A DNA stretch of 64,000 bases, taken from NCBI RefSeq assembly GCF_013403915.1, contig NZ_JABFDI010000012.1, positions 1-64,000 on the forward strand. Reading direction: 5' to 3'. The position numbers and the translations under genes were made by a program. This document shows, in pieces, positions 1 through 64,000 of the stretch. The stretch comes from Winogradskyella pacifica. Its GTDB lineage: Bacteria > Bacteroidota > Bacteroidia > Flavobacteriales > Flavobacteriaceae. The stretch's first letter is position 1. The number at the start of each line of letters is the position of its first letter. The notes under the pieces are model-generated. The model ran no database searches, was not told the origin of the DNA, and was given only the letters and a program-made list of their open reading frames with translations.

Positions 1-311
1 GCACAGTTTAGAGGTGTTAAAAATATAGAATTTTTCCTTTTTAGATTAACAACCATTTTTGCTTAAACACAACTTTTAGTCTTGATCCTAGATCTCCTCA
101 TTACATAGGTATTAAAGCAACTTAAGAAGCCCAAAAAACAAAAAAGCATCCCGATTTTCTTATACAGAAAAAAGGAAAGCTTCTCATTGGTAAGAACTCA
201 ACAACAATGAGTTTCTTACAACTACTCTAGGATCTCTCCTAGAACAACACAACGTCTTTATGTCGCTAAAAAAAAGCCTCAATTTCTTGAAGCTTCTTTC
301 TGCAATTTTAG
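1..311. other. Non-coding stretch at left edge
   Basis: No convincing gene is visible here. The stretch lies downstream of the minus-strand tRNA. It holds a perfect 7-base inverted repeat (TCTAGGA at 226-232 and TCCTAGA at 237-243) and an imperfect hairpin (GTAAGAACTCA near 190-200 against TGAGTTTCTTAC near 208-219). These may be part of a structured region, but no function can be assigned. Confidence 0.4.
268..295 (-). terminator. Probable terminator after tRNA-Asp
   Basis: On the minus strand an imperfect 7-base stem (289-295 with 274-280, one mismatch) is followed by a run of eight T (complement of 268-275), 17 bases past the tRNA end. Confidence 0.55.
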
Positions 312-385
312 CGGTCTGGACGGGACTCGAACCCGCGACCTTCGCCGTGACAGGGCGACATTCTAACCAACTGAACTACCAGACC
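312..385 (-). tRNA. tRNA-Asp (GTC anticodon)
   Basis: Read on the minus strand, the 74-base sequence folds as a full cloverleaf. The acceptor stem pairs GGTCTGG (complement of 379-385) with CCAGACC (complement of 313-319), with discriminator base G. The anticodon stem CGCC/GGCG encloses the loop CTGTCAC, giving anticodon GTC for aspartate. The T-arm carries GGTTCGAGTCC. The 3' CCA is not encoded, so it must be added after transcription. Confidence 0.97.
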
Positions 386-461
386 GTTGCTTAATTGCGA
401 GTGCAAATATACACTGCATTTTCAATTCCACAAACAAAAAACAAAAAAAATAAAAAATATT

Positions 462-1391
462 TTAAATAAATTTTTGTCGCTCTATCATGTACGTCGTTAA
501 TATACTATTAAAACCAGCATTAATATCAGCCTCTACATACTTAATTCGGTATTGACCACACCTTAATTTTAAGTCTGTAAAGTATTCTTTTACAGATTTT
601 TCGTAGTTCTCTTTGATGTTATCGGCATACAAATTTATATGGTCACCAGTCTCAACATCTATAAATCGTGTTGGTGTATTATTAAAATTAAAAGTTTGTT
701 CTTTTTCTTTATCAAAAACATGAAATAAGACCACTTCATGCTTATTATGCTTTAAATGTCGCAACGCTTCAAACAGTTTTTCGTCATCTTCTGACGTTTG
801 AAACATATCTGTAAACACAAAAATTAAGGATCTGCGATGAATTTTTTCTGCAATCTGATGTAAATAGCGATACGTTTCCGTTGTTTTAGTCTCAGATTTA
901 GAAACCACAGCATCACTCAACTTATGTAATAACATTTGATGATGACGCTCACTACCTTTTTCAGGGGAATAGAAATCATAAGTATCACTATAAATACTTA
1001 GGCCAACAGCATCGCGCTGCTTTTTAAGAATATGCATTAAGCAGGCACTTGCTAAAGCCGAGAACGCAATCTTATTAAGATTGTCTAAAGCAGTCCCAGC
1101 CGTTTCAGGATAGTGCATAGAACGGCTATTATCTAATATAATATGGCAACGCAAATTGGTTTCCTCATCATAACGCTTGGTGTACAAACGGTCTGTTTTT
1201 GCATATAACTTCCAATCAATATGCCTGGTGCTTTCTCCGGGATTATAAATCTTATGCTCGGCAAACTCTGCAGAAAACCCATGAAATGGACTTTTATGCA
1301 TACCAGCAATAAAGCCTTCAACGACTTGCTTCGCTAACAATTCGAGATTTTTAAAACCTCCTGTTTTATTGAGTTCTTGTTGTAAATCCAT
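462..1391 (-). CDS. DUF58 domain-containing protein (vWA-like fold)
   Basis: A 309-residue cytosolic protein of the DUF58 family. The family signature runs from about residue 38 (HGFSAEFAEHKIYNPGE) through RHIDWKLYAKTDRLYTKRY, followed by a von Willebrand A-like segment with the metal-site-like pattern DNSRSM at about 87-92. In this family such proteins usually accompany a MoxR-type AAA ATPase, but none is visible in the 460 bases to the left edge. The gene follows trxA on the same strand, with a hairpin terminator between them. The molecular function is not established. Confidence 0.85.
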   Translation of the reverse strand: MDLQQELNKTGGFKNLELLAKQVVEGFIAGMHKSPFHGFSAEFAEHKIYNPGESTRHIDWKLYAKTDRLYTKRYDEETNLRCHIILDNSRSMHYPETAGTALDNLNKIAFSALASACLMHILKKQRDAVGLSIYSDTYDFYSPEKGSERHHQMLLHKLSDAVVSKSETKTTETYRYLHQIAEKIHRRSLIFVFTDMFQTSEDDEKLFEALRHLKHNKHEVVLFHVFDKEKEQTFNFNNTPTRFIDVETGDHINLYADNIKENYEKSVKEYFTDLKLRCGQYRIKYVEADINAGFNSILTTYMIERQKFI

Positions 1392-1403
1392 CAGTTACCG
1401 AAA

Positions 1404-1434
1404 CTAAAAAAGGTTTGCCGTATAGGCAAACCTT
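1404..1434 (-). terminator. Terminator between trxA and the DUF58 gene
   Basis: A perfect 11-base stem (AAAGGTTTGCC at 1409-1419 with its complement at 1424-1434) is followed on the minus strand by six T. It should end the trxA transcript. Confidence 0.8.
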
Positions 1435-1458
1435 TTATCATTTCTTTTAGAGTATTGA

Positions 1459-1776
1459 CTACAAAAGTGCGTCGATAGCGTCAGAATATGCCTTTTTAGG
1501 CGCAACTCCAACTTGGCGACCAACAACTTCACCACCTTGAAAAACCAATACTGTAGGTATGTTTCTTACACCATACTTAGCTGCAAATTCTTGGTTTGCA
1601 TCAACATCTACCTTACCAACAACAGCTTTACCTTCGTATTCTGTGCTGATTTCGTCAATGATTGGTCCAACCATACGACAAGGTCCACACCAAGCAGCCC
1701 AAAAATCAACTACTACAGGTTTGTCACTCTTTAATACTGTCTCTTCAAAATTTGCATCTGTTATTTCTAATGCCAT
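1459..1776 (-). CDS. trxA: Thioredoxin
   Basis: A 105-residue single-domain thioredoxin, the usual length. The redox-active site WCGPC is at residues 29-33, after the typical VVDFWAAWCGPC strand. The cis-proline segment RNIPTVLVF is also present. It reduces protein disulfides in the cytosol, with electrons from thioredoxin reductase. The gene is monocistronic: a promoter-like box lies upstream, a hairpin lies in the 5' leader and a strong terminator follows. Start chosen at the ATG preceding ALEITDANF, the normal N-terminus. Confidence 0.97.
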   Translation of the reverse strand: MALEITDANFEETVLKSDKPVVVDFWAAWCGPCRMVGPIIDEISTEYEGKAVVGKVDVDANQEFAAKYGVRNIPTVLVFQGGEVVGRQVGVAPKKAYSDAIDALL

Positions 1777-1813
1777 AATATTTATTTTTTAAATGTATTC
1801 GACTTTGTTTTTA

Positions 1814-1836
1814 TTCTAACTTTCTTCCAGTTAGAA
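1814..1836 (-). promoter_or_regulatory. Hairpin in the trxA 5' leader
   Basis: A perfect 7-base stem, TTCTAAC (1814-1820) with GTTAGAA (1830-1836), closes a 9-base loop. It lies between the putative trxA promoter box and its start codon, so it would be in the mRNA leader. It has no following T run and so does not look like a terminator. Function unknown. Confidence 0.4.
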
Positions 1837-1839
1837 CTA

Positions 1840-1847
1840 CAAAATTA
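1840..1847 (-). promoter_or_regulatory. Putative trxA promoter -7 box
   Basis: The minus strand reads TAATTTTG, matching the Bacteroidota -7 consensus TAnnTTTG. No well-spaced -33 TTG was found, so the assignment rests on the box and its position about 63 bases upstream of the start codon. Confidence 0.45.
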
Positions 1848-2085
1848 GTCAAAATATTTCGCAAACCTTACAATGGCTGTATATGTTTTGGTTATAGCCA
1901 TATAGACGACTTATATGTTTATTTATTTTAGCGCAACCGAAAAGGTCAGGCTGTCCGTTATATCTTTTTTTTGCCATATGTGGCAGCAAAAAAAAGGATG
2001 CCACTTCCATCCTTTGCGCAAATTTAGTATACAGACAAGCTTTTTCCTTTAAAATGAACACTAAATACGTTTTGCATTGCGTCCT
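1848..2085. other. Gap between trxA promoter and hydrolase gene
   Basis: No gene is supported here. An open frame on the minus strand at 1849-2061 encodes a composition unlike a real protein and spans a terminator, so it was left out. The only clear element is that terminator. Confidence 0.5.
1988..2015 (-). terminator. Terminator of the tandem hydrolase unit
   Basis: An 8-base stem (AAAGGATG at 1993-2000 with CATCCTTT at 2008-2015) is followed on the minus strand by about eight T. It lies about 70 bases past the stop of the 2086-3054 gene. Confidence 0.75.
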
Positions 2086-3054
2086 TTATTCTATGCCATT
2101 CTTAGACAAAAATTCTAAAATGAGTTTTGCAATGTCTCTGGTCTTTTCTTCCGCTGCAAAATGACCTGCATCTAATAAATGTAATTCTGCATCTGGTACA
2201 TCTCTTAAATACGCTTCCGCTCCTTTGTAAGTGAATTTCAAATCCTTTTTACCCCAAACAATTAAGGTTTTTGGTTGGTTATCTCTCAACATCTTTTGCC
2301 ATTTCGGATAGCGAATCAAATTGGTATTGTAATCTTGAAATAACTGCACTTGAATTTCTCTATCACTTTCAGATCTTAAAAATGCTAAGTCGTGTGTCCA
2401 AGCATCCGGACTTTGTATATTGATATTTGTAGCATCTAAATCAAATAAATATTGTTTATTTATTATGGCATCTTCACCTGTTAAGCTATATAAAAAATCG
2501 TGCTTTGCTTGTGACGTATCGGTTTGTGCCGTTCTAAAAAAATCCTGTCGGTTCGATGATAAACCATCTAAATACGCATTCGCATTCTGAACAATTAAAG
2601 CTTCAATCCGTTTTGGGTTTTTCATCAGCATTCGGTACCCCACAGGAGCTCCAAAATCTTGCATGTACATCACGTAATTCTTAATATCAAGTCTATCAAT
2701 TAACTTCTCTGTATAATCCGCCAAGAGATCAAAAGTGTATGTCGTCGTTGCTGGATCTAAATGTGTGCTATAACCAGACCCCAAATTGTCTGGTGCAATC
2801 ACATGATAATGCGTCGCTAACATCGGAATTAGATTTCTATACGAATGTGAAGATGACGGGTAACCATGCAGCAATACTATCGTTGGGTTGCTTTGATCTC
2901 CTGCCGCTCTATAAAATAGTTTTACACTATCAATTTCAACATAATTATAGGTCGTCGCTGGTGGTAAAAAGAATTGTTTTTTAGTCTCTTCTGATTTACG
3001 CTGACATCCAAATAAGGCTAGTGATACCAGTAAAATTATTACAAATTGTTTCAT
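2086..3054 (-). CDS. Lipoprotein alpha/beta hydrolase (haloalkane dehalogenase/epoxide hydrolase-like)
   Basis: A 322-residue exported lipoprotein: the signal segment ends in the lipobox LFGC, with the acylated Cys at 17. The alpha/beta hydrolase fold starts near residue 36. The oxyanion HG motif is LLHGYP (61-66). The nucleophile elbow reads QDFGAPVG, placing Asp133 where esterases have Ser, as in haloalkane dehalogenases and epoxide hydrolases. Candidate acid Asp271 lies in WGKKD and the His is His298 in DAGHFAAEE. It lies nine bases after a paralogue of the same length and layout, so a tandem duplication is likely. The substrate is unknown. Confidence 0.85.
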   Translation of the reverse strand: MKQFVIILLVSLALFGCQRKSEETKKQFFLPPATTYNYVEIDSVKLFYRAAGDQSNPTIVLLHGYPSSSHSYRNLIPMLATHYHVIAPDNLGSGYSTHLDPATTTYTFDLLADYTEKLIDRLDIKNYVMYMQDFGAPVGYRMLMKNPKRIEALIVQNANAYLDGLSSNRQDFFRTAQTDTSQAKHDFLYSLTGEDAIINKQYLFDLDATNINIQSPDAWTHDLAFLRSESDREIQVQLFQDYNTNLIRYPKWQKMLRDNQPKTLIVWGKKDLKFTYKGAEAYLRDVPDAELHLLDAGHFAAEEKTRDIAKLILEFLSKNGIE

Positions 3055-3063
3055 TCTAGTTTT

Positions 3064-4044
3064 CTATTTATTCTGATTTCTCATGAAGTTTCTAATGTTT
3101 TCAATAATAGCATCTCCCTCTTCTTCTAATGCAAAATGTCCTGTATCATAAATGTTATAATCAATGTCTTTTACGTCTTTTTTAAACGCTTCTGCACCAC
3201 TTTCTGGAAAAAAAGCATCGTTTTTACCCCAAACTATTAATAAGGGAGGTTGGCTATCCCTTAAATAATCTTGCCATTTTGGGTATAACTTCACGTTATT
3301 CTGATAATCGTAAAACAAATCTAAATTTACCGCATGTGCATTTGGTCTAGAGAGTCTTAAAAAATCCAAATTATAACTATCAGGATCTACGGTTTCAATA
3401 TCTCTAACACCATGTGTGTATTGCCATTTTAAACCTTCCAAAGAAAAAGCAGGCAATAAAGCATCTTCAGTTTCTTTAGTTCTGTTTTTCCAAAGTGCCC
3501 TTATTCCAGCCCAAGCATCGCCTAGACCTTCTTCGTAAGCATTTCCGTTTTGGTTGATGATTGCAGTAATTCTTTCAGGATGTGCAGTCGCTAAACGAAA
3601 TCCAATAGGTGCTCCATAATCTTGTATCATTATAGCATAAGAATTAATCTCCTTTTGCTCTAAAAAGGAATCAATAGTAGTCGCTATATTATCAAAGGTA
3701 TACGTATATGTTTCAGCATCTGGAAAATCACTATTACCAAAACCTGGATAATCAGGTGCTATTAAATGAAACTCGTTAGATAATTGTGCTAACACTTTTC
3801 GGTATTGGTACGATGATGCCGGAAAACCATGTAGTAAAACAATAGTCGGATTTTTAGGATTACCAGCTTCACGATAGGCAATATTTATCCCGTTTACAGC
3901 TAAGGTTTTATATTTTAATGTTGATTTTTCACTAGTAATATTGAATGTTGTCGTTTTAGACATACGATCCGTTTCTGATGTTACCTTCTCTTTACAAGAT
4001 ACAAACAGTAAAACGATACTCACGGTTAGGACTAAATTTTTCAT
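3064..4044 (-). CDS. Lipoprotein alpha/beta hydrolase, tandem paralogue
   Basis: A 326-residue lipoprotein with lipobox FVSC (Cys17), followed by an alpha/beta hydrolase domain. Motifs match the downstream paralogue: LLHGFP near 70-75, nucleophile elbow QDYGAPIG with Asp142, WGKND with Asp276, and His303 in DTGHFALEEE. The Asp nucleophile indicates the haloalkane dehalogenase/epoxide hydrolase branch rather than an esterase. The protein would act in the periplasm or on an outer membrane face. It heads a two-gene unit and follows the SDR gene on the same strand, but a hairpin lies between them, so shared control by the TetR protein is uncertain. Confidence 0.85.
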   Translation of the reverse strand: MKNLVLTVSIVLLFVSCKEKVTSETDRMSKTTTFNITSEKSTLKYKTLAVNGINIAYREAGNPKNPTIVLLHGFPASSYQYRKVLAQLSNEFHLIAPDYPGFGNSDFPDAETYTYTFDNIATTIDSFLEQKEINSYAIMIQDYGAPIGFRLATAHPERITAIINQNGNAYEEGLGDAWAGIRALWKNRTKETEDALLPAFSLEGLKWQYTHGVRDIETVDPDSYNLDFLRLSRPNAHAVNLDLFYDYQNNVKLYPKWQDYLRDSQPPLLIVWGKNDAFFPESGAEAFKKDVKDIDYNIYDTGHFALEEEGDAIIENIRNFMRNQNK

Positions 4045-4088
4045 AGTTTGAATTCAAATTTAAATCTCAAAATTATTTTGAGACTTAT

Positions 4089-4130
4089 GGAATAGAAAAG
4101 CCATAACCTAAATTAGTTAAGATTATGGCT
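4089..4130 (-). terminator. Probable terminator after the SDR gene
   Basis: AGCCATAA (4099-4106) pairs with TTATGGCT (4123-4130) across a 16-base loop. On the minus strand a T-rich stretch, CTTTTCTATT, follows. It separates the SDR gene from the hydrolase pair. Confidence 0.55.
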
Positions 4131-4148
4131 CATTAATTATTTATACTT

Positions 4149-4895
4149 TTAATTTCTACCAGCCATAACACCACCATCGGTATCCCAAATAGCACCTGTT
4201 ACCCAAGAAGCCTTGTCTGATAATAAAAAGATAATACTATTGGCCACATCTTCCGATTCACCAAAACGACCTATGGGGTGAAATCCATTAAAACCAACCA
4301 ATGCTTTTTTAGCCGCTTCTTCACCTCCAAAAACACCATGATACACAGGAGTATTAACTAAAGCAGGAGACACCGCATTAACACGAATGTTATCTTCTGC
4401 CAATTCCATCGCCAGATGTTGTGTCAGCGAATGCAAACCTGCTTTTTGCATAGAATATGCCGTAGAAGGAGTTGCTTTTACAGCTTGTTTTGCCCACATA
4501 GAACCTACATTTACAATAGAGCCTCCTTCAGTTGCTTTCATTTTTCTAGCAGCACTTTGTGTAATAAAAAAGAAACCTCTATTTAAATCTAAATATGAAT
4601 TATAGTCTTCCATCGTATGATCTAAAAACGGTTTAGGGCCAAAAATCCCTGAAGCATTTACCAAATAGTCTAAGTTATCTAAACCATCAATTTTAGCGAT
4701 TAAAGCATCTACATCTGTTGTACTAGATATGTTTGCTGTGTGTTTAACCAAGTTTGGTGCATCCGCAATTTTATCTGTATTTCTACCTACAACATGTACT
4801 GTTGCTCCTCCTTCTAATAAGGCGTTTGTAGTGGCATTACCTATTCCGCTTGTTCCGCCAATGACTAAGGCTACTTTGTTTTCAAATTCTTTCAT
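4149..4895 (-). CDS. Short-chain dehydrogenase/reductase (SDR)
   Basis: A 248-residue classical SDR, a cytosolic NAD(P)-dependent oxidoreductase. The cofactor motif GGTSGIG is at 13-19, NASG at about 80-83, the catalytic Ser at 132 and the YxxxK pair at Tyr147/Lys151. The C-terminal GGV segment is typical. The substrate cannot be told from sequence. Its promoter region contains a perfect 8+8 palindrome that recurs in front of the neighbouring tetR-family gene, so it is very likely the regulated target of that repressor. Confidence 0.9.
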
Positions 4896-4921
4896 TATAT
4901 TTTCATTAAATTATTAAAATT

Positions 4922-4939
4922 AGACAGACAAGTCTGTCT
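4922..4939. promoter_or_regulatory. TetR-type operator in the SDR promoter
   Basis: A perfect palindrome: AGACAGAC, spacer AA, GTCTGTCT. It abuts a promoter-like TAATTTTA (complement of 4915-4922) upstream of the SDR start codon at 4895. The same palindrome, with one change, sits before the TetR-family gene. Confidence 0.8.
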
Positions 4940-4957
4940 TTGATTGTTCAAATTTTT

Positions 4958-5521
4958 TTAAGCAATTATTTTTTTACATAAATTTTTAGACTCAACAATA
5001 GGCCAATCTTCTTGGTGTAAGTGACTTTCTCCAACAGCACTTTCATAGAGTAAATATATTTGTCTTGCGAGTGAATTTACTTGTTCACTTTTAACTTGCT
5101 CTAAATTGCTGGTGATCAGTTTTGCGATAAGTGCGATAAAACTGTTTTTCTGAGATTGAATTTCATGTCTAATACTCTCATTGTCTTTTGGTATTTCTGA
5201 AACGGTTTTAATACACCAACACCCATTAAAATCTTTATCCTGATAAAACAGTTGAAGGAAATCGAATATCGCTAGGATCTGATCTTTTCCTTTTGGTTTA
5301 GAGGTCGTGAAATTTTCAAAATCTTCTAAAAAATTGACATTCTTGTATTGGAGATATGCCAGACAAATGTCTTCTTTAGATTTAAAATGATTATAAAGGG
5401 TCGCCTTAGCAATGCCTGCTTCAGCAATAATTTGATTGATACCTGTAGAATTATACCCATTCTTATAAAATAAAAATGAGGCCGTTTCTGTAATTCTATT
5501 TTTTACTTCGGCATGTTTCAT
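4958..5521 (-). CDS. TetR/AcrR-family transcriptional repressor
   Basis: A regulator of 187 residues from the chosen start. The N-terminal helix-turn-helix is clear: NRITETASFLFYKNGY followed by STGINQIIAEAGIAKATLY and NHFKSKEDI. The C-terminal ligand domain includes FNGCWC, suggesting a cysteine-containing pocket or sensor. An upstream in-frame Met exists (5557), but the ATG at 5521 is preferred: a TATATTTG box at 5526-5533 would put the transcript start at about that ATG, and MKHAEVKNRI is a normal TetR start. Palindromes before this gene and before the SDR gene suggest autoregulation plus control of the SDR gene. The ligand is unknown. Confidence 0.9.
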   Translation of the reverse strand: MKHAEVKNRITETASFLFYKNGYNSTGINQIIAEAGIAKATLYNHFKSKEDICLAYLQYKNVNFLEDFENFTTSKPKGKDQILAIFDFLQLFYQDKDFNGCWCIKTVSEIPKDNESIRHEIQSQKNSFIALIAKLITSNLEQVKSEQVNSLARQIYLLYESAVGESHLHQEDWPIVESKNLCKKIIA

Positions 5522-5525
5522 GGTG

Positions 5526-5533
5526 CAAATATA
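5526..5533 (-). promoter_or_regulatory. Putative tetR promoter -7 box
   Basis: The minus strand reads TATATTTG, matching TAnnTTTG, only four bases before the ATG at 5521. The operator covers the expected -33 position, where a TTG lies inside the palindrome. This suggests a leaderless or near-leaderless transcript blocked by repressor binding. Confidence 0.6.
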
Positions 5534-5547
5534 TAAAATAATTCTAA

Positions 5548-5565
5548 AAACAGACAAGTCTGTCT
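5548..5565. promoter_or_regulatory. TetR-type operator in the tetR promoter
   Basis: AAACAGAC, spacer AA, GTCTGTCT: the same palindrome as at 4922-4939 with one mismatch in the left arm. It overlaps the -33 region of the putative tetR promoter, as expected for autorepression. Confidence 0.8.
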
Positions 5566-5572
5566 ATTTTAT

Positions 5573-5935
5573 TTATTGAGTATCTTTAAATTCTTCTTTC
5601 ATTTTTTTCTCGACTTTAACGATTAATAAAACTACCATTAAAATCATTAAACCTAAGCCTAACATAGTAGAAATACTTTCAGCTGGCTCGTACACCAAAC
5701 CAACTAATCCAAATACTGAAAGTAGAAGTCCGTATTTTATCATTTGTTTAGAGGCATATAGCTGTGCAAAATCCCATCTCACTTGATTTTTCATAGAACT
5801 TGCTGTTCTATAGCCATAGAGTCCATTGATTTTCTTTGGTGGAAACTTATACATTATCAGTCCTACAACGCAAAAAATGAGTCCGCTACTGAATGGAATT
5901 AAAAATAATGGATTTTCGAATAACATGTTATTCAT
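5573..5935 (-). CDS. SdpI/YhfL-family membrane protein
   Basis: A 120-residue inner-membrane protein with three predicted membrane segments (about 10-28, 66-84 and 90-106). The conserved loop KINGLYGYRTASSMKNQVRWDFAQ between segments one and two is the SdpI/YhfL family signature. In Bacillus SdpI gives immunity to the SdpC toxin, but most family members, including this one, have no demonstrated role and no sdpC-like gene is nearby. It is the last recognisable chromosomal-type gene before the accessory patch on its right. Confidence 0.75.
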   Translation of the reverse strand: MNNMLFENPLFLIPFSSGLIFCVVGLIMYKFPPKKINGLYGYRTASSMKNQVRWDFAQLYASKQMIKYGLLLSVFGLVGLVYEPAESISTMLGLGLMILMVVLLIVKVEKKMKEEFKDTQ

Positions 5936-6094
5936 TTCTATTCGTGGTTTTTACTGGAAGAATAAATGTTTTGTTGTGTTGCTAAGCAACTAAGTTAGCA
6001 AATAAATCACGGAGAGAATATTCCGTAGGAATTAGTAAGTTGACATTGACCAAGCAATTAATTATACATGGTGTTGCAACTGTAATTTTTTAAA

Positions 6095-6382
6095 TCAGAG
6101 ACTATTCTTCAAATCCTGTTTTCCAACTATCGCCATAATTTCCACGATATTATTATTTATTTTGTAATAAATACTATCAGCACCAGAAACACACCGTCTA
6201 TATCCAGTTTTTATGTAATCGACAGATTCAAAAGAAAATGGGTTTTTAGCTATAATATCAAAGTTCTCAAAGAAAGAATCGAAATATTTATCAGCCTGAG
6301 CCGTTCCGAATTTTGCCACTCCATATCTATGAATTCTTATTAAATCTTCTTTGGCTAAATTACTTAGTTTATAATCAGCCAT
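6095..6382 (-). CDS. ParE/RelE-superfamily toxin
   Basis: A 95-residue protein of the ParE type. Family features are the start YKLSNLAKEDLIRIHRYG, FDIIAKNPFSFESVDYIKTGYRRCVSGADSIYYKI and the C-terminal VEIMAIVGKQD. ParE toxins poison DNA gyrase; related RelE toxins cleave mRNA, and sequence here favours ParE by partner type. It overlaps the upstream antitoxin stop by one base (TAATG), the normal translational coupling of such pairs. Arg43-type core residues are represented by the GYRRC segment. Confidence 0.85.
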   Translation of the reverse strand: MADYKLSNLAKEDLIRIHRYGVAKFGTAQADKYFDSFFENFDIIAKNPFSFESVDYIKTGYRRCVSGADSIYYKINNNIVEIMAIVGKQDLKNSL

Positions 6383-6615
6383 TAAATCAACGACTTAGAT
6401 TCCGCTAATATTTGTTCTTTGCTTAAATTCGTAAATCCGCTATTTTCGGCCTTTTGCAATTTAGCACTAATCCAGTCAATTTGTCTTTGCTGTTTTCTTG
6501 CTTGTCTAATTAAATCGTTTACTAATTCACTTTTAGTTGAATACTCTTTTTTATCAACTTGTTCTTTTAACCACTCATCATTCGGTTGAGTGAATGAAAT
6601 ACTTTGCCTTCCCAT
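6382..6615 (-). CDS. ParD-family antitoxin
   Basis: A 77-residue antitoxin. The start at 6615 (MGRQSISFTQPNDEW) is preferred over an in-frame ATG 33 bases upstream, because ParD proteins begin right at the DNA-binding ribbon-helix-helix strand. The motif KKEYSTKSELVNDLIRQARK matches the ParD ribbon-helix-helix. The rest (IDWISAKLQKAENSGF) is the toxin-wrapping tail. It would bind and neutralise the downstream ParE and repress the shared promoter. The spacer upstream is followed by the large palindrome at 6703. Confidence 0.85.
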   Translation of the reverse strand: MGRQSISFTQPNDEWLKEQVDKKEYSTKSELVNDLIRQARKQQRQIDWISAKLQKAENSGFTNLSKEQILAESKSLI

Positions 6616-6702
6616 ACTATTTAATTTTGGTGCTAATTTACACCACAAATGTATATTTTACAAATTAATATCCAATATCAGTTCGTAGGTTTTTATAGTT
6701 AC

Positions 6703-6893
6703 CAACGTTAAGTATAAGAAATCGTAGGGCAGTTAAAAAGAACTGTCGTTTCGGTTTGTTACTTAGCTAAATATAAATATTTTGCTTTTATCTTTTCTAT
6801 TATAAACGCCAAATTTTATATTTAGCGGACTTTGTTAATATGTACAGGCCTTTTGGTTTAGCACAAACGCCCTATGTTTTTTATACCGTGTTG
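6703..6893. repeat. Long imperfect palindrome (attC-like, MITE-like or structured RNA)
   Basis: The 191 bases fold back on themselves in nested steps. CAAC (6703-6706) pairs with GTTG (6890-6893). Bases 6712-6730 pair with 6869-6886: 18 pairs including two G.T and one bulge. GTTTGT (6754-6759) pairs with ACAAAC (6863-6868). Bases 6766-6777 pair with 6815-6826 as 12 perfect pairs, extended by about five more. It lies 15 bases past the stop of the 281-residue gene and about 90 bases upstream of the parD start. It contains no gene. The layout, a gene followed by a folded site, resembles an integron cassette, but a small transposon relic or RNA is equally possible. Confidence 0.7.
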
Positions 6894-6903
6894 TACATAG
6901 TGC
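6888..6903 (+). repeat. Inverted repeat, left copy
   Basis: GTGTTGTACATAGTGC, five bases beyond the stop of the 6909-7754 gene. It matches the complement of the right copy at 7770-7785 at 15 of 16 positions. It overlaps the right end of the long palindrome. Confidence 0.7.
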
Positions 6904-6908
6904 TTTTA

Positions 6909-7754
6909 TCAGCTAATCTGTTTTATGTTTTCTGCAACACCAATAAGCACGACCTCTTTAAGGTAATCATCAAAATCTATTGAAAAAAAAACTCCAAATT
7001 CTTCAGAGTTTTTAAAAACGGTATCTACTAATTTCCAACCATCTTTTGGAATATAATTTCCAGTAATTTCAGTTAGATGTGCTTTCGAATACGATGTATT
7101 ATGTGTGTAATCATTTCTTATACTGTATAAGTATTTTTCCTTTTCTAAATCAGGTAAATCTCCATCGATATATTCTCCGATTACATTTCCTATTGAGGTA
7201 TAATTATTTGTTATTTTAATTTTACTAAACAAAGTTTCACGAGAATTTTCTGTGATTACTTTTCTTAGAAATTTGATAAAAGAATTTTTTACACCATAAA
7301 TTTCATTGTGTTTTACGTAAAGAGCTTTTGCAAATTGAAGCTTGTCATCTTCTTCTATTTCGGAAATTATATTTTCTCTTTCAACTTTCTTTTTTGCAGA
7401 AATTAACCAATCATTAAATGGTTGTCTATTTTCAGGTTGACCTAATTGATCAAAACAAGTAAGCAACAGATAAGTTCTTAATGGTGGGTATGAATATCTT
7501 TTAATGATTTGTCCGCTCTCATTTTTCACTTCTTCATCCAATAATTCTACTAACTGTATTCTTTCATATACCTCTAATAAAATTCTAACTTTTGATTTTT
7601 TCCAATTGTCTTTATTAGGTTTTTGTCTCAAGTTATTATCGTGCCTCTCGCAAATTGATTTAAAACCGTTTAAGTATTCTTCTTTATTTATCCAATTTGA
7701 AACATTTTCATAAAGACTATTTATTATATTTCTATAGGCTTTAAATGTGGTCAT
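6909..7754 (-). CDS. Protein of unknown function with HEPN-like Rx4H motif
   Basis: A 281-residue soluble protein, not recognised as a named family. It is rich in charged, helix-forming sequence with no signal peptide or membrane segment. Residues 205-225 (EKYLYSIRNDYTHNTSY) contain R213-N-D-Y-T-H218, which fits the Rx4H catalytic motif of HEPN ribonucleases, including the usual polar residue after Arg. HEPN proteins are common in toxin and antiphage systems, and the neighbours here are parDE and dinD. No nucleotidyltransferase (MNT) partner is present. It is bracketed by inverted repeats 6888-6903 and 7770-7785. The HEPN reading is an inference from one motif. Confidence 0.6.
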   Translation of the reverse strand: MTTFKAYRNIINSLYENVSNWINKEEYLNGFKSICERHDNNLRQKPNKDNWKKSKVRILLEVYERIQLVELLDEEVKNESGQIIKRYSYPPLRTYLLLTCFDQLGQPENRQPFNDWLISAKKKVERENIISEIEEDDKLQFAKALYVKHNEIYGVKNSFIKFLRKVITENSRETLFSKIKITNNYTSIGNVIGEYIDGDLPDLEKEKYLYSIRNDYTHNTSYSKAHLTEITGNYIPKDGWKLVDTVFKNSEEFGVFFSIDFDDYLKEVVLIGVAENIKQIS

Positions 7755-7769
7755 TTTTTTTGTTTTTTG

Positions 7770-7785
7770 GCATTATGTACAACAC
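7770..7785 (-). repeat. Inverted repeat, right copy
   Basis: GCATTATGTACAACAC, 16 bases upstream of the start of the 6909-7754 gene. Its complement matches the left copy at 6888-6903 with one difference, so the gene is tightly bracketed by a 16-base inverted repeat. Confidence 0.7.
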
Positions 7786-7814
7786 ATAAATATACGTAAG
7801 TCAAGTTATAAACA

Positions 7815-7948
7815 TCTAATTCAACTTATAAATTATATCATGCTCCTTCAAACTATTTAAAAGCTGTTGCGAAATCTTAACTTTATTTTTTCGGCTTGGC
7901 ATCTGTACTTTTATCTTTTCAGCATTATCATATACCACAAAATTTAAG
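7815..7948 (-). pseudogene. Orphan copy of the dnaE 3' end
   Basis: These 134 bases match 8851-8984 without gaps, with five differences. Read on the minus strand they encode the last 43 residues of DnaE (LNFVVYDNAEKIKVQMPSRK onward, ending IIYKLN) and the same TAG stop. All five differences are third-position and silent (Val, Val, Arg, Gln, Leu codons). The copy has no start and no upstream part of the gene, so it is a fragment left by a recombination event. It marks one side of a 1036-base unit that contains dinD. Confidence 0.92.
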
Positions 7949-7997
7949 ATTCAGTATTTTGGACAAAAACACTTAGAATGATCATGATTTAATTTTG

Positions 7998-8837
7998 TTA
8001 TTTTAATTTATCCGGATTCTTTCCTAATTTCTTAGATTCAGAAGAAACTCTTCTTTCTAGTTTCTTAATATCTTCTTCTGCAGGTAATTCTTCTGGCTTA
8101 ATTCCTCTTTCAATAAGTAATCCTCTTACTCCTTTGTTATTCTTAATATGTTCGTAAGAAATACTACTTTCTCTCTTGTATCCTTTTTCCTTTGTATTGA
8201 ACACAGTAATTTCAGTAGCAAAATCCTTAGCTTTAATGGTTATTGTTGGAAGAAAATCTGCTAATGCTCGACCTTTAGGGACTCCAAGTTTATTTTTCAT
8301 TTGTTGCGTTGTTTTACCGAACAATGCCTTATCTCCTTTACTTCTTATTAAACCGAAATTTTTATCACTTCCTGTTTTTTCATATATAAGTTCTGAGAGC
8401 TCTTTTTCCGAACTACTAAGTTTTAAACGGGCTTGTAATCTTTCCCAATCTTTTATTCTCTGTTCAATTATTTCAAACTTTCTAGTTTGAATAGCAAAAT
8501 AATTCTGAGCAAAAGAAATTTGCTCTTTTCTTGGATCTCCATTTTGTGCAATCAAGTAACACGCATATCTTGTCAACATAATATCTTCAATCTCTCTGCT
8601 ACTACCAGAACCTATTGGTACCATTTTGTTGACGTCAACAAAATGGTCTAAAATTAGATTATCAGATGCCTCACAAGAAATTTGAGCTTTAACAATAACT
8701 TTATGAAAATTCCGCCATTCTTTATATCCTAATAATTGTTGAATATCTCTTGCAAACCAAAATTCAATTCCATCTTCAGTTGTTTGAGAGTGATTTTCAA
8801 AATTATCTGTTAATGATTTTACTATTTCAGACTTCAT
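7998..8837 (-). CDS. dinD: DNA damage-inducible protein D
   Basis: A 279-residue DinD-family protein. The N-terminal BRO-N-like part reads IEFWFARDIQQLLGYKEWRNFHKVI, followed by MLTRYACYLIAQNGDPRKEQISFAQNYFA and the C-terminal DinD region (ALFGKTTQQMKNKLGVPKGRALADFLPTI). In Escherichia coli dinD is SOS-induced and its product inhibits RecA filament activity in vitro. Here it starts only 14 bases after the dnaE stop on the same strand, so it is likely co-transcribed with dnaE; no SOS box was recognised in that short gap. It lies between two copies of the dnaE 3' end, which suggests it arrived by lateral transfer. Confidence 0.92.
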   Translation of the reverse strand: MKSEIVKSLTDNFENHSQTTEDGIEFWFARDIQQLLGYKEWRNFHKVIVKAQISCEASDNLILDHFVDVNKMVPIGSGSSREIEDIMLTRYACYLIAQNGDPRKEQISFAQNYFAIQTRKFEIIEQRIKDWERLQARLKLSSSEKELSELIYEKTGSDKNFGLIRSKGDKALFGKTTQQMKNKLGVPKGRALADFLPTITIKAKDFATEITVFNTKEKGYKRESSISYEHIKNNKGVRGLLIERGIKPEELPAEEDIKKLERRVSSESKKLGKNPDKLK

Positions 8838-8850
8838 ATTAACGTCTTTT

Positions 8851-8984
8851 TCTAATTCAACTTATAAATTATATCATGCTCCTTCAAACTATTTAAGAGT
8901 TGTTGCGAAATCTTAACTTTATTTTTACGGCTTGGCATCTGCACTTTTATCTTTTCAGCATTATCATAGACCACAAAATTTAAG
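8851..8984 (-). repeat. dnaE 3'-end direct repeat, functional copy
   Basis: The terminal 134 bases of the intact dnaE gene, repeated in the same orientation at 7815-7948 with 96 percent identity. The two copies bracket dinD. Confidence 0.92.
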
Positions 8985-11900
8985 GTTTGAGTGCCTTCAT
9001 GGAATTTTATTAAGTCATACAACACAGAAACTGTTTCCCTTTCTAAATCCTTAATATTTAATTGAATCGATAACTTTTTAGCATAGGTATCCATCACATC
9101 ATGCAACAACTGGAAACTATTAAACTGAATCCTTGGATCCCCTTTTTTACCTGTGTCTCTATTTACCCAACCTTCTCGGACAAATGCTCTGACATACACA
9201 AAAGAGTTAATCACAAAAAAGTGTCTAAACTTTAGATAATCTTCTCCAAAAATTCGAAACTCAAAACTATCGGTATAATCTTCAATGGTAAAAATAGCCC
9301 AACCTTTTCCTTGTTTACTCACACGATGTTGCACATCGGTGACAACACCTCCAAAAGTAACTTCTTTGTTTACAATGGTTTCCAAATCATTAAAATGCGC
9401 CACCACTCCGTTGCAGAAGGTTTTCATTTCAATATTAAAATCATCTAATGGATGACCAGAAATATAAATCCCAACCACTTCACGTTCTCGCGATAATTTC
9501 TCCATCGTTCCCCAATCTTCACATGGAGGTACAATAGGTTCTGCAATCTGAACATCACTTGCCGCACCAAATAAACTGACTTGCGCCGAGTTCTCATTTT
9601 CCTGATGTTTGGCTCCATACTTAACTGCTTTTTCTAAAAAGCTAATACCATCACCTTCATCTGCAAAGTATTGCGCTCGGTGTGTATCTGCCCAACAATC
9701 AAAACCACCTGCATTCGCTAACCCTTCAAAAGCTCTTTTATTGGCAGCACGCAAATCAATACGTTTGGCAAAATCGAAGATAGATTTATAGTGTCCATCT
9801 TCTTTTCTGTTGTCTACAATCGTTTGAACAGCTCCATGACCAACACCTTTTATCGCTCCCATTCCGAAACGAACGGCATTATCTTTATTTACTGAAAACT
9901 TGTAAAAACTTTCATTAACATCGGGTCCTAAAACCGGTAAGCGCATCCGTTTACATTCTTCCATAAAGAAGGTTACGGATTTAATATCATTCATATTATT
10001 GGATAATACCGCAGCCATATATTCTGCTGGGTAATGCGCTTTTAAATAGGCCGTTTGGTAAGCAATCCATGCATAACATGTGGAGTGCGACTTGTTAAAG
10101 GCGTAACTCGCAAAGGCTTCCCAATCCTTCCATATTTTTTCTAACTTTTTAGCATCTAAACCTTTTGCACTTGCTTGTTCAATGAATTTTGGTTTCATCT
10201 TATCCAAAACAGCAATCTGCTTCTTACCCATTGCTTTTCTCAAGACATCGGCTTCACCTTTGGTAAAGTCAGCCAATTTTTGAGACAGTAGCATTACTTG
10301 CTCTTGGTAAACCGTAATTCCGTAAGTTTCCTTAAGGTATTCTTCCATTTCTGGTAAATCGTACACAATCTCTTCATCACCATGTTTACGCGCAATGAAA
10401 CTTGGAATATATTCCATCGGACCAGGACGATACAAGGCGTTCATGGCAATTAAATCATCAAAAACCGTAGGTTTAAGATTCTTCATGTGTTTTTGCATTC
10501 CAGGCGATTCATACTGAAACACACCAACCGTTTCTCCACGCTGGAATAACTCGTACGTTGGCACATCATCTAACGGAAAATTCTCTGGATCGAGTAAAAT
10601 ATCGTGCTTGGCTTTTACAAGTTTAACCGTATCCTTAATTAAGGTTAACGTTTTTAATCCCAAGAAATCCATCTTTAACAGCCCTGCATCTTCTACAACA
10701 GAGTTATCAAATTGGGTAACATATAAATCGGAATCCTTAGCCAGCGCAACAGGCACATAATTGGTAATATCTCCCGGTGTAATGATTACACCACAAGCGT
10801 GAATCCCTGTATTACGAACCGAACCTTCTAAAATCCGTGCTTGGTTGATGGTTTCGGCTTGTAAATCATCACCATCAGAAATATTGAGTAATTCATTAAT
10901 TTTCTCTAAATCTTCAGCTCTAAATTTACTTGCTAATTCTTTTTCCGAAAGTCCAAAAATCTTGCCTAGTTTAGACATCAGCGGAATTAATTTCGCAATA
11001 TGATCGGCTTCATTAAGTGGTAAATCTAAAACTCTGGCGGTATCTCTAATTGAAGATTTTGCAGCCATGGTTCCGTAAGTAATAATCTGCGCTACTTGGT
11101 TAGAACCATATTTATCAATTACATATTGCATCACACGACCTCGACCTTCATCATCAAAATCGATATCAATATCGGGCATACTTACACGATCTGGATTTAA
11201 GAAACGCTCAAAAAGTAAATCGTACTTTATCGGATCAATATTGGTAATCCATAAACAATAGGCAACCACCGAACCTGCTGCAGATCCACGCCCAGGACCA
11301 ACGGAAACATCCATTTTTCGGGCTTCGCGAATAAAATCTTCTACAATTAGGAAGTAACCTGGATAACCCGTTTTTTCAATAACGCTCAACTCAAAATCGA
11401 GACGCTCTTCAATAGCTGGTGTAATCTCACCATAACGTATTTTGGCACCTTTGTAGGTTAAATGTCTTAGAAATGCATTTTCTCCACGTTTACCGCTATC
11501 GGCTATATCTTCTTCAAATTTAAATTCTTCAGGAATATCAAACGCAGGCAATAATACAGCTCGCGCTAATTCGTAAGGCTCAATCTTATCGACTACTTCT
11601 TGAATATTTACAATTGCTTCTGGCACATCCTTAAAGAGTGCTTTCATTTCTGCTGAAGACTTAAAGTAATATTCCTGATTTGGTAAACCATAACGATAAC
11701 CACGACCACGACCAATTGGCGTCGCTTGTTTTTCACCATCTTTTACACACAATAAAATATCGTGCGCATTGGCATTTTCTTGATCGACATAATAAGTATT
11801 ATTGGTGGCGACCAATTTAACATCATGCTTTTTTGCCAATTGAATTAATACCGGATTCACCCGATTTTCATCCTCTTGGTTATGACGCATTATTTCAATA

Positions 11901-13231
11901 TATAAATCATCTTGAAACGTTTCTTTCCACCATAATAAGGCTTCTTCCGCTTGATTTTCACCAACGTTTAAAACCTTACTTGGTACTTCACCATACAGGT
12001 TTCCGGTTAAGCAGATTAAATCTTCTTTGTACTGTTCAATCAATTTTTTATCAACTCTTGGTACATAATAAAAACCATCCGTAAAGGCCGCAGATGATAA
12101 TTTTGCTAAATTGTGATAGCCTTTTTTATTCTTGGCCATTAACACAATTTGATACCCATTATCTTTTCTGGTTTTATCTGCGTGATTTTCGCACACAAAA
12201 AACTCACAACCGATAATTGGTTTCATGATTTTACCTTTCTTTTCTAATCCAGCTTCTTCTGCTTGTTTGTGTTGTGCTTTTACGCCTTTATTATGATTAG
12301 AAACTGCAGTCACAAAGTGAAATGCTCCCATCATATTTCCGTGATCCGTCATCGCGACGGCCGGCATATTTTCTCTGGCAGCTGCAGCCACTAAATCTTT
12401 AACGCTAATCGTCGATTGAAGAATGGAATACTGTGAATGGTTATGTAAGTGTGCAAAATCAACATCTTTAATTTGCGATGCCGCTTCTTTATCGATGGTT
12501 ATAGGTACCGCTTGTTCCTTTTGAAGGCGCGCATTAATCTTAGCACTTTCTTTTTTTAGATTAATGTGTTTTAAACCGATAAGCTGAACTTCCGCAGGGT
12601 TTTCTTGAGTGAAATTCTCAAAATATTCTGGCTCTACATCTAACTGCTCTTTGGTGTATTGTTTACGTCTTATTAATTCTAAAAAACAACGTGTCGTTGC
12701 TTCCACATCGGCTGTAGCATTATGAGCTTCAGAAAATGGTTTATTAAATAAGTACTCATGTAATTCCGTTAAAGTTGGCAATTTAAACTTCCCGTAACGT
12801 CCACCTGGCAACTGACACAAACTTGCTGTATGTTCGGTACAGGTATCTAAAACTGGTAATTCTTGAAGTGGATTCGTAACGTTTTCACGTACAAATTCCG
12901 CTCCCATAATATTTAAATCGAACTTTACATTCTGACCAACAACGAATTTCGTTTTAGCCAAAGCCGCATTAAATTTCTCTAAAACTTCAGAAAGTGGCAC
13001 ACCTTGTTCTTGCGCTAATCCTGTTGAAATACCATGAATTTTTTCAGCATCATACGGAATATTAAAGCCTTCTGGTTTTACCAAATAGTCTTCGTGTTCA
13101 ATACAATTTCCCATACCATCATGCAATTGCCAAGCAATCTGAATACATCTTGGCCAATTATCAGTATCGGTAATTGGTGCATCCCAGCGTTTTGGTAATC
13201 CTGTGGTTTCGGTATCGAATATTAAGTACAT
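8852..13231 (-). CDS. dnaE: DNA polymerase III alpha subunit with N-terminal proofreading domain
   Basis: A 1459-residue replicative polymerase. Residues 1-190 form a DnaQ-like 3'-5' exonuclease: FDTET with Asp6/Glu8, GQNVKFD with Asp105, and HNATAD with His170/Asp175. The PHP domain begins near 258 (HLHNHSQYS, His261/263/265). The polymerase core has GPGRGSAAGS at 646-655 and PDIDIDF at 686-692 with the catalytic Asp residues, followed by the HhH and OB-fold regions (KEVTFGGVVTDVQHR). Fusion of exonuclease and DnaE is typical of this phylum, where it replaces or supplements a separate epsilon subunit. The last 44 codons are duplicated at 7816-7947 and dinD follows 14 bases downstream. Confidence 0.96.
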   Translation of the reverse strand: MYLIFDTETTGLPKRWDAPITDTDNWPRCIQIAWQLHDGMGNCIEHEDYLVKPEGFNIPYDAEKIHGISTGLAQEQGVPLSEVLEKFNAALAKTKFVVGQNVKFDLNIMGAEFVRENVTNPLQELPVLDTCTEHTASLCQLPGGRYGKFKLPTLTELHEYLFNKPFSEAHNATADVEATTRCFLELIRRKQYTKEQLDVEPEYFENFTQENPAEVQLIGLKHINLKKESAKINARLQKEQAVPITIDKEAASQIKDVDFAHLHNHSQYSILQSTISVKDLVAAAARENMPAVAMTDHGNMMGAFHFVTAVSNHNKGVKAQHKQAEEAGLEKKGKIMKPIIGCEFFVCENHADKTRKDNGYQIVLMAKNKKGYHNLAKLSSAAFTDGFYYVPRVDKKLIEQYKEDLICLTGNLYGEVPSKVLNVGENQAEEALLWWKETFQDDLYIEIMRHNQEDENRVNPVLIQLAKKHDVKLVATNNTYYVDQENANAHDILLCVKDGEKQATPIGRGRGYRYGLPNQEYYFKSSAEMKALFKDVPEAIVNIQEVVDKIEPYELARAVLLPAFDIPEEFKFEEDIADSGKRGENAFLRHLTYKGAKIRYGEITPAIEERLDFELSVIEKTGYPGYFLIVEDFIREARKMDVSVGPGRGSAAGSVVAYCLWITNIDPIKYDLLFERFLNPDRVSMPDIDIDFDDEGRGRVMQYVIDKYGSNQVAQIITYGTMAAKSSIRDTARVLDLPLNEADHIAKLIPLMSKLGKIFGLSEKELASKFRAEDLEKINELLNISDGDDLQAETINQARILEGSVRNTGIHACGVIITPGDITNYVPVALAKDSDLYVTQFDNSVVEDAGLLKMDFLGLKTLTLIKDTVKLVKAKHDILLDPENFPLDDVPTYELFQRGETVGVFQYESPGMQKHMKNLKPTVFDDLIAMNALYRPGPMEYIPSFIARKHGDEEIVYDLPEMEEYLKETYGITVYQEQVMLLSQKLADFTKGEADVLRKAMGKKQIAVLDKMKPKFIEQASAKGLDAKKLEKIWKDWEAFASYAFNKSHSTCYAWIAYQTAYLKAHYPAEYMAAVLSNNMNDIKSVTFFMEECKRMRLPVLGPDVNESFYKFSVNKDNAVRFGMGAIKGVGHGAVQTIVDNRKEDGHYKSIFDFAKRIDLRAANKRAFEGLANAGGFDCWADTHRAQYFADEGDGISFLEKAVKYGAKHQENENSAQVSLFGAASDVQIAEPIVPPCEDWGTMEKLSREREVVGIYISGHPLDDFNIEMKTFCNGVVAHFNDLETIVNKEVTFGGVVTDVQHRVSKQGKGWAIFTIEDYTDSFEFRIFGEDYLKFRHFFVINSFVYVRAFVREGWVNRDTGKKGDPRIQFNSFQLLHDVMDTYAKKLSIQLNIKDLERETVSVLYDLIKFHEGTQTLNFVVYDNAEKIKVQMPSRKNKVKISQQLLNSLKEHDIIYKLN

Positions 13232-13401
13232 GCGTTGTTCTGTCGTTTATTATTAAATGGTGTGTTTTTACTGCAAGGACATCAAAGCGTAAAACACTTA
13301 TAATCAGTAAAAACTACAATTTTAGTCTTCAAAAAGTTAGCTTATAAAATTACATAGAATTTGAACTTTTCTAAAGTGAAATTACAAAGAGTTTTGAACA
13401 T

Positions 13402-13428
13402 AAAAAAAGCCAGCTTTAAAAGCTGACT
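13402..13428 (-). terminator. Terminator of the DUF2383 gene
   Basis: AGCCAGCTT (13408-13416) pairs with AAGCTGACT (13420-13428) with one mismatch, followed on the minus strand by seven T. It separates the DUF2383 gene from dnaE. Confidence 0.75.
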
Positions 13429-13449
13429 TCAATCTTTATTTTAAATTAA

Positions 13450-13899
13450 TTACGATATTAACTCCTCTTGTACTTTCTCTGAATTAATTGCGGCTTGGAT
13501 AGCATTTTTATGCTTTAACAACAAGGCGTCAATACTTGGCGGCAAATTACGTTCCTTAATTAAATCGTTATAAACCTCTAAACTCGCTTCTTCCCCTTTA
13601 ATAGCCTCTTCTAAAATAGTCTCTTCGTTATTAGAACTAAATGCAGACTTTAAACTCATCCAATTTCTGTGCATTGCACCTTTAAAACTGCCTGAATCTT
13701 CTGGAATCTCACCATACTGCAATATCTCAGTTCTTAATTCCTTTGCAAATTCACTGCGTTCTGAGGCTCTACGTTTAAAAAACATTTCTAATCGTTTACT
13801 ATCCACATTGTCAATAGCATTTAAATAGCCTTTTTCGGCGTCGTAATTCTTAATCAATAATTCGTTTAATTTATTTGAAATTTCTTCTGTATACTTCAT
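13450..13899 (-). CDS. DUF2383 (PA2169-type) four-helix-bundle protein
   Basis: A 149-residue all-helical cytosolic protein. The pattern LNELLIKNYDAEKGYLNAI at the start and EEASLEVYNDLIKERNLPPSI near the end match the ferritin-like DUF2383/PA2169 family, which is often linked to stress conditions; the biochemical role is not known. It has its own terminator and is separated from dnaE by about 200 bases, so it is probably transcribed alone. Confidence 0.8.
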   Translation of the reverse strand: MKYTEEISNKLNELLIKNYDAEKGYLNAIDNVDSKRLEMFFKRRASERSEFAKELRTEILQYGEIPEDSGSFKGAMHRNWMSLKSAFSSNNEETILEEAIKGEEASLEVYNDLIKERNLPPSIDALLLKHKNAIQAAINSEKVQEELIS

Positions 13900-14034
13900 T
13901 ATATCTTGTTCATTTAAGATTTCAATAAGTTCTTTTAGGTTGCGTATTGTTTCACAACCATAATTAATATAACAGAAATGATAGGGAACACTGCAAAATT
14001 TAACCTCTTTAACAAAGACTTATAAGTCTTTAAC

Positions 14035-14065
14035 AAAAAAAGCGTCACTCATAATGAGTAACGCT
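14035..14065 (-). terminator. Terminator of the TSP3-repeat lipoprotein gene
   Basis: AGCGTCACTC (14041-14050) pairs with GAGTAACGCT (14056-14065) with one mismatch, followed on the minus strand by about six T. Confidence 0.8.
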
Positions 14066-14090
14066 TTAATAGTCTTATATATCGTTTAAT

Positions 14091-15302
14091 TTATGCTTGT
14101 AAATAATCTGGCACTCCATCACCATCGGTATCAACAGCATCATCAGGATTACCATCACCATTTGGATCTGCATTTTCATTTATAGTTAATATTGTATCTC
14201 CGTCATCATCATTATCTAAATAATCCACATCACCATCACCATCAGTATCAATAGGATTTCCGTCTGCATCTTTAGCTTCATATTGCGTTAATATGCCATC
14301 TCCATCATCGTCATTATCTAAATAATTTGGAATTCCATCATTATCCGTGTCATCATCCTCAAGATCACCATTACTATTAAAATCTTCATACGCATCAGGC
14401 ACACCATCTCCGTCGGCATCACCACAATCTAAATTATCTATTTGCAATTGAATACTACCATCAGCATCACCACAAATTTCTATTTGCTCTTGTAAGTAAA
14501 GGATAAACTGTGCACACTTTTCATTATAATTACCAATAGTTGCCGTTGTATATTGTGAATTAGCTTCTACAACATTTGCAGTAGCAATTTCGCAAGATAT
14601 TTGGCAGTCAGCTAAACTATCTATTATATCTTGTAAAGCGCCATCGGTATCACCACAATAGACACGTTGATTTATTAAAGCTTCAGAATAAGCACTACAT
14701 GCCGCTAAATAAGCCGCACTATTTACAAATTCTAAATCAGAAGAAAATGTGTTTTCAAAAGCCAACAATGCAACATCAGAAACTATTTCTACATCTATAC
14801 ACGTTATAGGGTTTGTTGGAAATTCACCAGAGATCAAAGGCACTTTATAAAAAATACCATTTGTAAACCCAACGGAATTTAATCCAGAGGCATCAAAAGC
14901 TAAAAATCGATAAGTTCCTGTAAAAGTTCTGTTTACCACATCTATTTCCTCAATGATAATCTCACCAAGTTCAGGGTAGATTGAAACACTCTCATCTGGT
15001 TTATTGGTCGTAGAATAGGTTGCACCAAAACCATCACTATATTGTGCTTCAACAATATCTATATCACCCACAACAAAGGCTGATTCAATTACAGAAGGAA
15101 CAATCAGTTTTACAGTTTCAGAGTTGTTAATTCCTGTAATGGTTAAAAACCCAAATGCGTCAATACTAGCTGAGAAAGCCTTAGCTCTCCACAGTTCATT
15201 TTCACGATCACCTTGAAAAGCAGGCGTATTAAACTGTACTTCGTCACCACAACTGAATGCTGTTAAAAAAATAAGAGATAAGAGGATTAGTTTTTTCTTC
15301 AT
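14091..15302 (-). CDS. Lipoprotein with C-terminal calcium-binding (TSP3-type) repeats
   Basis: A 403-residue lipoprotein: signal segment with lipobox AFSC (Cys18). Residues about 20-170 form a beta-rich domain resembling the small DUF6252-type lipoprotein domains of this group (weak assignment). The middle, about 170-290, contains two Cys-rich helical segments with a repeated CGDADG/CGDTDG pattern. The C-terminal 110 residues are Asp-rich repeats such as [13 protein letters not shown] and DNDDDGDGI, typical thrombospondin type-3 calcium sites that stiffen surface proteins. No sorting domain follows them. The role is likely structural or adhesive on the cell surface. Confidence 0.7.
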
Positions 15303-15327
15303 TTAAAAAAGGCTTTTGTCTGTGCTC

Positions 15328-15335
15328 CAAATATA
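15328..15335 (-). promoter_or_regulatory. Putative promoter -7 box of the lipoprotein gene
   Basis: The minus strand reads TATATTTG, a full TAnnTTTG match, 25 bases upstream of the start codon at 15302. A TTTTG element lies upstream with a rather short spacer of about 15 bases. Confidence 0.55.
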
Positions 15336-15441
15336 ACGAAACAACAATGTCAAAAGTATAATAATTTTTAATAATGAGCATAACTCCACTTTTTCTTTTA
15401 GTTAAAGTACACTTAGCGCTCGTTTAAAACAAATTAAACCG

Positions 15442-15470
15442 TTGCAGATTAAAAAATTATAGTATCTTTG
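15442..15470 (+). promoter_or_regulatory. rpsP promoter
   Basis: TTG (15442-15444) and TATCTTTG (15463-15470) are separated by 18 bases, matching the Bacteroidota consensus TTG / TAnnTTTG. The start codon follows 46 bases later. Confidence 0.75.
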
Positions 15471-15516
15471 CGCCCTCATTAATAACAGAGGTCGAGAACC
15501 TCATTAATTAATTATT

Positions 15517-16029
15517 ATGCCTGTAAAAATTAGATTACAAAGACACGGTAAAAAAGGAAAACCTTATTACTGGATCGTAGCAGCGGATTCTCGCGCTAAA
15601 AGAGATGGTAAATACCTAGAAAAATTAGGTGCTTACAATCCAAACACAAATCCTGCAACTATTGAATTAAATGTTGACGGAGCTGTACAATGGTTACAAA
15701 ATGGTGCACAACCAACTGACACTGCAAAAGCTATTTTATCTTATAAAGGAGCAATGCTAAAAAATCATTTAGCTGGTGGAGTTAGAAAAGGTGCATTAAC
15801 TGAAGAGCAAGCAGAATCAAAATTCAACGCTTGGTTAGAAGAAAAAGCAGCTAAAGTTGAAGCAAAAACTGATGGTTTATCTAAAGCTGATGCAGATGCG
15901 AAAGCTAAAGCATTAGAAGCTGAAAAAGCTGTAAACGAAGCACGTATTGCTGCAGCAGCGCCAGTTGTTGAAGAAGAAGTAGCAGAAGATGTTGCAACTG
16001 AAGAAACAGCAGCTAACGAAGAAGAATAA
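15517..16029 (+). CDS. rpsP: 30S ribosomal protein S16
   Basis: A 170-residue S16. The core (about 1-85) is standard: VKIRLQRHGKKGKPYYWIVAADSRAKRDGKYLEKLGAYNP. Residues about 90-170 form a long Ala/Glu/Lys-rich tail ending in an acidic stretch (EEEVAEDVATEETAANEEE), making the protein about twice the length of the Escherichia coli one; such tails occur in related bacteria. It heads the rpsP-rimM block, followed by a terminator-like hairpin. Confidence 0.97.
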   Translation: MPVKIRLQRHGKKGKPYYWIVAADSRAKRDGKYLEKLGAYNPNTNPATIELNVDGAVQWLQNGAQPTDTAKAILSYKGAMLKNHLAGGVRKGALTEEQAESKFNAWLEEKAAKVEAKTDGLSKADADAKAKALEAEKAVNEARIAAAAPVVEEEVAEDVATEETAANEEE

Positions 16030-16051
16030 AAAAATTATTTTTTATACTTTT

Positions 16052-16083
16052 AACCCAGACTATTTTAGTCTGGGTTTTTTTAT
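16052..16083 (+). terminator. Terminator after rpsP
   Basis: AACCCAGACT (16052-16061) pairs perfectly with AGTCTGGGTT (16067-16076), followed by a T run. Confidence 0.9.
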
Positions 16084-16160
16084 GTGAAATTGTATATTAT
16101 TTTGAATACCATAGGTTTTTAAACACATTTCGTCATAAAGAAAAATCTTATTATTACTAA

Positions 16161-16186
16161 CTGAGATCCTGAAACTAGTTCAGGAA
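16161..16186. repeat. Palindromic intergenic repeat
   Basis: TCCTGAA and TTCAGGA form a perfect inverted repeat about the centre ACTAG. It lies just upstream of rimM and resembles short palindromes dispersed in intergenic DNA of related bacteria. It has no T run. Confidence 0.4.
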
Positions 16187-16202
16187 GACAACTAAATTTG
16201 TC

Positions 16203-16730
16203 ATGAAAAAAGAAGAGTGTTTTTATTTAGGGAAAATTGTATCAAAATACAGCTTTAAAGGCGAACTTCTCGCGAAGCTAGATACAGACGAACCTGATTT
16301 ATATGATAACCTTGATGCTATTTTTATAGATCTGAGAGGAAACTTGGTGCCTTTCTTTGTGGAATCATCACAATTACACAAATCGGATTTATTACGTTTA
16401 AAATTTGAAGACGTCGATACTGAAGCTGATGCTGATTCTTTAATAAAAACCGAATTATACTTGCCATTAGATTTGCTTCCTAAACTTGAAGGTGATAAAT
16501 TTTATTTTCATGAAGTTATAGGTTTCACAATTAAAGACACCAATTTTGGAGAGGTAGGTATTCTTCAAAGTATTAATGATACTACGGCCCAGTCGTTATT
16601 CGAAATAGATAGAGATGGCATTGAAATCTTAATTCCTATGAATGATGAATTTATAGTTAAGGTAGATCGGGAAAATAAAACAATAGAGGTAAATACACCC
16701 GAAGGATTGATAGATCTTTATATAGAGTAA
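16203..16730 (+). CDS. rimM: Ribosome maturation factor RimM
   Basis: A 175-residue protein with the RimM N-terminal barrel (FYLGKIVSKYSFKGELLAKLDTDEPDLY) and the PRC-barrel C-terminus (FYFHEVIGFTIKDTNFGEVGIL ... LIPMNDEFIVKVDRENKTIEV). RimM assists 30S head assembly and binds S19. Placement directly after rpsP is the conserved bacterial order. Confidence 0.95.
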   Translation: MKKEECFYLGKIVSKYSFKGELLAKLDTDEPDLYDNLDAIFIDLRGNLVPFFVESSQLHKSDLLRLKFEDVDTEADADSLIKTELYLPLDLLPKLEGDKFYFHEVIGFTIKDTNFGEVGILQSINDTTAQSLFEIDRDGIEILIPMNDEFIVKVDRENKTIEVNTPEGLIDLYIE

Positions 16731-16769
16731 ATCCCAAATTAAAAATAACAAATTCCAAAGGATACGATT

Positions 16770-17117
16770 ATGGCAGGTGGTAAAATTTACGACTTAGAAG
16801 AAAGAACTTACTTGTTTGCCCGTGATTGTAGATTCAAAGTTAAAGAACTGAAACGAACCATTTCAAACATTGAAGATGGAAAACAATTAGTAAAATCATC
16901 TGGATCTGTTGCTGCCAACTATATTGAAGCAAATGAAAAACTTGGAGATAAAGACTTTAAGTTTAGATTGAAAATTTCGAGAAAGGAAGCTAAAGAATCT
17001 GTTTTATGGTTAAAACTATTACGAGACTTAAACTCCGATGACAAAGAACTAGTTAACCTTATAAATGAAGCTGAGCAACTTCGAAAAATATTATCTGCAA
17101 TTATTAACAAATCATAA
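16770..17117 (+). CDS. Four-helix bundle protein (23S rRNA intervening-sequence type)
   Basis: A 115-residue protein of the four-helix bundle family first noted as the ORF inside 23S rRNA intervening sequences: start KIYDLEERTYLFARDCRFKVKEL, then QLVKSSGSVAANYIEANE and the tail LRKILSAIINK. The function is unknown. It is inserted between rimM and trmN6, 39 bases after rimM, in a block that otherwise is housekeeping, suggesting a mobile or facultative gene. Confidence 0.85.
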   Translation: MAGGKIYDLEERTYLFARDCRFKVKELKRTISNIEDGKQLVKSSGSVAANYIEANEKLGDKDFKFRLKISRKEAKESVLWLKLLRDLNSDDKELVNLINEAEQLRKILSAIINKS

Positions 17118-17156
17118 TCCGTTTTGGATTTTGTAATTTAAATTTTGGAATTTTTT

Positions 17157-17867
17157 ATGAAGCCTTTTAAATTCAAAGAATTCACAGTCCATCAAGAGCG
17201 TTGTGCTATGAAAATTGGCACAGACGGAGTGTTACTTGGCGCTTGGACTTCTGTTGAGCATAATCCGTATAATGTTTTAGATATTGGTTCTGGTACAGGC
17301 ATCCTAAGTCTAATGATTGCGCAAAGAAGTCATGCAGATCAAATTGAAGCCATAGAAATAGATGATGATGCCTTTGAACAATGCGTAGAGAATTTTGAAA
17401 ACTCACCTTGGGCAGACCGTTTATTTTGCTTCCATGCCTCTCTATTAGAATATATCGAAGCTGTGCATGAAAAGTTTGATCTTATTATTTGTAACCCTCC
17501 ATTTTACACAGAAGATTACAAAACAAAAGACAGTGCTAGAGACTTAGCTCGCTTTAGTGATGCCATGCCATTGGAACATATTATTTTTGCTGTTATAAAT
17601 TTTTTATCTGAAAAGGGTAAGTTTTCTATCGTTCTTCCATATAAAGACGAACAAAAGTATATTGAAGAAGCAAGTCTCATTGATCTTTTCCCTAATCGCA
17701 TCCTGAGAGTCAGAGGAAATGAAAAATCGGATATTAAAAGAAGTCTCATAGAATTCTCTTATTCAGAAAGTCCAATTAAAATTTCAGAATTAATTATAGA
17801 AACCGAACGTCATCACTACACAGAAGATTATATTAATCTCACCAAAGATTTTTATTTAAAAATGTAA
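17157..17867 (+). CDS. trmN6: tRNA1(Val) (adenine(37)-N6)-methyltransferase
   Basis: A 236-residue class I SAM-dependent methyltransferase of the YfiC/TrmN6 type. It starts FKFKEFTVHQERCAMKIGTDGVLLGAW, with SAM motif VLDIGSGTGILSLM and the N6-adenine motif IICNPPFY. The ATG at 17157 is chosen over a TTG four codons upstream. It modifies A37 of tRNA-Val. It follows the four-helix gene on the same strand; a hairpin lies 16 bases after its stop. Confidence 0.9.
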   Translation: MKPFKFKEFTVHQERCAMKIGTDGVLLGAWTSVEHNPYNVLDIGSGTGILSLMIAQRSHADQIEAIEIDDDAFEQCVENFENSPWADRLFCFHASLLEYIEAVHEKFDLIICNPPFYTEDYKTKDSARDLARFSDAMPLEHIIFAVINFLSEKGKFSIVLPYKDEQKYIEEASLIDLFPNRILRVRGNEKSDIKRSLIEFSYSESPIKISELIIETERHHYTEDYINLTKDFYLKM

Positions 17868-17882
17868 AAAGCATAAATCTAG

Positions 17883-17906
17883 TATACGCTAAAATCAGAG
17901 CGTATA
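17883..17906 (+). terminator. Hairpin after trmN6
   Basis: TATACGCT (17883-17890) pairs perfectly with AGCGTATA (17899-17906), with flanking ATCTA/TAGAT able to extend the stem. There is no T run, so termination would be weak. Confidence 0.4.
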
Positions 17907-18047
17907 AAACTTTAGATATAAATAGCGTCCTCCCTTCTATTAATTTTTATCTAGCAACGCCCCTATTCATTTCATATCAAATAAAAATCTTTTGATTATA
18001 AAATTTTGATGTATTTTTAAGATATCTAATTTTCAAAAATACCTGAC

Positions 18048-19079
18048 GTGAGTACTCCAAAAATAGAAATTTCCGCGAATAATTTAATAAAAATACTTTT
18101 ACTTACAGGGGGTCTTTTAGCTTTGTTTTTCTACGGAAAAGACCTTATACTTCCTTTATTAGTTGCTGCCATCATTGCTATTTTACTCGATATACCAGTT
18201 CAAAAACTCAAAAGTTGGGGATTGCCAAATTGGCTTTCTATTGCCTTAGCAGTTTTATTTATGTTACTGTTTTTTTTATTGATTTTTTGGCTTTTAAATT
18301 CCCAAATAAATACCATGGCAGAAGATTGGCCAACTATTAAAGACAAGGCAAATGAAAAATTAAATTCATTATCGCAATGGGCAAACAACCAGTTAAATTG
18401 GGATTATAAAGATTATATAGAAGGTAACAAAAAACTGGTTGAAAAAGCGGAAGGTTTAATTAGTACTTTCTTAGCTTCACTTATGAGTCTATTATCGCAA
18501 TCCCTTATCATATTTGTCTATATTATCCTTTTTTTGATGCAAAAAAAGCAGTTTATAACATTTTTTAAAAAACAATTTTCAAATGAGGCCGCGATAAGTT
18601 CATTATTAAGAAAATCAGCTCAAACCATTAAAAACTATTTCGTTGGTAAAGGAAAAATAATGGTGTTCTTATTTATCATTTATTATATTGGCTTCTTATT
18701 TGGCTCTGTACCTTATGCCTTATTTTTAGCTCTATTTGCATCACTGTTTTCAATTATTCCATATGTTGGTAATTTAATTGGTGGTGGAATTGCTGTAGCG
18801 CTTTCCTATCTCTATGCTGGGTCAACGCCTGCCTTAATTGTTATTGGTGTTATTTCCGTAACTCAACTCGTAGAAAATTATGTACTAACCCCTTGGATTA
18901 TTGGCGATGAAATCAATTTAAATCCCTTCATTACTATTTTCGGAATCATTTTATTCTCTGCATTATGGGGAGTTGTTGGAGCAGTTATATCGTTACCATT
19001 AATTGGAGTTTTAAAAGTAATATTCGACCATACCAAAGGCATGGAAGCGTGGGCTTACTTATTAAAAAAAACAGACTGA
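18048..19079 (+). CDS. AI-2E family transporter
   Basis: A 343-residue inner-membrane protein with about eight membrane segments. It shows the family pattern: FYGKDLILPLLVAAIIAILLDIPVQKL early, a soluble helical insert (about 90-145), and the end YVLTPWIIGDEINLNPFITIFGIILFSALWGVVGAVISLPLIGVLKVI. Members export small molecules or act as Na+/H+ antiporters; the substrate cannot be inferred. The start is GTG, since no upstream ATG fits. Confidence 0.9.
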   Translation: MSTPKIEISANNLIKILLLTGGLLALFFYGKDLILPLLVAAIIAILLDIPVQKLKSWGLPNWLSIALAVLFMLLFFLLIFWLLNSQINTMAEDWPTIKDKANEKLNSLSQWANNQLNWDYKDYIEGNKKLVEKAEGLISTFLASLMSLLSQSLIIFVYIILFLMQKKQFITFFKKQFSNEAAISSLLRKSAQTIKNYFVGKGKIMVFLFIIYYIGFLFGSVPYALFLALFASLFSIIPYVGNLIGGGIAVALSYLYAGSTPALIVIGVISVTQLVENYVLTPWIIGDEINLNPFITIFGIILFSALWGVVGAVISLPLIGVLKVIFDHTKGMEAWAYLLKKTD

Positions 19080-19333
19080 CAGTGATGATCTTAACAATAT
19101 TTAATTTCACTCATATTTCTAATTTTTCAATATAATTTATACCATTTACCACTTCTAAAAAACACACATTAAATTGTTAACCGCAATCGTATTCGCTATT
19201 TTTGTAATTCATTTAACTAAATATAACAATAGGAGGAGACCTCATTATCTATGCTTATTGAAACGCTATTTTTTATCCGTAATTTAAGCACAGCAATCAC
19301 CTCTAATTTTTAATCTCTATAAAATCTAATTCC

Positions 19334-20512
19334 ATGAAACCAGATTTATTCGAAGCACCAGATTATTATAATCTTGATGAATTACTCACAGAAGAACACA
19401 AGTTAGTGCGTGATGCAGCAAGAGCATGGGTAAAGCGCGATGTCTCACCTATAATTGAGGAGTATGCTCAAAAAGCAGAATTCCCAAAACAAATCATTAA
19501 TGGTTTGGCCGAAATAGGAGCTTTTGGCCCCTATATTCCTGAAGAATATGGAGGAGCCGGATTAGACCAAATCTCTTATGGTTTAATAATGCAAGAAATT
19601 GAACGTGGAGATTCAGGTGTACGTAGTACAGCATCTGTGCAATCGTCTTTAGTAATGTATCCTATTTGGAAATACGGTAACGAGGAGCAACGCCAAAAAT
19701 ACTTACCAAAATTAGCTTCTGGCGAATGGATTGGCTCTTTTGGATTAACAGAACCAGATCATGGTTCTAATCCAGGCGGTATGGTAACCAATTTTAAAGA
19801 CATGGGAGACCATTACCTTTTAAATGGAGCAAAGATGTGGATTAGTAATTCACCTTTTTGTAACGTTGCTGTCGTATGGGCAAAAGATGAAAGCGGTCGT
19901 ATTCACGGTTTAATCGTAGAACGTGGTATGGAAGGTTTCTCTACACCAGAGACACATAACAAATGGTCACTAAGAGCTTCTGCAACTGGTGAACTTATTT
20001 TTGATAATGTAAAAGTGCCTAAAGAAAATTTACTACCAAACAAATCTGGATTAGGAGCACCATTAGGTTGTTTAGATTCGGCACGTTTTGGTATTGCTTG
20101 GGGAGCGATTGGTGCAGCAATGGACTGTTACGATACAGCCTTACGTTACAGTAAAGAACGTATGCAATTTGGAAAACCGATTGGACAATTTCAACTACAA
20201 CAAAAGAAATTAGCTGAGATGATTACCGAAATCACAAAAGCGCAATTATTAGCTTGGAGACTTGGTGTAATGCGTGAAAACGGTACAGCAACCTCAGCAC
20301 AAATATCTATGGCAAAACGAAATAATGTAGATATGGCTTTAACTATTGCTCGCGATGCAAGACAAATGTTAGGTGGCATGGGAATTAGTGGTGAATACTC
20401 TATTATGAGACACATGATGAACCTTGAAAGTGTAGTAACTTATGAAGGTACTCACGATATTCATTTATTAATTACAGGCTTGGACGTTACAGGTTTAAAC
20501 GCTTTTAAATAG
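19334..20512 (+). CDS. Glutaryl-CoA dehydrogenase-type acyl-CoA dehydrogenase
   Basis: A 392-residue FAD enzyme. The acyl-CoA dehydrogenase fold is complete, with the catalytic base Glu371 in TYEGTHDIH. RSTASVQSSLVMYPI with Arg97 matches the glutaryl-CoA dehydrogenase substrate site, as do FGLTEPDHGSNPGGM and KMWISNSPFCNVAVVWAKDE. It would oxidise and decarboxylate glutaryl-CoA to crotonyl-CoA in lysine and tryptophan breakdown, passing electrons to ETF. The gene stands alone, with a strong terminator downstream. Confidence 0.92.
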   Translation: MKPDLFEAPDYYNLDELLTEEHKLVRDAARAWVKRDVSPIIEEYAQKAEFPKQIINGLAEIGAFGPYIPEEYGGAGLDQISYGLIMQEIERGDSGVRSTASVQSSLVMYPIWKYGNEEQRQKYLPKLASGEWIGSFGLTEPDHGSNPGGMVTNFKDMGDHYLLNGAKMWISNSPFCNVAVVWAKDESGRIHGLIVERGMEGFSTPETHNKWSLRASATGELIFDNVKVPKENLLPNKSGLGAPLGCLDSARFGIAWGAIGAAMDCYDTALRYSKERMQFGKPIGQFQLQQKKLAEMITEITKAQLLAWRLGVMRENGTATSAQISMAKRNNVDMALTIARDARQMLGGMGISGEYSIMRHMMNLESVVTYEGTHDIHLLITGLDVTGLNAFK

Positions 20513-20581
20513 TCGCTAAGCAACATTTTACTATTACATTCGGAAGCATACGTTTCGAAACATAGCAAAACGAAAAATTAA

Positions 20582-20613
20582 AAAATGCTTCTCATTATTG
20601 AGGAGCATTTTTT
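20582..20613 (+). terminator. Terminator of the acyl-CoA dehydrogenase gene
   Basis: A 13-base stem (AAAATGCTTCTCA at 20582-20594 with 20599-20611, one G.T pair) is followed by T. It overlaps the first codons of a longer reading of the next gene, and so argues for that gene's later start. Confidence 0.85.
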
Positions 20614-20641
20614 GTTTAAATTAGTCGAACATAAAAATAAG

Positions 20642-21538
20642 ATGTCTTCAAAAACAAGATTAGATCGCGCATACAAGAACGCCAAACGACTTAAGTTTAA
20701 CGATACTTCCAAATATATTTTATTTAGCGACTGCCACCGCGGAGATAATAGTTTTGCGGATGATTTTGCTAATAATCGCAACATTTACTTTCATGCTTTA
20801 CGGCACTACTATATGGAAGGATTTAGCTATTGCGAACTTGGTGACGGTGATGAACTATGGGAAAACATCACATTTGAAAGCATTTTTTATGCCCATAAAA
20901 ATGTGTACATGCTGATGAAACAATTTCATGATGAAGACCGCTTACACATGATTTGGGGTAACCATGATATGGTGTATCGCGATCCAAAATATGTAGAAAA
21001 ACATTTATCTACTTTTTTTGATCCAAAAACAGGCAATGATGAAGACTTATTTTGCGGCATACAATATCATGAAGGCATTATTTTAGAACATACAGATACC
21101 AAACAACAATTATTTCTAACCCATGGTCATCAAGCGGATTGGTGGAATTTCCTCTTTTGGAAATGGAGCCGGTTTATGGTTCGTATGTTATGGAAACCAC
21201 TGAATGTAATGGGAATTGCAGACCCCACAAGTCCTGCCAAGAACTATACCGAACTTATTAAAATAGAACGTCGCACTAAACGATGGATTATTGAAAACAA
21301 CAACTTAATCACCATCGTTGGACATACACATCGACCACGTTTTCCTGAACCAGGTGACATCGCTTATTTTAATGATGGTAGCTGTGTGCATCCAAGAAGC
21401 ATTACGGGTTTGGAAATTGAAAATGGATCAATTTCACTAATCAAGTGGCAAATTGTATCGTCTAAAGATGGCAACTTAAAAATTGATCGGTTTTTGTTAG
21501 AAGGACCTACAAAATTATCAGAATATAAAACGGAATAA
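20642..21538 (+). CDS. Metallophosphoesterase (calcineurin-like)
   Basis: A 298-residue phosphoesterase. Metal motifs are FSDCHRGDN near the start, GDGDELWEN, WGNHD, THGHQADWWN and GHTHRPRF. The order D-x-H / GD-x-x-D / GNHD / H / GHTH is the calcineurin-like set, related to UDP-diacylglucosamine hydrolase-like enzymes. An ATG 57 bases upstream is in frame but lies inside the preceding terminator, so the start at 20642 (MSSKTRLDRAY) is chosen. The substrate is unknown. Confidence 0.88.
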   Translation: MSSKTRLDRAYKNAKRLKFNDTSKYILFSDCHRGDNSFADDFANNRNIYFHALRHYYMEGFSYCELGDGDELWENITFESIFYAHKNVYMLMKQFHDEDRLHMIWGNHDMVYRDPKYVEKHLSTFFDPKTGNDEDLFCGIQYHEGIILEHTDTKQQLFLTHGHQADWWNFLFWKWSRFMVRMLWKPLNVMGIADPTSPAKNYTELIKIERRTKRWIIENNNLITIVGHTHRPRFPEPGDIAYFNDGSCVHPRSITGLEIENGSISLIKWQIVSSKDGNLKIDRFLLEGPTKLSEYKTE

Positions 21539-21572
21539 TTTTCATGAAACTATTGGAAATTTAGTTCCTTAT

Positions 21573-21603
21573 AAAAAAGATTCCTGCCTTCGCAGGAATT
21601 TGT
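21573..21603. terminator. Bidirectional terminator, palindromic repeat
   Basis: ATTCCTGC (21580-21587) pairs with GCAGGAAT (21592-21599) around the loop CTTC, with T runs on both sides. It serves the converging phosphoesterase and ferredoxin genes. The TTCCTGC/GCAGGAA core recurs at 45851-45868 and, in part, at 52732-52751. Confidence 0.8.
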
Positions 21604-21936
21604 TTAAGACTCAGGCGCTAACTCCACTTCCAAACCTTCCATTTCTGGTGTCATTTGAATTTGGCAACCTAAACGCGAATTATCTTTAACATCAAAGGCC
21701 TCAGAGAGCATGGCTTCTTCATCATCTTGCATTCCTGGTAATTCGGTTTCGCTTAATACGTAACATTGACAAGATGCACACATAGCCATACCTCCACAGA
21801 TACCTATGGTGCCTTCTGGAGCTAGCTCGTAAGAACGAACGATCTCCATTAAGTTCATGGCCATATCTGTCGGAGCTTCAATTTGATGTTTAACTCCTTC
21901 TCTATCTATAATGGTAATATTTATATCTTGTTCCAT
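21604..21936 (-). CDS. 2Fe-2S ferredoxin
   Basis: A 110-residue adrenodoxin-type ferredoxin. The cluster cysteines are in GICGGMAMCASCQCYV and the fourth is in RLGCQIQM, the C-x5-C-x2-C...C layout. The start MEQDINITII is preferred to an ATG 27 bases upstream because the fold begins there. It lies next to a TrxR-like ferredoxin-NADP reductase, Mrp and a NifU-like protein, so it likely carries electrons from NADPH, possibly for Fe-S assembly. Confidence 0.92.
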   Translation of the reverse strand: MEQDINITIIDREGVKHQIEAPTDMAMNLMEIVRSYELAPEGTIGICGGMAMCASCQCYVLSETELPGMQDDEEAMLSEAFDVKDNSRLGCQIQMTPEMEGLEVELAPES

Positions 21937-21995
21937 AATCAGTTTCCAAGAATGCGGAAACATTCTCTTTTAAGACCTGTTAAGTCTATTTTACA

Positions 21996-23057
21996 TTAAT
22001 CAAAAGCTTTAACAACTGCCTTAGGCGCTTCTTTTCTAGAGCCATCAAAACCATCAACTCCAGCAACTGTAGTGTACTTTAACACATAACGTTTTCCTGG
22101 ATTAATAATTTTATAAGCAGACTGACACATTAATGTAGCTTCGTGAAAACCACAAAGAATTAATTTTAATTTCCCAGGATACGTATTAACGTCTCCAATA
22201 GCAAAAATACCAGGAATATTAGTTTGATAGTCTAATGAATTATCAACCTTAATGGCATTCTTTTCTATCTCAAGTCCCCAATTTGCAATGGGTCCTAGTT
22301 TAGGAGACAATCCAAACAATGGAATAAAATGATCGCATTTTACTTCAAATTCTTTTTCAATATGTTGCGCTTGTTTTACAACTATAGCTTTCACTTTATC
22401 ATCACCAACAATGCCTATAACTTCGGCTGGTGTAATAAGGTTTATTTTTCCGTTATTCTTTAATTCCTGTACTTTTTCAACAGAATCTAAATGCCCTCTA
22501 AATTCGTTTCGTCTATGAATTAAAGTCACACTTTTAGCGACATCACTTAAAAAGATACTCCAATCTAAGGCTGAATCTCCACCTCCTGCAATCACAACAT
22601 TTTTACCGCGATACATTTCAGGTTCCTTAATCATGTACTCCACACCCTTATCTTCAAAATCAGCTATATTATGGATTAAAGGCTTACGAGGTTCAAAACT
22701 TCCTAATCCACCTGCAATTGCAACTACTGGAGCTTGATGTTTTGTACCTTTATTGGTGGTAACGATAAACGTACCGTCCTCTTGTTTTTCTATAGTTTCT
22801 GCACGTTCTCCTAAAGTAAACCCTGGTTCGAACTGCTTACACTGCTCCATTAACTTATCCGTTAAATCACCAGCTAAAATCTCTGGGTATGCCGGAATAT
22901 CATAAATTGGTTTTTTAGGATAGAGTTCTGTACATTGACCACCTTGTTGTGGTAAGGCATCAATTAAATGGCATTTTAATTTTAAAAGTCCAGCTTCAAA
23001 AACCGTAAAAAGCCCGGTTGGACCAGCGCCAATAATAAGTATATCTGTTGTAATCAT
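21996..23057 (-). CDS. Ferredoxin--NADP reductase, thioredoxin reductase-like
   Basis: A 353-residue FAD/NADP flavoprotein. The FAD motif IIGAGPTGLF is at the N-terminus, QQGGQCTELYPKKPIYDIPAYPEI is diagnostic of the TrxR-like ferredoxin-NADP reductase family, NADPH-binding is VVIAGGGDSALDW, and FAIGDVNTYPGKLKLILCGFHEA completes the FAD site. There is no CxxC redox pair, so it is not a thioredoxin reductase. The C-terminal extension (about 325-353) is typical of these reductases. It sits with the ferredoxin gene in the same orientation. Confidence 0.93.
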   Translation of the reverse strand: MITTDILIIGAGPTGLFTVFEAGLLKLKCHLIDALPQQGGQCTELYPKKPIYDIPAYPEILAGDLTDKLMEQCKQFEPGFTLGERAETIEKQEDGTFIVTTNKGTKHQAPVVAIAGGLGSFEPRKPLIHNIADFEDKGVEYMIKEPEMYRGKNVVIAGGGDSALDWSIFLSDVAKSVTLIHRRNEFRGHLDSVEKVQELKNNGKINLITPAEVIGIVGDDKVKAIVVKQAQHIEKEFEVKCDHFIPLFGLSPKLGPIANWGLEIEKNAIKVDNSLDYQTNIPGIFAIGDVNTYPGKLKLILCGFHEATLMCQSAYKIINPGKRYVLKYTTVAGVDGFDGSRKEAPKAVVKAFD

Positions 23058-23119
23058 GAATGTAAAATTGAATACAAAACTACTAATGTCGTTTTAATCA
23101 GAATGTGATAAATGTCACA

Positions 23120-23362
23120 TTATTTTTCAACATTAATAACTTTTTCGATTTGTGGAGCATATTTTTTAATAGTCATCTCTACACCAGATTTTAAGGTCAT
23201 CTGATTAACGCTACACGATGTGCAAGCACCTACAAGTTGTACTTTTACAAACTTACCATCGTCAATAGATAATAAATTAATATCGCCTCCATCACTTTGT
23301 AGAAACGGACGGATTTCATCCAATGCTTTTTCTACGTTTAATCTAAGTTCTTCTGTGCTCAT
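23120..23362 (-). CDS. NifU C-terminal domain (Nfu-type) Fe-S scaffold
   Basis: An 80-residue Nfu domain: LRPFLQSDGGDINLLSID-like start and VGACTSCSVNQMTLKSGVE with the CxxC that holds a bridging Fe-S cluster. Its start codon directly follows the mrp stop, so the two are translated as a pair. It would act as a scaffold or carrier delivering clusters to target proteins. Confidence 0.92.
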   Translation of the reverse strand: MSTEELRLNVEKALDEIRPFLQSDGGDINLLSIDDGKFVKVQLVGACTSCSVNQMTLKSGVEMTIKKYAPQIEKVINVEK

Positions 23363-24502
23363 TTAATTTTTTTTAACAGCAGAGCAACCTGCCATTGTTG
23401 TGATTTTTATCGCTTCCGTAGCTGGTAATGCGTCATTACGATCTACCACCTGCTGAACAACATCTCTTGTAATTGCTTCAAAAGCTGCTTCAATCGGAGT
23501 TCCTGTTTGCATTGCTGCTGGTCGTCCTAAATCACCAGCTTCTCTTATGCTTTGAACCAATGGTACTTCACCTAAAAACGGTACATTTAAATCTTCCGCT
23601 AAATGCTTAGCCCCTTCTTTTCCAAAAATATAGTATTTATTTTCTGGAAGCTCCGCAGGTGTAAAGTAGGCCATATTTTCTATAATACCTAAAACAGGTA
23701 CATTGATACTATCTTGCTGAAACATCGCCACTCCTTTTTTAGCATCTGCTAAAGCTACATTTTGAGGTGTACTCACCACAACAGCTCCTGTGATAGGCAA
23801 AGCTTGCATAATACTTAAGTGAATATCTCCCGTTCCTGGAGGTAAATCAATTAACATAAAGTCTAATTCTCCCCAAGCCGCATCAAATATCATTTGATTT
23901 AAAGCTTTAGAAGCCATTGGCCCTCTCCAAATAACGGCTTGATCTGGTTTTGTAAAAAATCCGATAGATAATACTTTTACTCCGTAATTCTCTACAGGTT
24001 TCATTTTAGATTTTCCATCAATGGTTACAGATAGTGGTCGTTCGTTAGCCACATCGAACATAATCGGAATTGAAGGTCCGTAGATATCAGCATCTAAAAT
24101 ACCAACTTTAAATCCCATCTTTGCTAAAGTCACAGCCAAGTTTGCGGTTACTGTAGATTTACCTACTCCACCTTTACCAGACGCAACTGCCACAATATTC
24201 TGAATACCTGGAATGGACTTTCCTTTAATCTCGTTTTTTGCAGATGTTGCTGGTGCATCAACTTTTATATTGACTTTTATCTTTGCTTTTTCGTACACTA
24301 GCTTGTGTATTGTTTGCAAAATTTCAACTTCTGTCTTTTTACGTGCTTGAAGACTTGGGTTTCTTATGGTGATGTCTACAATGACTTCATCTGCAAACGT
24401 AACAACATTAGTTACCGCTCCACTATCTACCATATTTTCACCTTCACCAGGTGCTGTAATAGTTTTAAGCGCGTTAAGTATATCTTGTTTTATTAATTTC
24501 AT
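23363..24502 (-). CDS. Mrp/NBP35-family iron-sulfur carrier ATPase
   Basis: A 379-residue P-loop ATPase. Residues 1-80 are a MIP18/DUF59 domain, the Walker A deviant motif SGKGGVGKST is at 108-117, then GILDADIYGPSIP and DFMLIDLPPGTGDIHLS. The C-terminal TTMAGCSAVKKN keeps a single Cys. The start at 24502 (MKLIKQDIL) replaces a longer reading from 24580 because the DUF59 domain starts there. It loads or transfers Fe-S clusters and abuts the Nfu gene. Confidence 0.92.
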   Translation of the reverse strand: MKLIKQDILNALKTITAPGEGENMVDSGAVTNVVTFADEVIVDITIRNPSLQARKKTEVEILQTIHKLVYEKAKIKVNIKVDAPATSAKNEIKGKSIPGIQNIVAVASGKGGVGKSTVTANLAVTLAKMGFKVGILDADIYGPSIPIMFDVANERPLSVTIDGKSKMKPVENYGVKVLSIGFFTKPDQAVIWRGPMASKALNQMIFDAAWGELDFMLIDLPPGTGDIHLSIMQALPITGAVVVSTPQNVALADAKKGVAMFQQDSINVPVLGIIENMAYFTPAELPENKYYIFGKEGAKHLAEDLNVPFLGEVPLVQSIREAGDLGRPAAMQTGTPIEAAFEAITRDVVQQVVDRNDALPATEAIKITTMAGCSAVKKN

Positions 24503-24682
24503 ATCGTTTAAAGACTTAAGAAAATGGAGACTAGAATAAAGACTCGCGTTTTTTCTTATTAAGATTAATTCTAAACGCAAAGATACTTAGAATAGTTTAG
24601 AATTTGAACTAGATAAATTGAATTGATTAATGCCTGAATTCGATTTTTAAATACATTAAACGTTTGCAATTATTAAGAAAAA

Positions 24683-25564
24683 CTACTCAGTAAGAAATAG
24701 GCCATTCAATTTTCTAATTAATATTATGGAATCTTTATACTTAAAATTAGATTTTGTTTGATTTACTATGGGTTCAGAATCAAACTGACTATAGTTTATA
24801 TGGCCTTCAAATGTATTTGAATAATATATTTTATTAAAGGACATCAACTTAACTCTTAATTTCGTTTTGTAATTGCCTTCATATCTTTTCACTGTAGAAA
24901 AAATAAAATGTTTAGGTTTCAATCTATAATCTTCATGACCTGTACCACATAAAAAACTGTATTGTTTTAAATACTCTATTGGTTTCCATTCTTCATTTTT
25001 ATCTTTTGCTTCCAATAACATAAACAAATCGCCAGCGATAGGTTTTTGTATTATTGTTTCCTCTTTACCATAATTATAGACATAAACAGGAAACGTTTTA
25101 AAATGAATTTTACTCCTTTTTTCTAATTTCTCTAATAACTTGTTTTCGTATTTATTAATTGATAAACTATCATGATCATTAGGATTGGTTTCGTCATTTA
25201 AATCCAAAATTGAATCCTGAATTATTGTTAGAGGTGGCGGAGGTGGTGGAAAACTTAAAATATCAAACTCATCAGTATGAAATTTAATTCTAGTATTATC
25301 TACAAAGACTTTTATACTATCGTGACTATTTAAAGGAATGCCGTGATCTGTATAATCTGAAGACTTATATTTCACCTTGAAATTCATATTTAATGAATCC
25401 TTTACGTTTATGGCATAAACTATAGGTATAGAACGCAACATCGTGATTGATTGCTCCGCTATTATAGTATCACAATCTTTTGGGGTAACAAAAGGCAATG
25501 TTATATTGTTTTCACTGTTATAACATGACGTCATTAAAATGAAAATTATACAAAGTTTTTTCAT
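24683..25564 (-). CDS. Lipoprotein of unknown function
   Basis: A 293-residue predicted lipoprotein with a short signal segment and lipobox MTSC (Cys14). No family was recognised. Notable are a run of six prolines near residue 105 (FPPPPPPLTI) and an acidic stretch after it. The rest has alternating beta-type sequence. It is transcribed in the same direction as the downstream alkyltransferase-like gene, 25 bases away. Confidence 0.6.
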   Translation of the reverse strand: MKKLCIIFILMTSCYNSENNITLPFVTPKDCDTIIAEQSITMLRSIPIVYAINVKDSLNMNFKVKYKSSDYTDHGIPLNSHDSIKVFVDNTRIKFHTDEFDILSFPPPPPPLTIIQDSILDLNDETNPNDHDSLSINKYENKLLEKLEKRSKIHFKTFPVYVYNYGKEETIIQKPIAGDLFMLLEAKDKNEEWKPIEYLKQYSFLCGTGHEDYRLKPKHFIFSTVKRYEGNYKTKLRVKLMSFNKIYYSNTFEGHINYSQFDSEPIVNQTKSNFKYKDSIILIRKLNGLFLTE

Positions 25565-25589
25565 AATAATATTTTAACTTAAAATAGCC

Positions 25590-25919
25590 TTACAATTCCT
25601 TAGCAGGGTCCCAATAAATAGCCTCTAAGTTCTGAATTTGATTTTCAACAACCTCAACACCCTCATTTTCCAAAAGCTGCTGCATAAGATTGGTACCTTC
25701 AAAATGATGCTTTCCTGTTAAGAGTCCTTTTCTATTTACAACTCTGTGTGCTGGTATATCTTTTCCGTGAGAACCATTCATCGCATAACCTACAATTCTC
25801 GCGCTTTTTCCTGCTCCTAAATATTTTGCAATGGCTCCGTAACTGGTTACTCTTCCGTAAGGAATTTGCTTAGCGACTTCATATACTTTTTCGAAAAAAC
25901 TAAGCGTTTCAGGTTTCAT
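25590..25919 (-). CDS. Alkyltransferase-like (ATL) DNA-binding protein
   Basis: A 109-residue protein with the DNA-binding domain of O6-methylguanine methyltransferases: IPYGRVTSYGAIAKYLG, RIVGYAMNGS and HRVVNRKGLLTGKHHF. The active-site PCHR of repair enzymes reads P56-A57-H58-R59, so the acceptor Cys is missing. Proteins of this ATL class bind alkylated guanine and pass the lesion to nucleotide excision repair. It overlaps the lysE-type gene stop by one base, so the two are coupled. Confidence 0.9.
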   Translation of the reverse strand: MKPETLSFFEKVYEVAKQIPYGRVTSYGAIAKYLGAGKSARIVGYAMNGSHGKDIPAHRVVNRKGLLTGKHHFEGTNLMQQLLENEGVEVVENQIQNLEAIYWDPAKEL

Positions 25920-26548
25920 TACAGTTCTTTTAGAATGGTAATAAATGTAACTAAAGCAACAAGTCCGGTAATTATACCAATACTCAGATTCATGCTTTTT
26001 TGAGAAGTGAATTTTCGATCTTTAATCTTATCAAAAAAGAAAATATAGAAATAAAGCATTACAAAAGTACCTGTTGCAGCACCTGTTACATAAGTGACAA
26101 TGCTTAATTTTTCGAAATTCATCCAACCAAAAGACACCAAAGTAATGGTCATATATGCCTGAAACGGGATGGGAAATATATTCAGCGCAGACAGCAACAT
26201 ACCATGTAACAATCTACCATGTTTACTTTTAATTTCAGTTTCTTGCTTCTGTTCTTTCTGCTTAGATGCTAACATCAAAAAATAAACAGTAATGAGAACA
26301 AAGATCACAAAAGCAACACGTTTTAAAATTGCTACAATATCTGGGTGACTAGACAAATATCTCGCAAAGATAGCAGCCACATAAGTTTGAATATATACGA
26401 CAATACAAACCCCTGTAGAAAACATGATACCACGAGCAGCTCCTTCCTTTAGACTAATTCTTGCCGCTGTCATATTTAGCAATCCAGGAGGTATAACTCC
26501 CACAAATGCCACAAAAAGGCCAAGAAAAAAAATGACGGTAATACTCAA
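25919..26548 (-). CDS. LysE-family exporter
   Basis: A 209-residue inner-membrane protein with about six membrane segments. The start GLFVAFVGVIPPGLLNMTAARISLKEG carries the LysE/RhtB pattern. Such proteins export amino acids or related small solutes. The gene lies four bases after trmB and overlaps the ATL gene, forming a trmB-lysE-atl operon. Confidence 0.85.
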   Translation of the reverse strand: MSITVIFFLGLFVAFVGVIPPGLLNMTAARISLKEGAARGIMFSTGVCIVVYIQTYVAAIFARYLSSHPDIVAILKRVAFVIFVLITVYFLMLASKQKEQKQETEIKSKHGRLLHGMLLSALNIFPIPFQAYMTITLVSFGWMNFEKLSIVTYVTGAATGTFVMLYFYIFFFDKIKDRKFTSQKSMNLSIGIITGLVALVTFITILKEL

Positions 26549-26551
26549 GTT

Positions 26552-27226
26552 TTAGTTGATTTTAAATCTAATATACGTAATTGCTTTATCTTTCTCTAAA
26601 TACTGACTTTCGTAAAACGTCTGAATTTCAGTTACATCCTCAGGACTGCCTTCTAATTTATAAACATTATGGTTGGCATATAATACCTCATAACCCGAAC
26701 CATGCAATAAACCTAAGGTATAGCCATGCATAAATTCACTATCCGTTTTTAGATGCATTAATCCTCCTGGTTTTAAAACTTTTTTATAGCGTTCTAAAAA
26801 CTGTAAATTAGTCATTCTATGTTTTGTTCGCTGGTATTTTATTTGTGGATCTGGAAATGTAATCCAGATTTCATCAACTTCATTTTCTTCAAAAATAAAT
26901 GCTATGAGTTCAATTTGTGTTCTAATAAACGCTGCATTGGGAATATCATCTTCAATCGCTGTTTTTGCTCCTCTCCAGAATCGTGCCCCTTTAATATCTA
27001 TACCAATAAAGTTTTTATTAGGGTAGCGTTTTGCCAAACCAACGGTATATTCTCCTTTACCACAGCCTAACTCTAGAACTAAAGGGTTATCGTTTTTAAA
27101 AACTTCCGATTTCCATTTTCCTTTTAATTTGTATGTAGCATCGACCAATTCTTCTCGTGTTGGCTGATATACATTATGAAAGGTTTCGTTTTCTCTAAAG
27201 CGTTTAAGTTTATTTTTACTTCCCAC
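26552..27226 (-). CDS. trmB: tRNA (guanine(46)-N7)-methyltransferase
   Basis: A 224-residue SAM-dependent enzyme with motif PLVLELGCGKGEYTVGLA, IGIDIKGARFWRGAK and the TrmB signature EIWITFPDPQIKYQRTKHRM. The start is inferred as GTG at 27226 (giving MGSKNKLKRFRENE, the usual N-terminus), rather than an ATG 39 bases upstream. It modifies G46 in the variable loop of tRNAs and heads the trmB-lysE-atl operon. Confidence 0.9.
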   Translation of the reverse strand: MGSKNKLKRFRENETFHNVYQPTREELVDATYKLKGKWKSEVFKNDNPLVLELGCGKGEYTVGLAKRYPNKNFIGIDIKGARFWRGAKTAIEDDIPNAAFIRTQIELIAFIFEENEVDEIWITFPDPQIKYQRTKHRMTNLQFLERYKKVLKPGGLMHLKTDSEFMHGYTLGLLHGSGYEVLYANHNVYKLEGSPEDVTEIQTFYESQYLEKDKAITYIRFKIN

Positions 27227-27322
27227 TACATATTGATTTATTAATAATTCGGTAAAATTAAGCAAACATTTTAGGTTTACCTTTGTTTAATACAATCTAA
27301 AATTAAGAAACACTAATAAAAG

Positions 27323-28375
27323 TTGAATACAAAAAAAAGGATTTTAGTTGCACCATTAAATTGGGGATTAGGACATTCTACAAGATGTATTCCTATTATA
27401 AATGAATTATTAGCGCATAACTTTGAACCTATTATTGCTAGTGACGGCATCGCTTTAGAATTATTAAAAAAAGAATTCCCTAAACTAGACTCCTTTGAGT
27501 TACCCTCTTACAATATTACCTATGCTAAAAAAGCAAATAGCTTTAAAATTAAGTTATTGAAAGACACACCTCATGTTTTAAAAACTATTAAACGCGAAAA
27601 GAAGGTTGTAGAAAGTTTAGTTGAAACGGAAGCGATTAGTGGTATTATTTCAGATAATAGATTTGGTGTTAGGCACAATGCTATCCCATCTGTATTCATA
27701 ACACATCAATTACGCGTATTGAGTGGCAACACCACATGGTTAAGCAGTAAATTGCATCAAAACATAATTTCTAAGTTTAATGAATGTTGGGTTCCTGATC
27801 ATATGGGCACCACTAATTTGAGTGGAGACTTAGGCCATGTTCCTAACTTTATAGCATCGGTAAAATATTTAGGACCGTTAACCCGATTTAAAAAACAAGA
27901 TTTAGAAATAGAATACAATCTGCTTGTTTTGCTCTCTGGGCCAGAACCTCAGCGCACCTACTTAGAAGAAAAGCTATTAAGCGACCTAAAACACTATAAC
28001 GGAAACGTGCTCTTTATAAAAGGAAACGTAGAGTCTCTACAACGTAAAACGGTTATGGATAATGTGGTTATCTATAATTTTATGACAAGTAACCAACTTG
28101 AAATTGCCATCAACAAAAGTAACCTTATTCTTAGTCGCTCTGGCTATACCACTATAATGGATTTAGCAAAACTAGAAAAGAAAGCCTTCTTTATACCTAC
28201 TCCGGGGCAATTTGAACAAGACTATTTAGCTAAAAAATTAGCTTCTGAAGGCGTTGCTCCATATTGTAAGCAAGACGATTTTGATATTAATATGTTATCT
28301 AACATTGAAAACTATAGTGGTTTTAAATCGGAAGACTACCAACTAAATTATAAAAAGTTATTTGGTCTTTTCTAA
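27323..28375 (+). CDS. Glycosyltransferase family protein (GT28/MurG-like fold)
   Basis: A 350-residue cytosolic glycosyltransferase. The N-terminal Rossmann start is ILVAPLNWGLGHSTRCIPIINELL; the C-terminal donor-binding part has LLVLLSGPEPQRTYLEEKLL, LSRSGYTTIMDLAKLEKKAFFIPTPGQFEQDYLAKKL, as in MurG-type enzymes. No ATG fits; the start is a TTG at 27323, inferred from the fold beginning five residues later. Its end overlaps the 3' end of the convergent histidine kinase gene by 18 bases. The acceptor is unknown. Confidence 0.8.
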   Translation: MNTKKRILVAPLNWGLGHSTRCIPIINELLAHNFEPIIASDGIALELLKKEFPKLDSFELPSYNITYAKKANSFKIKLLKDTPHVLKTIKREKKVVESLVETEAISGIISDNRFGVRHNAIPSVFITHQLRVLSGNTTWLSSKLHQNIISKFNECWVPDHMGTTNLSGDLGHVPNFIASVKYLGPLTRFKKQDLEIEYNLLVLLSGPEPQRTYLEEKLLSDLKHYNGNVLFIKGNVESLQRKTVMDNVVIYNFMTSNQLEIAINKSNLILSRSGYTTIMDLAKLEKKAFFIPTPGQFEQDYLAKKLASEGVAPYCKQDDFDINMLSNIENYSGFKSEDYQLNYKKLFGLF

Positions 28376-29401
28376 AGTAAATGAAAACTCACTACCCACA
28401 CCTAATTCGCTTTCAATATATATTTTTTCCTCGTGAGCCTCAATAATATGCTTTACAATTGATAGCCCAAGACCAGAACCACCCTCTTTACGAGAACCAC
28501 TTTTATCTACACGGTAAAAACGCTCAAACAATCGCTGAAGATTGGCTTTTGCAATCCCATCACCATTATCCGTAACTCTTATAATCGCTTTATTCTTAAT
28601 GAGGTTTTCTACACTTACTTCTGTAGTTCCTTTTTCTCTTCCGTATTTAATAGAGTTAACAATAAGATTAGTTAAAACTTGTTGAATACGTTCTTTATCG
28701 GCATAAACATTAATGGGGTCTAAATAATCGATATCAAAGGTTAATGTAATTTGTTTTTTAGCTGCTTTCATTTCAAACAGATCAAATACATTTTGTACTA
28801 ATTTAACAATATCAAAATTTTCTTTCTCTAAACTAAGAACACCAACTTCTAGTTTGGTAATCATGTCTAAATCTTTAATAATATACGTTAGGCGTTCGAC
28901 TCCTTTAGCCGCTCTAGCTAAATATTTTTTTCTAATCTTTTCGTCTTCTACCCCACCTTCTAACAACGTAAGCAAATAGCTTTGAACAGTAAATAGTGGT
29001 GTTTTTAATTCGTGTGAAACATTGCCAATAAATTCTTTTCGATATTCTTCTCTAATTTTAAGCGTTTCGATTTCAAATTTTTTATTCTTAGCGTATTTAT
29101 CAATTTCTTTGGTTAACGTCCCCATATCAGTAGTTATGGGTTGCTGCCTTAAACTTGTCGATTCTAAAAGTGTTAAATCATCATAGATTTTTTTAACACG
29201 TCTGTATATAAAACGTTCAACTCTATACTGAATAATAAAAAAACAAAACGGAAAACAGACTAAAGGATAGAAAACAAAATGCCAATTGATAATATGATAA
29301 TAATTCAAAAAAACACCCACAAGAAACGTTGTAAACAACGTTACATAAAGTGCTGTTCGCAAGGCGAATTTATATGATTTTTTAAGGTTTTTTTGCTGCA
29401 T
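28358..29401 (-). CDS. PhoR-like sensor histidine kinase
   Basis: A 347-residue kinase with two membrane segments (about 13-32 and 38-57) and almost no periplasmic loop. The HisKA H-box is FIGNVSHELKTP with His130. The ATPase part has VLTNLIVNSIKYG (N box), DNGDGIA, and GGSGLGLSIVKHI. It overlaps the response regulator stop by one base. The short sensor suggests that a membrane partner feeds the signal, as in phosphate sensing. Confidence 0.93.
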   Translation of the reverse strand: MQQKNLKKSYKFALRTALYVTLFTTFLVGVFLNYYHIINWHFVFYPLVCFPFCFFIIQYRVERFIYRRVKKIYDDLTLLESTSLRQQPITTDMGTLTKEIDKYAKNKKFEIETLKIREEYRKEFIGNVSHELKTPLFTVQSYLLTLLEGGVEDEKIRKKYLARAAKGVERLTYIIKDLDMITKLEVGVLSLEKENFDIVKLVQNVFDLFEMKAAKKQITLTFDIDYLDPINVYADKERIQQVLTNLIVNSIKYGREKGTTEVSVENLIKNKAIIRVTDNGDGIAKANLQRLFERFYRVDKSGSRKEGGSGLGLSIVKHIIEAHEEKIYIESELGVGSEFSFTLEKTK

Positions 29402-30087
29402 TAGTCTACAAACTTGTAACCAACACCTTTTACGGTTTTAAAGGACTTATCTCCTATTTTTTCACGAAGTTTCCGAATATGCACATCGATGGTTCTTCCG
29501 CCGACTACGACTTCATTTCCCCAGACTTTATCTAGAATTTCGTCACGTTTAAAAACCTTACCTGGTTTGGTTGCTAACAAAGATAACAATTCAAACTCTT
29601 TTCTCGGTAATGCCGTTTCTTTCCCGTTAACGGTAATTTTATATTCTTCTTTATAAATAACTAAATCACCGATTTGAATCACCGTTTCAGCACTACTTTC
29701 AGAGTGTTTTAGTCGTCTCAGTAAAGCTTTCACTTTACTTATTAAGACTTTTGGTTTTATCGGTTTTGCGATATAATCATCAGCACCAGCTTCAAAACCG
29801 GCTACTTGAGAATAATCTTCACCCCTTGCCGTTAAAAACGTAATAATAGTTTCGCTTAGACTAGGCTCCTCTCTAATACGTTCGCAAGCTTCAATACCAT
29901 CCATTTTTGGCATCATCACATCAATTATAATTAAATGTGGTTGGTGTTTTTTTGCTAGTTTAACAGCTTCCTCACCATTTTCACCTTTAATAACTTGATA
30001 GCCTTCTGCCGTCAAATTAAAACCTACTATTTCTAAAATATCTAGGTCATCATCTACCAATAAGATCTTAATGTCTTTCTTTTTCAA
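29401..30087 (-). CDS. PhoB/OmpR-type response regulator
   Basis: A 228-residue regulator. The receiver domain has the acidic pair Asp12/Asp13, phosphoacceptor Asp56 (IIIDVMMPKMDG) and Lys of YIAKPIKP. The C-terminal winged helix reads RKEFELLSLLATKPGKVFKRDEILDKVWGNEVVVGGRTIDVHIRKLREKIG. It is translated with the kinase gene by a one-base overlap. Confidence 0.95.
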   Translation of the reverse strand: MKKKDIKILLVDDDLDILEIVGFNLTAEGYQVIKGENGEEAVKLAKKHQPHLIIIDVMMPKMDGIEACERIREEPSLSETIITFLTARGEDYSQVAGFEAGADDYIAKPIKPKVLISKVKALLRRLKHSESSAETVIQIGDLVIYKEEYKITVNGKETALPRKEFELLSLLATKPGKVFKRDEILDKVWGNEVVVGGRTIDVHIRKLREKIGDKSFKTVKGVGYKFVD

Positions 30088-30283
30088 TTGAATAAGGTTT
30101 TAAATAATTGTAAATATAAATTATATCCCTGTTAACCATCTACAAATAGTGAATTGATAACAATTCCCTAACATTGAAATTGTAAATTCTTGAAACTAAG
30201 AAGCACCTGACATTTACCATGTTAACATATTGTAAAATGATAACTATTAACGACTCTGATTCTTAAAACTCACTATTTGTTAT

Positions 30284-30291
30284 TATATTTG
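30284..30291 (+). promoter_or_regulatory. Putative promoter -7 box of the T9SS protein gene
   Basis: TATATTTG matches TAnnTTTG, 27 bases before the chosen start codon at 30319. No clear -33 element was found. Confidence 0.5.
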
Positions 30292-30318
30292 TTGTCTAAC
30301 TTTTATACAATTAAAATT

Positions 30319-31914
30319 ATGAAAAAAATTTACTTTTTATTATTTACATTAATCTCAACTTTTTCTTTTGCCCAAGGCACTGAAACATTTGATGGCTTTT
30401 CTGTAGAGGGAAATAGCTACGTTGATGGGACTTTTACAGGTCAAGATGGTTCTACTTGGACTTATACACAATGTAGAGCAGATTATGAAATTACTGGACA
30501 ATCTATAATGATTGGAAGAAACAGATCACCTCAAGCTGAATTTAGTTCAGGATTAATTTCTGGAGGAGTTGGTACTATTAGTTTTAATTACATGCAGGCT
30601 TTTGGAACTGCTGTTAATTTAAACGTATTGGTTAATGATGTTGTAGTTGGTAATGTAACAAGTAATGCAGAGCAAGATGTTATAAAAGCATCTGGAACTA
30701 TTACAGTAAATACACCAGGCGATGTCGTAATAAAATTTATAAATGCAGAAAATGGTGCTGGTCAAGTTGCTGTTGATGATGTTGTTTGGACGGCATTTGC
30801 AGGAACAGCACCTCCAAGTATATCGATTACAAGCCCAAGTGATAATACTGCATTTGCTCCAGGTATGACATCTGTAGATGTAGAATTTATCACTGCTAAT
30901 TTAGCCGGTGGAGAAAGTGTTACATTAACTGTTAATGGAACTCCTAATGTAAACGCAACAAGTCCTTTTGCAGTTGCAACGACAAATGGTCAAACTTATA
31001 CTGTAACAGCTGATTTAATTGATGGTGGTGGTACAACTTTAGATACTGACATGATTACTTTTAGCGTATCATCTATAAACCAAGTCGCTAACATTACTGA
31101 ATTAAGAGCTGGTACTCTTGGCGGAACTTATGAATTAACAGGTGAAGCTATTATATCTTACATTGTTACTGAAAATACTAGAAACCAAAAATACATCCAA
31201 GATGGTGGTGCTGGAATCCTTATTGATGATACAGCAGGTATGTTAGCAACTGCTTTAAATATTGGTGATGGTATTACTGGTTTAAAAGGTCAGCTTACTG
31301 AATTTTCTGGAACGCTTCAATTTATTCCAACTCAAGATATAGCAGGTACTTCTTCTACAGGAAATACGTTAACTCCAATTGTTCTTTCTGCTTCTGACCT
31401 TATAAATAGCGGAGACACTTACCAAAGTAGATTAATTACGTTAAATAGTGTAACTTTTGCAGACGCAGGAGTATTTGCTGATAACACAAGTTACGACGTA
31501 GCCGATGGAGCAGATGTAACCGTTTGTAGAGTTTCATTTGGTGACGAAGATTTAATTGGTACTGCAATCCCTGCAACAGCTGCAAGCATTACAGGTTTAG
31601 GTGCTCAATTCAATTCAGATAACCAAATTATGCCTAGATATGCTAGTGATATCGCAGCACCATTAAGCGTTACCAATTTTAACGCTAATACATTTAGCTT
31701 ATATCCTAACCCAACAAATACAGGTTCTGTTTCAATTTCTTCTACATCTAACGAAGCGATAAACGTTCAAGTATTTGATATCTTAGGTAAGCAAGTTAAA
31801 AACCAAACATTAACTAACAACACGTTAAATGTTACGAACTTAAAGTCTGGTGTTTACATTGTAAAAATCACTCAAAATAATGCTTCTACTACTAAGAAAT
31901 TAGTGATTAAGTAA
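30319..31914 (+). CDS. Secreted protein with T9SS type A sorting domain
   Basis: A 531-residue secreted protein. Signal peptide MKKIYFLLFTLISTFSFAQ; the start at 30319 is preferred over an ATG 42 bases upstream because it begins the signal peptide and the promoter box lies between them. It contains a beta-sandwich segment, an Ig-like stretch (SITSPSDNTAFAPG), a DUF5689/OB-fold-like region (ELTGEAIISYIVTENTRNQKYIQDGGAG) and the C-terminal type IX sorting domain (FSLYPNPTNTGSVSI to KKLVIK). It should be exported by the gliding/T9SS system. No enzyme motif was seen. Confidence 0.85.
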   Translation: MKKIYFLLFTLISTFSFAQGTETFDGFSVEGNSYVDGTFTGQDGSTWTYTQCRADYEITGQSIMIGRNRSPQAEFSSGLISGGVGTISFNYMQAFGTAVNLNVLVNDVVVGNVTSNAEQDVIKASGTITVNTPGDVVIKFINAENGAGQVAVDDVVWTAFAGTAPPSISITSPSDNTAFAPGMTSVDVEFITANLAGGESVTLTVNGTPNVNATSPFAVATTNGQTYTVTADLIDGGGTTLDTDMITFSVSSINQVANITELRAGTLGGTYELTGEAIISYIVTENTRNQKYIQDGGAGILIDDTAGMLATALNIGDGITGLKGQLTEFSGTLQFIPTQDIAGTSSTGNTLTPIVLSASDLINSGDTYQSRLITLNSVTFADAGVFADNTSYDVADGADVTVCRVSFGDEDLIGTAIPATAASITGLGAQFNSDNQIMPRYASDIAAPLSVTNFNANTFSLYPNPTNTGSVSISSTSNEAINVQVFDILGKQVKNQTLTNNTLNVTNLKSGVYIVKITQNNASTTKKLVIK

Positions 31915-31935
31915 GTATAAATTTTAATACCTATT

Positions 31936-31969
31936 AAAAGCGTCTCGAAAATTATCGGGACGCTTTTTT
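31936..31969 (+). terminator. Terminator of the T9SS protein gene
   Basis: AAAAGCGTC (31936-31944) pairs with GACGCTTTT (31959-31967), with inner CGA/TCG pairs, followed by T. Confidence 0.85.
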
Positions 31970-31977
31970 ATTTTCCA

Positions 31978-31985
31978 TATTTTTG
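31978..31985 (+). promoter_or_regulatory. Putative promoter -7 box, near-leaderless
   Basis: TATTTTTG matches TAnnTTTG and ends only four bases before the ATG at 31990, so transcription would begin at about the start codon. Confidence 0.5.
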
Positions 31986-31989
31986 CAGC

Positions 31990-32970
31990 ATGATATCTAA
32001 AGACGCCATTTTTAATATAAAATCTGATGCTGAATTTGAAGTATTAGCTTTAGACATTTTTAAATTCCAGTTTAAAAATAATAAAGTCTATCGTTCGTTT
32101 TGCGATTTACTATACAAGCATCCATCAGACATAAAACGAGTTTCAGAAATTCCGTTTTTGCCGATTCAGTTTTTTAAATCTCGTGATGTTTTAAGTTCGT
32201 CTTTACCTATTCAAAAAACATTTAGCAGCTCTGGCACTACTGGAAGTATTACGAGCAAACATTTAGTTACAGACTTAAATCTCTATGAAGAGAGCTACTT
32301 AAAAGCTTTTAAACACTTTTATGGAAATATTGAAGACTATGTGGTCTTAGCCTTATTACCCTCTTATTTAGAACGCGATGGTTCTTCTTTAATTTATATG
32401 GTGAATGATTTAATTGAAAAATCGAACCAAACCGAAAGTGGGTTTTATCTTAATAATATTGAAGAATTAGCGCATACTTTAATATCACTAGAAGCTAAAC
32501 AACAAAAAACATTACTCATAGGAGTTTCTTTTGCACTATTAGATTTGGTTGAGGCCTATCAACTCAACTTAAAGCATACCACAATTATGGAAACTGGAGG
32601 TATGAAAGGCAGACGAAAAGAAATTATTAGACAAGAGCTGCACCAAATTCTACAATCTGGTTTTGGAGTTCCTCAAATTCACAGTGAATATGGGATGACC
32701 GAACTATTAAGCCAAGCCTATTCTAAAGGCCATGGTGTTTTTGAGTGTCCACCCTGGATGAAAATAGTAACACGCGATACTGAAGATGCACTTACCATTC
32801 AACACCCCAACAAAACGGGAGGTATTAATGTAATTGATTTAGCAAATATAAATTCGTGCTCATTTATTGCGACTCAAGATTTAGGTAAAGTTGATGAGAA
32901 TGGCAACTTTGAAATCATCGGAAGATTCGATAATTCAGATATTAGAGGTTGTAATTTAATGGCTTTATAA
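31990..32970 (+). CDS. LuxE-like acyl-protein synthetase / acyl-activating enzyme
   Basis: A 326-residue protein of the LuxE/phenylacetate-CoA ligase-like group. The adenylate-forming motif TFSSSGTTGSITSK lies at about 78-90. The later HSEYGMTELLSQAY matches the acyl-adenylate E-Y-G-M-T-E motif. It lacks the C-terminal domain of full-size ligases, as LuxE-type proteins do. It would activate a carboxylic acid as the adenylate; the acceptor is unknown. In related genomes it is often linked to surface polysaccharide or acyl transfer genes; none is adjacent here. Confidence 0.8.
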   Translation: MISKDAIFNIKSDAEFEVLALDIFKFQFKNNKVYRSFCDLLYKHPSDIKRVSEIPFLPIQFFKSRDVLSSSLPIQKTFSSSGTTGSITSKHLVTDLNLYEESYLKAFKHFYGNIEDYVVLALLPSYLERDGSSLIYMVNDLIEKSNQTESGFYLNNIEELAHTLISLEAKQQKTLLIGVSFALLDLVEAYQLNLKHTTIMETGGMKGRRKEIIRQELHQILQSGFGVPQIHSEYGMTELLSQAYSKGHGVFECPPWMKIVTRDTEDALTIQHPNKTGGINVIDLANINSCSFIATQDLGKVDENGNFEIIGRFDNSDIRGCNLMAL

Positions 32971-33137
32971 CTTTTATCCAATGCCCCAAAAGCAATAGCA
33001 TACCTATAGATTTTAGTGCTCTTCAACTATATTTAAAAAAATTTTACAAATAAGTGTAAGGACATAAATTAAGCAACGACTACTCAGATGCTATGAAAAA
33101 GAAAAGTTTTCAATAGTTGATTGATTGATTGGTTAGA

Positions 33138-33170
33138 AGTGCTCAAAATAAATTTTGAGCACTTTTTTTG
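33138..33170 (+). terminator. Strong plus-strand terminator
   Basis: AGTGCTCAAAAT (33138-33149) and ATTTTGAGCACT (33152-33163) form a perfect 12-base stem, followed by seven T. Confidence 0.85.
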
Positions 33171-33174
33171 TGCA

Positions 33175-33213
33175 TAAAAAAGACCTGTCAAATTTTAGAA
33201 TTCAACTGGTCTT
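33175..33213 (-). terminator. tyrS terminator
   Basis: On the minus strand AAGACC...GGTCTT forms the base of a stem with internal pairs (GT/AC), followed by six T. It lies about 23 bases after the tyrS stop. Confidence 0.7.
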
Positions 33214-33235
33214 CATATAACTTAAATAGTAGATC

Positions 33236-34546
33236 TTAAACCACCTCTAAAATAAAGTTTGTTTTCTTACCTCTACTTAGAATGATATATTTATCATGAA
33301 TTAAATCTTCTGATGACAATAAATAATCCTCTTTCACCTTTTCCTTATTCACAGCTACCGCATTTTCCTTTAGAGCACGCCTTGCATCTCCATTAGAACT
33401 TAAGAAATCTGTTTTTGCTGCTAAAGCACCAATCATGTCTAACCCTTCACTAAATTCTACTTGCGAAATTTTAGCATGTTTTACACCTTCAAAAACATCT
33501 AAAAACAAAGATTCTGACAATTGTTTAATCTCGTTTTTAAAATCTTTACTAAATAATATTTCTGACGCTTTTACCGCATTATCGTAATCATCCTTACTAT
33601 GTACAAATACGGTGACTTCTTCAGCCAAACGTTTTTGTAATAATCTTAAATGTGGAGTTTCTTTATGAGCTGCAATTAAAGCTTCAATCGTTTCTTTATC
33701 TAAAAACGTGAAAATTTTAATGTATTTCTCAGCATCCTCATCGGTAGAATTTAACCAAAATTGGTAAAATTTATAAACCGAAGTTTTATCCGTATCTAAC
33801 CAAACATTTCCGCCTTCAGACTTTCCAAATTTAGAACCATCGGCTTTTGTAATTAAAGGACAGGTCATAGCATACGCTTTTGCTTGGTCTTCACCATTGT
33901 GCATACGTCTAACCAATTCTGTTCCTGTTGTAATATTTCCCCATTGGTCACTACCTCCCATTTGCAATTTACACCCCATGGTTTTATACAAATGATGAAA
34001 ATCGTAACCTTGAATCAATTGGTATGTAAATTCGGTAAAAGACATCCCAATACTTCCTTCTTCACCAGAAAAACGCTTTTTCACAGAATCCTTAGCCATC
34101 ATATAATTTACGGTAATACGTTTACCAACATCTCTGGCAAAATCGATAAAGCTAAAATCCTTCATCCAATCGTAGTTATTCACTAACACTGGAGCATTTT
34201 TTTCTGTTGAATTAAAATCTAAAAAACGAGATAATACACTTTTTATTCCTGCTACATTATGAGCTAAAGCGACTTCATCTAAAAGATTACGTTCGTCACT
34301 TTTCCCTGAAGGATCTCCAATCATACCAGTAGCACCACCTACTAAAGCAACGGGCTTATGACCTGCTTTTTCTAAATGAACTAATAATATTATCGGTACT
34401 AAGCTACCAATGTGTAATGAATCTGATGTAGGATCAAAACCAATATAGGCAGTAGTCATCTCATTGTCTAATTGTTCTTCTGTACCTGGCATGATATCGT
34501 GTACCATTCCTCTCCAACGTAATTCTTCTACAAACTTATTTGCCAT
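33236..34546 (-). CDS. tyrS: Tyrosyl-tRNA synthetase
   Basis: A 436-residue class Ic synthetase. HIGH-type motif SLHIGSL (His45), [18 protein letters not shown] and the KMSKS-type loop KFGKSEGG are in order. The C-terminal S4-like RNA-binding part (about 370-436) contains [22 protein letters not shown]. It charges tRNA-Tyr. Its promoter is one of the clearest in the window. Confidence 0.97.
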
Positions 34547-34573
34547 TGCTTTTTAGTTTCAAATTGATTTGCG

Positions 34574-34603
34574 CAAAGATAAGTTTCCACTGCTAAAGAC
34601 AAA
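34574..34603 (-). promoter_or_regulatory. tyrS promoter
   Basis: On the minus strand TTTG (34600-34603) is followed after 18 bases by TATCTTTG (34574-34581), a near-perfect Bacteroidota promoter. The start codon lies about 28 bases further. Confidence 0.75.
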
Positions 34604-34708
34604 AGACAATTTTAACTCAATTTGCTTAAGCAGATACGTATTAGACCTACAACTTATAAATTGAAAATTCACATTAAGAATAAGGCTTAAAAAACGTAAC
34701 TTTACACA

Positions 34709-35722
34709 ATGATTTTAGTTACAGGAGGTACAGGTTTAGTTGGTTCTCATCTGCTTTTTCAACTTTTGAAAAGTGATGAACCGATACGTGCTATCTATAG
34801 ACGAGAAAAAACATTAGCACGTGTAAAAAACGTATTCTCCTACTTTTCTGATAATGCTGAAACACTTTTTAATAAAATTGAATGGGTTGAAGCAGATATT
34901 AATGACATTCCTAAACTTGAAGCTGCTTTTAAAGATATTACACATGTTTATCATTGTGCTGCCTTTGTATCTTTTGAACCGAATAGATATAACGATTTAA
35001 GAAAAATTAATATTAAAGGCACAGCGAACATTGTTAATCTATCGATTAGTCATCAGATTAAAAAATTATGCTACGTGAGTACTATTGCCGCAATTGGGCA
35101 TCATAGCAATCCTGAAAAATTAATAGATGAGCAAACCGATTGGAACCCAGAAGATGACAATAGTGTTTATGCGATTACCAAATACGGAGCAGAGCTTGAA
35201 GTTTGGCGCGGTACACAAGAAGGTTTAGATGCTGTGATTGTAAACCCTGGAATTATTTTAGGAGCTGGCTATTGGAATGGTGGCAGTAGCGGCAACTTAT
35301 TTAAGCGCCTACATAAAGGTATGACTTATTATACAACAGGAATCACTGGTTATATAGATGTTTGGGATGTCGTTAGTGCTATGGAACAACTAATGCATAG
35401 CAATATTAAAAACGAAGGTTTTATTTTAGTTGCTGAAAATCTAAGCTTTGAAACCTTTTTTACTAAAACTGCAAAAAGTTTAGAAGTTAAGCCTCCAACA
35501 AAACAAGCAAAATCTTGGTTATTAGGAATTGCGTGGAGATTAGATTGGCTAAAGCATTTGCTTACAGGAAAACGTAGAAGCTTATCTAAACAAACGGCAA
35601 AATCCGCGATTAGTGTTACAAATTATGATGCTTCTAAAATAATAAATAGCTTAAATTTTGAATTTAAACCTATAGATAAAAGTATAGAAGAAGTCAGTAA
35701 ATTATTTCTTAAGGATTATTAG
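34709..35722 (+). CDS. NAD-dependent epimerase/dehydratase (extended SDR)
   Basis: A 337-residue extended SDR of the dihydroflavonol-4-reductase-like branch. Cofactor motif GGTGLVGSHL at 6-15 and catalytic YAITK (Tyr and Lys four apart) are visible, with VIVNPGIILGAG typical of the branch. The substrate is unknown. It converges on, and overlaps by 14 bases, the DUF4296 lipoprotein gene. Confidence 0.88.
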   Translation: MILVTGGTGLVGSHLLFQLLKSDEPIRAIYRREKTLARVKNVFSYFSDNAETLFNKIEWVEADINDIPKLEAAFKDITHVYHCAAFVSFEPNRYNDLRKINIKGTANIVNLSISHQIKKLCYVSTIAAIGHHSNPEKLIDEQTDWNPEDDNSVYAITKYGAELEVWRGTQEGLDAVIVNPGIILGAGYWNGGSSGNLFKRLHKGMTYYTTGITGYIDVWDVVSAMEQLMHSNIKNEGFILVAENLSFETFFTKTAKSLEVKPPTKQAKSWLLGIAWRLDWLKHLLTGKRRSLSKQTAKSAISVTNYDASKIINSLNFEFKPIDKSIEEVSKLFLKDY

Positions 35723-36182
35723 GCTTCATTTTTTTTAAAGCAGTCTTATCAAAAGTTTTCCGAATAGAATCTTTAGTTGTTTTTTTTACCTTAGCAATTG
35801 AATCTCTAACTTGCTTTATAGAATCGACCTCTATTTCTCTTATGTCTTCAAAATGTTGCTTTTCAGATTTTAGTCGTTCTTTTACCTCATCAACAATCGC
35901 TTTATATGTTTCGGTTTCAAAAGTATAATAGGTGTTACTTTCTGCAAACCGAGTGCTATCTATATTGTGTTTTTTTAAAATGTAAAATTCCGGATCAAAA
36001 TCATTTTTTTCTAAAGTAGACCTATTAACTCCTTTTGCTGCATTAACAACATATAAGTCGTAAAGCAGATCCGTCATTTGTGCTTCTGATATCAAATTAT
36101 CTGGTTTTTTTGGTTTATTAATACCATCGCAGGCCAAAATTAAAATACCTAATACCAATATAATACTGATTCGCTTTAACAT
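35709..36182 (-). CDS. DUF4296 lipoprotein
   Basis: A 157-residue lipoprotein; from the start at 36182 the lipobox is LILAC with Cys18. The core KPDNLISEAQMTDLLYDLYVVNAAKG and FDPEFYILKKHNIDSTRFAESNTYYTFETETYKAIVDEV is the DUF4296 pattern. The tail is Lys/Asp-rich and helical. The start at 36182 lies one base past the dihydroorotase stop, so the genes are co-translated; an ATG 12 bases upstream is the alternative. Function unknown. Confidence 0.82.
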   Translation of the reverse strand: MLKRISIILVLGILILACDGINKPKKPDNLISEAQMTDLLYDLYVVNAAKGVNRSTLEKNDFDPEFYILKKHNIDSTRFAESNTYYTFETETYKAIVDEVKERLKSEKQHFEDIREIEVDSIKQVRDSIAKVKKTTKDSIRKTFDKTALKKMKPNNP

Positions 36183-36183
36183 C

Positions 36184-37527
36184 TTATCTATCAAAAGTTA
36201 GTCGTTGTCCTGCTTTAACGTCTAAAACATTGAAATTGTTATATACTAATTGACCGTTTACAAACGTATGTGTGATTCTGCTTTTAAAGGTGTTGCCTTC
36301 AAACGGAGACCAACCGCATTTATAAAGAATATTACTCTTATTAACCGTCCAAGGACTTTGAGGATCTACAATTACTAAATCTGCAAAATAGCCTTCCTTT
36401 ATATATCCACGTTTTTCAACATTAAACAGTATAGCCGGATTGTGACAGGCTTTTTCTACAATTTTTTCTACGGAAATTTTTCCTTGATGATGTGCTTCCA
36501 TCAAAGCCATTAACGCATGCTGTACTAATGGTCCGCCTGAAGGTGTACTTGTATACTTATTATTTTTCTCTTCTAAAGTATGTGGAGCATGATCTGTAGC
36601 AATGACATCTATTTTGTCATCTAATAAGGCTTTCCAAAGTTGATCTCTATCTTTCGTTGTTTTCACTGCAGGATTCCATTTAATATGACTTCCTTTTTTA
36701 GCATAATCTTCTTCTGAAAACATCAAGTGATGTACACAGACCTCAGCTGTAATCTTTTTATCTTTTAATGGAATTTTATTAGAGAATAAATTGGTCTCTT
36801 TTCCTGTAGAAAGATGGAACACATGTAACCTTGCCCCTGTTTTCTTAGCTAATTCGATCGCTTTTGAAGATGACAGGTAACACGCCTCTTCACTTCGGAT
36901 TTTAGGATGCATTGCCATAGGAATATCATCACCATATTGCTCCTTATATTTTGCTAAGTTGGCTTTTATAGTCGCTTCATCTTCACAATGCACAGATATC
37001 ACCATATCGGTACTCGAAAATATTTTTTCAATCACTTTAGGATCGTCCACGAGCATATTACCTGTAGAAGAGCCTAAAAATAGTTTTAGACCTGCAACCG
37101 TTTTGGGGTCGACTTTTAAAATTTCTTCCAAGTTATCATTGGTACCACCAAACATAAACGAATAATTAGCATAAGATGAGTTTGCTGCAATGGCAAATTT
37201 TTCTTCTAATTTTTCTAAGGTTGTGGTTTGTGGATTGGTGTTTGGCATCTCAATAAAAGATGTAATTCCACCAGCAATTGCTGCTCTAGATTCCGATTCT
37301 ATATCTCCTTTATGCGTTAGTCCTGGCTCTCTAAAATGCACTTGGTCATCTATCATTCCTGGGAAAACATAATTCCCTTCTACATCAATAACCAATATAT
37401 CAGCAGACTTTACACTTATAGACGTGTCAATCTCTTTTATAATATTATCTTCAATAAGAATGTCTCCTTCAACAATTTTTCCTTCGTTGACAATTCTTGC
37501 GTTTTTTATGAGGGTATTTCGCGTCAT
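36184..37527 (-). CDS. pyrC: Dihydroorotase
   Basis: A 447-residue amidohydrolase, the third step of pyrimidine synthesis. The family signature [10 protein letters not shown] is at 60-69, EMPNTNPQ follows, the metal ligands His are in VHCEDE and HVFHLST, and [13 protein letters not shown] carries the catalytic Asp. The first His of the usual HxH pair is Gln62 here (QVH), with His64 retained. The overall length and order fit class I dihydroorotase rather than hydantoinase. It is the second gene of an operon after the polyprenol-mannose synthase. Confidence 0.88.
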
Positions 37528-37533
37528 GTATTT

Positions 37534-38253
37534 TTACTTAGCAAATAAGCTTTTTAATTTTAAACTAACTACTCCAAATATAGCTTCGGTAATAATACCT
37601 CCGCTCATTTTTGATTTTCCTTTGGTTCTATCTTTAAAAATAACTGGTATTTCTACAATTTTAAAACCTTTTTTATGGGCTTTGAATTTCATTTCAATTT
37701 GAAACGCATAGCCTACAAATTCTATTTTCTTAAGATTTATGGTTTCTAAAACAGTTCTTTTATAACAAATAAACCCTGCTGTAGAATCCTTAACTTTCAT
37801 TCGTGTTATCAATCTTACATAACGTGATGCTCCATAAGATAACAAAATACGAGACATTGGCCAATTAACAACCGTAATACCTTTTACATATCTCGACCCA
37901 ACAGCAACATCTGCGCCAGCAACACAAGCATTATACAATCTAGAAAGATCATCTGGATTGTGTGAAAAATCAGCATCCATTTCAAAAACATATTGATACG
38001 ATTTTTCTAAAGCCCATTCAAATCCTGCAATATAAGCAGTTCCTAAACCACTTTTTTCCTTGCGTTCTAACAAAAATAATTGATTCTTAAATTCTTGTTG
38101 CAAACGTTTAACGGTATCTGCTGTTTTATCTGGTGAGTTATCATCAACAATAAGTACATGAAATTCCCTTGGCTGTGAAAACACAGCTCTAATGATTGAT
38201 TCTACGTTTTCAATCTCATTATAGGTCGGGATTATGACAATTGCGTCAGACAT
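37534..38253 (-). CDS. Polyprenol monophosphomannose synthase-type glycosyltransferase (GT2)
   Basis: A 239-residue GT2 enzyme. IIPTYNEIENV, VDDNSPDKT and the metal-binding DADFSHNP are in order, then GSRYVKG and the end GFKIVEIPVIFKDRTKGKSKMS, all typical of dolichol/polyprenol phosphate mannosyltransferases without membrane segments. The start at 38253 (MSDAIVII) is preferred over an ATG 18 bases upstream. It lies six bases before the dihydroorotase gene. Confidence 0.88.
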   Translation of the reverse strand: MSDAIVIIPTYNEIENVESIIRAVFSQPREFHVLIVDDNSPDKTADTVKRLQQEFKNQLFLLERKEKSGLGTAYIAGFEWALEKSYQYVFEMDADFSHNPDDLSRLYNACVAGADVAVGSRYVKGITVVNWPMSRILLSYGASRYVRLITRMKVKDSTAGFICYKRTVLETINLKKIEFVGYAFQIEMKFKAHKKGFKIVEIPVIFKDRTKGKSKMSGGIITEAIFGVVSLKLKSLFAK

Positions 38254-38400
38254 TAACTCACTTTTAAACACTCCTTGGAGCGACTTCTTAGAATTTCAAC
38301 AAAAATAAAGTTTTTAATGGATTATATACTGTAATTAACTTTTTTGATAGTTATGAATCGTACTTCTAATTGTAAGCTCATTTTTTTATAATTTAGCGGC

Positions 38401-39051
38401 ATGCGAAATTATATAACACACGAGTGGTTTACCATTTTTACAATCATAGGATTGTTTACCATCGTGGTTGCTAAATATTTAAATACACTTCGCTTCAATG
38501 ATTTCTTGTCTGTCATCGGTAATTCTAAATACCTTAAGATTTATACTAAGGATCAAAAATTTATAGATCAATTTGATAGCTTTCTGTTTATTAACCTTTC
38601 GCTATCCCTAAGTATTTTCATCTATTTTGCTTATAATACGTTTGTAACACCCGTTGATTTTGAGCTGATGTCGTTCTTAAAACTAACATTTGCGGTCTCT
38701 ACTGTTATTATTATAAAAACACTTTTGGAACGTCTTATTGGGAGCCTTTTTGAAATTGATAGTTTAATAGATGATTACTTATTTCAAAAAACAACTTTCA
38801 AGAATTTTTCTGGTCTCGTTTTTTTTATGGCAAATTTATTTTTACTGTACACCGACATACGCATGACTATTATCATAATATCAGCAATCTCTATTGTTTG
38901 CCTTATAAATGTGATTGGATTTTTATCTTCATTCAAAACCCATCAAAAATCAATAAATCCAAATTTTTTCTATTTTTTATTGTATCTTTGCGCTCTCGAA
39001 ATTAGCCCTTATATACTTTTATTTAAGGTAATTAGAGAATATAACGTTTAA
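38401..39051 (+). CDS. DUF4271 membrane protein
   Basis: A 216-residue integral membrane protein with about six segments, of the DUF4271 family. It lies 16 bases before hemD in the arrangement DUF4271-hemD-pckA often seen in this group. No function is known; the tight pairing with hemD suggests a link with tetrapyrrole synthesis or simple co-expression. Confidence 0.8.
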   Translation: MRNYITHEWFTIFTIIGLFTIVVAKYLNTLRFNDFLSVIGNSKYLKIYTKDQKFIDQFDSFLFINLSLSLSIFIYFAYNTFVTPVDFELMSFLKLTFAVSTVIIIKTLLERLIGSLFEIDSLIDDYLFQKTTFKNFSGLVFFMANLFLLYTDIRMTIIIISAISIVCLINVIGFLSSFKTHQKSINPNFFYFLLYLCALEISPYILLFKVIREYNV

Positions 39052-39067
39052 AACACCCCGTTTACGT

Positions 39068-39817
39068 ATGAAAGTGAAAACAATTTTAGTATCACAACCA
39101 GAGCCTAAAATAGAAAATTCCCCATACTTTGATTTGCAAGAAAAGCAAAAAGTAAAAGTGGACTTTAGACCCTTTATTCATGTTGAAGGTGTTTCCTCTA
39201 AGGATGTGAGACAACAAAAAGTAGATCTTACAAAGTACACAGCCATTATACTTACAAGTAGAAATTCAGTAGATCATTTCTTTAGAGTTGCAGATGAAAT
39301 GCGCTTTAAAGTGCCAGATTCTATGAAGTATTTCTGCCAGTCTGAAGCTGTTGCCTATTATCTACAGAAATATGTGGTTTATAGAAAGCGTAAAATTTAC
39401 GTTGGGAAGCGTACGTTTGAAGATTTAATGCCTTTGATTAAAAAATATAAAGACGAAGCGTTTTTATTACCAACAACAGATAAAGTTAAACCTATTATAG
39501 CAGAGTTATTAAATGAACTAGGTGTTAATTGGAAACAAGCTACTTTCTACAAAACAGTAATTAGTGATTTATCTGATTTAGCGGATGTGTATTATGATAT
39601 CTTAGTATTCTTTAGCCCTTCTGGTATTGAATCATTATTTCATAATTTCCCTAATTTTGAACAGAAAAATACACGTATCGCTGTATTTGGAAATACAACC
39701 GTTAAAGCAGTTGAAGAAAAAGGAATGCGTGTAGATATCGCTGCACCAACTCCAGAAACTCCTTCAATGACAATGGCTTTACAGAAATATATTGATTCCG
39801 TAAATAAAGGTAAATAG
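39068..39817 (+). CDS. hemD: Uroporphyrinogen-III synthase
   Basis: A 249-residue protein of the HemD fold: YTAIILTSRNSVDHFF and FFSPSGIESLFHNFP with VFGNTTVKAVEEKGMRVDIAAPTPETPSM. HemD family sequences diverge strongly, so the assignment rests on these loops and length. It closes and inverts ring D of hydroxymethylbilane on the way to haem. Confidence 0.88.
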   Translation: MKVKTILVSQPEPKIENSPYFDLQEKQKVKVDFRPFIHVEGVSSKDVRQQKVDLTKYTAIILTSRNSVDHFFRVADEMRFKVPDSMKYFCQSEAVAYYLQKYVVYRKRKIYVGKRTFEDLMPLIKKYKDEAFLLPTTDKVKPIIAELLNELGVNWKQATFYKTVISDLSDLADVYYDILVFFSPSGIESLFHNFPNFEQKNTRIAVFGNTTVKAVEEKGMRVDIAAPTPETPSMTMALQKYIDSVNKGK

Positions 39818-39835
39818 TATTAAAACTATTAGATA

Positions 39836-39872
39836 TAAAAAAAGCGATTCTAAATTTTAGAATCGCTTTTTT
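39836..39872. terminator. Bidirectional terminator between hemD and pckA
   Basis: AAAAGCGATTCTAAA (39840-39854) pairs perfectly with 39856-39870, with A/T runs on both sides, serving both converging genes. Confidence 0.9.
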
Positions 39873-39891
39873 AGTTTATATAAGTTATGAT

Positions 39892-41508
39892 CTAGAATGC
39901 ATAACGTTGTGGACCACCACGTCTCACTTCTTCTGAAGCATAAGACTCAAACTTCTTAAAGTTCTCTCTAAACGCATTAGATAATTTAAATGCCATAGTA
40001 TAATAAGCTTTATCATCATTCCAAGTTGTTCTTGGGCTCAACACTTCTGTTGGTACTCCAGGACAACTTCTTGGTTGCGCCACTCCAAATACAGAATGGA
40101 TATGATAATCTTCATACGTGTAATCACCTAAATCACCATTTAATGCTGCGTTAATCATAGCACGTGTGTATTTTAATTTCATACGTGTTCCTACTCCGTA
40201 AGGACCACCTGTCCAACCTGTATTAATCAGCCAAACATTCACACCTGCTTCTAACATTTTTTTGCTTAACATATCAGCATATTCTGTTGGGTGTAACGGC
40301 ATAAAAGGGGCACCAAAACAAGCAGAAAAACTTGGTACTGGTTCTACAACACCTGCTTCTGTACCAGCAACTTTTGCCGTATAACCAGAAATAAAGTGGT
40401 ATGCAGCCTGACTTGGAGTCAGTTTAGATATCGGAGGTAATACACCAAAAGCATCTGCCGTTAAGAAAAATATATTCTTAGGGTTTTCACCCACAGAAGG
40501 TTTTCTAATATTATCTATATGGTAAATTGGGTAACTTACCCTAGTATTTTGAGTTATAGATGTATCAGCAAAATCGACGTTGCCTTTATCATCCATAATT
40601 ACATTTTCTAATATGGCTCCTTTTTTAATCGCAGCAAAAATCTCAGGCTCTTGTTCTTGAGATAGGTTGATTACTTTAGCGTAACAACCACCTTCAAAAT
40701 TAAACACAGTATTTTCTTTTGTCCAGCCATGTTCATCATCTCCAATTAAACTACGATTAGGATCGGTAGACAGTGTTGTTTTCCCCGTTCCAGATAATCC
40801 GAAGAAAATAGATGTATCACCATCTTTACCAACATTAGCACTACAGTGCATTGGTAACGTATCTTTAAATACTGGAAGAATGAAATTTAATGCCGAGAAG
40901 ATGCCTTTTTTAATTTCGCCTGTATAACCGGTTCCTCCGATTAAAGCAATCTTACGTGTAAAATCTAAAATCGCAAAGTTATGTTGGCGTGTACCATCAA
41001 CTTCAGGATCAGCCATAAAACCTGGCGCATTAACCACAGTCCATTCTGGTGAGAAGTTTTCTAATTCAGCTTCCGTCGGACGTAAAAACATATTATACGC
41101 AAACATGTTGCTCCAAGGATACTCATTAATAACTCTAATATTTAATTTGTAATCCTCATCTGCGCAAGCGTAACTATCGCGTACATAAATTTCTTTTTCA
41201 GATAAATAATCAACGACTTTATCATAAAGCTTCTGAAATTTGTCACTATCAAAAGCAATGTTGATGTTTCCCCACCAAACTTTGTCTTTAGTGATATCAT
41301 CTTTCACAATAAATCTATCCATTGGAGAACGACCCGTAAATTCACCTGTATTAACTGCTAAAGCACCTGAAGACGATTCTACTCCTTGGCCTTTAGAAAT
41401 TGTTTCAGCATGCAATTCATCTGAAGATAATTGATAATTTACTTTTGCATTTTTAATTCCATATTGATCCAACGAAATCGTTTTCGTTGATTGGGAATGA
41501 TTTGCCAT
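39892..41508 (-). CDS. pckA: Phosphoenolpyruvate carboxykinase (ATP)
   Basis: A 538-residue gluconeogenic enzyme. The kinase-1a P-loop FFGLSGTGKTTLS, the motif NFEGGCYAKVINLS, GEFTGRSPMDRFIV near the N-terminus and GGTGYTGEIKKG are all present. It converts oxaloacetate to phosphoenolpyruvate. Single gene with a typical promoter upstream and a shared terminator with hemD downstream. Confidence 0.97.
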   Translation of the reverse strand: MANHSQSTKTISLDQYGIKNAKVNYQLSSDELHAETISKGQGVESSSGALAVNTGEFTGRSPMDRFIVKDDITKDKVWWGNINIAFDSDKFQKLYDKVVDYLSEKEIYVRDSYACADEDYKLNIRVINEYPWSNMFAYNMFLRPTEAELENFSPEWTVVNAPGFMADPEVDGTRQHNFAILDFTRKIALIGGTGYTGEIKKGIFSALNFILPVFKDTLPMHCSANVGKDGDTSIFFGLSGTGKTTLSTDPNRSLIGDDEHGWTKENTVFNFEGGCYAKVINLSQEQEPEIFAAIKKGAILENVIMDDKGNVDFADTSITQNTRVSYPIYHIDNIRKPSVGENPKNIFFLTADAFGVLPPISKLTPSQAAYHFISGYTAKVAGTEAGVVEPVPSFSACFGAPFMPLHPTEYADMLSKKMLEAGVNVWLINTGWTGGPYGVGTRMKLKYTRAMINAALNGDLGDYTYEDYHIHSVFGVAQPRSCPGVPTEVLSPRTTWNDDKAYYTMAFKLSNAFRENFKKFESYASEEVRRGGPQRYAF

Positions 41509-41531
41509 AATATTTGTGTTGTTTAGTGCTG

Positions 41532-41558
41532 CAAAATTATAATTTTATTTTGAAACAA
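41532..41558 (-). promoter_or_regulatory. pckA promoter
   Basis: On the minus strand TTG (41556-41558) is followed after 16 bases by TAATTTTG (41532-41539), fitting the TTG/TAnnTTTG consensus with a slightly short spacer. The start codon lies 23 bases downstream of the box. Confidence 0.65.
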
Positions 41559-41573
41559 CGCCTTTGATTTATA

Positions 41574-41963
41574 TTAATCCACCTTATTTTTTACAATGCC
41601 TATTAACAGTATTACCCAAGCTATTATAAGTAATAGGCCACCAACAGGAGTCATTAGAGCAATCGATTTAAAATCGAAGCCAGAAAGTGAATTTGTCGCT
41701 AGCCCATATATAGAGCCAGAAAAGAAAACAACACCTAATAAAACGAAATAAAATACTGTCTTTTTTATTTTTAAACTCACAAACGATGTACCACCTACAA
41801 TTAGGAGAAAAAAAGCATGATATATCTGATAACGCACACCTGTTTCAAAAGTTTTAATGGCGTTAGAATCCACCAGTTTTTCTAGTCCATGTGCCGCAAA
41901 AGCACCCAAAATTATACCTAATATTCCTAAAATAGATCCGGTAACTAATAATCTCTTGTTCAT
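41574..41963 (-). CDS. DUF423 membrane protein
   Basis: A 129-residue inner-membrane protein with four segments. GAFAAHGLEKLVDSNAIKTFETGVRYQIYHAFFLL is the DUF423 (YwdK/YgdD-type) pattern. Function unknown. Confidence 0.88.
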   Translation of the reverse strand: MNKRLLVTGSILGILGIILGAFAAHGLEKLVDSNAIKTFETGVRYQIYHAFFLLIVGGTSFVSLKIKKTVFYFVLLGVVFFSGSIYGLATNSLSGFDFKSIALMTPVGGLLLIIAWVILLIGIVKNKVD

Positions 41964-42208
41964 AATTAAAAATGTGAATTCGGTTTATTATGCCTCTTGT
42001 ATTTGTTACATTCGTACGAAGAATTTATATAAGCATTTTCAATTCGCTAAAAAATTGATTTTTTGCACCATGTTTTTGTCATTTTTTATTTCCTTAACGA
42101 TGCTATGCAAGTAAAAAAGGACTTCAACACGGCACAAAATCTTCTATTTTCGCTAAAACTCAAAATACTTACATAAATTCAATACAAAATTAGTTATATA
42201 AACTCATT

Positions 42209-43573
42209 ATGCGAAACATATTAATCATCGGAGCAGGAAAATCTTGTTCTTATCTTATAAAATATTTACTCGATAATTCTCAATCTGAAAAACTTCATAT
42301 TACCATTGGAGATCTCAATGTAGAGAATGCTAAAAAGCTTGTTGGTGATCATCCCAACACAGACGTTATTCACTTAGATGTCTTTAATGCAGAATCTAGA
42401 GTTGCTGCTGTTAAGAAAGCAGATATAGTAATCTCAATGCTTCCTGCGCGTTTTCATATAGAAGTTGCGAAAGATTGTATTACTTACAAAAAGAACATGG
42501 TTACAGCGTCTTATGTAAGTCCAGAAATGCAAGCCTTAGACGAAGATGCCAAGGCCAACAACCTCATCTTTATGAATGAAATTGGTGTAGACCCCGGCGT
42601 TGACCATATGAGCGCCATGCATGTTATTGATCGTATTAGAGACAAAGGCGGAAAATTGATTTTATTTGAATCGTTTACAGGTGGTTTAGTAGCCCCTGAA
42701 AGCGACGACAATCTTTGGAATTATAAATTTACATGGAACCCAAGAAACGTAGTTGTGGCAGGACAAGGTGGCGCTGCAAAATTCCTGCAAGAAAACCAAT
42801 TCAAATACATACCCTATAATCGTTTGTTTAGACGCACCGAATTTTTAGATGTTGAAGGTTACGGCCGTTTTGAAGGTTATGCTAACCGAGATTCTCTAAA
42901 ATATCAACAAGTTTATGGATTAGACCATATCAAAACATTATATAGAGGTACCATGCGACGCGTTGGTTTTAGTAGAGCATGGAACGTCTTTGTACAATTA
43001 GGAATGACAGATGATAGCTATACTATTGATGATAGCGCTAATATGAGCTACCGTGATTTTGTAAATTCATTTTTACCATACAGCCCAACGGATTCCGTGG
43101 AGCTTAAATTTAGACATGCCTTAAAAATTGACCAAGATGATATTGTTTGGGAAAAGTTCTTAGAGCTCGACATTTTTAATCCTAAAAAAATGGTAGAACT
43201 AGATAAAGGCACACCTGCTCAAATACTTCAGAAAATTTTAATGGATAGCTGGACTTTAAGCGAAAACGACAAAGATATGATTGTAATGTATCATAAATTT
43301 GGTTATGAACTCGATGGTAAAAAGTATCAAATTGATTCTACAATGGTGACCCTCGGAAAAGACCAAACCTACACCGCAATGGCTAAAACGGTAGGTTTAC
43401 CAGTAGCCATCGCGACGTTGGCCATATTGAATGGTAAAATTAAAACACCTGGAGTTCAAATTCCAATAACTAAAGAAGTTTACGCTCCAATTCTAAAAGA
43501 ATTAGAATCTTACGATATTGCCTTTAAAGAATATGAAGTACCGTATTTAGGTTATAATCCGCTAAATATTTAA
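42209..43573 (+). CDS. Saccharopine dehydrogenase family protein
   Basis: A 454-residue NAD(P)-dependent protein. The Rossmann start ILIIGAGKSCSYLIKYLL and the family pattern VISMLPARFHIEVAKDCI, NEIGVDPGVDHMSAMHVID, SFTGGLVAPESDDN fit saccharopine reductase (LYS9-type) proteins. Its likely role is the second step of the saccharopine route of lysine degradation. An Lrp-type regulator lies two genes downstream on the same strand. Confidence 0.88.
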   Translation: MRNILIIGAGKSCSYLIKYLLDNSQSEKLHITIGDLNVENAKKLVGDHPNTDVIHLDVFNAESRVAAVKKADIVISMLPARFHIEVAKDCITYKKNMVTASYVSPEMQALDEDAKANNLIFMNEIGVDPGVDHMSAMHVIDRIRDKGGKLILFESFTGGLVAPESDDNLWNYKFTWNPRNVVVAGQGGAAKFLQENQFKYIPYNRLFRRTEFLDVEGYGRFEGYANRDSLKYQQVYGLDHIKTLYRGTMRRVGFSRAWNVFVQLGMTDDSYTIDDSANMSYRDFVNSFLPYSPTDSVELKFRHALKIDQDDIVWEKFLELDIFNPKKMVELDKGTPAQILQKILMDSWTLSENDKDMIVMYHKFGYELDGKKYQIDSTMVTLGKDQTYTAMAKTVGLPVAIATLAILNGKIKTPGVQIPITKEVYAPILKELESYDIAFKEYEVPYLGYNPLNI

Positions 43574-43682
43574 TGTAATTATGTTTTTTTCTTATGTCAT
43601 TTAGCCAATTACGTTATTTAAAAAATTGTATATTGACGCTATTATTAGCCAAAAACCAAATAACTACCTAAATTTAAAAGAC

Positions 43683-44204
43683 ATGAAAATCCTACACTTA
43701 CTCAAAATTTTAGTTTTAGTACTTTGCATTGCATCTTGTAGCGATGATGATAACGACAGCTCGCCTCCGCTGAATGACAACCCAGGAATGGTTGCCACGA
43801 TAAACGGAGGCACTTTTGACGATTATAATTTTACAGATGGCACGTACCTAGTTTCCTCAGGAACTAATGGCAATACCATGACTATTGATATTGCAGATAC
43901 TAGCGGAAATCAAGTAACGCTGTTTCTAAATAGCACAGGTGGCTTTAGCTCTGGTACAGTAAAACAAATGGGTAATATGGATTCGGATAACTTTGTAACG
44001 TATAGTCTCATAAGGCAATCTAATCCTCAACTTAGCTATTTCTCTACTTCAGGAAATGTTACGATTACTGAAAACAGAACACATCCAACAGAAACAGGAA
44101 TTAAAATTATATCCGGAACTTTCAACATTTCTGCAACGACTACAGACAATGCCCATAGTACAGTTTTAATCGGTTCTTTTACCGAATTAGAATATGAAGA
44201 TTAA
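43683..44204 (+). CDS. Small lipoprotein (DUF6252-like)
   Basis: A 173-residue lipoprotein with lipobox IASC (Cys19) followed by an Asp-rich spacer (SDDDNDSSPP). The remainder is beta-rich (MVATINGGTFDDYNF, GNTMTIDIADTSGNQVTLFLN), resembling the DUF6252 small lipoproteins of this group. The start at 43683 begins the signal segment; a longer reading from 43626 lacks support. Function unknown. Confidence 0.7.
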   Translation: MKILHLLKILVLVLCIASCSDDDNDSSPPLNDNPGMVATINGGTFDDYNFTDGTYLVSSGTNGNTMTIDIADTSGNQVTLFLNSTGGFSSGTVKQMGNMDSDNFVTYSLIRQSNPQLSYFSTSGNVTITENRTHPTETGIKIISGTFNISATTTDNAHSTVLIGSFTELEYED

Positions 44205-44275
44205 CTAAATATCATGGCAACTATGTTGAATTTGATTCGTTATTTTTAACTTTCAATTTATAAACAAGACATCCA

Positions 44276-44746
44276 ATGAAAATTAACGATAACGGTGTTT
44301 ACATCGATGGTATTGATAAAAAAATACTGCGTGCCTTAATGGAAGATGCCAGAACACCTATTCTTGAGATTGCTCGTAATGTCGGTATTTCTGGTGCTGC
44401 GATACATCAACGTTTAAAAAAGCTTGAAAAATCGGGACTTATCGCTGGATCAAAATTTATAATTAATCCGAAAGTTTTAGGGTATACCACTATGGCTTTT
44501 GTTGGAGTTTATCTCGATAAAGCCATTAGTAATCCTGAAGCCGTAAAGCAATTGCAAAAAATACCAGAGGTGATTGAATGCCATTATACCACAGGAAACT
44601 GGTCTATTTTCATTAAGATTCTTTCTAAAGACAATGAGCATTTAATGCATGTTCTTAATTCTGAAATACAAAGCATAAAAGGGGTTTCTCGAACAGAAAC
44701 GTTTATTTCTTTACAAGAACAGATTAATCGACAGATTAAAATCTAG
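44276..44746 (+). CDS. Lrp/AsnC-family transcriptional regulator
   Basis: A 156-residue regulator. N-terminal winged helix: IDKKILRALMEDARTPILEIARNVGISGAAIHQRLKKLEKSGLI. C-terminal RAM domain: MAFVGVYLDKA ... VIECHYTTGNWSIFIKI. Lrp proteins sense amino acids; with a saccharopine dehydrogenase upstream, lysine metabolism is a plausible target. Confidence 0.92.
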   Translation: MKINDNGVYIDGIDKKILRALMEDARTPILEIARNVGISGAAIHQRLKKLEKSGLIAGSKFIINPKVLGYTTMAFVGVYLDKAISNPEAVKQLQKIPEVIECHYTTGNWSIFIKILSKDNEHLMHVLNSEIQSIKGVSRTETFISLQEQINRQIKI

Positions 44747-44752
44747 TTTTTA

Positions 44753-44783
44753 CAAAAAAAAGCGCTCATCATCGATGAGCGCT
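44753..44783 (-). terminator. Terminator of the aldo/keto reductase gene
   Basis: AGCGCTCATC (44761-44770) pairs perfectly with GATGAGCGCT (44774-44783), followed on the minus strand by a run of T. It may also end the lrp transcript. Confidence 0.85.
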
Positions 44784-44807
44784 ACTTTATTCTATAAGTA
44801 ATACAAA

Positions 44808-45845
44808 TTATGTTGCAGGATTTGGAATCTCAGCATGTACTGCGTTTATAGCTTCCATAATTTCATTAGACAACGAGATATTAATACTATCTATATTTTC
44901 TTCTAATTGTTGAAGGTTAGTAGCTCCAATGATATTACTAGTTATAAATGGGCGTTCATTTACAAAAGCCAATGACATTTGTGCCAATGACATATTGTTA
45001 TCTTCTGCAATTTTCAAATAACGTTTCGTCGCTTCTGATGCATTTGCACTATTATAGCGTGAAAAATGAGAATATACATTTAAGCGTGCATCTTTTGCCG
45101 CTGTTCCTTTTATATATTTCCCAGATAAAACTCCAAATGCCATTGGCGAATACGCTAATAAGCCTATATTTTCTCTATGCGCGACTTCTGCTAAATCTCC
45201 TTCAAAAGGTCGACATAAAAGTGAATACGCATTTTGAATCGTAATCATCTTTGGTAGATTATGCTGCCTAGATTCTTCTAAATAACGCATAGTTCCCCAA
45301 GCTTTTTCATTAGAAATTCCGACTTGTCTTATTTTTCCTGATTTAATAATGTCATCGAGGTTATGAAGAATTTCATTAAAATTATCTTCCCATTTATCAT
45401 TTGAATTATAGTTATAATCGCGCTTACCAAACGTGTTTGTATCTCTTTCTGGCCAATGCAGTTGATACAAATCTATATAATCGGTTTTCAAACGCTTTAA
45501 ACTATCATTTACAGCATCGTTAAGCGCATCCTTACTAAAACCATTAGTTCTAATATGAGCGGTATAATCACCAGTTCCTGCTATTTTTGAACCTAAAATA
45601 ATCTTGTCTCTATTGCCGGTTTTAGCAAACCAATTCCCGATAATACGTTCGGTTTCCGCATACGTTTCTTTTCGTGCAGGTACGGGATACAATTCTGCTG
45701 TATCAAAAAAATTAACTCCTTTATCTAAGGCAAAATCCATTTGAGAAAACCCTTCGTCTTGGGTGTTTTGATTTCCCCATGTCATGGTGCCAAGGCATAT
45801 TTTGCTAACTTTTATTTCTGTGTTTGGTAGGGTTGTATATTTCAT
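44808..45845 (-). CDS. Tas-like NADP-dependent aldo/keto reductase
   Basis: A 345-residue aldo/keto reductase. The start is MKYTTLPNTEIKVSKICLGTMTWGNQNTQDEGFSQMDFALDKGVNFFDTAELYPV, with catalytic Asp49 and Tyr53 (DTAELY), and the PVPARKETYAETERIIG insert is typical of the Tas branch. Lys of LGSKIAG and His of LYQLHWPERDTNTFG complete the tetrad. The physiological substrate is unknown. Confidence 0.92.
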   Translation of the reverse strand: MKYTTLPNTEIKVSKICLGTMTWGNQNTQDEGFSQMDFALDKGVNFFDTAELYPVPARKETYAETERIIGNWFAKTGNRDKIILGSKIAGTGDYTAHIRTNGFSKDALNDAVNDSLKRLKTDYIDLYQLHWPERDTNTFGKRDYNYNSNDKWEDNFNEILHNLDDIIKSGKIRQVGISNEKAWGTMRYLEESRQHNLPKMITIQNAYSLLCRPFEGDLAEVAHRENIGLLAYSPMAFGVLSGKYIKGTAAKDARLNVYSHFSRYNSANASEATKRYLKIAEDNNMSLAQMSLAFVNERPFITSNIIGATNLQQLEENIDSINISLSNEIMEAINAVHAEIPNPAT

Positions 45846-46101
45846 AGCACTTCCTGCGAGAGCAGGAATCTCATTTTAGTTAAACTTAATTTTATAATCT
45901 AGGTTTAGACTGCGCTCAGCATGACATTTTTATACTTAGAATATACTGTAAAAATAAGAAGACCTCACAGGTTTTAAAAACATGGGAGGTCTAAATGTTT
46001 GTTAATATATCATTACGAAACGCTTTTAGCGTCGAGAGAATTTATTTAAATTAAAACTCAAATTCTACAAATTGCTTCGTTTCTCACAATGACATTTCAA
46101 T
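45846..46101. other. Repeat-rich intergenic stretch
   Basis: No gene. It holds the palindrome TTCCTGC-GAGA-GCAGGAA (45851-45868), the 12-mer GACTGCGCTCAG (45908-45919) shared with 63274-63285, and AT-rich segments containing GAAACGC and AATGACA motifs of the kind dispersed between genes in this group. Confidence 0.55.
45851..45868. repeat. Palindromic intergenic repeat
   Basis: TTCCTGC, GAGA, GCAGGAA: the same 7-base arms as at 21581-21598. It starts six bases before the aldo/keto reductase start codon. Confidence 0.65.
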
Positions 46102-47061
46102 TTAAATCTCATTTAATAACTTTGAAATCTCATCTAACTTAGGCGTCAATATAACTTCAATTCGTCTGTTTTTTGCTTTCCCTTCAGCAGTATCATTTGC
46201 AGCAATTGGAGCAAATTCCCCACGTCCTGCAGCCGTTAAGTTTTCAGGATTAATTGCATCATTTTCTCTAAGTATATTTACAATTGCAGTGGCTCGTTTT
46301 GCAGATAAATCCCAGTTACCACTCAATTGTGCATTCCCTTTGTATGGTACATTATCGGTATGCCCTTCGATTAGAACTGAAATTTCAGGATTTTCAGCCA
46401 ATACACTTCCTAATTGTTTTACGGCTTGTTTTCCTTGTGCTCCAACATACCAGCTTCCAGATTCAAACAACAATTTATTTTCCATAGAAATATAGACTTT
46501 TCCGTTGCGTTGCTCTACAGTTAATCCTTTACCTTCAAAATTAGTTAGCGCTTTAGAAATCGCATCTTTTAATTTATGCATTGCGGCATCTTTTGACGCA
46601 ATAACATTTTCTAATTCTGCAACACGTTGCGAACGACTTTCTAATTCTTGTTTCAACGTATTTAAACGTTCGTTTTCTGCGGCTAAAGCTTGTTCTTTTG
46701 CTTCTAATTGTGCTAAAAGTTCTCTGTTTTTCTGCGAGTTTTTCGCAATTGATGCAGAACTATTTTCTTCTAAGGCTTTGTAAGACGCTTTTAAAGTTTC
46801 AAGATTTGTTTTAGCTGCAGCATAATCTGCCTGAAGTTTATCGCGGTCAGCAACAGCCGCATCGTAAGCTGACTGAAGTTTACCTAAATCATTATTTAAT
46901 TGGGTTTTATCTTTAGATAAGGCTTCTAACTCATCAGACATACTGCGGTTTTCCTTTTTAAGAGTCGTGTATTTATCTTCAAGATCTGTGTAGATTTTCT
47001 TTGACACACAAGATGAGAATAGTGTAAATGTTAATGCTAAAATTGAAAGTTTTTTAATCAT
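46102..47061 (-). CDS. OmpA-family lipoprotein with coiled coil
   Basis: A 319-residue lipoprotein (lipobox FSSC, Cys18). Residues about 22-165 form a long heptad-rich coiled coil. The C-terminal OmpA peptidoglycan-binding domain reads VLIEGHTDNVPYKGNAQLSGNWDLSAKRATAIVNIL ... GRGEFAPIAAND ... NRRIEVILTP. It should link the outer membrane to peptidoglycan, with the coiled coil spanning the periplasm. Confidence 0.92.
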   Translation of the reverse strand: MIKKLSILALTFTLFSSCVSKKIYTDLEDKYTTLKKENRSMSDELEALSKDKTQLNNDLGKLQSAYDAAVADRDKLQADYAAAKTNLETLKASYKALEENSSASIAKNSQKNRELLAQLEAKEQALAAENERLNTLKQELESRSQRVAELENVIASKDAAMHKLKDAISKALTNFEGKGLTVEQRNGKVYISMENKLLFESGSWYVGAQGKQAVKQLGSVLAENPEISVLIEGHTDNVPYKGNAQLSGNWDLSAKRATAIVNILRENDAINPENLTAAGRGEFAPIAANDTAEGKAKNRRIEVILTPKLDEISKLLNEI

Positions 47062-47123
47062 ATCTCTTCTATTAAGTTGTTTTAAGTTTAGTTTCTATTT
47101 GGGGTTTGTTTTAAATTTTATTT

Positions 47124-47885
47124 TTAAATATCCAATTCTAATAAAATCGGACAATGATCACTATGCACCGCTTCCGTTAATATAACGCTACGTTTTATTT
47201 TTTCTTGTAACGGTTTGCTTACCATGGCATAATCTAACCTCCAACCTTTGTTGTTTGCTCTCGAATTTGCTCTGTAACTCCACCATGAATATTCCTGACG
47301 CTCAGGATGTAAATACCTAAAACTATCTATAAATCCACTGTCTATAAATTCTCCTAACCATTCACGTTCTTCAGGTAAAAAACCTGAAACTCCTTTCATT
47401 TTTGGGTTGTGAATATCGATTTCTTCATGACAAATATTATAATCACCACACACCACCAAGTTTGGTTTTTCAGTTTGAAGTTCATTCAAATACTGCTGAA
47501 TAAGATTCATATATTCAAACTTATGGGACAGTCTAGCATCGTTAGTACCAGATGGTAAATACATACTCATCACTGAAACGCCATCATAATCTACTCTAAT
47601 GTTTCTACCTTCAAAATCCATGGATTCAATTCCTGTGCCGAATTCTATATGATTTGGTTCTTCTTTACATAAAATCGCAACTCCACTGTAGCCTTTTTTC
47701 TGAGCGCTAAACCAATAATTAAAGTTGTAACCCGCTTCTGTAAACACATCTAAATCGACTTGTTCTTCCATGGCTTTAATTTCTTGTAAACAAATTACAT
47801 CTGGCCCTGTTGCTTTTAACCAATCTACAAAGCCTTTTTTTACGGCTGCTCTAATACCATTTACGTTATAAGAAACTATTTTCAT
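47124..47885 (-). CDS. xth: Exodeoxyribonuclease III
   Basis: A 253-residue endonuclease/exonuclease/phosphatase-fold AP endonuclease: start MKIVSYNVNGIRAAVKKG, CLQEIKA with the metal Glu, VVCGDYNICHEEIDIHNPK, WRLDYAMVS and the final HSDHCPI with catalytic Asp-His. It cuts abasic sites in base excision repair. Confidence 0.95.
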   Translation of the reverse strand: MKIVSYNVNGIRAAVKKGFVDWLKATGPDVICLQEIKAMEEQVDLDVFTEAGYNFNYWFSAQKKGYSGVAILCKEEPNHIEFGTGIESMDFEGRNIRVDYDGVSVMSMYLPSGTNDARLSHKFEYMNLIQQYLNELQTEKPNLVVCGDYNICHEEIDIHNPKMKGVSGFLPEEREWLGEFIDSGFIDSFRYLHPERQEYSWWSYRANSRANNKGWRLDYAMVSKPLQEKIKRSVILTEAVHSDHCPILLELDI

Positions 47886-48087
47886 GTGTTTATATTTATT
47901 GTTTTTTAATGGTCACATGCTGTTCGCTATTAATCATCCGTTTGGGTAATTAAAGCTTCAACATGCTCGTTTCATCTCGTCATTTTCTGTTTAACTGCTA
48001 AATTAAATAATACTGTACTTTTACCCTATAATTTTATACTGCATTTAACGATAAAATATTTCCTGCTTTAAGAAGTTATTATTCTAC

Positions 48088-51000
48088 ATGAAATACGCTA
48101 TACTTATTATACTAATTATCGGTTCTTTTAGTGCTATGGCGCAAGAGAACCCAAGTAATTATATAAAAAAGAAAATAGCCGTTAAAGATTCTATTCAAAT
48201 TGATTCAGTTAACATTAACCCTTCCCTATTTAAAGTCAGGACTAATGACAACAAAATCATAGATTCGACTTTATATACCGTTGATTTTGTAAAAGCCATA
48301 CTTCGTTTTAAGCAACCTATTGAAACGGACACCATTCAAATTGAATATTTACGCTATCCAAAATTTCTAACGAATGTGTATCAGCAGTTAGACGATACGG
48401 TTATTATTGAACGCTCATCGGAATTTCAGCAATTATATCAACTTCAAAACACCACCTCTAAAAACAGCTTTATACCTTTTGATGGCTTAACGACTTCTGG
48501 AAGTATTTCGAGAGGCGTAACGATTGGAAACAATCAGAATTCGGTATTAAATAGTGAACTCGATTTACAAATTTCAGGAAAACTAAGCGATAAAGTATCC
48601 TTAAGAGCGTCTATACAAGATGCCAATATTCCGTTGCAAGAAAGTGGTTACTCGCAACGTTTAGATGAATTCGATCAAGTTTTTATTGAGTTATTTAGTG
48701 ACGATTGGAATATACGTGCCGGAGATATCGATTTAGAAAACACTAAAAGTTATTTTGCTAATTTTTCGAAACGTGTGCAAGGACTAATGGTAAGGGCTAA
48801 CCTTAGTGAAAAAACCTCTGTTTTTGCTTCGGGAGCTTTAGTACGTGGTCAGTTTACGACCACTCAATTCACAGCTCAAGAAGGTAACCAAGGACCTTAC
48901 AAATTACGTGGCTCAAACAACGAACTCTATGTTCTTGTGGTGTCTGGTAGTGAAACCGTTTACGTTAACGGAGTACCTTTAGAACGTGGAGAAAACAACG
49001 ATTACATTATTGATTATAATGCTGGCGAAATCATTTTTAATTCTACATTTCCTATTACTTCCGAAATGCGAATTACAGTAGATTATCAATTTAGCGAACG
49101 TAATTATTCACGATTTACAGTGTTTGGCGGAGCTAATTATGAAACCGAAACGCTTAAATTAAATGTGTCCATATATTCTGAAAGTGATGCTAAAAATCAG
49201 CCTTTACAACAAAATCTTTCTACAGAGCAAACGCAAGTTTTAGCAGATGCTGGTGACAATAAAGATTTAATGTCGGCACCTTCTTCAACCCCAGCATCAT
49301 ATTCTGAAAATCAGATTTTATACCGAAAAGAGCTCTTTGGAGGCGAAGACATATTTGTATTTTCTAACAACCCTGAAGACGAATTATTCAGTGTGCGTTT
49401 TACCTTGGTTGGTGCAAATCAGGGAAATTATGTATTGGTAAACACAAATGCCATTAATAATATTTTTGAATATGTGGCTCCTATTGCTGGCGTACCTCAA
49501 GGAAATTATGAACCTATTGTGCAACTGATTGCTCCAGAACGATTGCAAATTGCGATTGTTAATGGACAGTATAGACCAAGCAAAAAAACAGAGCTCTTTT
49601 TTGAATTAGCAGGAAGTAAAAAAGATAGTAATCTATTTTCAAACTTAGATGATGAAAATAATGATGGCTATGCCGGAAAATTCACTTTAAAACAAAGTAT
49701 CATTCAAACCGATAGTTTATGGAATTTATCTGCATTGGTTGATGCTGATTTTATTCAAAAGAACTTTAATACCATACAACGTCTGTACAGAGCAGAATTT
49801 AATAGAGATTGGAATCTAGAGACTTCAGAAACGGATGAGGATAATTTTGACTTCGGAAATCAGTTATTACTCACCACAGGCTTGCGTTTATCACATGCTA
49901 AAAAAGGTTTAGCAACCTATAATTTTGAACATTTAAACTATTCTGAAAACTTCAATGGAAACCGACATCAGGTTACCGCTAATTTGCGTTTAGGTGATTT
50001 TAAGATTTTTACAAATTCTAGTGTTTTAAATAACGAAAGCACAATTAATCGTTCTACATTTTTACGCTCTTTTAATCGTGTGGTTTATGGAAAAAACAAC
50101 AAATGGACTGGTGTAAAATTTGCCACTGAAGATAATGAACAACGCGTTACCGCAACAGATTCGCTTACTCCATTGAGTCAGAAGTTTAAATCCTACGAAG
50201 CTTTTGTTGGTATTGGCGATAGTACTAGCATATATGCTGAAGTTGGCTATATAAAACGTTTTAATGACAGTCTGCGCAACACTAATTTGGAGCGCGTTAA
50301 CAGCTCTAACACCTATTATCTAAAATCTACATTAATTCAGAATAAAAATACTAATCTTCAATTGTTTGTAAATTACAGAGATTTAAAATCAGAGGATAGT
50401 ACTATTGAAGACGAACAAAGTTTGAATAGTCGCTTAAATTTTAGTCAGAAGCTATTTAACAATCTCGTTTTATGGAATACTAATTTCGAAACGAATTCTG
50501 GAACCTTAGCACAACAAGATTTTACTTATGTCGAAGTCGAAGACGGACAAGGAGCTTACACATGGATTGATTACAACGAGAATAACATACAAGAATTAAA
50601 CGAATTTGAAATTGCCCAATTTACCGATCAAGGTAGTTACATCCGTGTGTTATTACCCAATCAAGTATTTGTGCGCACCCATCAAAATCGCTTAAGTCAA
50701 ACCCTTACTTTTAACCCACAACAATGGACTAAATCGGAGAATAAAACCGAAAAATTCTTTTCGCATTTTTATAATCAAACCTCATATTTAATAGATCGAA
50801 AAATAAAACGAGATGGCAATAATTTTAATCTCAATCCATTTAAAGACGACGAAGAAAATCAGTTAGCATTAAACAACAGCGTGCGAAATGTATTGTTTTA
50901 CAATAGAGGAAAACAACACTATACAACAAGTTATACCTTTTTAACAAATACTAGTAGAAACTTATTATCTATAGGCTCTCAAGAAAACAGCTTAACCAAT

Positions 51001-51513
51001 CACCAACTCAATTTTAATCATAAATTTTCTACAAATTGGTTAGCAAATATGTTGAGTACTTTTGGAAATAATGAGAGTATAAGTGAAAATTTCACCAACC
51101 GAAATTTCAATATTGAAGAAACCAGATTTCAACCAAAATTATCATATCTCTTTAATGAGAATGCACAATTTGATGTGTTTTACCAATACACTTCCAAAGA
51201 AAACACTATAGGAAGTTTAGAAACCTTAGCGCAGAATAATTACGGTTTGTCTTTTACGTATAACAATGCTCAAAAAATAGCACTAACAGGTGAATTTAAC
51301 TTTTATAAAAATGAATTTGAAGGGAATACCAATTCTCCTGTAGCTTATGAAATTCTTGAAGGTTTACAGCCCGGAAAAAACTTTACATGGAGTTTACTAG
51401 CACAGAAAAAACTGACCAAATATTTAGATTTGAATTTAAATTATTTTGGACGTAAATCTGAGACCTCTAAAATGATTCATACAGGTACGGTTCAATTAAA
51501 GGCTTATTTTTAG
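48088..51513 (+). CDS. Large predicted outer-membrane barrel protein of unknown function
   Basis: A 1141-residue exported protein with signal peptide MKYAILIILIIGSFSAMAQ. Residues about 120-330 contain SRGVTIGNNQNSVLNSELDLQISGKLSDKVSLRASIQDANIPLQ and NVNGVPLERG-like NDYIIDYNAGEIIFN, seen in a conserved family of large envelope proteins in this phylum. The rest is dominated by alternating aromatic/polar beta strands ending in Phe (VQLKAYF), as in outer-membrane barrels. It could be a porin, a translocon or a surface scaffold. It is monocistronic or leads the monooxygenase gene 91 bases downstream. Confidence 0.7.
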   Translation: MKYAILIILIIGSFSAMAQENPSNYIKKKIAVKDSIQIDSVNINPSLFKVRTNDNKIIDSTLYTVDFVKAILRFKQPIETDTIQIEYLRYPKFLTNVYQQLDDTVIIERSSEFQQLYQLQNTTSKNSFIPFDGLTTSGSISRGVTIGNNQNSVLNSELDLQISGKLSDKVSLRASIQDANIPLQESGYSQRLDEFDQVFIELFSDDWNIRAGDIDLENTKSYFANFSKRVQGLMVRANLSEKTSVFASGALVRGQFTTTQFTAQEGNQGPYKLRGSNNELYVLVVSGSETVYVNGVPLERGENNDYIIDYNAGEIIFNSTFPITSEMRITVDYQFSERNYSRFTVFGGANYETETLKLNVSIYSESDAKNQPLQQNLSTEQTQVLADAGDNKDLMSAPSSTPASYSENQILYRKELFGGEDIFVFSNNPEDELFSVRFTLVGANQGNYVLVNTNAINNIFEYVAPIAGVPQGNYEPIVQLIAPERLQIAIVNGQYRPSKKTELFFELAGSKKDSNLFSNLDDENNDGYAGKFTLKQSIIQTDSLWNLSALVDADFIQKNFNTIQRLYRAEFNRDWNLETSETDEDNFDFGNQLLLTTGLRLSHAKKGLATYNFEHLNYSENFNGNRHQVTANLRLGDFKIFTNSSVLNNESTINRSTFLRSFNRVVYGKNNKWTGVKFATEDNEQRVTATDSLTPLSQKFKSYEAFVGIGDSTSIYAEVGYIKRFNDSLRNTNLERVNSSNTYYLKSTLIQNKNTNLQLFVNYRDLKSEDSTIEDEQSLNSRLNFSQKLFNNLVLWNTNFETNSGTLAQQDFTYVEVEDGQGAYTWIDYNENNIQELNEFEIAQFTDQGSYIRVLLPNQVFVRTHQNRLSQTLTFNPQQWTKSENKTEKFFSHFYNQTSYLIDRKIKRDGNNFNLNPFKDDEENQLALNNSVRNVLFYNRGKQHYTTSYTFLTNTSRNLLSIGSQENSLTNHQLNFNHKFSTNWLANMLSTFGNNESISENFTNRNFNIEETRFQPKLSYLFNENAQFDVFYQYTSKENTIGSLETLAQNNYGLSFTYNNAQKIALTGEFNFYKNEFEGNTNSPVAYEILEGLQPGKNFTWSLLAQKKLTKYLDLNLNYFGRKSETSKMIHTGTVQLKAYF

Positions 51514-51604
51514 AGAACCGCAAAAGCTTTCAAATACATACCCTTACAATTTGTTTAAAACCGTTAAAAACGGTATACTGTCAGAATAATAACAAAACAC
51601 AGTA

Positions 51605-52639
51605 ATGAAAGACTTTGTAATAGTAGGTGCTGCGCAAGCAGGCCTCTCTATGGCTTATTTTCTTAAACAAAATCAGAAAGATTTCTTGATCATTGACAGA
51701 GAAGACGAAATTGGTGCGTCGTGGCTAAACCGGTGGGATACTTTAAAATTATTTACGCCTACTGAGTTTAATCATTTAATAGGAATGCCGTTTCCTGCTC
51801 CAAAAGGTCATTATCCGGATAAATACGAAGTAGCAGCCTATTTTAAGAGCTATGTAGAAAAATTTGATTTTCCTCTACAATTAAATACTCTAGCAGAACG
51901 TATTGAAAAAAAGGATAAGCACTTTATCATAAAAACGAATAAGCAAGAAATAACTTGCAGACATGTTATTGTCGCTACAGGACCATTTCATATTCCATAC
52001 ACCCCAAAATTTCACAATAAGCTTTCGGACAGTATCTATCAGGTGCATAGTAATTATTACAAAAACTCGGATCAATTACAAAAAGGGTCTACTTTGGTTG
52101 TGGGTGGTGGAGATAGTGGATTTCAAATTCTGGATGAGATCTCTAGCAATACATCGAATACCACATATTTTTCAGGAAGTACTGATATTAGAACACTCCC
52201 CCAAGAATTTTTAGGTAAAACCTTATGGTGGTGGTTTACAAAAACAGGATTTTTAAGTTTTAGTAAAAACTCATGGATTGGAAAAAAAATTAATCAATCT
52301 AAGCAACCTATCATTGGTACGGACGTAAAAACGATTATAAAACGCGATAATGTTACGCTTGTTGGTCATACCATGGACGCAGATTTAAACACTATAAAAA
52401 CCGCAACAGCAGAACTTACAGATGTTAAAAATATAGTTTGGGCTACGGGCTACAAACCTAATTTTGAATGGATAGATAATTTAGAACTTACCGATGATGG
52501 GTATCCAAAACATCATAGAGGAATTAGTACTACAGAAGGACTCTATTTTATCGGATTACCATGGTTACACACAAGAGGTTCTGCCACATTGGGCGGTATA
52601 AAAAAGGATGCGGCTTATTTAGCTAATAAAATTTTATAG
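51605..52639 (+). CDS. Flavin-containing monooxygenase-like oxidoreductase
   Basis: A 344-residue FAD/NADPH protein. FAD motif VIVGAAQAGLSMAYFL, FMO-type IGASWLNRWDTLKLFTPTEF, NADPH motif LVVGGGDSGFQIL and late NIVWATGYKPNFEWI are in order. It matches the CzcO/FMO-like family. Substrate unknown. It is followed by a bidirectional terminator shared with glyS. Confidence 0.88.
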   Translation: MKDFVIVGAAQAGLSMAYFLKQNQKDFLIIDREDEIGASWLNRWDTLKLFTPTEFNHLIGMPFPAPKGHYPDKYEVAAYFKSYVEKFDFPLQLNTLAERIEKKDKHFIIKTNKQEITCRHVIVATGPFHIPYTPKFHNKLSDSIYQVHSNYYKNSDQLQKGSTLVVGGGDSGFQILDEISSNTSNTTYFSGSTDIRTLPQEFLGKTLWWWFTKTGFLSFSKNSWIGKKINQSKQPIIGTDVKTIIKRDNVTLVGHTMDADLNTIKTATAELTDVKNIVWATGYKPNFEWIDNLELTDDGYPKHHRGISTTEGLYFIGLPWLHTRGSATLGGIKKDAAYLANKIL

Positions 52640-52683
52640 TGATAACTATTTCGGTATTTACCTAATTAGATCCTTTAGAAAAT

Positions 52684-52720
52684 AAAAAAACACCCAAACT
52701 TTAAAAGCTTGGGTGTTTTA
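52684..52720. terminator. Bidirectional terminator
   Basis: AAACACCCAA (52688-52697) pairs with TTGGGTGTTT (52709-52718), with inner CTTT/AAAG pairs and A/T runs on both sides. Confidence 0.85.
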
Positions 52721-52731
52721 ATTTATATCAG

Positions 52732-52751
52732 ATTCCTGCTTTTACAGGAAT
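52732..52751. repeat. Palindromic intergenic repeat
   Basis: ATTCCTG and CAGGAAT around CTTTTA: a relative of the TTCCTGC/GCAGGAA repeats at 21580-21599 and 45851-45868. It sits seven bases past the glyS stop and may help stop its transcript. Confidence 0.55.
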
Positions 52752-52757
52752 TTGTAA

Positions 52758-54296
52758 TTACATTTTCATTAGCCAATGCTTCACATCAACCTCTGCTTTT
52801 ATAATTTCTTTTAAATCTTCAATCTTTACACGTTTTTGATCCATAGTATCTCTATGACGAATCGTTACGGTATTGTCTTCTAAAGTATCGTGATCTACTG
52901 TAATACAAAATGGTGTTCCGTTGGCGTCTTGCCTTCTGTAACGTCTACCAACCGTATCTTTTTCTTCATAAGCAACATTGAAGTCCCACTTTAAATCCTC
53001 AACAATCTTTTTAGCAACCTCAGGTAAACCATCTTTTGCCAATAAAGGAAATATAGCAGCTTTAACAGGAGCTAATACAGCCGGAAGTTTTAAAACAGTA
53101 CGTGTTTTACCATCTTCTAATTCTTCTTCAACCAAAGCATTTGAGAACACAGCTAAAAACATACGATCTAAACCAATAGAAGTTTCAAGAACGTAAGGTG
53201 TGTAGCTTTCGTTATCTTCATGGTCAAAATATTGTAATTTCTTACCAGAAAATTCTTCGTGTTGCTTTAAGTCAAAATCTGTACGCGAGTGAATTCCTTC
53301 CAATTCTTTAAACCCGAATGGGAACTTAAATTCGATATCGGTAGCAGCATCAGCGTAATGCGCCAATTTTTCATGATCGTGGAAACGGTAATTTTCTTCT
53401 CCCATTCCAAGAGAAAGATGCCACTTCATTCGTGTTTCTTTCCAATGCTCAAACCATTTTTTTTGTGTGCCTGGTTTAATAAAAAATTGCATTTCCATTT
53501 GTTCAAACTCACGCATTCTAAAGATAAACTGTCTTGCAACAATTTCGTTTCTAAATGCTTTTCCTGTTTGTGCAATTCCGAAAGGAATTTTTAAACGTCC
53601 TGTTTTCTGAACATTTAAAAAGTTAACAAAAATACCCTGAGCTGTTTCTGGACGTAAATACAAATCCATCGCCGTTTCTGCAGAAGCACCAAGTTTAGTT
53701 CCAAACATTAGGTTAAACTGCTTAACGTCTGTCCAATTACGACTTCCTGCTACAGGACAAGCAATTTCTAATTCTTCGATTAATGCTTTTACGTCTGCTA
53801 AATCTTCTTTTTCTAAAGATTGGCCTAAACGTTTTAAAATAGTATCGATTTTTTCTTGATACCCAACAACACGTCCGTTAGTAGAAATAAATTCTTCTTT
53901 ATTAAAAGATTCTCCAAAGCGTTTTTCTGCTTTTTTAACTTCTTTTTCAATTTTAGCTTCAATTTTTAAACAATAATCTTCTACTAAAACATCTGCTCTA
54001 TAGCGTTTTTTAGAATCCTTATTATCAATTAAAGGATCGCTAAAAGCATCAACGTGTCCGGAAGCCTTCCAAGTAGTTGGATGCATAAATATTGCAGCAT
54101 CAATCCCTACAATATTATCGTGCATTTGTACCATGGCTTTCCACCAATAGTCTCTGATATTTTTCTTTAATTCTGCTCCATTTTGAGCATAATCGTATAC
54201 TGCGCTTAGTCCATCATAGATTTCACTACTCTGAAACACGTAACCATACTCCTTTGCGTGAGAGATTACTTTTTTAAATTGATCTTCGTTTGCCAT
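52758..54296 (-). CDS. glyS: Glycyl-tRNA synthetase (homodimeric type)
   Basis: A 512-residue class II synthetase of the alpha2 type. Motif 2 is FRNEIVARQFIFRMREFEQMEMQFF, motif 3 is ETSIGLDRMF, and the C-terminal anticodon domain begins with LPAVLAPVKAAIFPL. MVQMHDNIVGIDAAIFMHPTTWKASGHVDAF near the start is diagnostic of this type. It charges tRNA-Gly. Confidence 0.97.
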   Translation of the reverse strand: MANEDQFKKVISHAKEYGYVFQSSEIYDGLSAVYDYAQNGAELKKNIRDYWWKAMVQMHDNIVGIDAAIFMHPTTWKASGHVDAFSDPLIDNKDSKKRYRADVLVEDYCLKIEAKIEKEVKKAEKRFGESFNKEEFISTNGRVVGYQEKIDTILKRLGQSLEKEDLADVKALIEELEIACPVAGSRNWTDVKQFNLMFGTKLGASAETAMDLYLRPETAQGIFVNFLNVQKTGRLKIPFGIAQTGKAFRNEIVARQFIFRMREFEQMEMQFFIKPGTQKKWFEHWKETRMKWHLSLGMGEENYRFHDHEKLAHYADAATDIEFKFPFGFKELEGIHSRTDFDLKQHEEFSGKKLQYFDHEDNESYTPYVLETSIGLDRMFLAVFSNALVEEELEDGKTRTVLKLPAVLAPVKAAIFPLLAKDGLPEVAKKIVEDLKWDFNVAYEEKDTVGRRYRRQDANGTPFCITVDHDTLEDNTVTIRHRDTMDQKRVKIEDLKEIIKAEVDVKHWLMKM

Positions 54297-54303
54297 AATA
54301 TTG

Positions 54304-54311
54304 CAAAAATA
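54304..54311 (-). promoter_or_regulatory. Putative glyS promoter -7 box
   Basis: The minus strand reads TATTTTTG, seven bases before the glyS start codon, so the transcript would be almost leaderless. It lies directly after the terminator stem of the preceding gene; no good -33 was found. Confidence 0.4.
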
Positions 54312-54341
54312 GAAAACCGCTCTGATTAACAGAACGGTTTT
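54304..54341 (-). terminator. Terminator of the coiled-coil membrane protein gene
   Basis: AAAACCG (54313-54319) pairs with CGGTTTT (54335-54341) with further CTG/CAG pairs, followed on the minus strand by TTTTCTATTTTT. It overlaps the glyS promoter box. Confidence 0.7.
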
Positions 54342-54373
54342 ACAAAAATTATATCGTTATTTATAAGTATTAC

Positions 54374-55258
54374 CTATTTTAAATTTAGACTTGTACTACC
54401 TAGCTTTACATTTTCGTGAAAAATATTGACAAAGTAGACGCCTTTTAAGAAGGGTTGATCCTCATCATCAGCAACTATAGCGGTACATATTTCTAAATTT
54501 TCTTTTTCGTAATTTATACTTTCTTTAAAGCTGTAGTTTAATGAAGTATTACCAAAAAATACTTCACCTTTATCTGATACCACATTACCTTGTGGACTCA
54601 CAATCTGTATGTAAATGTCTTTTTTACCATTTAATGCTAATGGATTTTCATTTAACGTAATACATACGTCAATGGCATTGGCACGTTTTGCACGATCGGT
54701 AAATCGTTTTTTACCCGATTTCAATTTATACGATTTCGCATTAATATTACTTGCTTTTAACATAGCAGCATTATCAATGGTTTTATACAACGCGTTGTTA
54801 GCCTCTTCTAAATCATTAATTTTTAAGGCATTATTCTTTATTGTATTTAAAGCATAACGTTTTTCACTCTGCAATTTTCTATTTGCAGAATTTAGAGAAT
54901 CCATAGTACTTAACAGTACTTTATTTCTAGATTTTATAACGATAAGTTGATCTTTGAATTTAGTGATAATTGATAAATCACTGTTTAGTAATTTTAAAGA
55001 ATCTAAAGCATTACTTGCTTCTAGTTTTGCTTCTTTGAGCTGAGAAGACATAAAACTATAGTCTTGACTTAGTTCGTCATAACTTGACAATAATTCTGAC
55101 AGCTCTGTTTCTATCAAAACTTTTTCTTGTTTTAAGAAATCTTCGTAAGATTCAATGGATTTATATTTATTAAAGCTATATATTCCTAAAACAGTTAAAA
55201 CAACTAGTAAAGAACTAATAATCAATCTATAATTAAATAGCTGAGGGTTAACTATCAT
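54374..55258 (-). CDS. Membrane-anchored coiled-coil protein
   Basis: A 294-residue protein with one N-terminal membrane segment (about 11-28, IISSLLVVLTVLGIYSF). Residues about 36-170 are a long heptad-rich coiled coil. The C-terminal 110 residues form a beta-type domain (IDVCITLNENPLALNGKKDIYIQI, GVYFVNIFHENVKLGSTSLNLK). Similar proteins in related genomes are often labelled as ParA-like, but no P-loop ATPase motif exists here, so that label is not supported. It likely faces the periplasm. Confidence 0.65.
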   Translation of the reverse strand: MIVNPQLFNYRLIISSLLVVLTVLGIYSFNKYKSIESYEDFLKQEKVLIETELSELLSSYDELSQDYSFMSSQLKEAKLEASNALDSLKLLNSDLSIITKFKDQLIVIKSRNKVLLSTMDSLNSANRKLQSEKRYALNTIKNNALKINDLEEANNALYKTIDNAAMLKASNINAKSYKLKSGKKRFTDRAKRANAIDVCITLNENPLALNGKKDIYIQIVSPQGNVVSDKGEVFFGNTSLNYSFKESINYEKENLEICTAIVADDEDQPFLKGVYFVNIFHENVKLGSTSLNLK

Positions 55259-55328
55259 TATTAATTTTATTAATTTAAGGCGAAACTAGAGCTAATTGAA
55301 GTCTAATTTTATTTTAATCGACTAAGTG

Positions 55329-56006
55329 ATGAAAAACTTGTTAAACTTATTCTTTCCTAAGGTTTGTGAAGCATGTAATAATGTTTTAACTGATAATGAA
55401 ATTGTTTTATGTACCTCTTGCAGACACCATTTACCAGTTACCAACTTTCATTTTGATAATGCCGAGGATGTAAAAAAAATAGTTTATGGACGGGTAAAAC
55501 TCGAAAATGCAACCGCATTATTGCATTTTTCAAAGAAGGGAATTGTACAGCAAATATTACATAATTTAAAATATAGAGGTCATGAGGATATTGGAGAATT
55601 CTTTGGCAAATGGTTTGGCGCAGAACTAGCAACTGTAGAAGCTTATAAACACATCGATGTTATTGTACCCGTACCTTTGTATAAATCGAAATTGAGAAAG
55701 CGTGGTTATAACCAAGTTGCAAAGTTTGGAAAAGCCATTGCAACAGCACTAAATGCTGAGTATAATGACACGGTTTTAATCAAAACAAAATCGTCTAAAA
55801 CACAAGTATTTAAAGGACGTTTAACACGTTGGAATGACGACGGAGCGTTATTTGATATTTCTGAAAATAAATCTCTAATAGGAAAACATATTTTACTCGT
55901 AGATGACATCATTACTACTGGCGCAACCGTTGAAGCTTGCGCTACAGTTTTGTTAAAAATTGATAATATTAAGTTAAGTCTTGCTACGATGGCAATTGCA
56001 GATTAA
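55329..56006 (+). CDS. comF: ComF family phosphoribosyltransferase-like protein
   Basis: A 225-residue protein with an N-terminal four-cysteine zinc-type pattern (CEACNN ... CTSC) and a C-terminal phosphoribosyltransferase-like domain with VPVPLYKSKLRKRGYNQVAKFGKAIA and the PRPP loop VLLVDDIITTGATVEAC. In naturally competent bacteria ComF takes part in DNA uptake or later processing. Start at the second Met is preferred (55326 is equally possible). Confidence 0.9.
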   Translation: MKNLLNLFFPKVCEACNNVLTDNEIVLCTSCRHHLPVTNFHFDNAEDVKKIVYGRVKLENATALLHFSKKGIVQQILHNLKYRGHEDIGEFFGKWFGAELATVEAYKHIDVIVPVPLYKSKLRKRGYNQVAKFGKAIATALNAEYNDTVLIKTKSSKTQVFKGRLTRWNDDGALFDISENKSLIGKHILLVDDIITTGATVEACATVLLKIDNIKLSLATMAIAD

Positions 56007-56062
56007 TTTTTTCGTTTCTAAATAAATTATATTGTTTCTTTGTGCTAAATTATTTTGAATAG

Positions 56063-57673
56063 ATGCGTTTACCTTTAATGCGAATTTTAATCCTCATTTT
56101 AATTGCAATTAGTATAGCTAGTTGCGCCAATCGCGGTACTCCTACAGGTGGCGAGAAGGATATTTTACCACCCGAAATCACAAAATCTGTACCAGCGAAT
56201 TTTTCGACTAACTTTAAAGGAGATGAAATTAGAATTTACTTTAATGAATACATCAAAATAAAAGATCTTAGAAAACAACTTATTGTGTCGCCTCCTATGG
56301 ACACAGAACCAGTAGTTACACCAATGAGTGGCGCTAGTGATTACATTACAATTAAAATAGTTGATACTTTAGAAGCCAACACCACCTATGCGTTTAATTT
56401 TGGAGAAAGTATTGTAGATAACAACGAAGAAAACCCTTATCCGTATTATCGCTATGTGTTCTCTACAGGAAACATTATTGATTCGTTGTCTGTAAAAGGG
56501 TATGTTGTAGATGCTCTAAAAGAAGAACCAGACACCTTTATTTCGGTGATGTTGTATGAAGTGGATTCTACGTACACAGATTCTATAATTTACAAACAAA
56601 AACCAAGATATATTACCAATACACTAGATAGTCTTACAAGTTTTAACATTGAAAATATTAAAGCAGGAACCTACAAACTGATTGCGTTAAAGGACAAGAA
56701 CTCAAATTACATGTTCAATCAGAAAAACGATAAAATAGGCTTTAAAGAAGACTTTATTACGGTACCCACAGACGACTCTTACAAGCTGACTCTTTTTAAC
56801 GAAAAGGTAAATTATAAAGCCGTTAAACCGTCACAAGATGGTGAAACACGTATTATTTTTCCTTATGAAGGAGATTATGAATCTATGCGAATCGAAGTGC
56901 TCGGTGATACACCTGAAGCTTATAAAACCCGAATTGTAAAAGATCCAAAAACAGATACATTATACTATTGGTATAAACCAAAATTTGAAATTGACACGAC
57001 ATTCTTTCTCGTTAAGAACGATAAGCAAATTGACACCTTTAAACATCGCTTTAGAACTATAAAAGGAGATTCTTTAAGTATAAAACCGTCTATACAAGGA
57101 ACATTACATTTTAATGAGGATTTTACTATTGAAGCTAATATTCCATTGGCTAAAATTGACACCACAAAGATTAAAATTATAGATAAAGATTCTTTGGCTG
57201 TGCCTTTAAAAGTCGAATACGATTCTATTTTTAATCGCTATAAATTCCCCATAGATAAGCAAGAAGGTCAAAAATACAACTTTACTATGCTTCCTGGCAC
57301 ATTTACCGATTTCTACGATAATACCAATAAAGACACCTTAACATATTCTATTAAAACTAAAATGAAATCTGAATATGGCAATATTAGAGTTAATATTAGA
57401 AATGCTAAATTTCCACTAATTGTACAACTCGTCAATGAAAAAGGTGATGTATTGTATGAACGCTACACTACAGATTCGCCTGTTGTAGATTTCAGAAATT
57501 TAGTTCCTAGAAAATACAAATTGCGTGCTATTTTTGACACCAATGGAAATGGAAAATATGATACTGGAAATTTCCTATTAGGCATCCAACCAGAACGTGT
57601 TAGTTACTCAGAACCTATTGAGGAAGTTCGCTCTAATTTTGACTTTATTGAAGAGTTTACGCTTTTAGATTAA
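56063..57673 (+). CDS. Lipoprotein with Ig-like (Big_5) domain
   Basis: A 536-residue lipoprotein (lipobox IASC, Cys21). The Ig-like Big_5 domain follows: PTGGEKDILPPEITKSVPANFSTNFKGDEIRIYFNEYIKIKDL, then FGESIVDNNEENPYPYYRYVFSTG. The remaining two thirds are further beta-sandwich-like repeats with a late DTNGNGKYDTG calcium-like loop. Proteins of this kind are conserved in the phylum without a known role. An ATG 15 bases downstream is an alternative start. Confidence 0.8.
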   Translation: MRLPLMRILILILIAISIASCANRGTPTGGEKDILPPEITKSVPANFSTNFKGDEIRIYFNEYIKIKDLRKQLIVSPPMDTEPVVTPMSGASDYITIKIVDTLEANTTYAFNFGESIVDNNEENPYPYYRYVFSTGNIIDSLSVKGYVVDALKEEPDTFISVMLYEVDSTYTDSIIYKQKPRYITNTLDSLTSFNIENIKAGTYKLIALKDKNSNYMFNQKNDKIGFKEDFITVPTDDSYKLTLFNEKVNYKAVKPSQDGETRIIFPYEGDYESMRIEVLGDTPEAYKTRIVKDPKTDTLYYWYKPKFEIDTTFFLVKNDKQIDTFKHRFRTIKGDSLSIKPSIQGTLHFNEDFTIEANIPLAKIDTTKIKIIDKDSLAVPLKVEYDSIFNRYKFPIDKQEGQKYNFTMLPGTFTDFYDNTNKDTLTYSIKTKMKSEYGNIRVNIRNAKFPLIVQLVNEKGDVLYERYTTDSPVVDFRNLVPRKYKLRAIFDTNGNGKYDTGNFLLGIQPERVSYSEPIEEVRSNFDFIEEFTLLD

Positions 57674-58439
57674 AGTTGTCTCTATCGTTTAAAAAATTCA
57701 ATTTTTCTCGGTATTTAGTAATCGTACCTTTTTCTAAAACTACGACTGCTATAGCATCTTCGTTTTCGGATAAATTATCCATTCTAGTTCCTAAAACATC
57801 ATACACCACAGAGTGACCAGAGTATTCATGGTTATTTCCATCTAACCCTACTCTATTTACACCAATGCAATACGTCATGTTCTCTATAGCTCTAGCTTCT
57901 AACAAGGCATCCCAAGCTTTTATGCGCACTTTTGGCCAATTAGCCACATAAATTAAAAGATCGTAATCTTCGACATTTCTAGCCCAAACCGGGAAACGTA
58001 GATCGTAGCATACCAACGGACAAATTTTCCAACCTTTATAGTTAAACATTACTTTCTCAGTTCCGGCTGTGTAAACGTTGTGTTCGCCTGCTAACGTAAA
58101 GGTGTGGCGTTTATCGTAAGTTGTAATTGCACCAGAAGGCTCCACACAAACCATACGATTATAGTAATTGTTATTTTCAAAAATTACGAGACTTCCCATA
58201 ATAGCCGCCTCTTTTTCTTTTGCCAATTGTGTTAACCAAACCATAGTGTCGCCAGTCATAGTTTCAGCGACTAATTTAGGATTCATGGTAAAACCAGACG
58301 TAAACATTTCTGGTAAAACAATAAGATCAACACCTTTTGTAATGGTGTTGATCTTATCATTTAGTAAACGTCTATTTTCTTTGGGGTTTTCCCAAACCAA
58401 AGACGTTTGTATTAAGGCTACGTTTAAAACGTTAGACAT
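57657..58439 (-). CDS. Omega-amidase/nitrilase-family hydrolase
   Basis: A 260-residue nitrilase-fold amidase of the YafV/Nit2 branch. The catalytic triad is visible: Glu in LPEMFTSGF, Lys in YDKRHTF, and Cys in PLVCYDLRFPVWARN. Such enzymes hydrolyse alpha-ketoglutaramate or alpha-ketosuccinamate made by glutamine or asparagine transaminases. A methionine/glutamine-type aminotransferase gene lies about 1.2 kb away in the same orientation, supporting that pathway. Confidence 0.9.
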   Translation of the reverse strand: MSNVLNVALIQTSLVWENPKENRRLLNDKINTITKGVDLIVLPEMFTSGFTMNPKLVAETMTGDTMVWLTQLAKEKEAAIMGSLVIFENNNYYNRMVCVEPSGAITTYDKRHTFTLAGEHNVYTAGTEKVMFNYKGWKICPLVCYDLRFPVWARNVEDYDLLIYVANWPKVRIKAWDALLEARAIENMTYCIGVNRVGLDGNNHEYSGHSVVYDVLGTRMDNLSENEDAIAVVVLEKGTITKYREKLNFLNDRDNFNLKA

Positions 58440-58441
58440 AG

Positions 58442-59068
58442 TTATATTTTTCGTTTTGCTTTTTCTACTTTTTCAGTAAGCTTAGATAATTTATCTAGCC
58501 ACTTACTATCATCAACAGGTGACAATTTACCTTTTCTTTTTAACTTCTCATATTTCTGCTGAGACTTGTTTAATTTATCTTCAGCTTTTTTCAAGTTAGA
58601 TTCTAGCTTTGCTTGTTTTTCTAATGCTTTTTTAGCCTTTTTTTCAGCTTTTTCGGCTTTTTTCTGTGCTTTCTCAGCATCAGCTTTTTCCTTCTCTAAA
58701 TTTTTAGCAGCTTTCTCCTTTTCTTTTACGGCTTTTTCTTCTTCTTTCTTAAGCTTTGCTGCTGCTTTTTCAGATTTTACAGATTCAGCCTTTGCGGTTT
58801 CGGCCTCTAATTTTGCCTTCGCTTCAACTTCTTTAGCTTTTGCTGCTTCTAATTTAGCTGCGGCCTCCATTTTCACTTTTTCTGCAATTGCAGCAGCTTC
58901 CTTAAAAATAATAGCTTTTTCTTCTAAACTCAAAGTAGCTGTTACATCTTTTCCTTCTAAAAAGATTTTCTCATTTTTGACCTCATAAATTTTTCCTTCT
59001 TTGGTTACTTCTTGCGCGTTTAAAAACAGCACAAACACTAGGCCAACACAAGTTAATATATATTTCAT
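58442..59068 (-). CDS. Exported Lys/Glu/Ala-rich coiled-coil protein
   Basis: A 208-residue protein with signal peptide MKYILTCVGLVFVLFLNAQ. After a short beta module (GKIYEVKNEKIFLEGKDVTATLSLEEKAIIFKEA) the bulk is an uninterrupted Ala/Lys/Glu coiled coil (about 60-165). It ends with QQKYEKLKRKGKLSP and a further helix. Its beta and QQKYEKL modules recur in the neighbouring lipoprotein, so the two are paralogues. Function unknown; the very high repeat content of the DNA suggests length variation. Confidence 0.75.
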   Translation of the reverse strand: MKYILTCVGLVFVLFLNAQEVTKEGKIYEVKNEKIFLEGKDVTATLSLEEKAIIFKEAAAIAEKVKMEAAAKLEAAKAKEVEAKAKLEAETAKAESVKSEKAAAKLKKEEEKAVKEKEKAAKNLEKEKADAEKAQKKAEKAEKKAKKALEKQAKLESNLKKAEDKLNKSQQKYEKLKRKGKLSPVDDSKWLDKLSKLTEKVEKAKRKI

Positions 59069-59074
59069 AATTTT

Positions 59075-59602
59075 TTATTTATTTAAGTTATTCATTTTTT
59101 CTTTTGCTTCTTCAAACTCTTCTTTTAAATCGTTTAATTTTTCGGACCATTCGTCCTCTTCATTTGGTGATAGTTTCCCTTTTTTCTTTAGCTTTTCATA
59201 TTTCTTTTGTTGTTTTTCTAAACGTTTCGTTGTCTTTAAAAAATCATCACGAGCATCTTCTTTTGCTTCTTGCTGTTCTTTTAATGCTTCTTGCTGTTCT
59301 TCAAGCTCATCTTGTTTCTCTTCTACAGCTTCTTCTCGTTCTTTTAACGCTTTCTGTTTCGCTTTAAGATCCTCTTCTAGCGCTTCTGCTTCTGCTTTAG
59401 CTTTTCTATTCGCTTTTAAAGTCGATTCAATTTCAGACTTACGTTCTTCTGTCAATGTTTCGGTAATATCGATTCCATTGTTTTTAATAGAATTACCTTT
59501 TATCTCATAGACGTTTCCATCTTCAGTAATAACACGTTCAGTGCTACCGCAAGACATCATTAAACTTACTAAAAAACACACACATACATAGTGAAATTTC
59601 AT
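59075..59602 (-). CDS. Coiled-coil lipoprotein, paralogue of neighbour
   Basis: A 175-residue lipoprotein (lipobox MMSC, Cys18). It has the same beta module (GNVYEIKGNSIKNNGIDITETLTEERKSEIES) and the same QQKKYEKLKKKGKLSP end as the downstream protein, separated by a Glu/Lys/Gln-rich coiled coil (EEKQDELEEQQEALKEQQEA). One copy is lipid-anchored and the other is soluble or exported, suggesting a membrane-tethered partner pair. Six bases separate the genes. Confidence 0.75.
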   Translation of the reverse strand: MKFHYVCVCFLVSLMMSCGSTERVITEDGNVYEIKGNSIKNNGIDITETLTEERKSEIESTLKANRKAKAEAEALEEDLKAKQKALKEREEAVEEKQDELEEQQEALKEQQEAKEDARDDFLKTTKRLEKQQKKYEKLKKKGKLSPNEEDEWSEKLNDLKEEFEEAKEKMNNLNK

Positions 59603-59680
59603 ACTTTATTTTATATTTTGTTTCTATTAATTTAGACACAAAATACCTCCTGAAGTCACCGTATTACGAAAGTTTTAACA

Positions 59681-60823
59681 TTAAATGCTGTTCAAAATTT
59701 CAGCAGCTTTAACCAAAGTCTCATCCGTTTTCGCAAAACAAAATCGCAACACTTTATCGTCTTGATTGTTAGTATTAAATACCGAAAGTGGAATGGCTGC
59801 AATTTTAAATTCTTTGGTTAATCGTTTTGCGAAATCCACATCCGATTCATTTGTTATTTCAGAATAATCCAACACCTGAAAATAAGTGCCTTGTGACGGT
59901 TGAAACTTAAATCTAGATTCTGAAATTAAACTCAAAAACAAATCACGCTTCCGCTGAAAAAAAGTATTTAATCCTAAGTACGTTTCTGGGTCTTGCATAT
60001 AATCGGAAATTCCTTTTTGCGACGGATGATGAACCGAAAAGACATTAAACTGATGCACTTTTCTAAATTCTACCATTAACGCTTCTGGCGCACAGCAATA
60101 GCCAATTTTCCAACCTGTGTTATGAAATGTTTTCCCGAAGGAAGCGCATATAAAACTGCGTTGTTTTAAATCTTCAAATAAACACGCGCTTTGATGTTGT
60201 GCGTCATCAAACACAATATGTTCGTAAACCTCATCACTCAATATAATAATATCGGTGTTTCTGGTTAATTTTTGAAGTTGAAGCATATCATCCTTAGACC
60301 ATATCGTTCCACTTGGATTATGAGGCGAATTGATAATAATCATTTTTGTTTGAGGCGAAATTTTTGAAGCCACCTCTTCCCAATTCACACTGTAATTTGG
60401 CGCAGATAGTTGAACCGGAATCGTTTTCCCTCCATTAATTTCAACAGCGGGCTCATAACAATCATAAGCGGGCTTAAACATAATTACCTCATCATTTCGT
60501 CTTATAAATGCTGAAATAATTGTGTAAATGGCTTGGGTTGCTCCTGCTGTAACTGTAATTTCTTTTTCAGGATGATAGGTGCTTTTATAGAGTAATTGAT
60601 ATTTATGGGCAATCGCTAAACGCAACTCTAAATTACCTGCCATTGGCGCATATTGGTTATACCCATTATTCATGGCATTCGTAACCAAATCATTCAACTT
60701 TTGAGAACTTGGATAATTAGGAAAGCCTTGTGACAGGTTTATGGCATGATGCTCTTTAGCCAAAGCACTCATTACAGTAAAAATGGTGGTGCCCACGTTC
60801 GGTAATTTTGATTTGATTTTCAT
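59681..60823 (-). CDS. Methionine/glutamine-type aminotransferase (PLP)
   Basis: A 380-residue class I aminotransferase of the YbdL/kynurenine aminotransferase branch. ISQGFPNYP-type start (INLSQGFPNYPSSQKL), PLP-site ASFGKTFHNTGWKIGY with the Schiff-base Lys, and NSPHNPSGTIW are visible. These enzymes use methionine, glutamine or aromatic amino acids. The omega-amidase gene downstream on the same strand fits removal of the alpha-keto-acid amide formed from glutamine. Confidence 0.9.
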   Translation of the reverse strand: MKIKSKLPNVGTTIFTVMSALAKEHHAINLSQGFPNYPSSQKLNDLVTNAMNNGYNQYAPMAGNLELRLAIAHKYQLLYKSTYHPEKEITVTAGATQAIYTIISAFIRRNDEVIMFKPAYDCYEPAVEINGGKTIPVQLSAPNYSVNWEEVASKISPQTKMIIINSPHNPSGTIWSKDDMLQLQKLTRNTDIIILSDEVYEHIVFDDAQHQSACLFEDLKQRSFICASFGKTFHNTGWKIGYCCAPEALMVEFRKVHQFNVFSVHHPSQKGISDYMQDPETYLGLNTFFQRKRDLFLSLISESRFKFQPSQGTYFQVLDYSEITNESDVDFAKRLTKEFKIAAIPLSVFNTNNQDDKVLRFCFAKTDETLVKAAEILNSI

Positions 60824-60905
60824 AAAAAGTGGTCTTTATATCTCAAAACATTAAAGATATAAAACAAGCTTTTCTATCTTTACAAAAACTAATAAAATAT
60901 TAACT

Positions 60906-63035
60906 ATGCGCTTTTTAAAAATTCTTTTTCTTTTCGTTGTTTTTCAAGCTTCAGCCCAACAAGGTGGTATGTGGATCCCTTCACTTTTAGAAGGTATGAA
61001 TGAAGATGAAATGCAAAGTTTGGGCAGTAAATTAACAGCTCAAGATATTTACGATGTCAATAATTCTAGCTTAAAAGATGCCATTGGTCATTTTAATGGT
61101 GGTTGTACTAGTGAAGTGATTTCAGACCAAGGTTTAGTACTGACCAATCACCACTGTGGTTACAGTCAGATTCAATCCCATTCGTCTTTAGAAAACGATT
61201 ATTTAAAAGATGGTTTTTGGGCCATGAATTTAGATGAAGAATTACCAAACGAAGGCTTATTCATTGAATTTATAGTAAGTATTCACGATGTATCTGAAGT
61301 GGTTTTAAAAGGTATTACGGATACTATGACGGAAACTGAAAAGCAATCTCTAATTTCTAAAAACAGTAATGCAGCATTAAAAACTTGGCCTAAAGAATCG
61401 TGGCAAGATGTAAAAACAAAAGCCTTTTATGAGGGGAATCAATACTTCTTATTTGTAACAGAACGTTTTGATGATATCCGTTTGGTGGGAACACCTCCAA
61501 CTAGTATTGGTAAATTTGGAAGCGATACCGACAACTGGGTTTTCCCTAGACATACTGGTGATTTTTCGTTATTCAGAATTTATGCAGACGCTAATAATCG
61601 TCCGGCAAAATACAGCAAAGACAACAAACCATACAAGCCAAAACATTTTCTACCAATCTCTTTAGATGGTGTTGAAGAAGGTGATTTTACTATGGTTTTT
61701 GGTTTCCCAGGAACGACTAGCGAATATTTACCAGCTGTTGCGATAGAACATATCACAAAAGATTACAACCCTACGAATATTGCGATTCGTGAAGCGGCTT
61801 TAAAAGTCATTGATCAAAAAATGAAAGAAAGTGACGCCGTGAGAATTAAATATGCCTCTAAACAAGCACGAATTGCTAACTCTTGGAAACGATGGATTGG
61901 TGAAAACTTAGGAATTGAAAAAAGTAATGCCGTTGAAAAACGTCGCGAATTTGAAGCCACATTCACCAAGGCTTTAAAAGAAAAAGGACTAGAAGACAAA
62001 TACGGAAACATTCTTCCAGAATTTGACAGACTTTACAAAGATTTTGCACCTATAAATATTAAGCGCAGAAACTTTATAGAGGTCTTCTTAACCACCAATG
62101 AATTAATGCAAATGACCTTTAGAGCGTATCAAGTTGAGCAGGCTTTAATCGCCAACTCTGAGAATCTAGAAAGAGGAAAAGAAGTTTTAACGGGTCAGTT
62201 ACAAGGTATTCATAAAAATTATGATGTAGATTTAGATAAAGGTGTGTACGAAAATGTAATGCCTTTATATGGAAAATCTGTAGATGCATCAATTTACGAT
62301 AAAACAGCGTTTACCAATTTAGAATCGGCATTACAATTATTAGAAGGTGATGCAGAAACCGTAATTAAAAATCTTAATGACGATGCTGCCTATGCCTATG
62401 CAAAACCTATAATTGCAGAGTTTTTTGACACGCTTAATCCTGAATATTTACAAAAAAACGAACCCATAACGGCTTTACAAACTAAGTACATGACGGCACT
62501 TATGGAAGCTTTACCTAATGAGCGTTATTTTCCGGATGCTAATAGTACACTTCGTGTTACTTACGGTCAAGTAAGAGGGTATTCTCCAAGAGACGCGGTG
62601 TATTACGAACCCGTAAGTTACTTAGATGGTGTTATTGAAAAGTACATTCCGGGTGATTACGAATTCGATGTGCCTCAAAAATTAATTGAATTATATGAAG
62701 CGAAAGACTACGGACAATATGCTGACAGTAACGGAAAAGTACCTGTTTGCTTTTTAGGAACAAATCATACTACAGGTGGAAACTCTGGAAGTCCTGCAAT
62801 TGATGCGCATGGAAATTTAGTCGGATTAAACTTCGACCGTGTTTGGGAAGGGACCATGAGTGACATGAATTACGATCCTGAAATTTGCCGAAATATTATG
62901 GTAGATTTACGCTACGTACTTTTTATTGTCGATAAATATGCTGGAGCAAAACATCTGATTGATGAAATGGAATTGGTGCATCCTAAGACCGATAGCTCTA
63001 AGAAAAAGAAGAAAAGAAAAAGTAAAAAGAAGTAA
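60906..63035 (+). CDS. S46-family dipeptidyl peptidase, DPP11-type
   Basis: A 709-residue secreted or periplasmic serine peptidase with signal peptide ending ASAQ. The triad is His83 (NHHCGY), Asp219 (RHTGDF) and Ser627 (GGNSGSP). Arg645 in LNFDRVWEG occupies the S1 position that distinguishes DPP11 (Asp/Glu-specific) from DPP7 (Gly). It would release acidic dipeptides from peptides for uptake. The C-terminus is an odd Lys/Arg-rich tail (SSKKKKKRKSKKK). A strong terminator follows. Confidence 0.93.
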   Translation: MRFLKILFLFVVFQASAQQGGMWIPSLLEGMNEDEMQSLGSKLTAQDIYDVNNSSLKDAIGHFNGGCTSEVISDQGLVLTNHHCGYSQIQSHSSLENDYLKDGFWAMNLDEELPNEGLFIEFIVSIHDVSEVVLKGITDTMTETEKQSLISKNSNAALKTWPKESWQDVKTKAFYEGNQYFLFVTERFDDIRLVGTPPTSIGKFGSDTDNWVFPRHTGDFSLFRIYADANNRPAKYSKDNKPYKPKHFLPISLDGVEEGDFTMVFGFPGTTSEYLPAVAIEHITKDYNPTNIAIREAALKVIDQKMKESDAVRIKYASKQARIANSWKRWIGENLGIEKSNAVEKRREFEATFTKALKEKGLEDKYGNILPEFDRLYKDFAPINIKRRNFIEVFLTTNELMQMTFRAYQVEQALIANSENLERGKEVLTGQLQGIHKNYDVDLDKGVYENVMPLYGKSVDASIYDKTAFTNLESALQLLEGDAETVIKNLNDDAAYAYAKPIIAEFFDTLNPEYLQKNEPITALQTKYMTALMEALPNERYFPDANSTLRVTYGQVRGYSPRDAVYYEPVSYLDGVIEKYIPGDYEFDVPQKLIELYEAKDYGQYADSNGKVPVCFLGTNHTTGGNSGSPAIDAHGNLVGLNFDRVWEGTMSDMNYDPEICRNIMVDLRYVLFIVDKYAGAKHLIDEMELVHPKTDSSKKKKKRKSKKK

Positions 63036-63082
63036 GCAGTATTTTAGTATTCAGTTGGCAGTTGCCAGTATATAAAAATATT

Positions 63083-63123
63083 AAGCTCTCACACGTTTCA
63101 CAAACTTGTGAGAGCTTTTTTTA
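63083..63123 (+). terminator. Terminator of the peptidase gene
   Basis: AAGCTCTCACA (63083-63093) pairs perfectly with TGTGAGAGCTT (63107-63117), followed by T. Confidence 0.9.
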
Positions 63124-63143
63124 TGGGCTACATCTTTAGAGGC

Positions 63144-63300
63144 TTCTCGATACAATTTTCTCGTACCTCGAAAATCACTCGAAGTGACGTAATGATTGTA
63201 ATTAGAAGTTTTTAAAATTGAAACACAAGTATCAGTTCGAGTGGAATTGCTTTTTTTTGCAATTTTGTAGTTCGACTGCGCTCAGTAAAGCTATCGAGAA
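63144..63300. repeat. Intergenic repeat with 9-base terminal inverted repeats
   Basis: TTCTCGATA (63144-63152) is the exact complement of TATCGAGAA (63292-63300). Inside are further TCGA-containing blocks, the hairpin AATTGC-T8-GCAATT (about 63245-63264) and the 12-mer GACTGCGCTCAG (63274-63285) also present at 45908-45919. It looks like a small dispersed element without coding capacity. Confidence 0.6.
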
Positions 63301-63321
63301 CCTGTAAGCGTTAAATCTTAA

Positions 63322-63792
63322 TTACTTCAATATACTCTTCACAATTTTTAAATGGTGATTGGTATGTGCATCCAAGAACTGCACAACTTTATATTTATTT
63401 ATATTACCAAATAAAGGATGCTTAAAATAAGCATTGTCGTCTAAACTAGATATCGTTGTTATCTTCGCTCTCGCTTCTGCTAATTGTAATAAAATATCAG
63501 CCTCTAAAATGACTTCAGGTGGTGTCACATATTTTGGTGCTTTCGCTTTTCCTCTTGGAAAGAATCTAAACTTCAATAACAATTTACCTATAAAACTAAA
63601 ATTATCCTCATACAAAGCCGGGTCTGAATTCTGCATTGTTGTCACCACAGCGTTAATCACTTTTAAGCTATGATCTAAATGCCAAGCGACATTAGCTTTT
63701 GAAACATTAGTATTTAGAATTTCACATTGTGGAATATAACCTTCAATTTGGTTTAATGCATTTTGTAAAACTGTAATATCTAACTTTTTCAT
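63322..63792 (-). CDS. DUF1569 (DinB-like) protein
   Basis: A 156-residue soluble protein of the DUF1569 group of DinB-like four-helix bundles. AWHLDHSLKVINAVV and HPLFGNINKYKVVQFLDAHTNHHLKIV give the His residues that could bind a metal, as in DinB/YfiT hydrolase-like folds. Function unknown. Confidence 0.8.
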   Translation of the reverse strand: MKKLDITVLQNALNQIEGYIPQCEILNTNVSKANVAWHLDHSLKVINAVVTTMQNSDPALYEDNFSFIGKLLLKFRFFPRGKAKAPKYVTPPEVILEADILLQLAEARAKITTISSLDDNAYFKHPLFGNINKYKVVQFLDAHTNHHLKIVKSILK

Positions 63793-63919
63793 TTAAATTT
63801 ATTTTGTTGAAAGGTAATTAAAATGAATCTGGCTAAAAAGTTTGTTTTGTCAAATGCACTAACGATTGAAACGGCATCCTTTTTTGAGGCACGAGAAAAA
63901 GATATAGTGAAAAGCGTGG

Positions 63920-63948
63920 TTTAATTTGGTGCTAAAAACCAAATTAAA
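63920..63948. repeat. Hairpin near right edge
   Basis: TTAATTTGGT (63921-63930) pairs perfectly with ACCAAATTAA (63938-63947) around a 7-base loop. It has no T run; purpose unknown. Confidence 0.45.
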
Positions 63949-63960
63949 ATTGCCCAAATA

Positions 63961-63988
63961 AAAAAACCCCAAACACGAATGCTTGGGA
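63961..63988 (-). terminator. Probable terminator of a gene beyond the right edge
   Basis: On the minus strand CCCAAGC ... GTTTGGGG forms a short stem followed by seven T. It would end a minus-strand gene that starts outside the window. Confidence 0.6.
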
Positions 63989-64000
63989 TTTTTAAAATTC

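Follow-up and report, generated by a model that had tools for sequence, protein, structure and literature searches.

A dinD gene between two synonymous dnaE ends in Winogradskyella pacifica: a likely import that restored the polymerase gene

In the 64,000-nucleotide stretch of Winogradskyella pacifica DNA analysed here (the window), a single gene, dinD, was found between two direct copies of the 3' end of dnaE, and the two copies differ only at silent positions. Read from the sequence, the arrangement likely reflects the import of foreign DNA that restored dnaE as it entered. The reading to which we give somewhat better than even chances is a one-sided import, anchored in dnaE and closed by an illegitimate joint, which left the old dnaE tail behind as a scar.

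The dinD locus and the dnaE-downstream slot

The genes of the locus lie on the minus strand. The dnaE gene (8852 to 13231) encodes the DNA polymerase III alpha subunit, 1,459 aa from the ATG, with an N-terminal exonuclease domain. Its last 43 codons and stop form the current 3' end (copy B, 8851 to 8984, minus strand), and a spacer of 14 bases (8838 to 8851, minus strand) separates the dnaE stop from the start of dinD (7998 to 8837, minus strand), which encodes 279 aa with a Bro-N domain (Pfam PF02498) and is the only cargo. Past the dinD stop, 49 bases of insert DNA (7949 to 7997, minus strand) lead up to the junction with the second dnaE tail; matches to nine other dinD loci reach no farther than the first bases of this segment. 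It is followed by copy A (7815 to 7948, minus strand), a displaced dnaE 3' end, in the best reading a scar, in which the 43 codons and stop are still open. The flank beyond it (7746 to 7814, minus strand) is found directly after dnaE in W. psychrotolerans RS-3 and corresponds to the empty-site junction. The first gene past the scar is a 281-aa ORF with no family assigned (6909 to 7754, minus strand), and a ParD/ParE-like pair lies farther along the slot downstream of dnaE (6095 to 6648, minus strand). The 281-aa ORF is flanked by a 16-base inverted repeat (6888 to 6903 and 7770 to 7785, 94% complementary), a motif found elsewhere in the window at about the chance level (four matches with at most two mismatches; 4 of 100 shuffles reached four). 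Flavo-1 RNAs are present in the window at 1940 to 2024, upstream of trxA, and at 63844 to 63925.

The original prediction described a direct, ungapped repeat of the dnaE end, 134 bases long with five mismatches, and recomputation confirmed it. The ORFs likewise bore out the predicted unit of 1,036 bases, which is the distance from the start of copy A to the start of copy B, with dinD as its only cargo beginning 14 bases past the dnaE stop; on the dnaE strand, dinD is the sole ORF of at least 80 aa between the copies. The source genome contains these two matches to the dnaE end and no others. Exact repeats in the 4-kb region reach 46 bases, compared with a maximum of 16 in 200 mononucleotide shuffles. 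The dinD product was assigned to NCBIfam NF008573 over residues 1 to 278 of 279 (E = 8.5e-107; 356.8 bits against a curated cut-off of 242) and also matched the PADLOC candidate family PDC-S13 (E = 1e-114).

Among the 60 genus genomes searched, dinD was found in the source genome only (0 of the 59 others). In wider searches, with the source included and weak or partial matches counted, dinD turned up in 13 genomes among 299 of the family and in 27 among 395 of the order. A DnaE tail was detected in 66 of 68 genus genomes, twice in the source genome (G000) and once in each of the other 65. In RS-3, which has no dinD, the dnaE end runs into a flank matching 7746 to 7814 of the window; tail and flank together span 206 bases at 90.8% identity. 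Since dnaE there continues straight into the DNA that follows copy A, RS-3 represents the empty-site form, the kind of site with a single dnaE end that the original prediction had proposed to look for. The first gene past dnaE in RS-3 has no similarity to that of the window. Across 80 named loci, with up to 6 kb of downstream DNA each (1.6 to 3.3 kb only at five), no bracketing repeat of the last 600 dnaE bases was found downstream, and only short chance matches were observed. The idea that dinD is a unit that always carries direct repeats was rejected, as no long repeat brackets dinD at 14 additional loci of the gene, fragments among them, with about 1.5 kb on each side. The dinD locus L039 has a 53-base pair (75%, E = 0.001) that spans most of dinD.

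Winogradskyella genomes have a variable slot behind dnaE (4958 to 8851 of the window and its equivalents in L077 to L097). In 21 loci, with slot genes named by eye, the first ORF of at least 80 aa behind dnaE was trxA in 8, a TetR-type gene in 5 and another gene in 8. Nine proteins were scanned with PADLOC, and three, dinD included, matched candidate families, which are not established systems. The other two were a DUF2971 protein in the W. costae slot, matching PDC-S31 (E = 4e-50), and a 179-aa ORF in the RS-3 slot, matching PDC-M36A over part of the profile only (E = 3e-9).

A palindrome within dinD

The dinD coding sequence includes a perfect palindrome of 28 bases (8620 to 8647, strand not assigned). 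The one Asp codon of its eight-codon core is GAC and the one Asn codon is AAC; in the remainder of dinD, Asp is encoded by GAT 13 times and by GAC once, and Asn by AAT 11 times and by AAC once. The lone outside GAC abuts the core, and its last base belongs to the palindrome. From 40 dinD-type loci (among L032 to L045, L165 to L190 and L214 to L223), 30 were aligned, with the exclusion of four that repeated a 28-mer present among the others and of six distant relatives. In the alignment, 93.3% of the palindrome cells pair, compared with 31 to 58% when the frame is slid by 1 to 3 bases, and 7 of the 14 pairs change on both sides (53 cells), the amino acids changing along with them. The paired changes on both arms, together with the rare codons, point to selection at the DNA or RNA level inside the gene. 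The six distant relatives (23 to 33% identity) are without the dyad (2 to 6 of 14 pairs), and only 3 to 10 of 14 positions pair in the relatives from E. coli, Thiothrix, Zymomonas and Nostoc. The identical 28-mer is present in four viral dinD relatives (35.5 to 41.7% protein identity); the palindrome peptide was one of six used in the viral scan, which biases detection and leaves the codons unbiased.

At least 120 viral stretches contain the pattern ACCATTTT-N3-GA-N2-TC-N3-AAAATGGT, and 60 contain the variant ATCATTTT...AAAATGAT, while in the viral-contig controls a non-palindromic rearrangement was found once and another palindrome never. Of the 180 viral matches listed (L228 to L407), 23 lie in dinD and 123 outside ORFs of at least 90 aa; the other 157 fetched viral stretches among the matches listed gave no DinD match. 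In 1.5 Mb of bacterial loci, chosen partly for dinD, the pattern was found only in dinD-holding loci. The neighbours of 95 non-redundant intergenic sites showed no common family, with at most 3 of 139 ORFs alike (139 of 143 ORFs scanned, with 108 distant ORFs as the Pfam control). Partial matches were also seen in Flavobacterium phage FpV9, 93 bp upstream of a DNA packaging gene, and inside dinD in Streptococcus satellite phages. Nothing relevant to the palindrome appeared among the literature matches listed, and its absence from print is not claimed. As a guess, the palindrome could be a site bound by DinD itself.

Duplicated dnaE ends in three other genera

A profile of 21 DnaE tails was searched against 397 family genomes, of which 376 matched, five of them twice. 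Four of the five are real, the source genome included; the two tails of the fifth, G171, lie on contigs that overlap by 991 bp at 97% identity and were rejected as an artefact. The remaining three genomes represent three other genera, and each has a different cargo between its duplicated dnaE ends, an arrangement that the original prediction had proposed to look for in close relatives. In G424, tails of 164 bp with 98.2% identity lie 6.9 kb apart and enclose four genes, including those for TonB-plug and DUF4249 proteins. In G466, the tails are 106 bp long, 92.5% identical and 1.5 kb apart, with a MarR-type gene between them, and in G278 tails of about 126 bp (78.6%), 4.2 kb apart, enclose a gene for a PLD-domain protein. 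The second tail of G424 shows two silent changes and one mismatch that creates a stop at its upstream edge, and that of G466 shows six amino-acid or stop changes. Judged by these changes, the second tail looks like a decaying leftover, and the scars range from nearly intact to heavily decayed. All four tails fall between 106 and 164 bases, a narrower range than random joints suggest, although the profile is blind to much shorter tails and the search unreliable for those much shorter than about 30 residues.

The neighbours of the outer tails were compared with related genomes. Two genes follow the G466 scar (ArsR and SRPBCC types by eye), and scar and genes together match, over 933 bases at 73%, the unbroken order behind dnaE in the genus-mate G277. 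A 528-aa ORF begins about 117 bp past the G424 scar; in W. endarachnes, a homologue with 63% identity sits about 113 bp past dnaE. The genus-mate of G424, G820, has the same four-gene cargo in the same place without a scar, and the alignment of the two genomes is unbroken (86%) to within 8 bases past the scar start. Because scar neighbours are found directly behind dnaE in relatives, and the same cargo is scarless in G820, the outer tail looks old, and the cargo looks to have come with the new tail. For G424, the mirror order, in which it was the tail with its neighbours that came in later, fits equally well. A hairpin-like element is conserved just before the G424 and G466 scars (L199 for G424, L207 for G820, L201 for G466), with relatives downstream of dnaE elsewhere (similar in L142, L103, L115 and others). 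By eye it resembles a Flavo-1 RNA, an assignment that was dropped because Rfam gave no call at E 0.5.

Ancestry of the two copies and mode of import

Copies A and B differ at 5 of 134 bases, and each difference, across 43 codons and the stop, is a silent change in the third position of its codon; extended to 137 bases, the comparison includes a sixth mismatch (95.6% identity). Of the possible single changes in this stretch, 69 of 396 (about 17%) are silent, and the probability of five silent differences out of five in an unconstrained copy is about 1.6e-4 with equal weights. The exclusively silent differences therefore argue for two separately functional histories. They are the strongest argument for import, which they favour and do not prove. 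The claim that both copies evolved as working dnaE ends also agreed with their nearest relatives, W. costae for copy A and W. psychrotolerans RS-3 for copy B (131/134 in each case, compared with 129/134 between A and B). Both copies fall within the diversity of close Winogradskyella species, and at three of the five sites (46, 49 and 76) both alleles are present among the four closest relatives, RS-3, W. costae, W. thalassocola and G005. The proposed phylogeny did not separate the two copies firmly: forcing A and B into one clade costs 2.78 log units with a p-AU of 0.0865, so that a sister relation is not rejected.

Copy B runs on into dnaE, and the boundary of a donor tract could not be placed. 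Divergence along dnaE against RS-3, W. costae, W. thalassocola, W. marina and strain D3R19 gave no donor tract edge, the comparison with RS-3 losing register about 1.75 kb from the stop. The RS-3 dnaE (G031/L077) seems to be interrupted at this distance from its stop, with 612 aa open compared with about 1,464 in the window. No donor with a dnaE-dinD arrangement was found among the genomes searched.

Under a one-sided import, linear DNA from a close Winogradskyella lineage, carrying the 3' part of dnaE and then dinD, would have entered the cell and been anchored by homologous recombination inside dnaE. The gene would thereby have taken over the donor 3' end with its protein unchanged. The far end of the insert, having no homology there, would have been joined illegitimately within the recipient's dnaE, some 134 bases short of the stop, and the old tail, copy A, would have been pushed to the downstream side of the cargo and left there as a scar. 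From the anatomy we infer the donor, how the events were ordered and of which type each joint is. A likeness is proposed to homology-facilitated illegitimate recombination, described by Amarir-Bouhram et al. (PMC3240628) as RecA-dependent and integrase-free, with one homologous and one illegitimate joint, the latter usually at microhomologies of 3 to 10 bases. Microhomology could be examined in one case only, that of G424, where, with G820 as a stand-in for the donor, the DNA after the cargo and dnaE have 7 to 9 bases in common. The process was shown there in laboratory transformation and conjugation, whereas here it is read from anatomy. A mechanism akin to it was also proposed for Vibrio T6SS immunity arrays (Kirchberger 2017, PMC5361080). 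As in the effector displacement described there, a conserved upstream anchor is retained, a new module comes to lie in front and the old 3' region is pushed downstream; in Vibrio, however, the new 3' end alters the protein, whereas the dnaE end here is synonymous.

Uptake as a circle is a possible, distinctly less probable account. A circle of about 134 bases of dnaE 3' end plus dinD, integrated by one RecA-dependent crossover, would make A and B both hybrids and would yield the observed layout without an integrase; in the E. coli study cited above (PMC3240628), linear DNA has two reported fates, one being ligation into a circle followed by a single crossover. When A and B were swapped at the five informative sites in turn, the nearest relatives lay 2 to 7 bases away at every cut, with no clear crossover. 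A swap after base 49 places one reciprocal haplotype within 2 bases of RS-3, as hybrids would allow, but a different swap point places the other within 2 bases of W. costae, and none stands out. Moreover, 134 bases is short for such homology, and the circle for G424 would need about 6.9 kb. We consider it unlikely that the unit is a remnant of a site-specific element, or one moved in trans, with the dnaE 3' end as its attachment site, like e14 at icd. Phage 21 presumably restores the icd 3' end likewise. The precedent is close, in that incoming e14 DNA restores a housekeeping gene at its 3' end, the differences being mostly silent (PMC11148124; 165 bp duplicated, with 12 exchanges and two conservative replacements), and the anatomy seen here recurs in four genera. 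Yet e14 is an integrase-bearing prophage, whereas the window unit is one gene without a recombinase. Integrase-like ORFs were seen by eye 2 to 5 kb downstream of dnaE in G466, L087, L089 and L094, outside the tail-bounded interval, and the one in G466 begins about 200 bases after a tRNA gene (6340 to 6413), beyond the scar. Within the four tail-bounded intervals no integrase was seen in ORF lists read by eye, with Pfam on 8 of 13 ORFs (dinD only in the window unit, and 7 of the 12 ORFs of at least 60 aa in G424, G278 and G466). The inner boundary of the repeat differs each time (134, 164, 106 and about 126 bp), G820 has the cargo of G424 without a second tail, and searches of the viral contig, phage and plasmid collections gave no DnaE tail. 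With no recombinase seen, no constant boundary and no mobile DnaE tail, the attachment-site reading, and with it the tRNA-like site for an integrating element in the original prediction, is unsupported.

That the dnaE end was duplicated locally when dinD inserted, by a long target duplication followed by divergence, appears about as improbable as an attachment site. Insertion with long target duplication is known from Helicobacter pylori (Nobusato 2000, as cited in PMC1643837), where cargo likewise lies between long direct repeats of resident sequence, and the acceptable clade of A and B is in its favour. Such copies, on that account, are born identical, whereas A and B sit on different alleles; all five differences are silent although A would have been free to decay, both alleles at three of the five sites occur among the closest relatives, and the older case, G466, decays plainly non-silently. 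We regard an assembly or binning artefact as very improbable: the genome is a draft of 94 contigs, and the G171 duplicate proved to be two overlapping contigs, but both copies here lie on one 138-kb contig with contamination of 0.05%, and G424 and G278 are listed as single-contig genomes.

A preference for dnaE over other genes is not shown, as the control gives it no support. The tail of a control gene in the window (52758 to 54296, glyS by eye), a shorter query with 35 aa of a single sequence against the 50-position dnaE-tail profile, matched 356 of 395 genomes, one of them (G182) twice. Real double tails thus amount to 4 of 397 for dnaE and at most 1 of 395 for the control, which is no clear excess. 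The double match in G182 may be a similar scar at another core gene. When 666 ORFs from 89 sequences (1.15 Mb) were scanned, three scars emerged, each at dnaE and each in a sequence that had been selected for its scar; the decayed G278 pair was missed, and the scan therefore underestimates. It is doubtful, though conceivable, that the Flavobacteriaceae dnaE 3' end is a recurrent, integrase-free acquisition site at which tails of about 100 to 165 bp let host recombination excise and re-insert the cassette. Unconventional circularizable structures are likewise integrase-free cargo between long direct repeats; the window repeats, however, are a core-gene end, and the structure here was read in linear sequence. 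Variable slots beside core genes that do not need an integrase are familiar from the hotspots of Oliveira 2017 (PMC5635113), many of which are without mobility genes and recombine at flanking core genes. Double homologous recombination was inferred for those hotspots, whereas here one side left a scar.

The kind of process behind a one-sided import is already known; what would be new is the synonymous replacement of the end of an essential gene and its recurrence in four genera. It suggests a route by which a gene is gained beside an essential replication gene, without an integrase and with the essential protein unaltered, and a likely effect is that dinD would be read from dnaE transcription. 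The slot behind dnaE houses candidate anti-phage genes in two cases, the window and W. costae, with a weaker case in RS-3. If the dnaE end does act as an acquisition site, an incoming synonymous end with short cargo, in part candidate defence genes, would be accepted without cost because the polymerase gene is restored. The decay of the scars is readable and the scars can be counted across genomes, so that one-sided illegitimate import, known mainly from laboratory transformation, would become measurable in nature.
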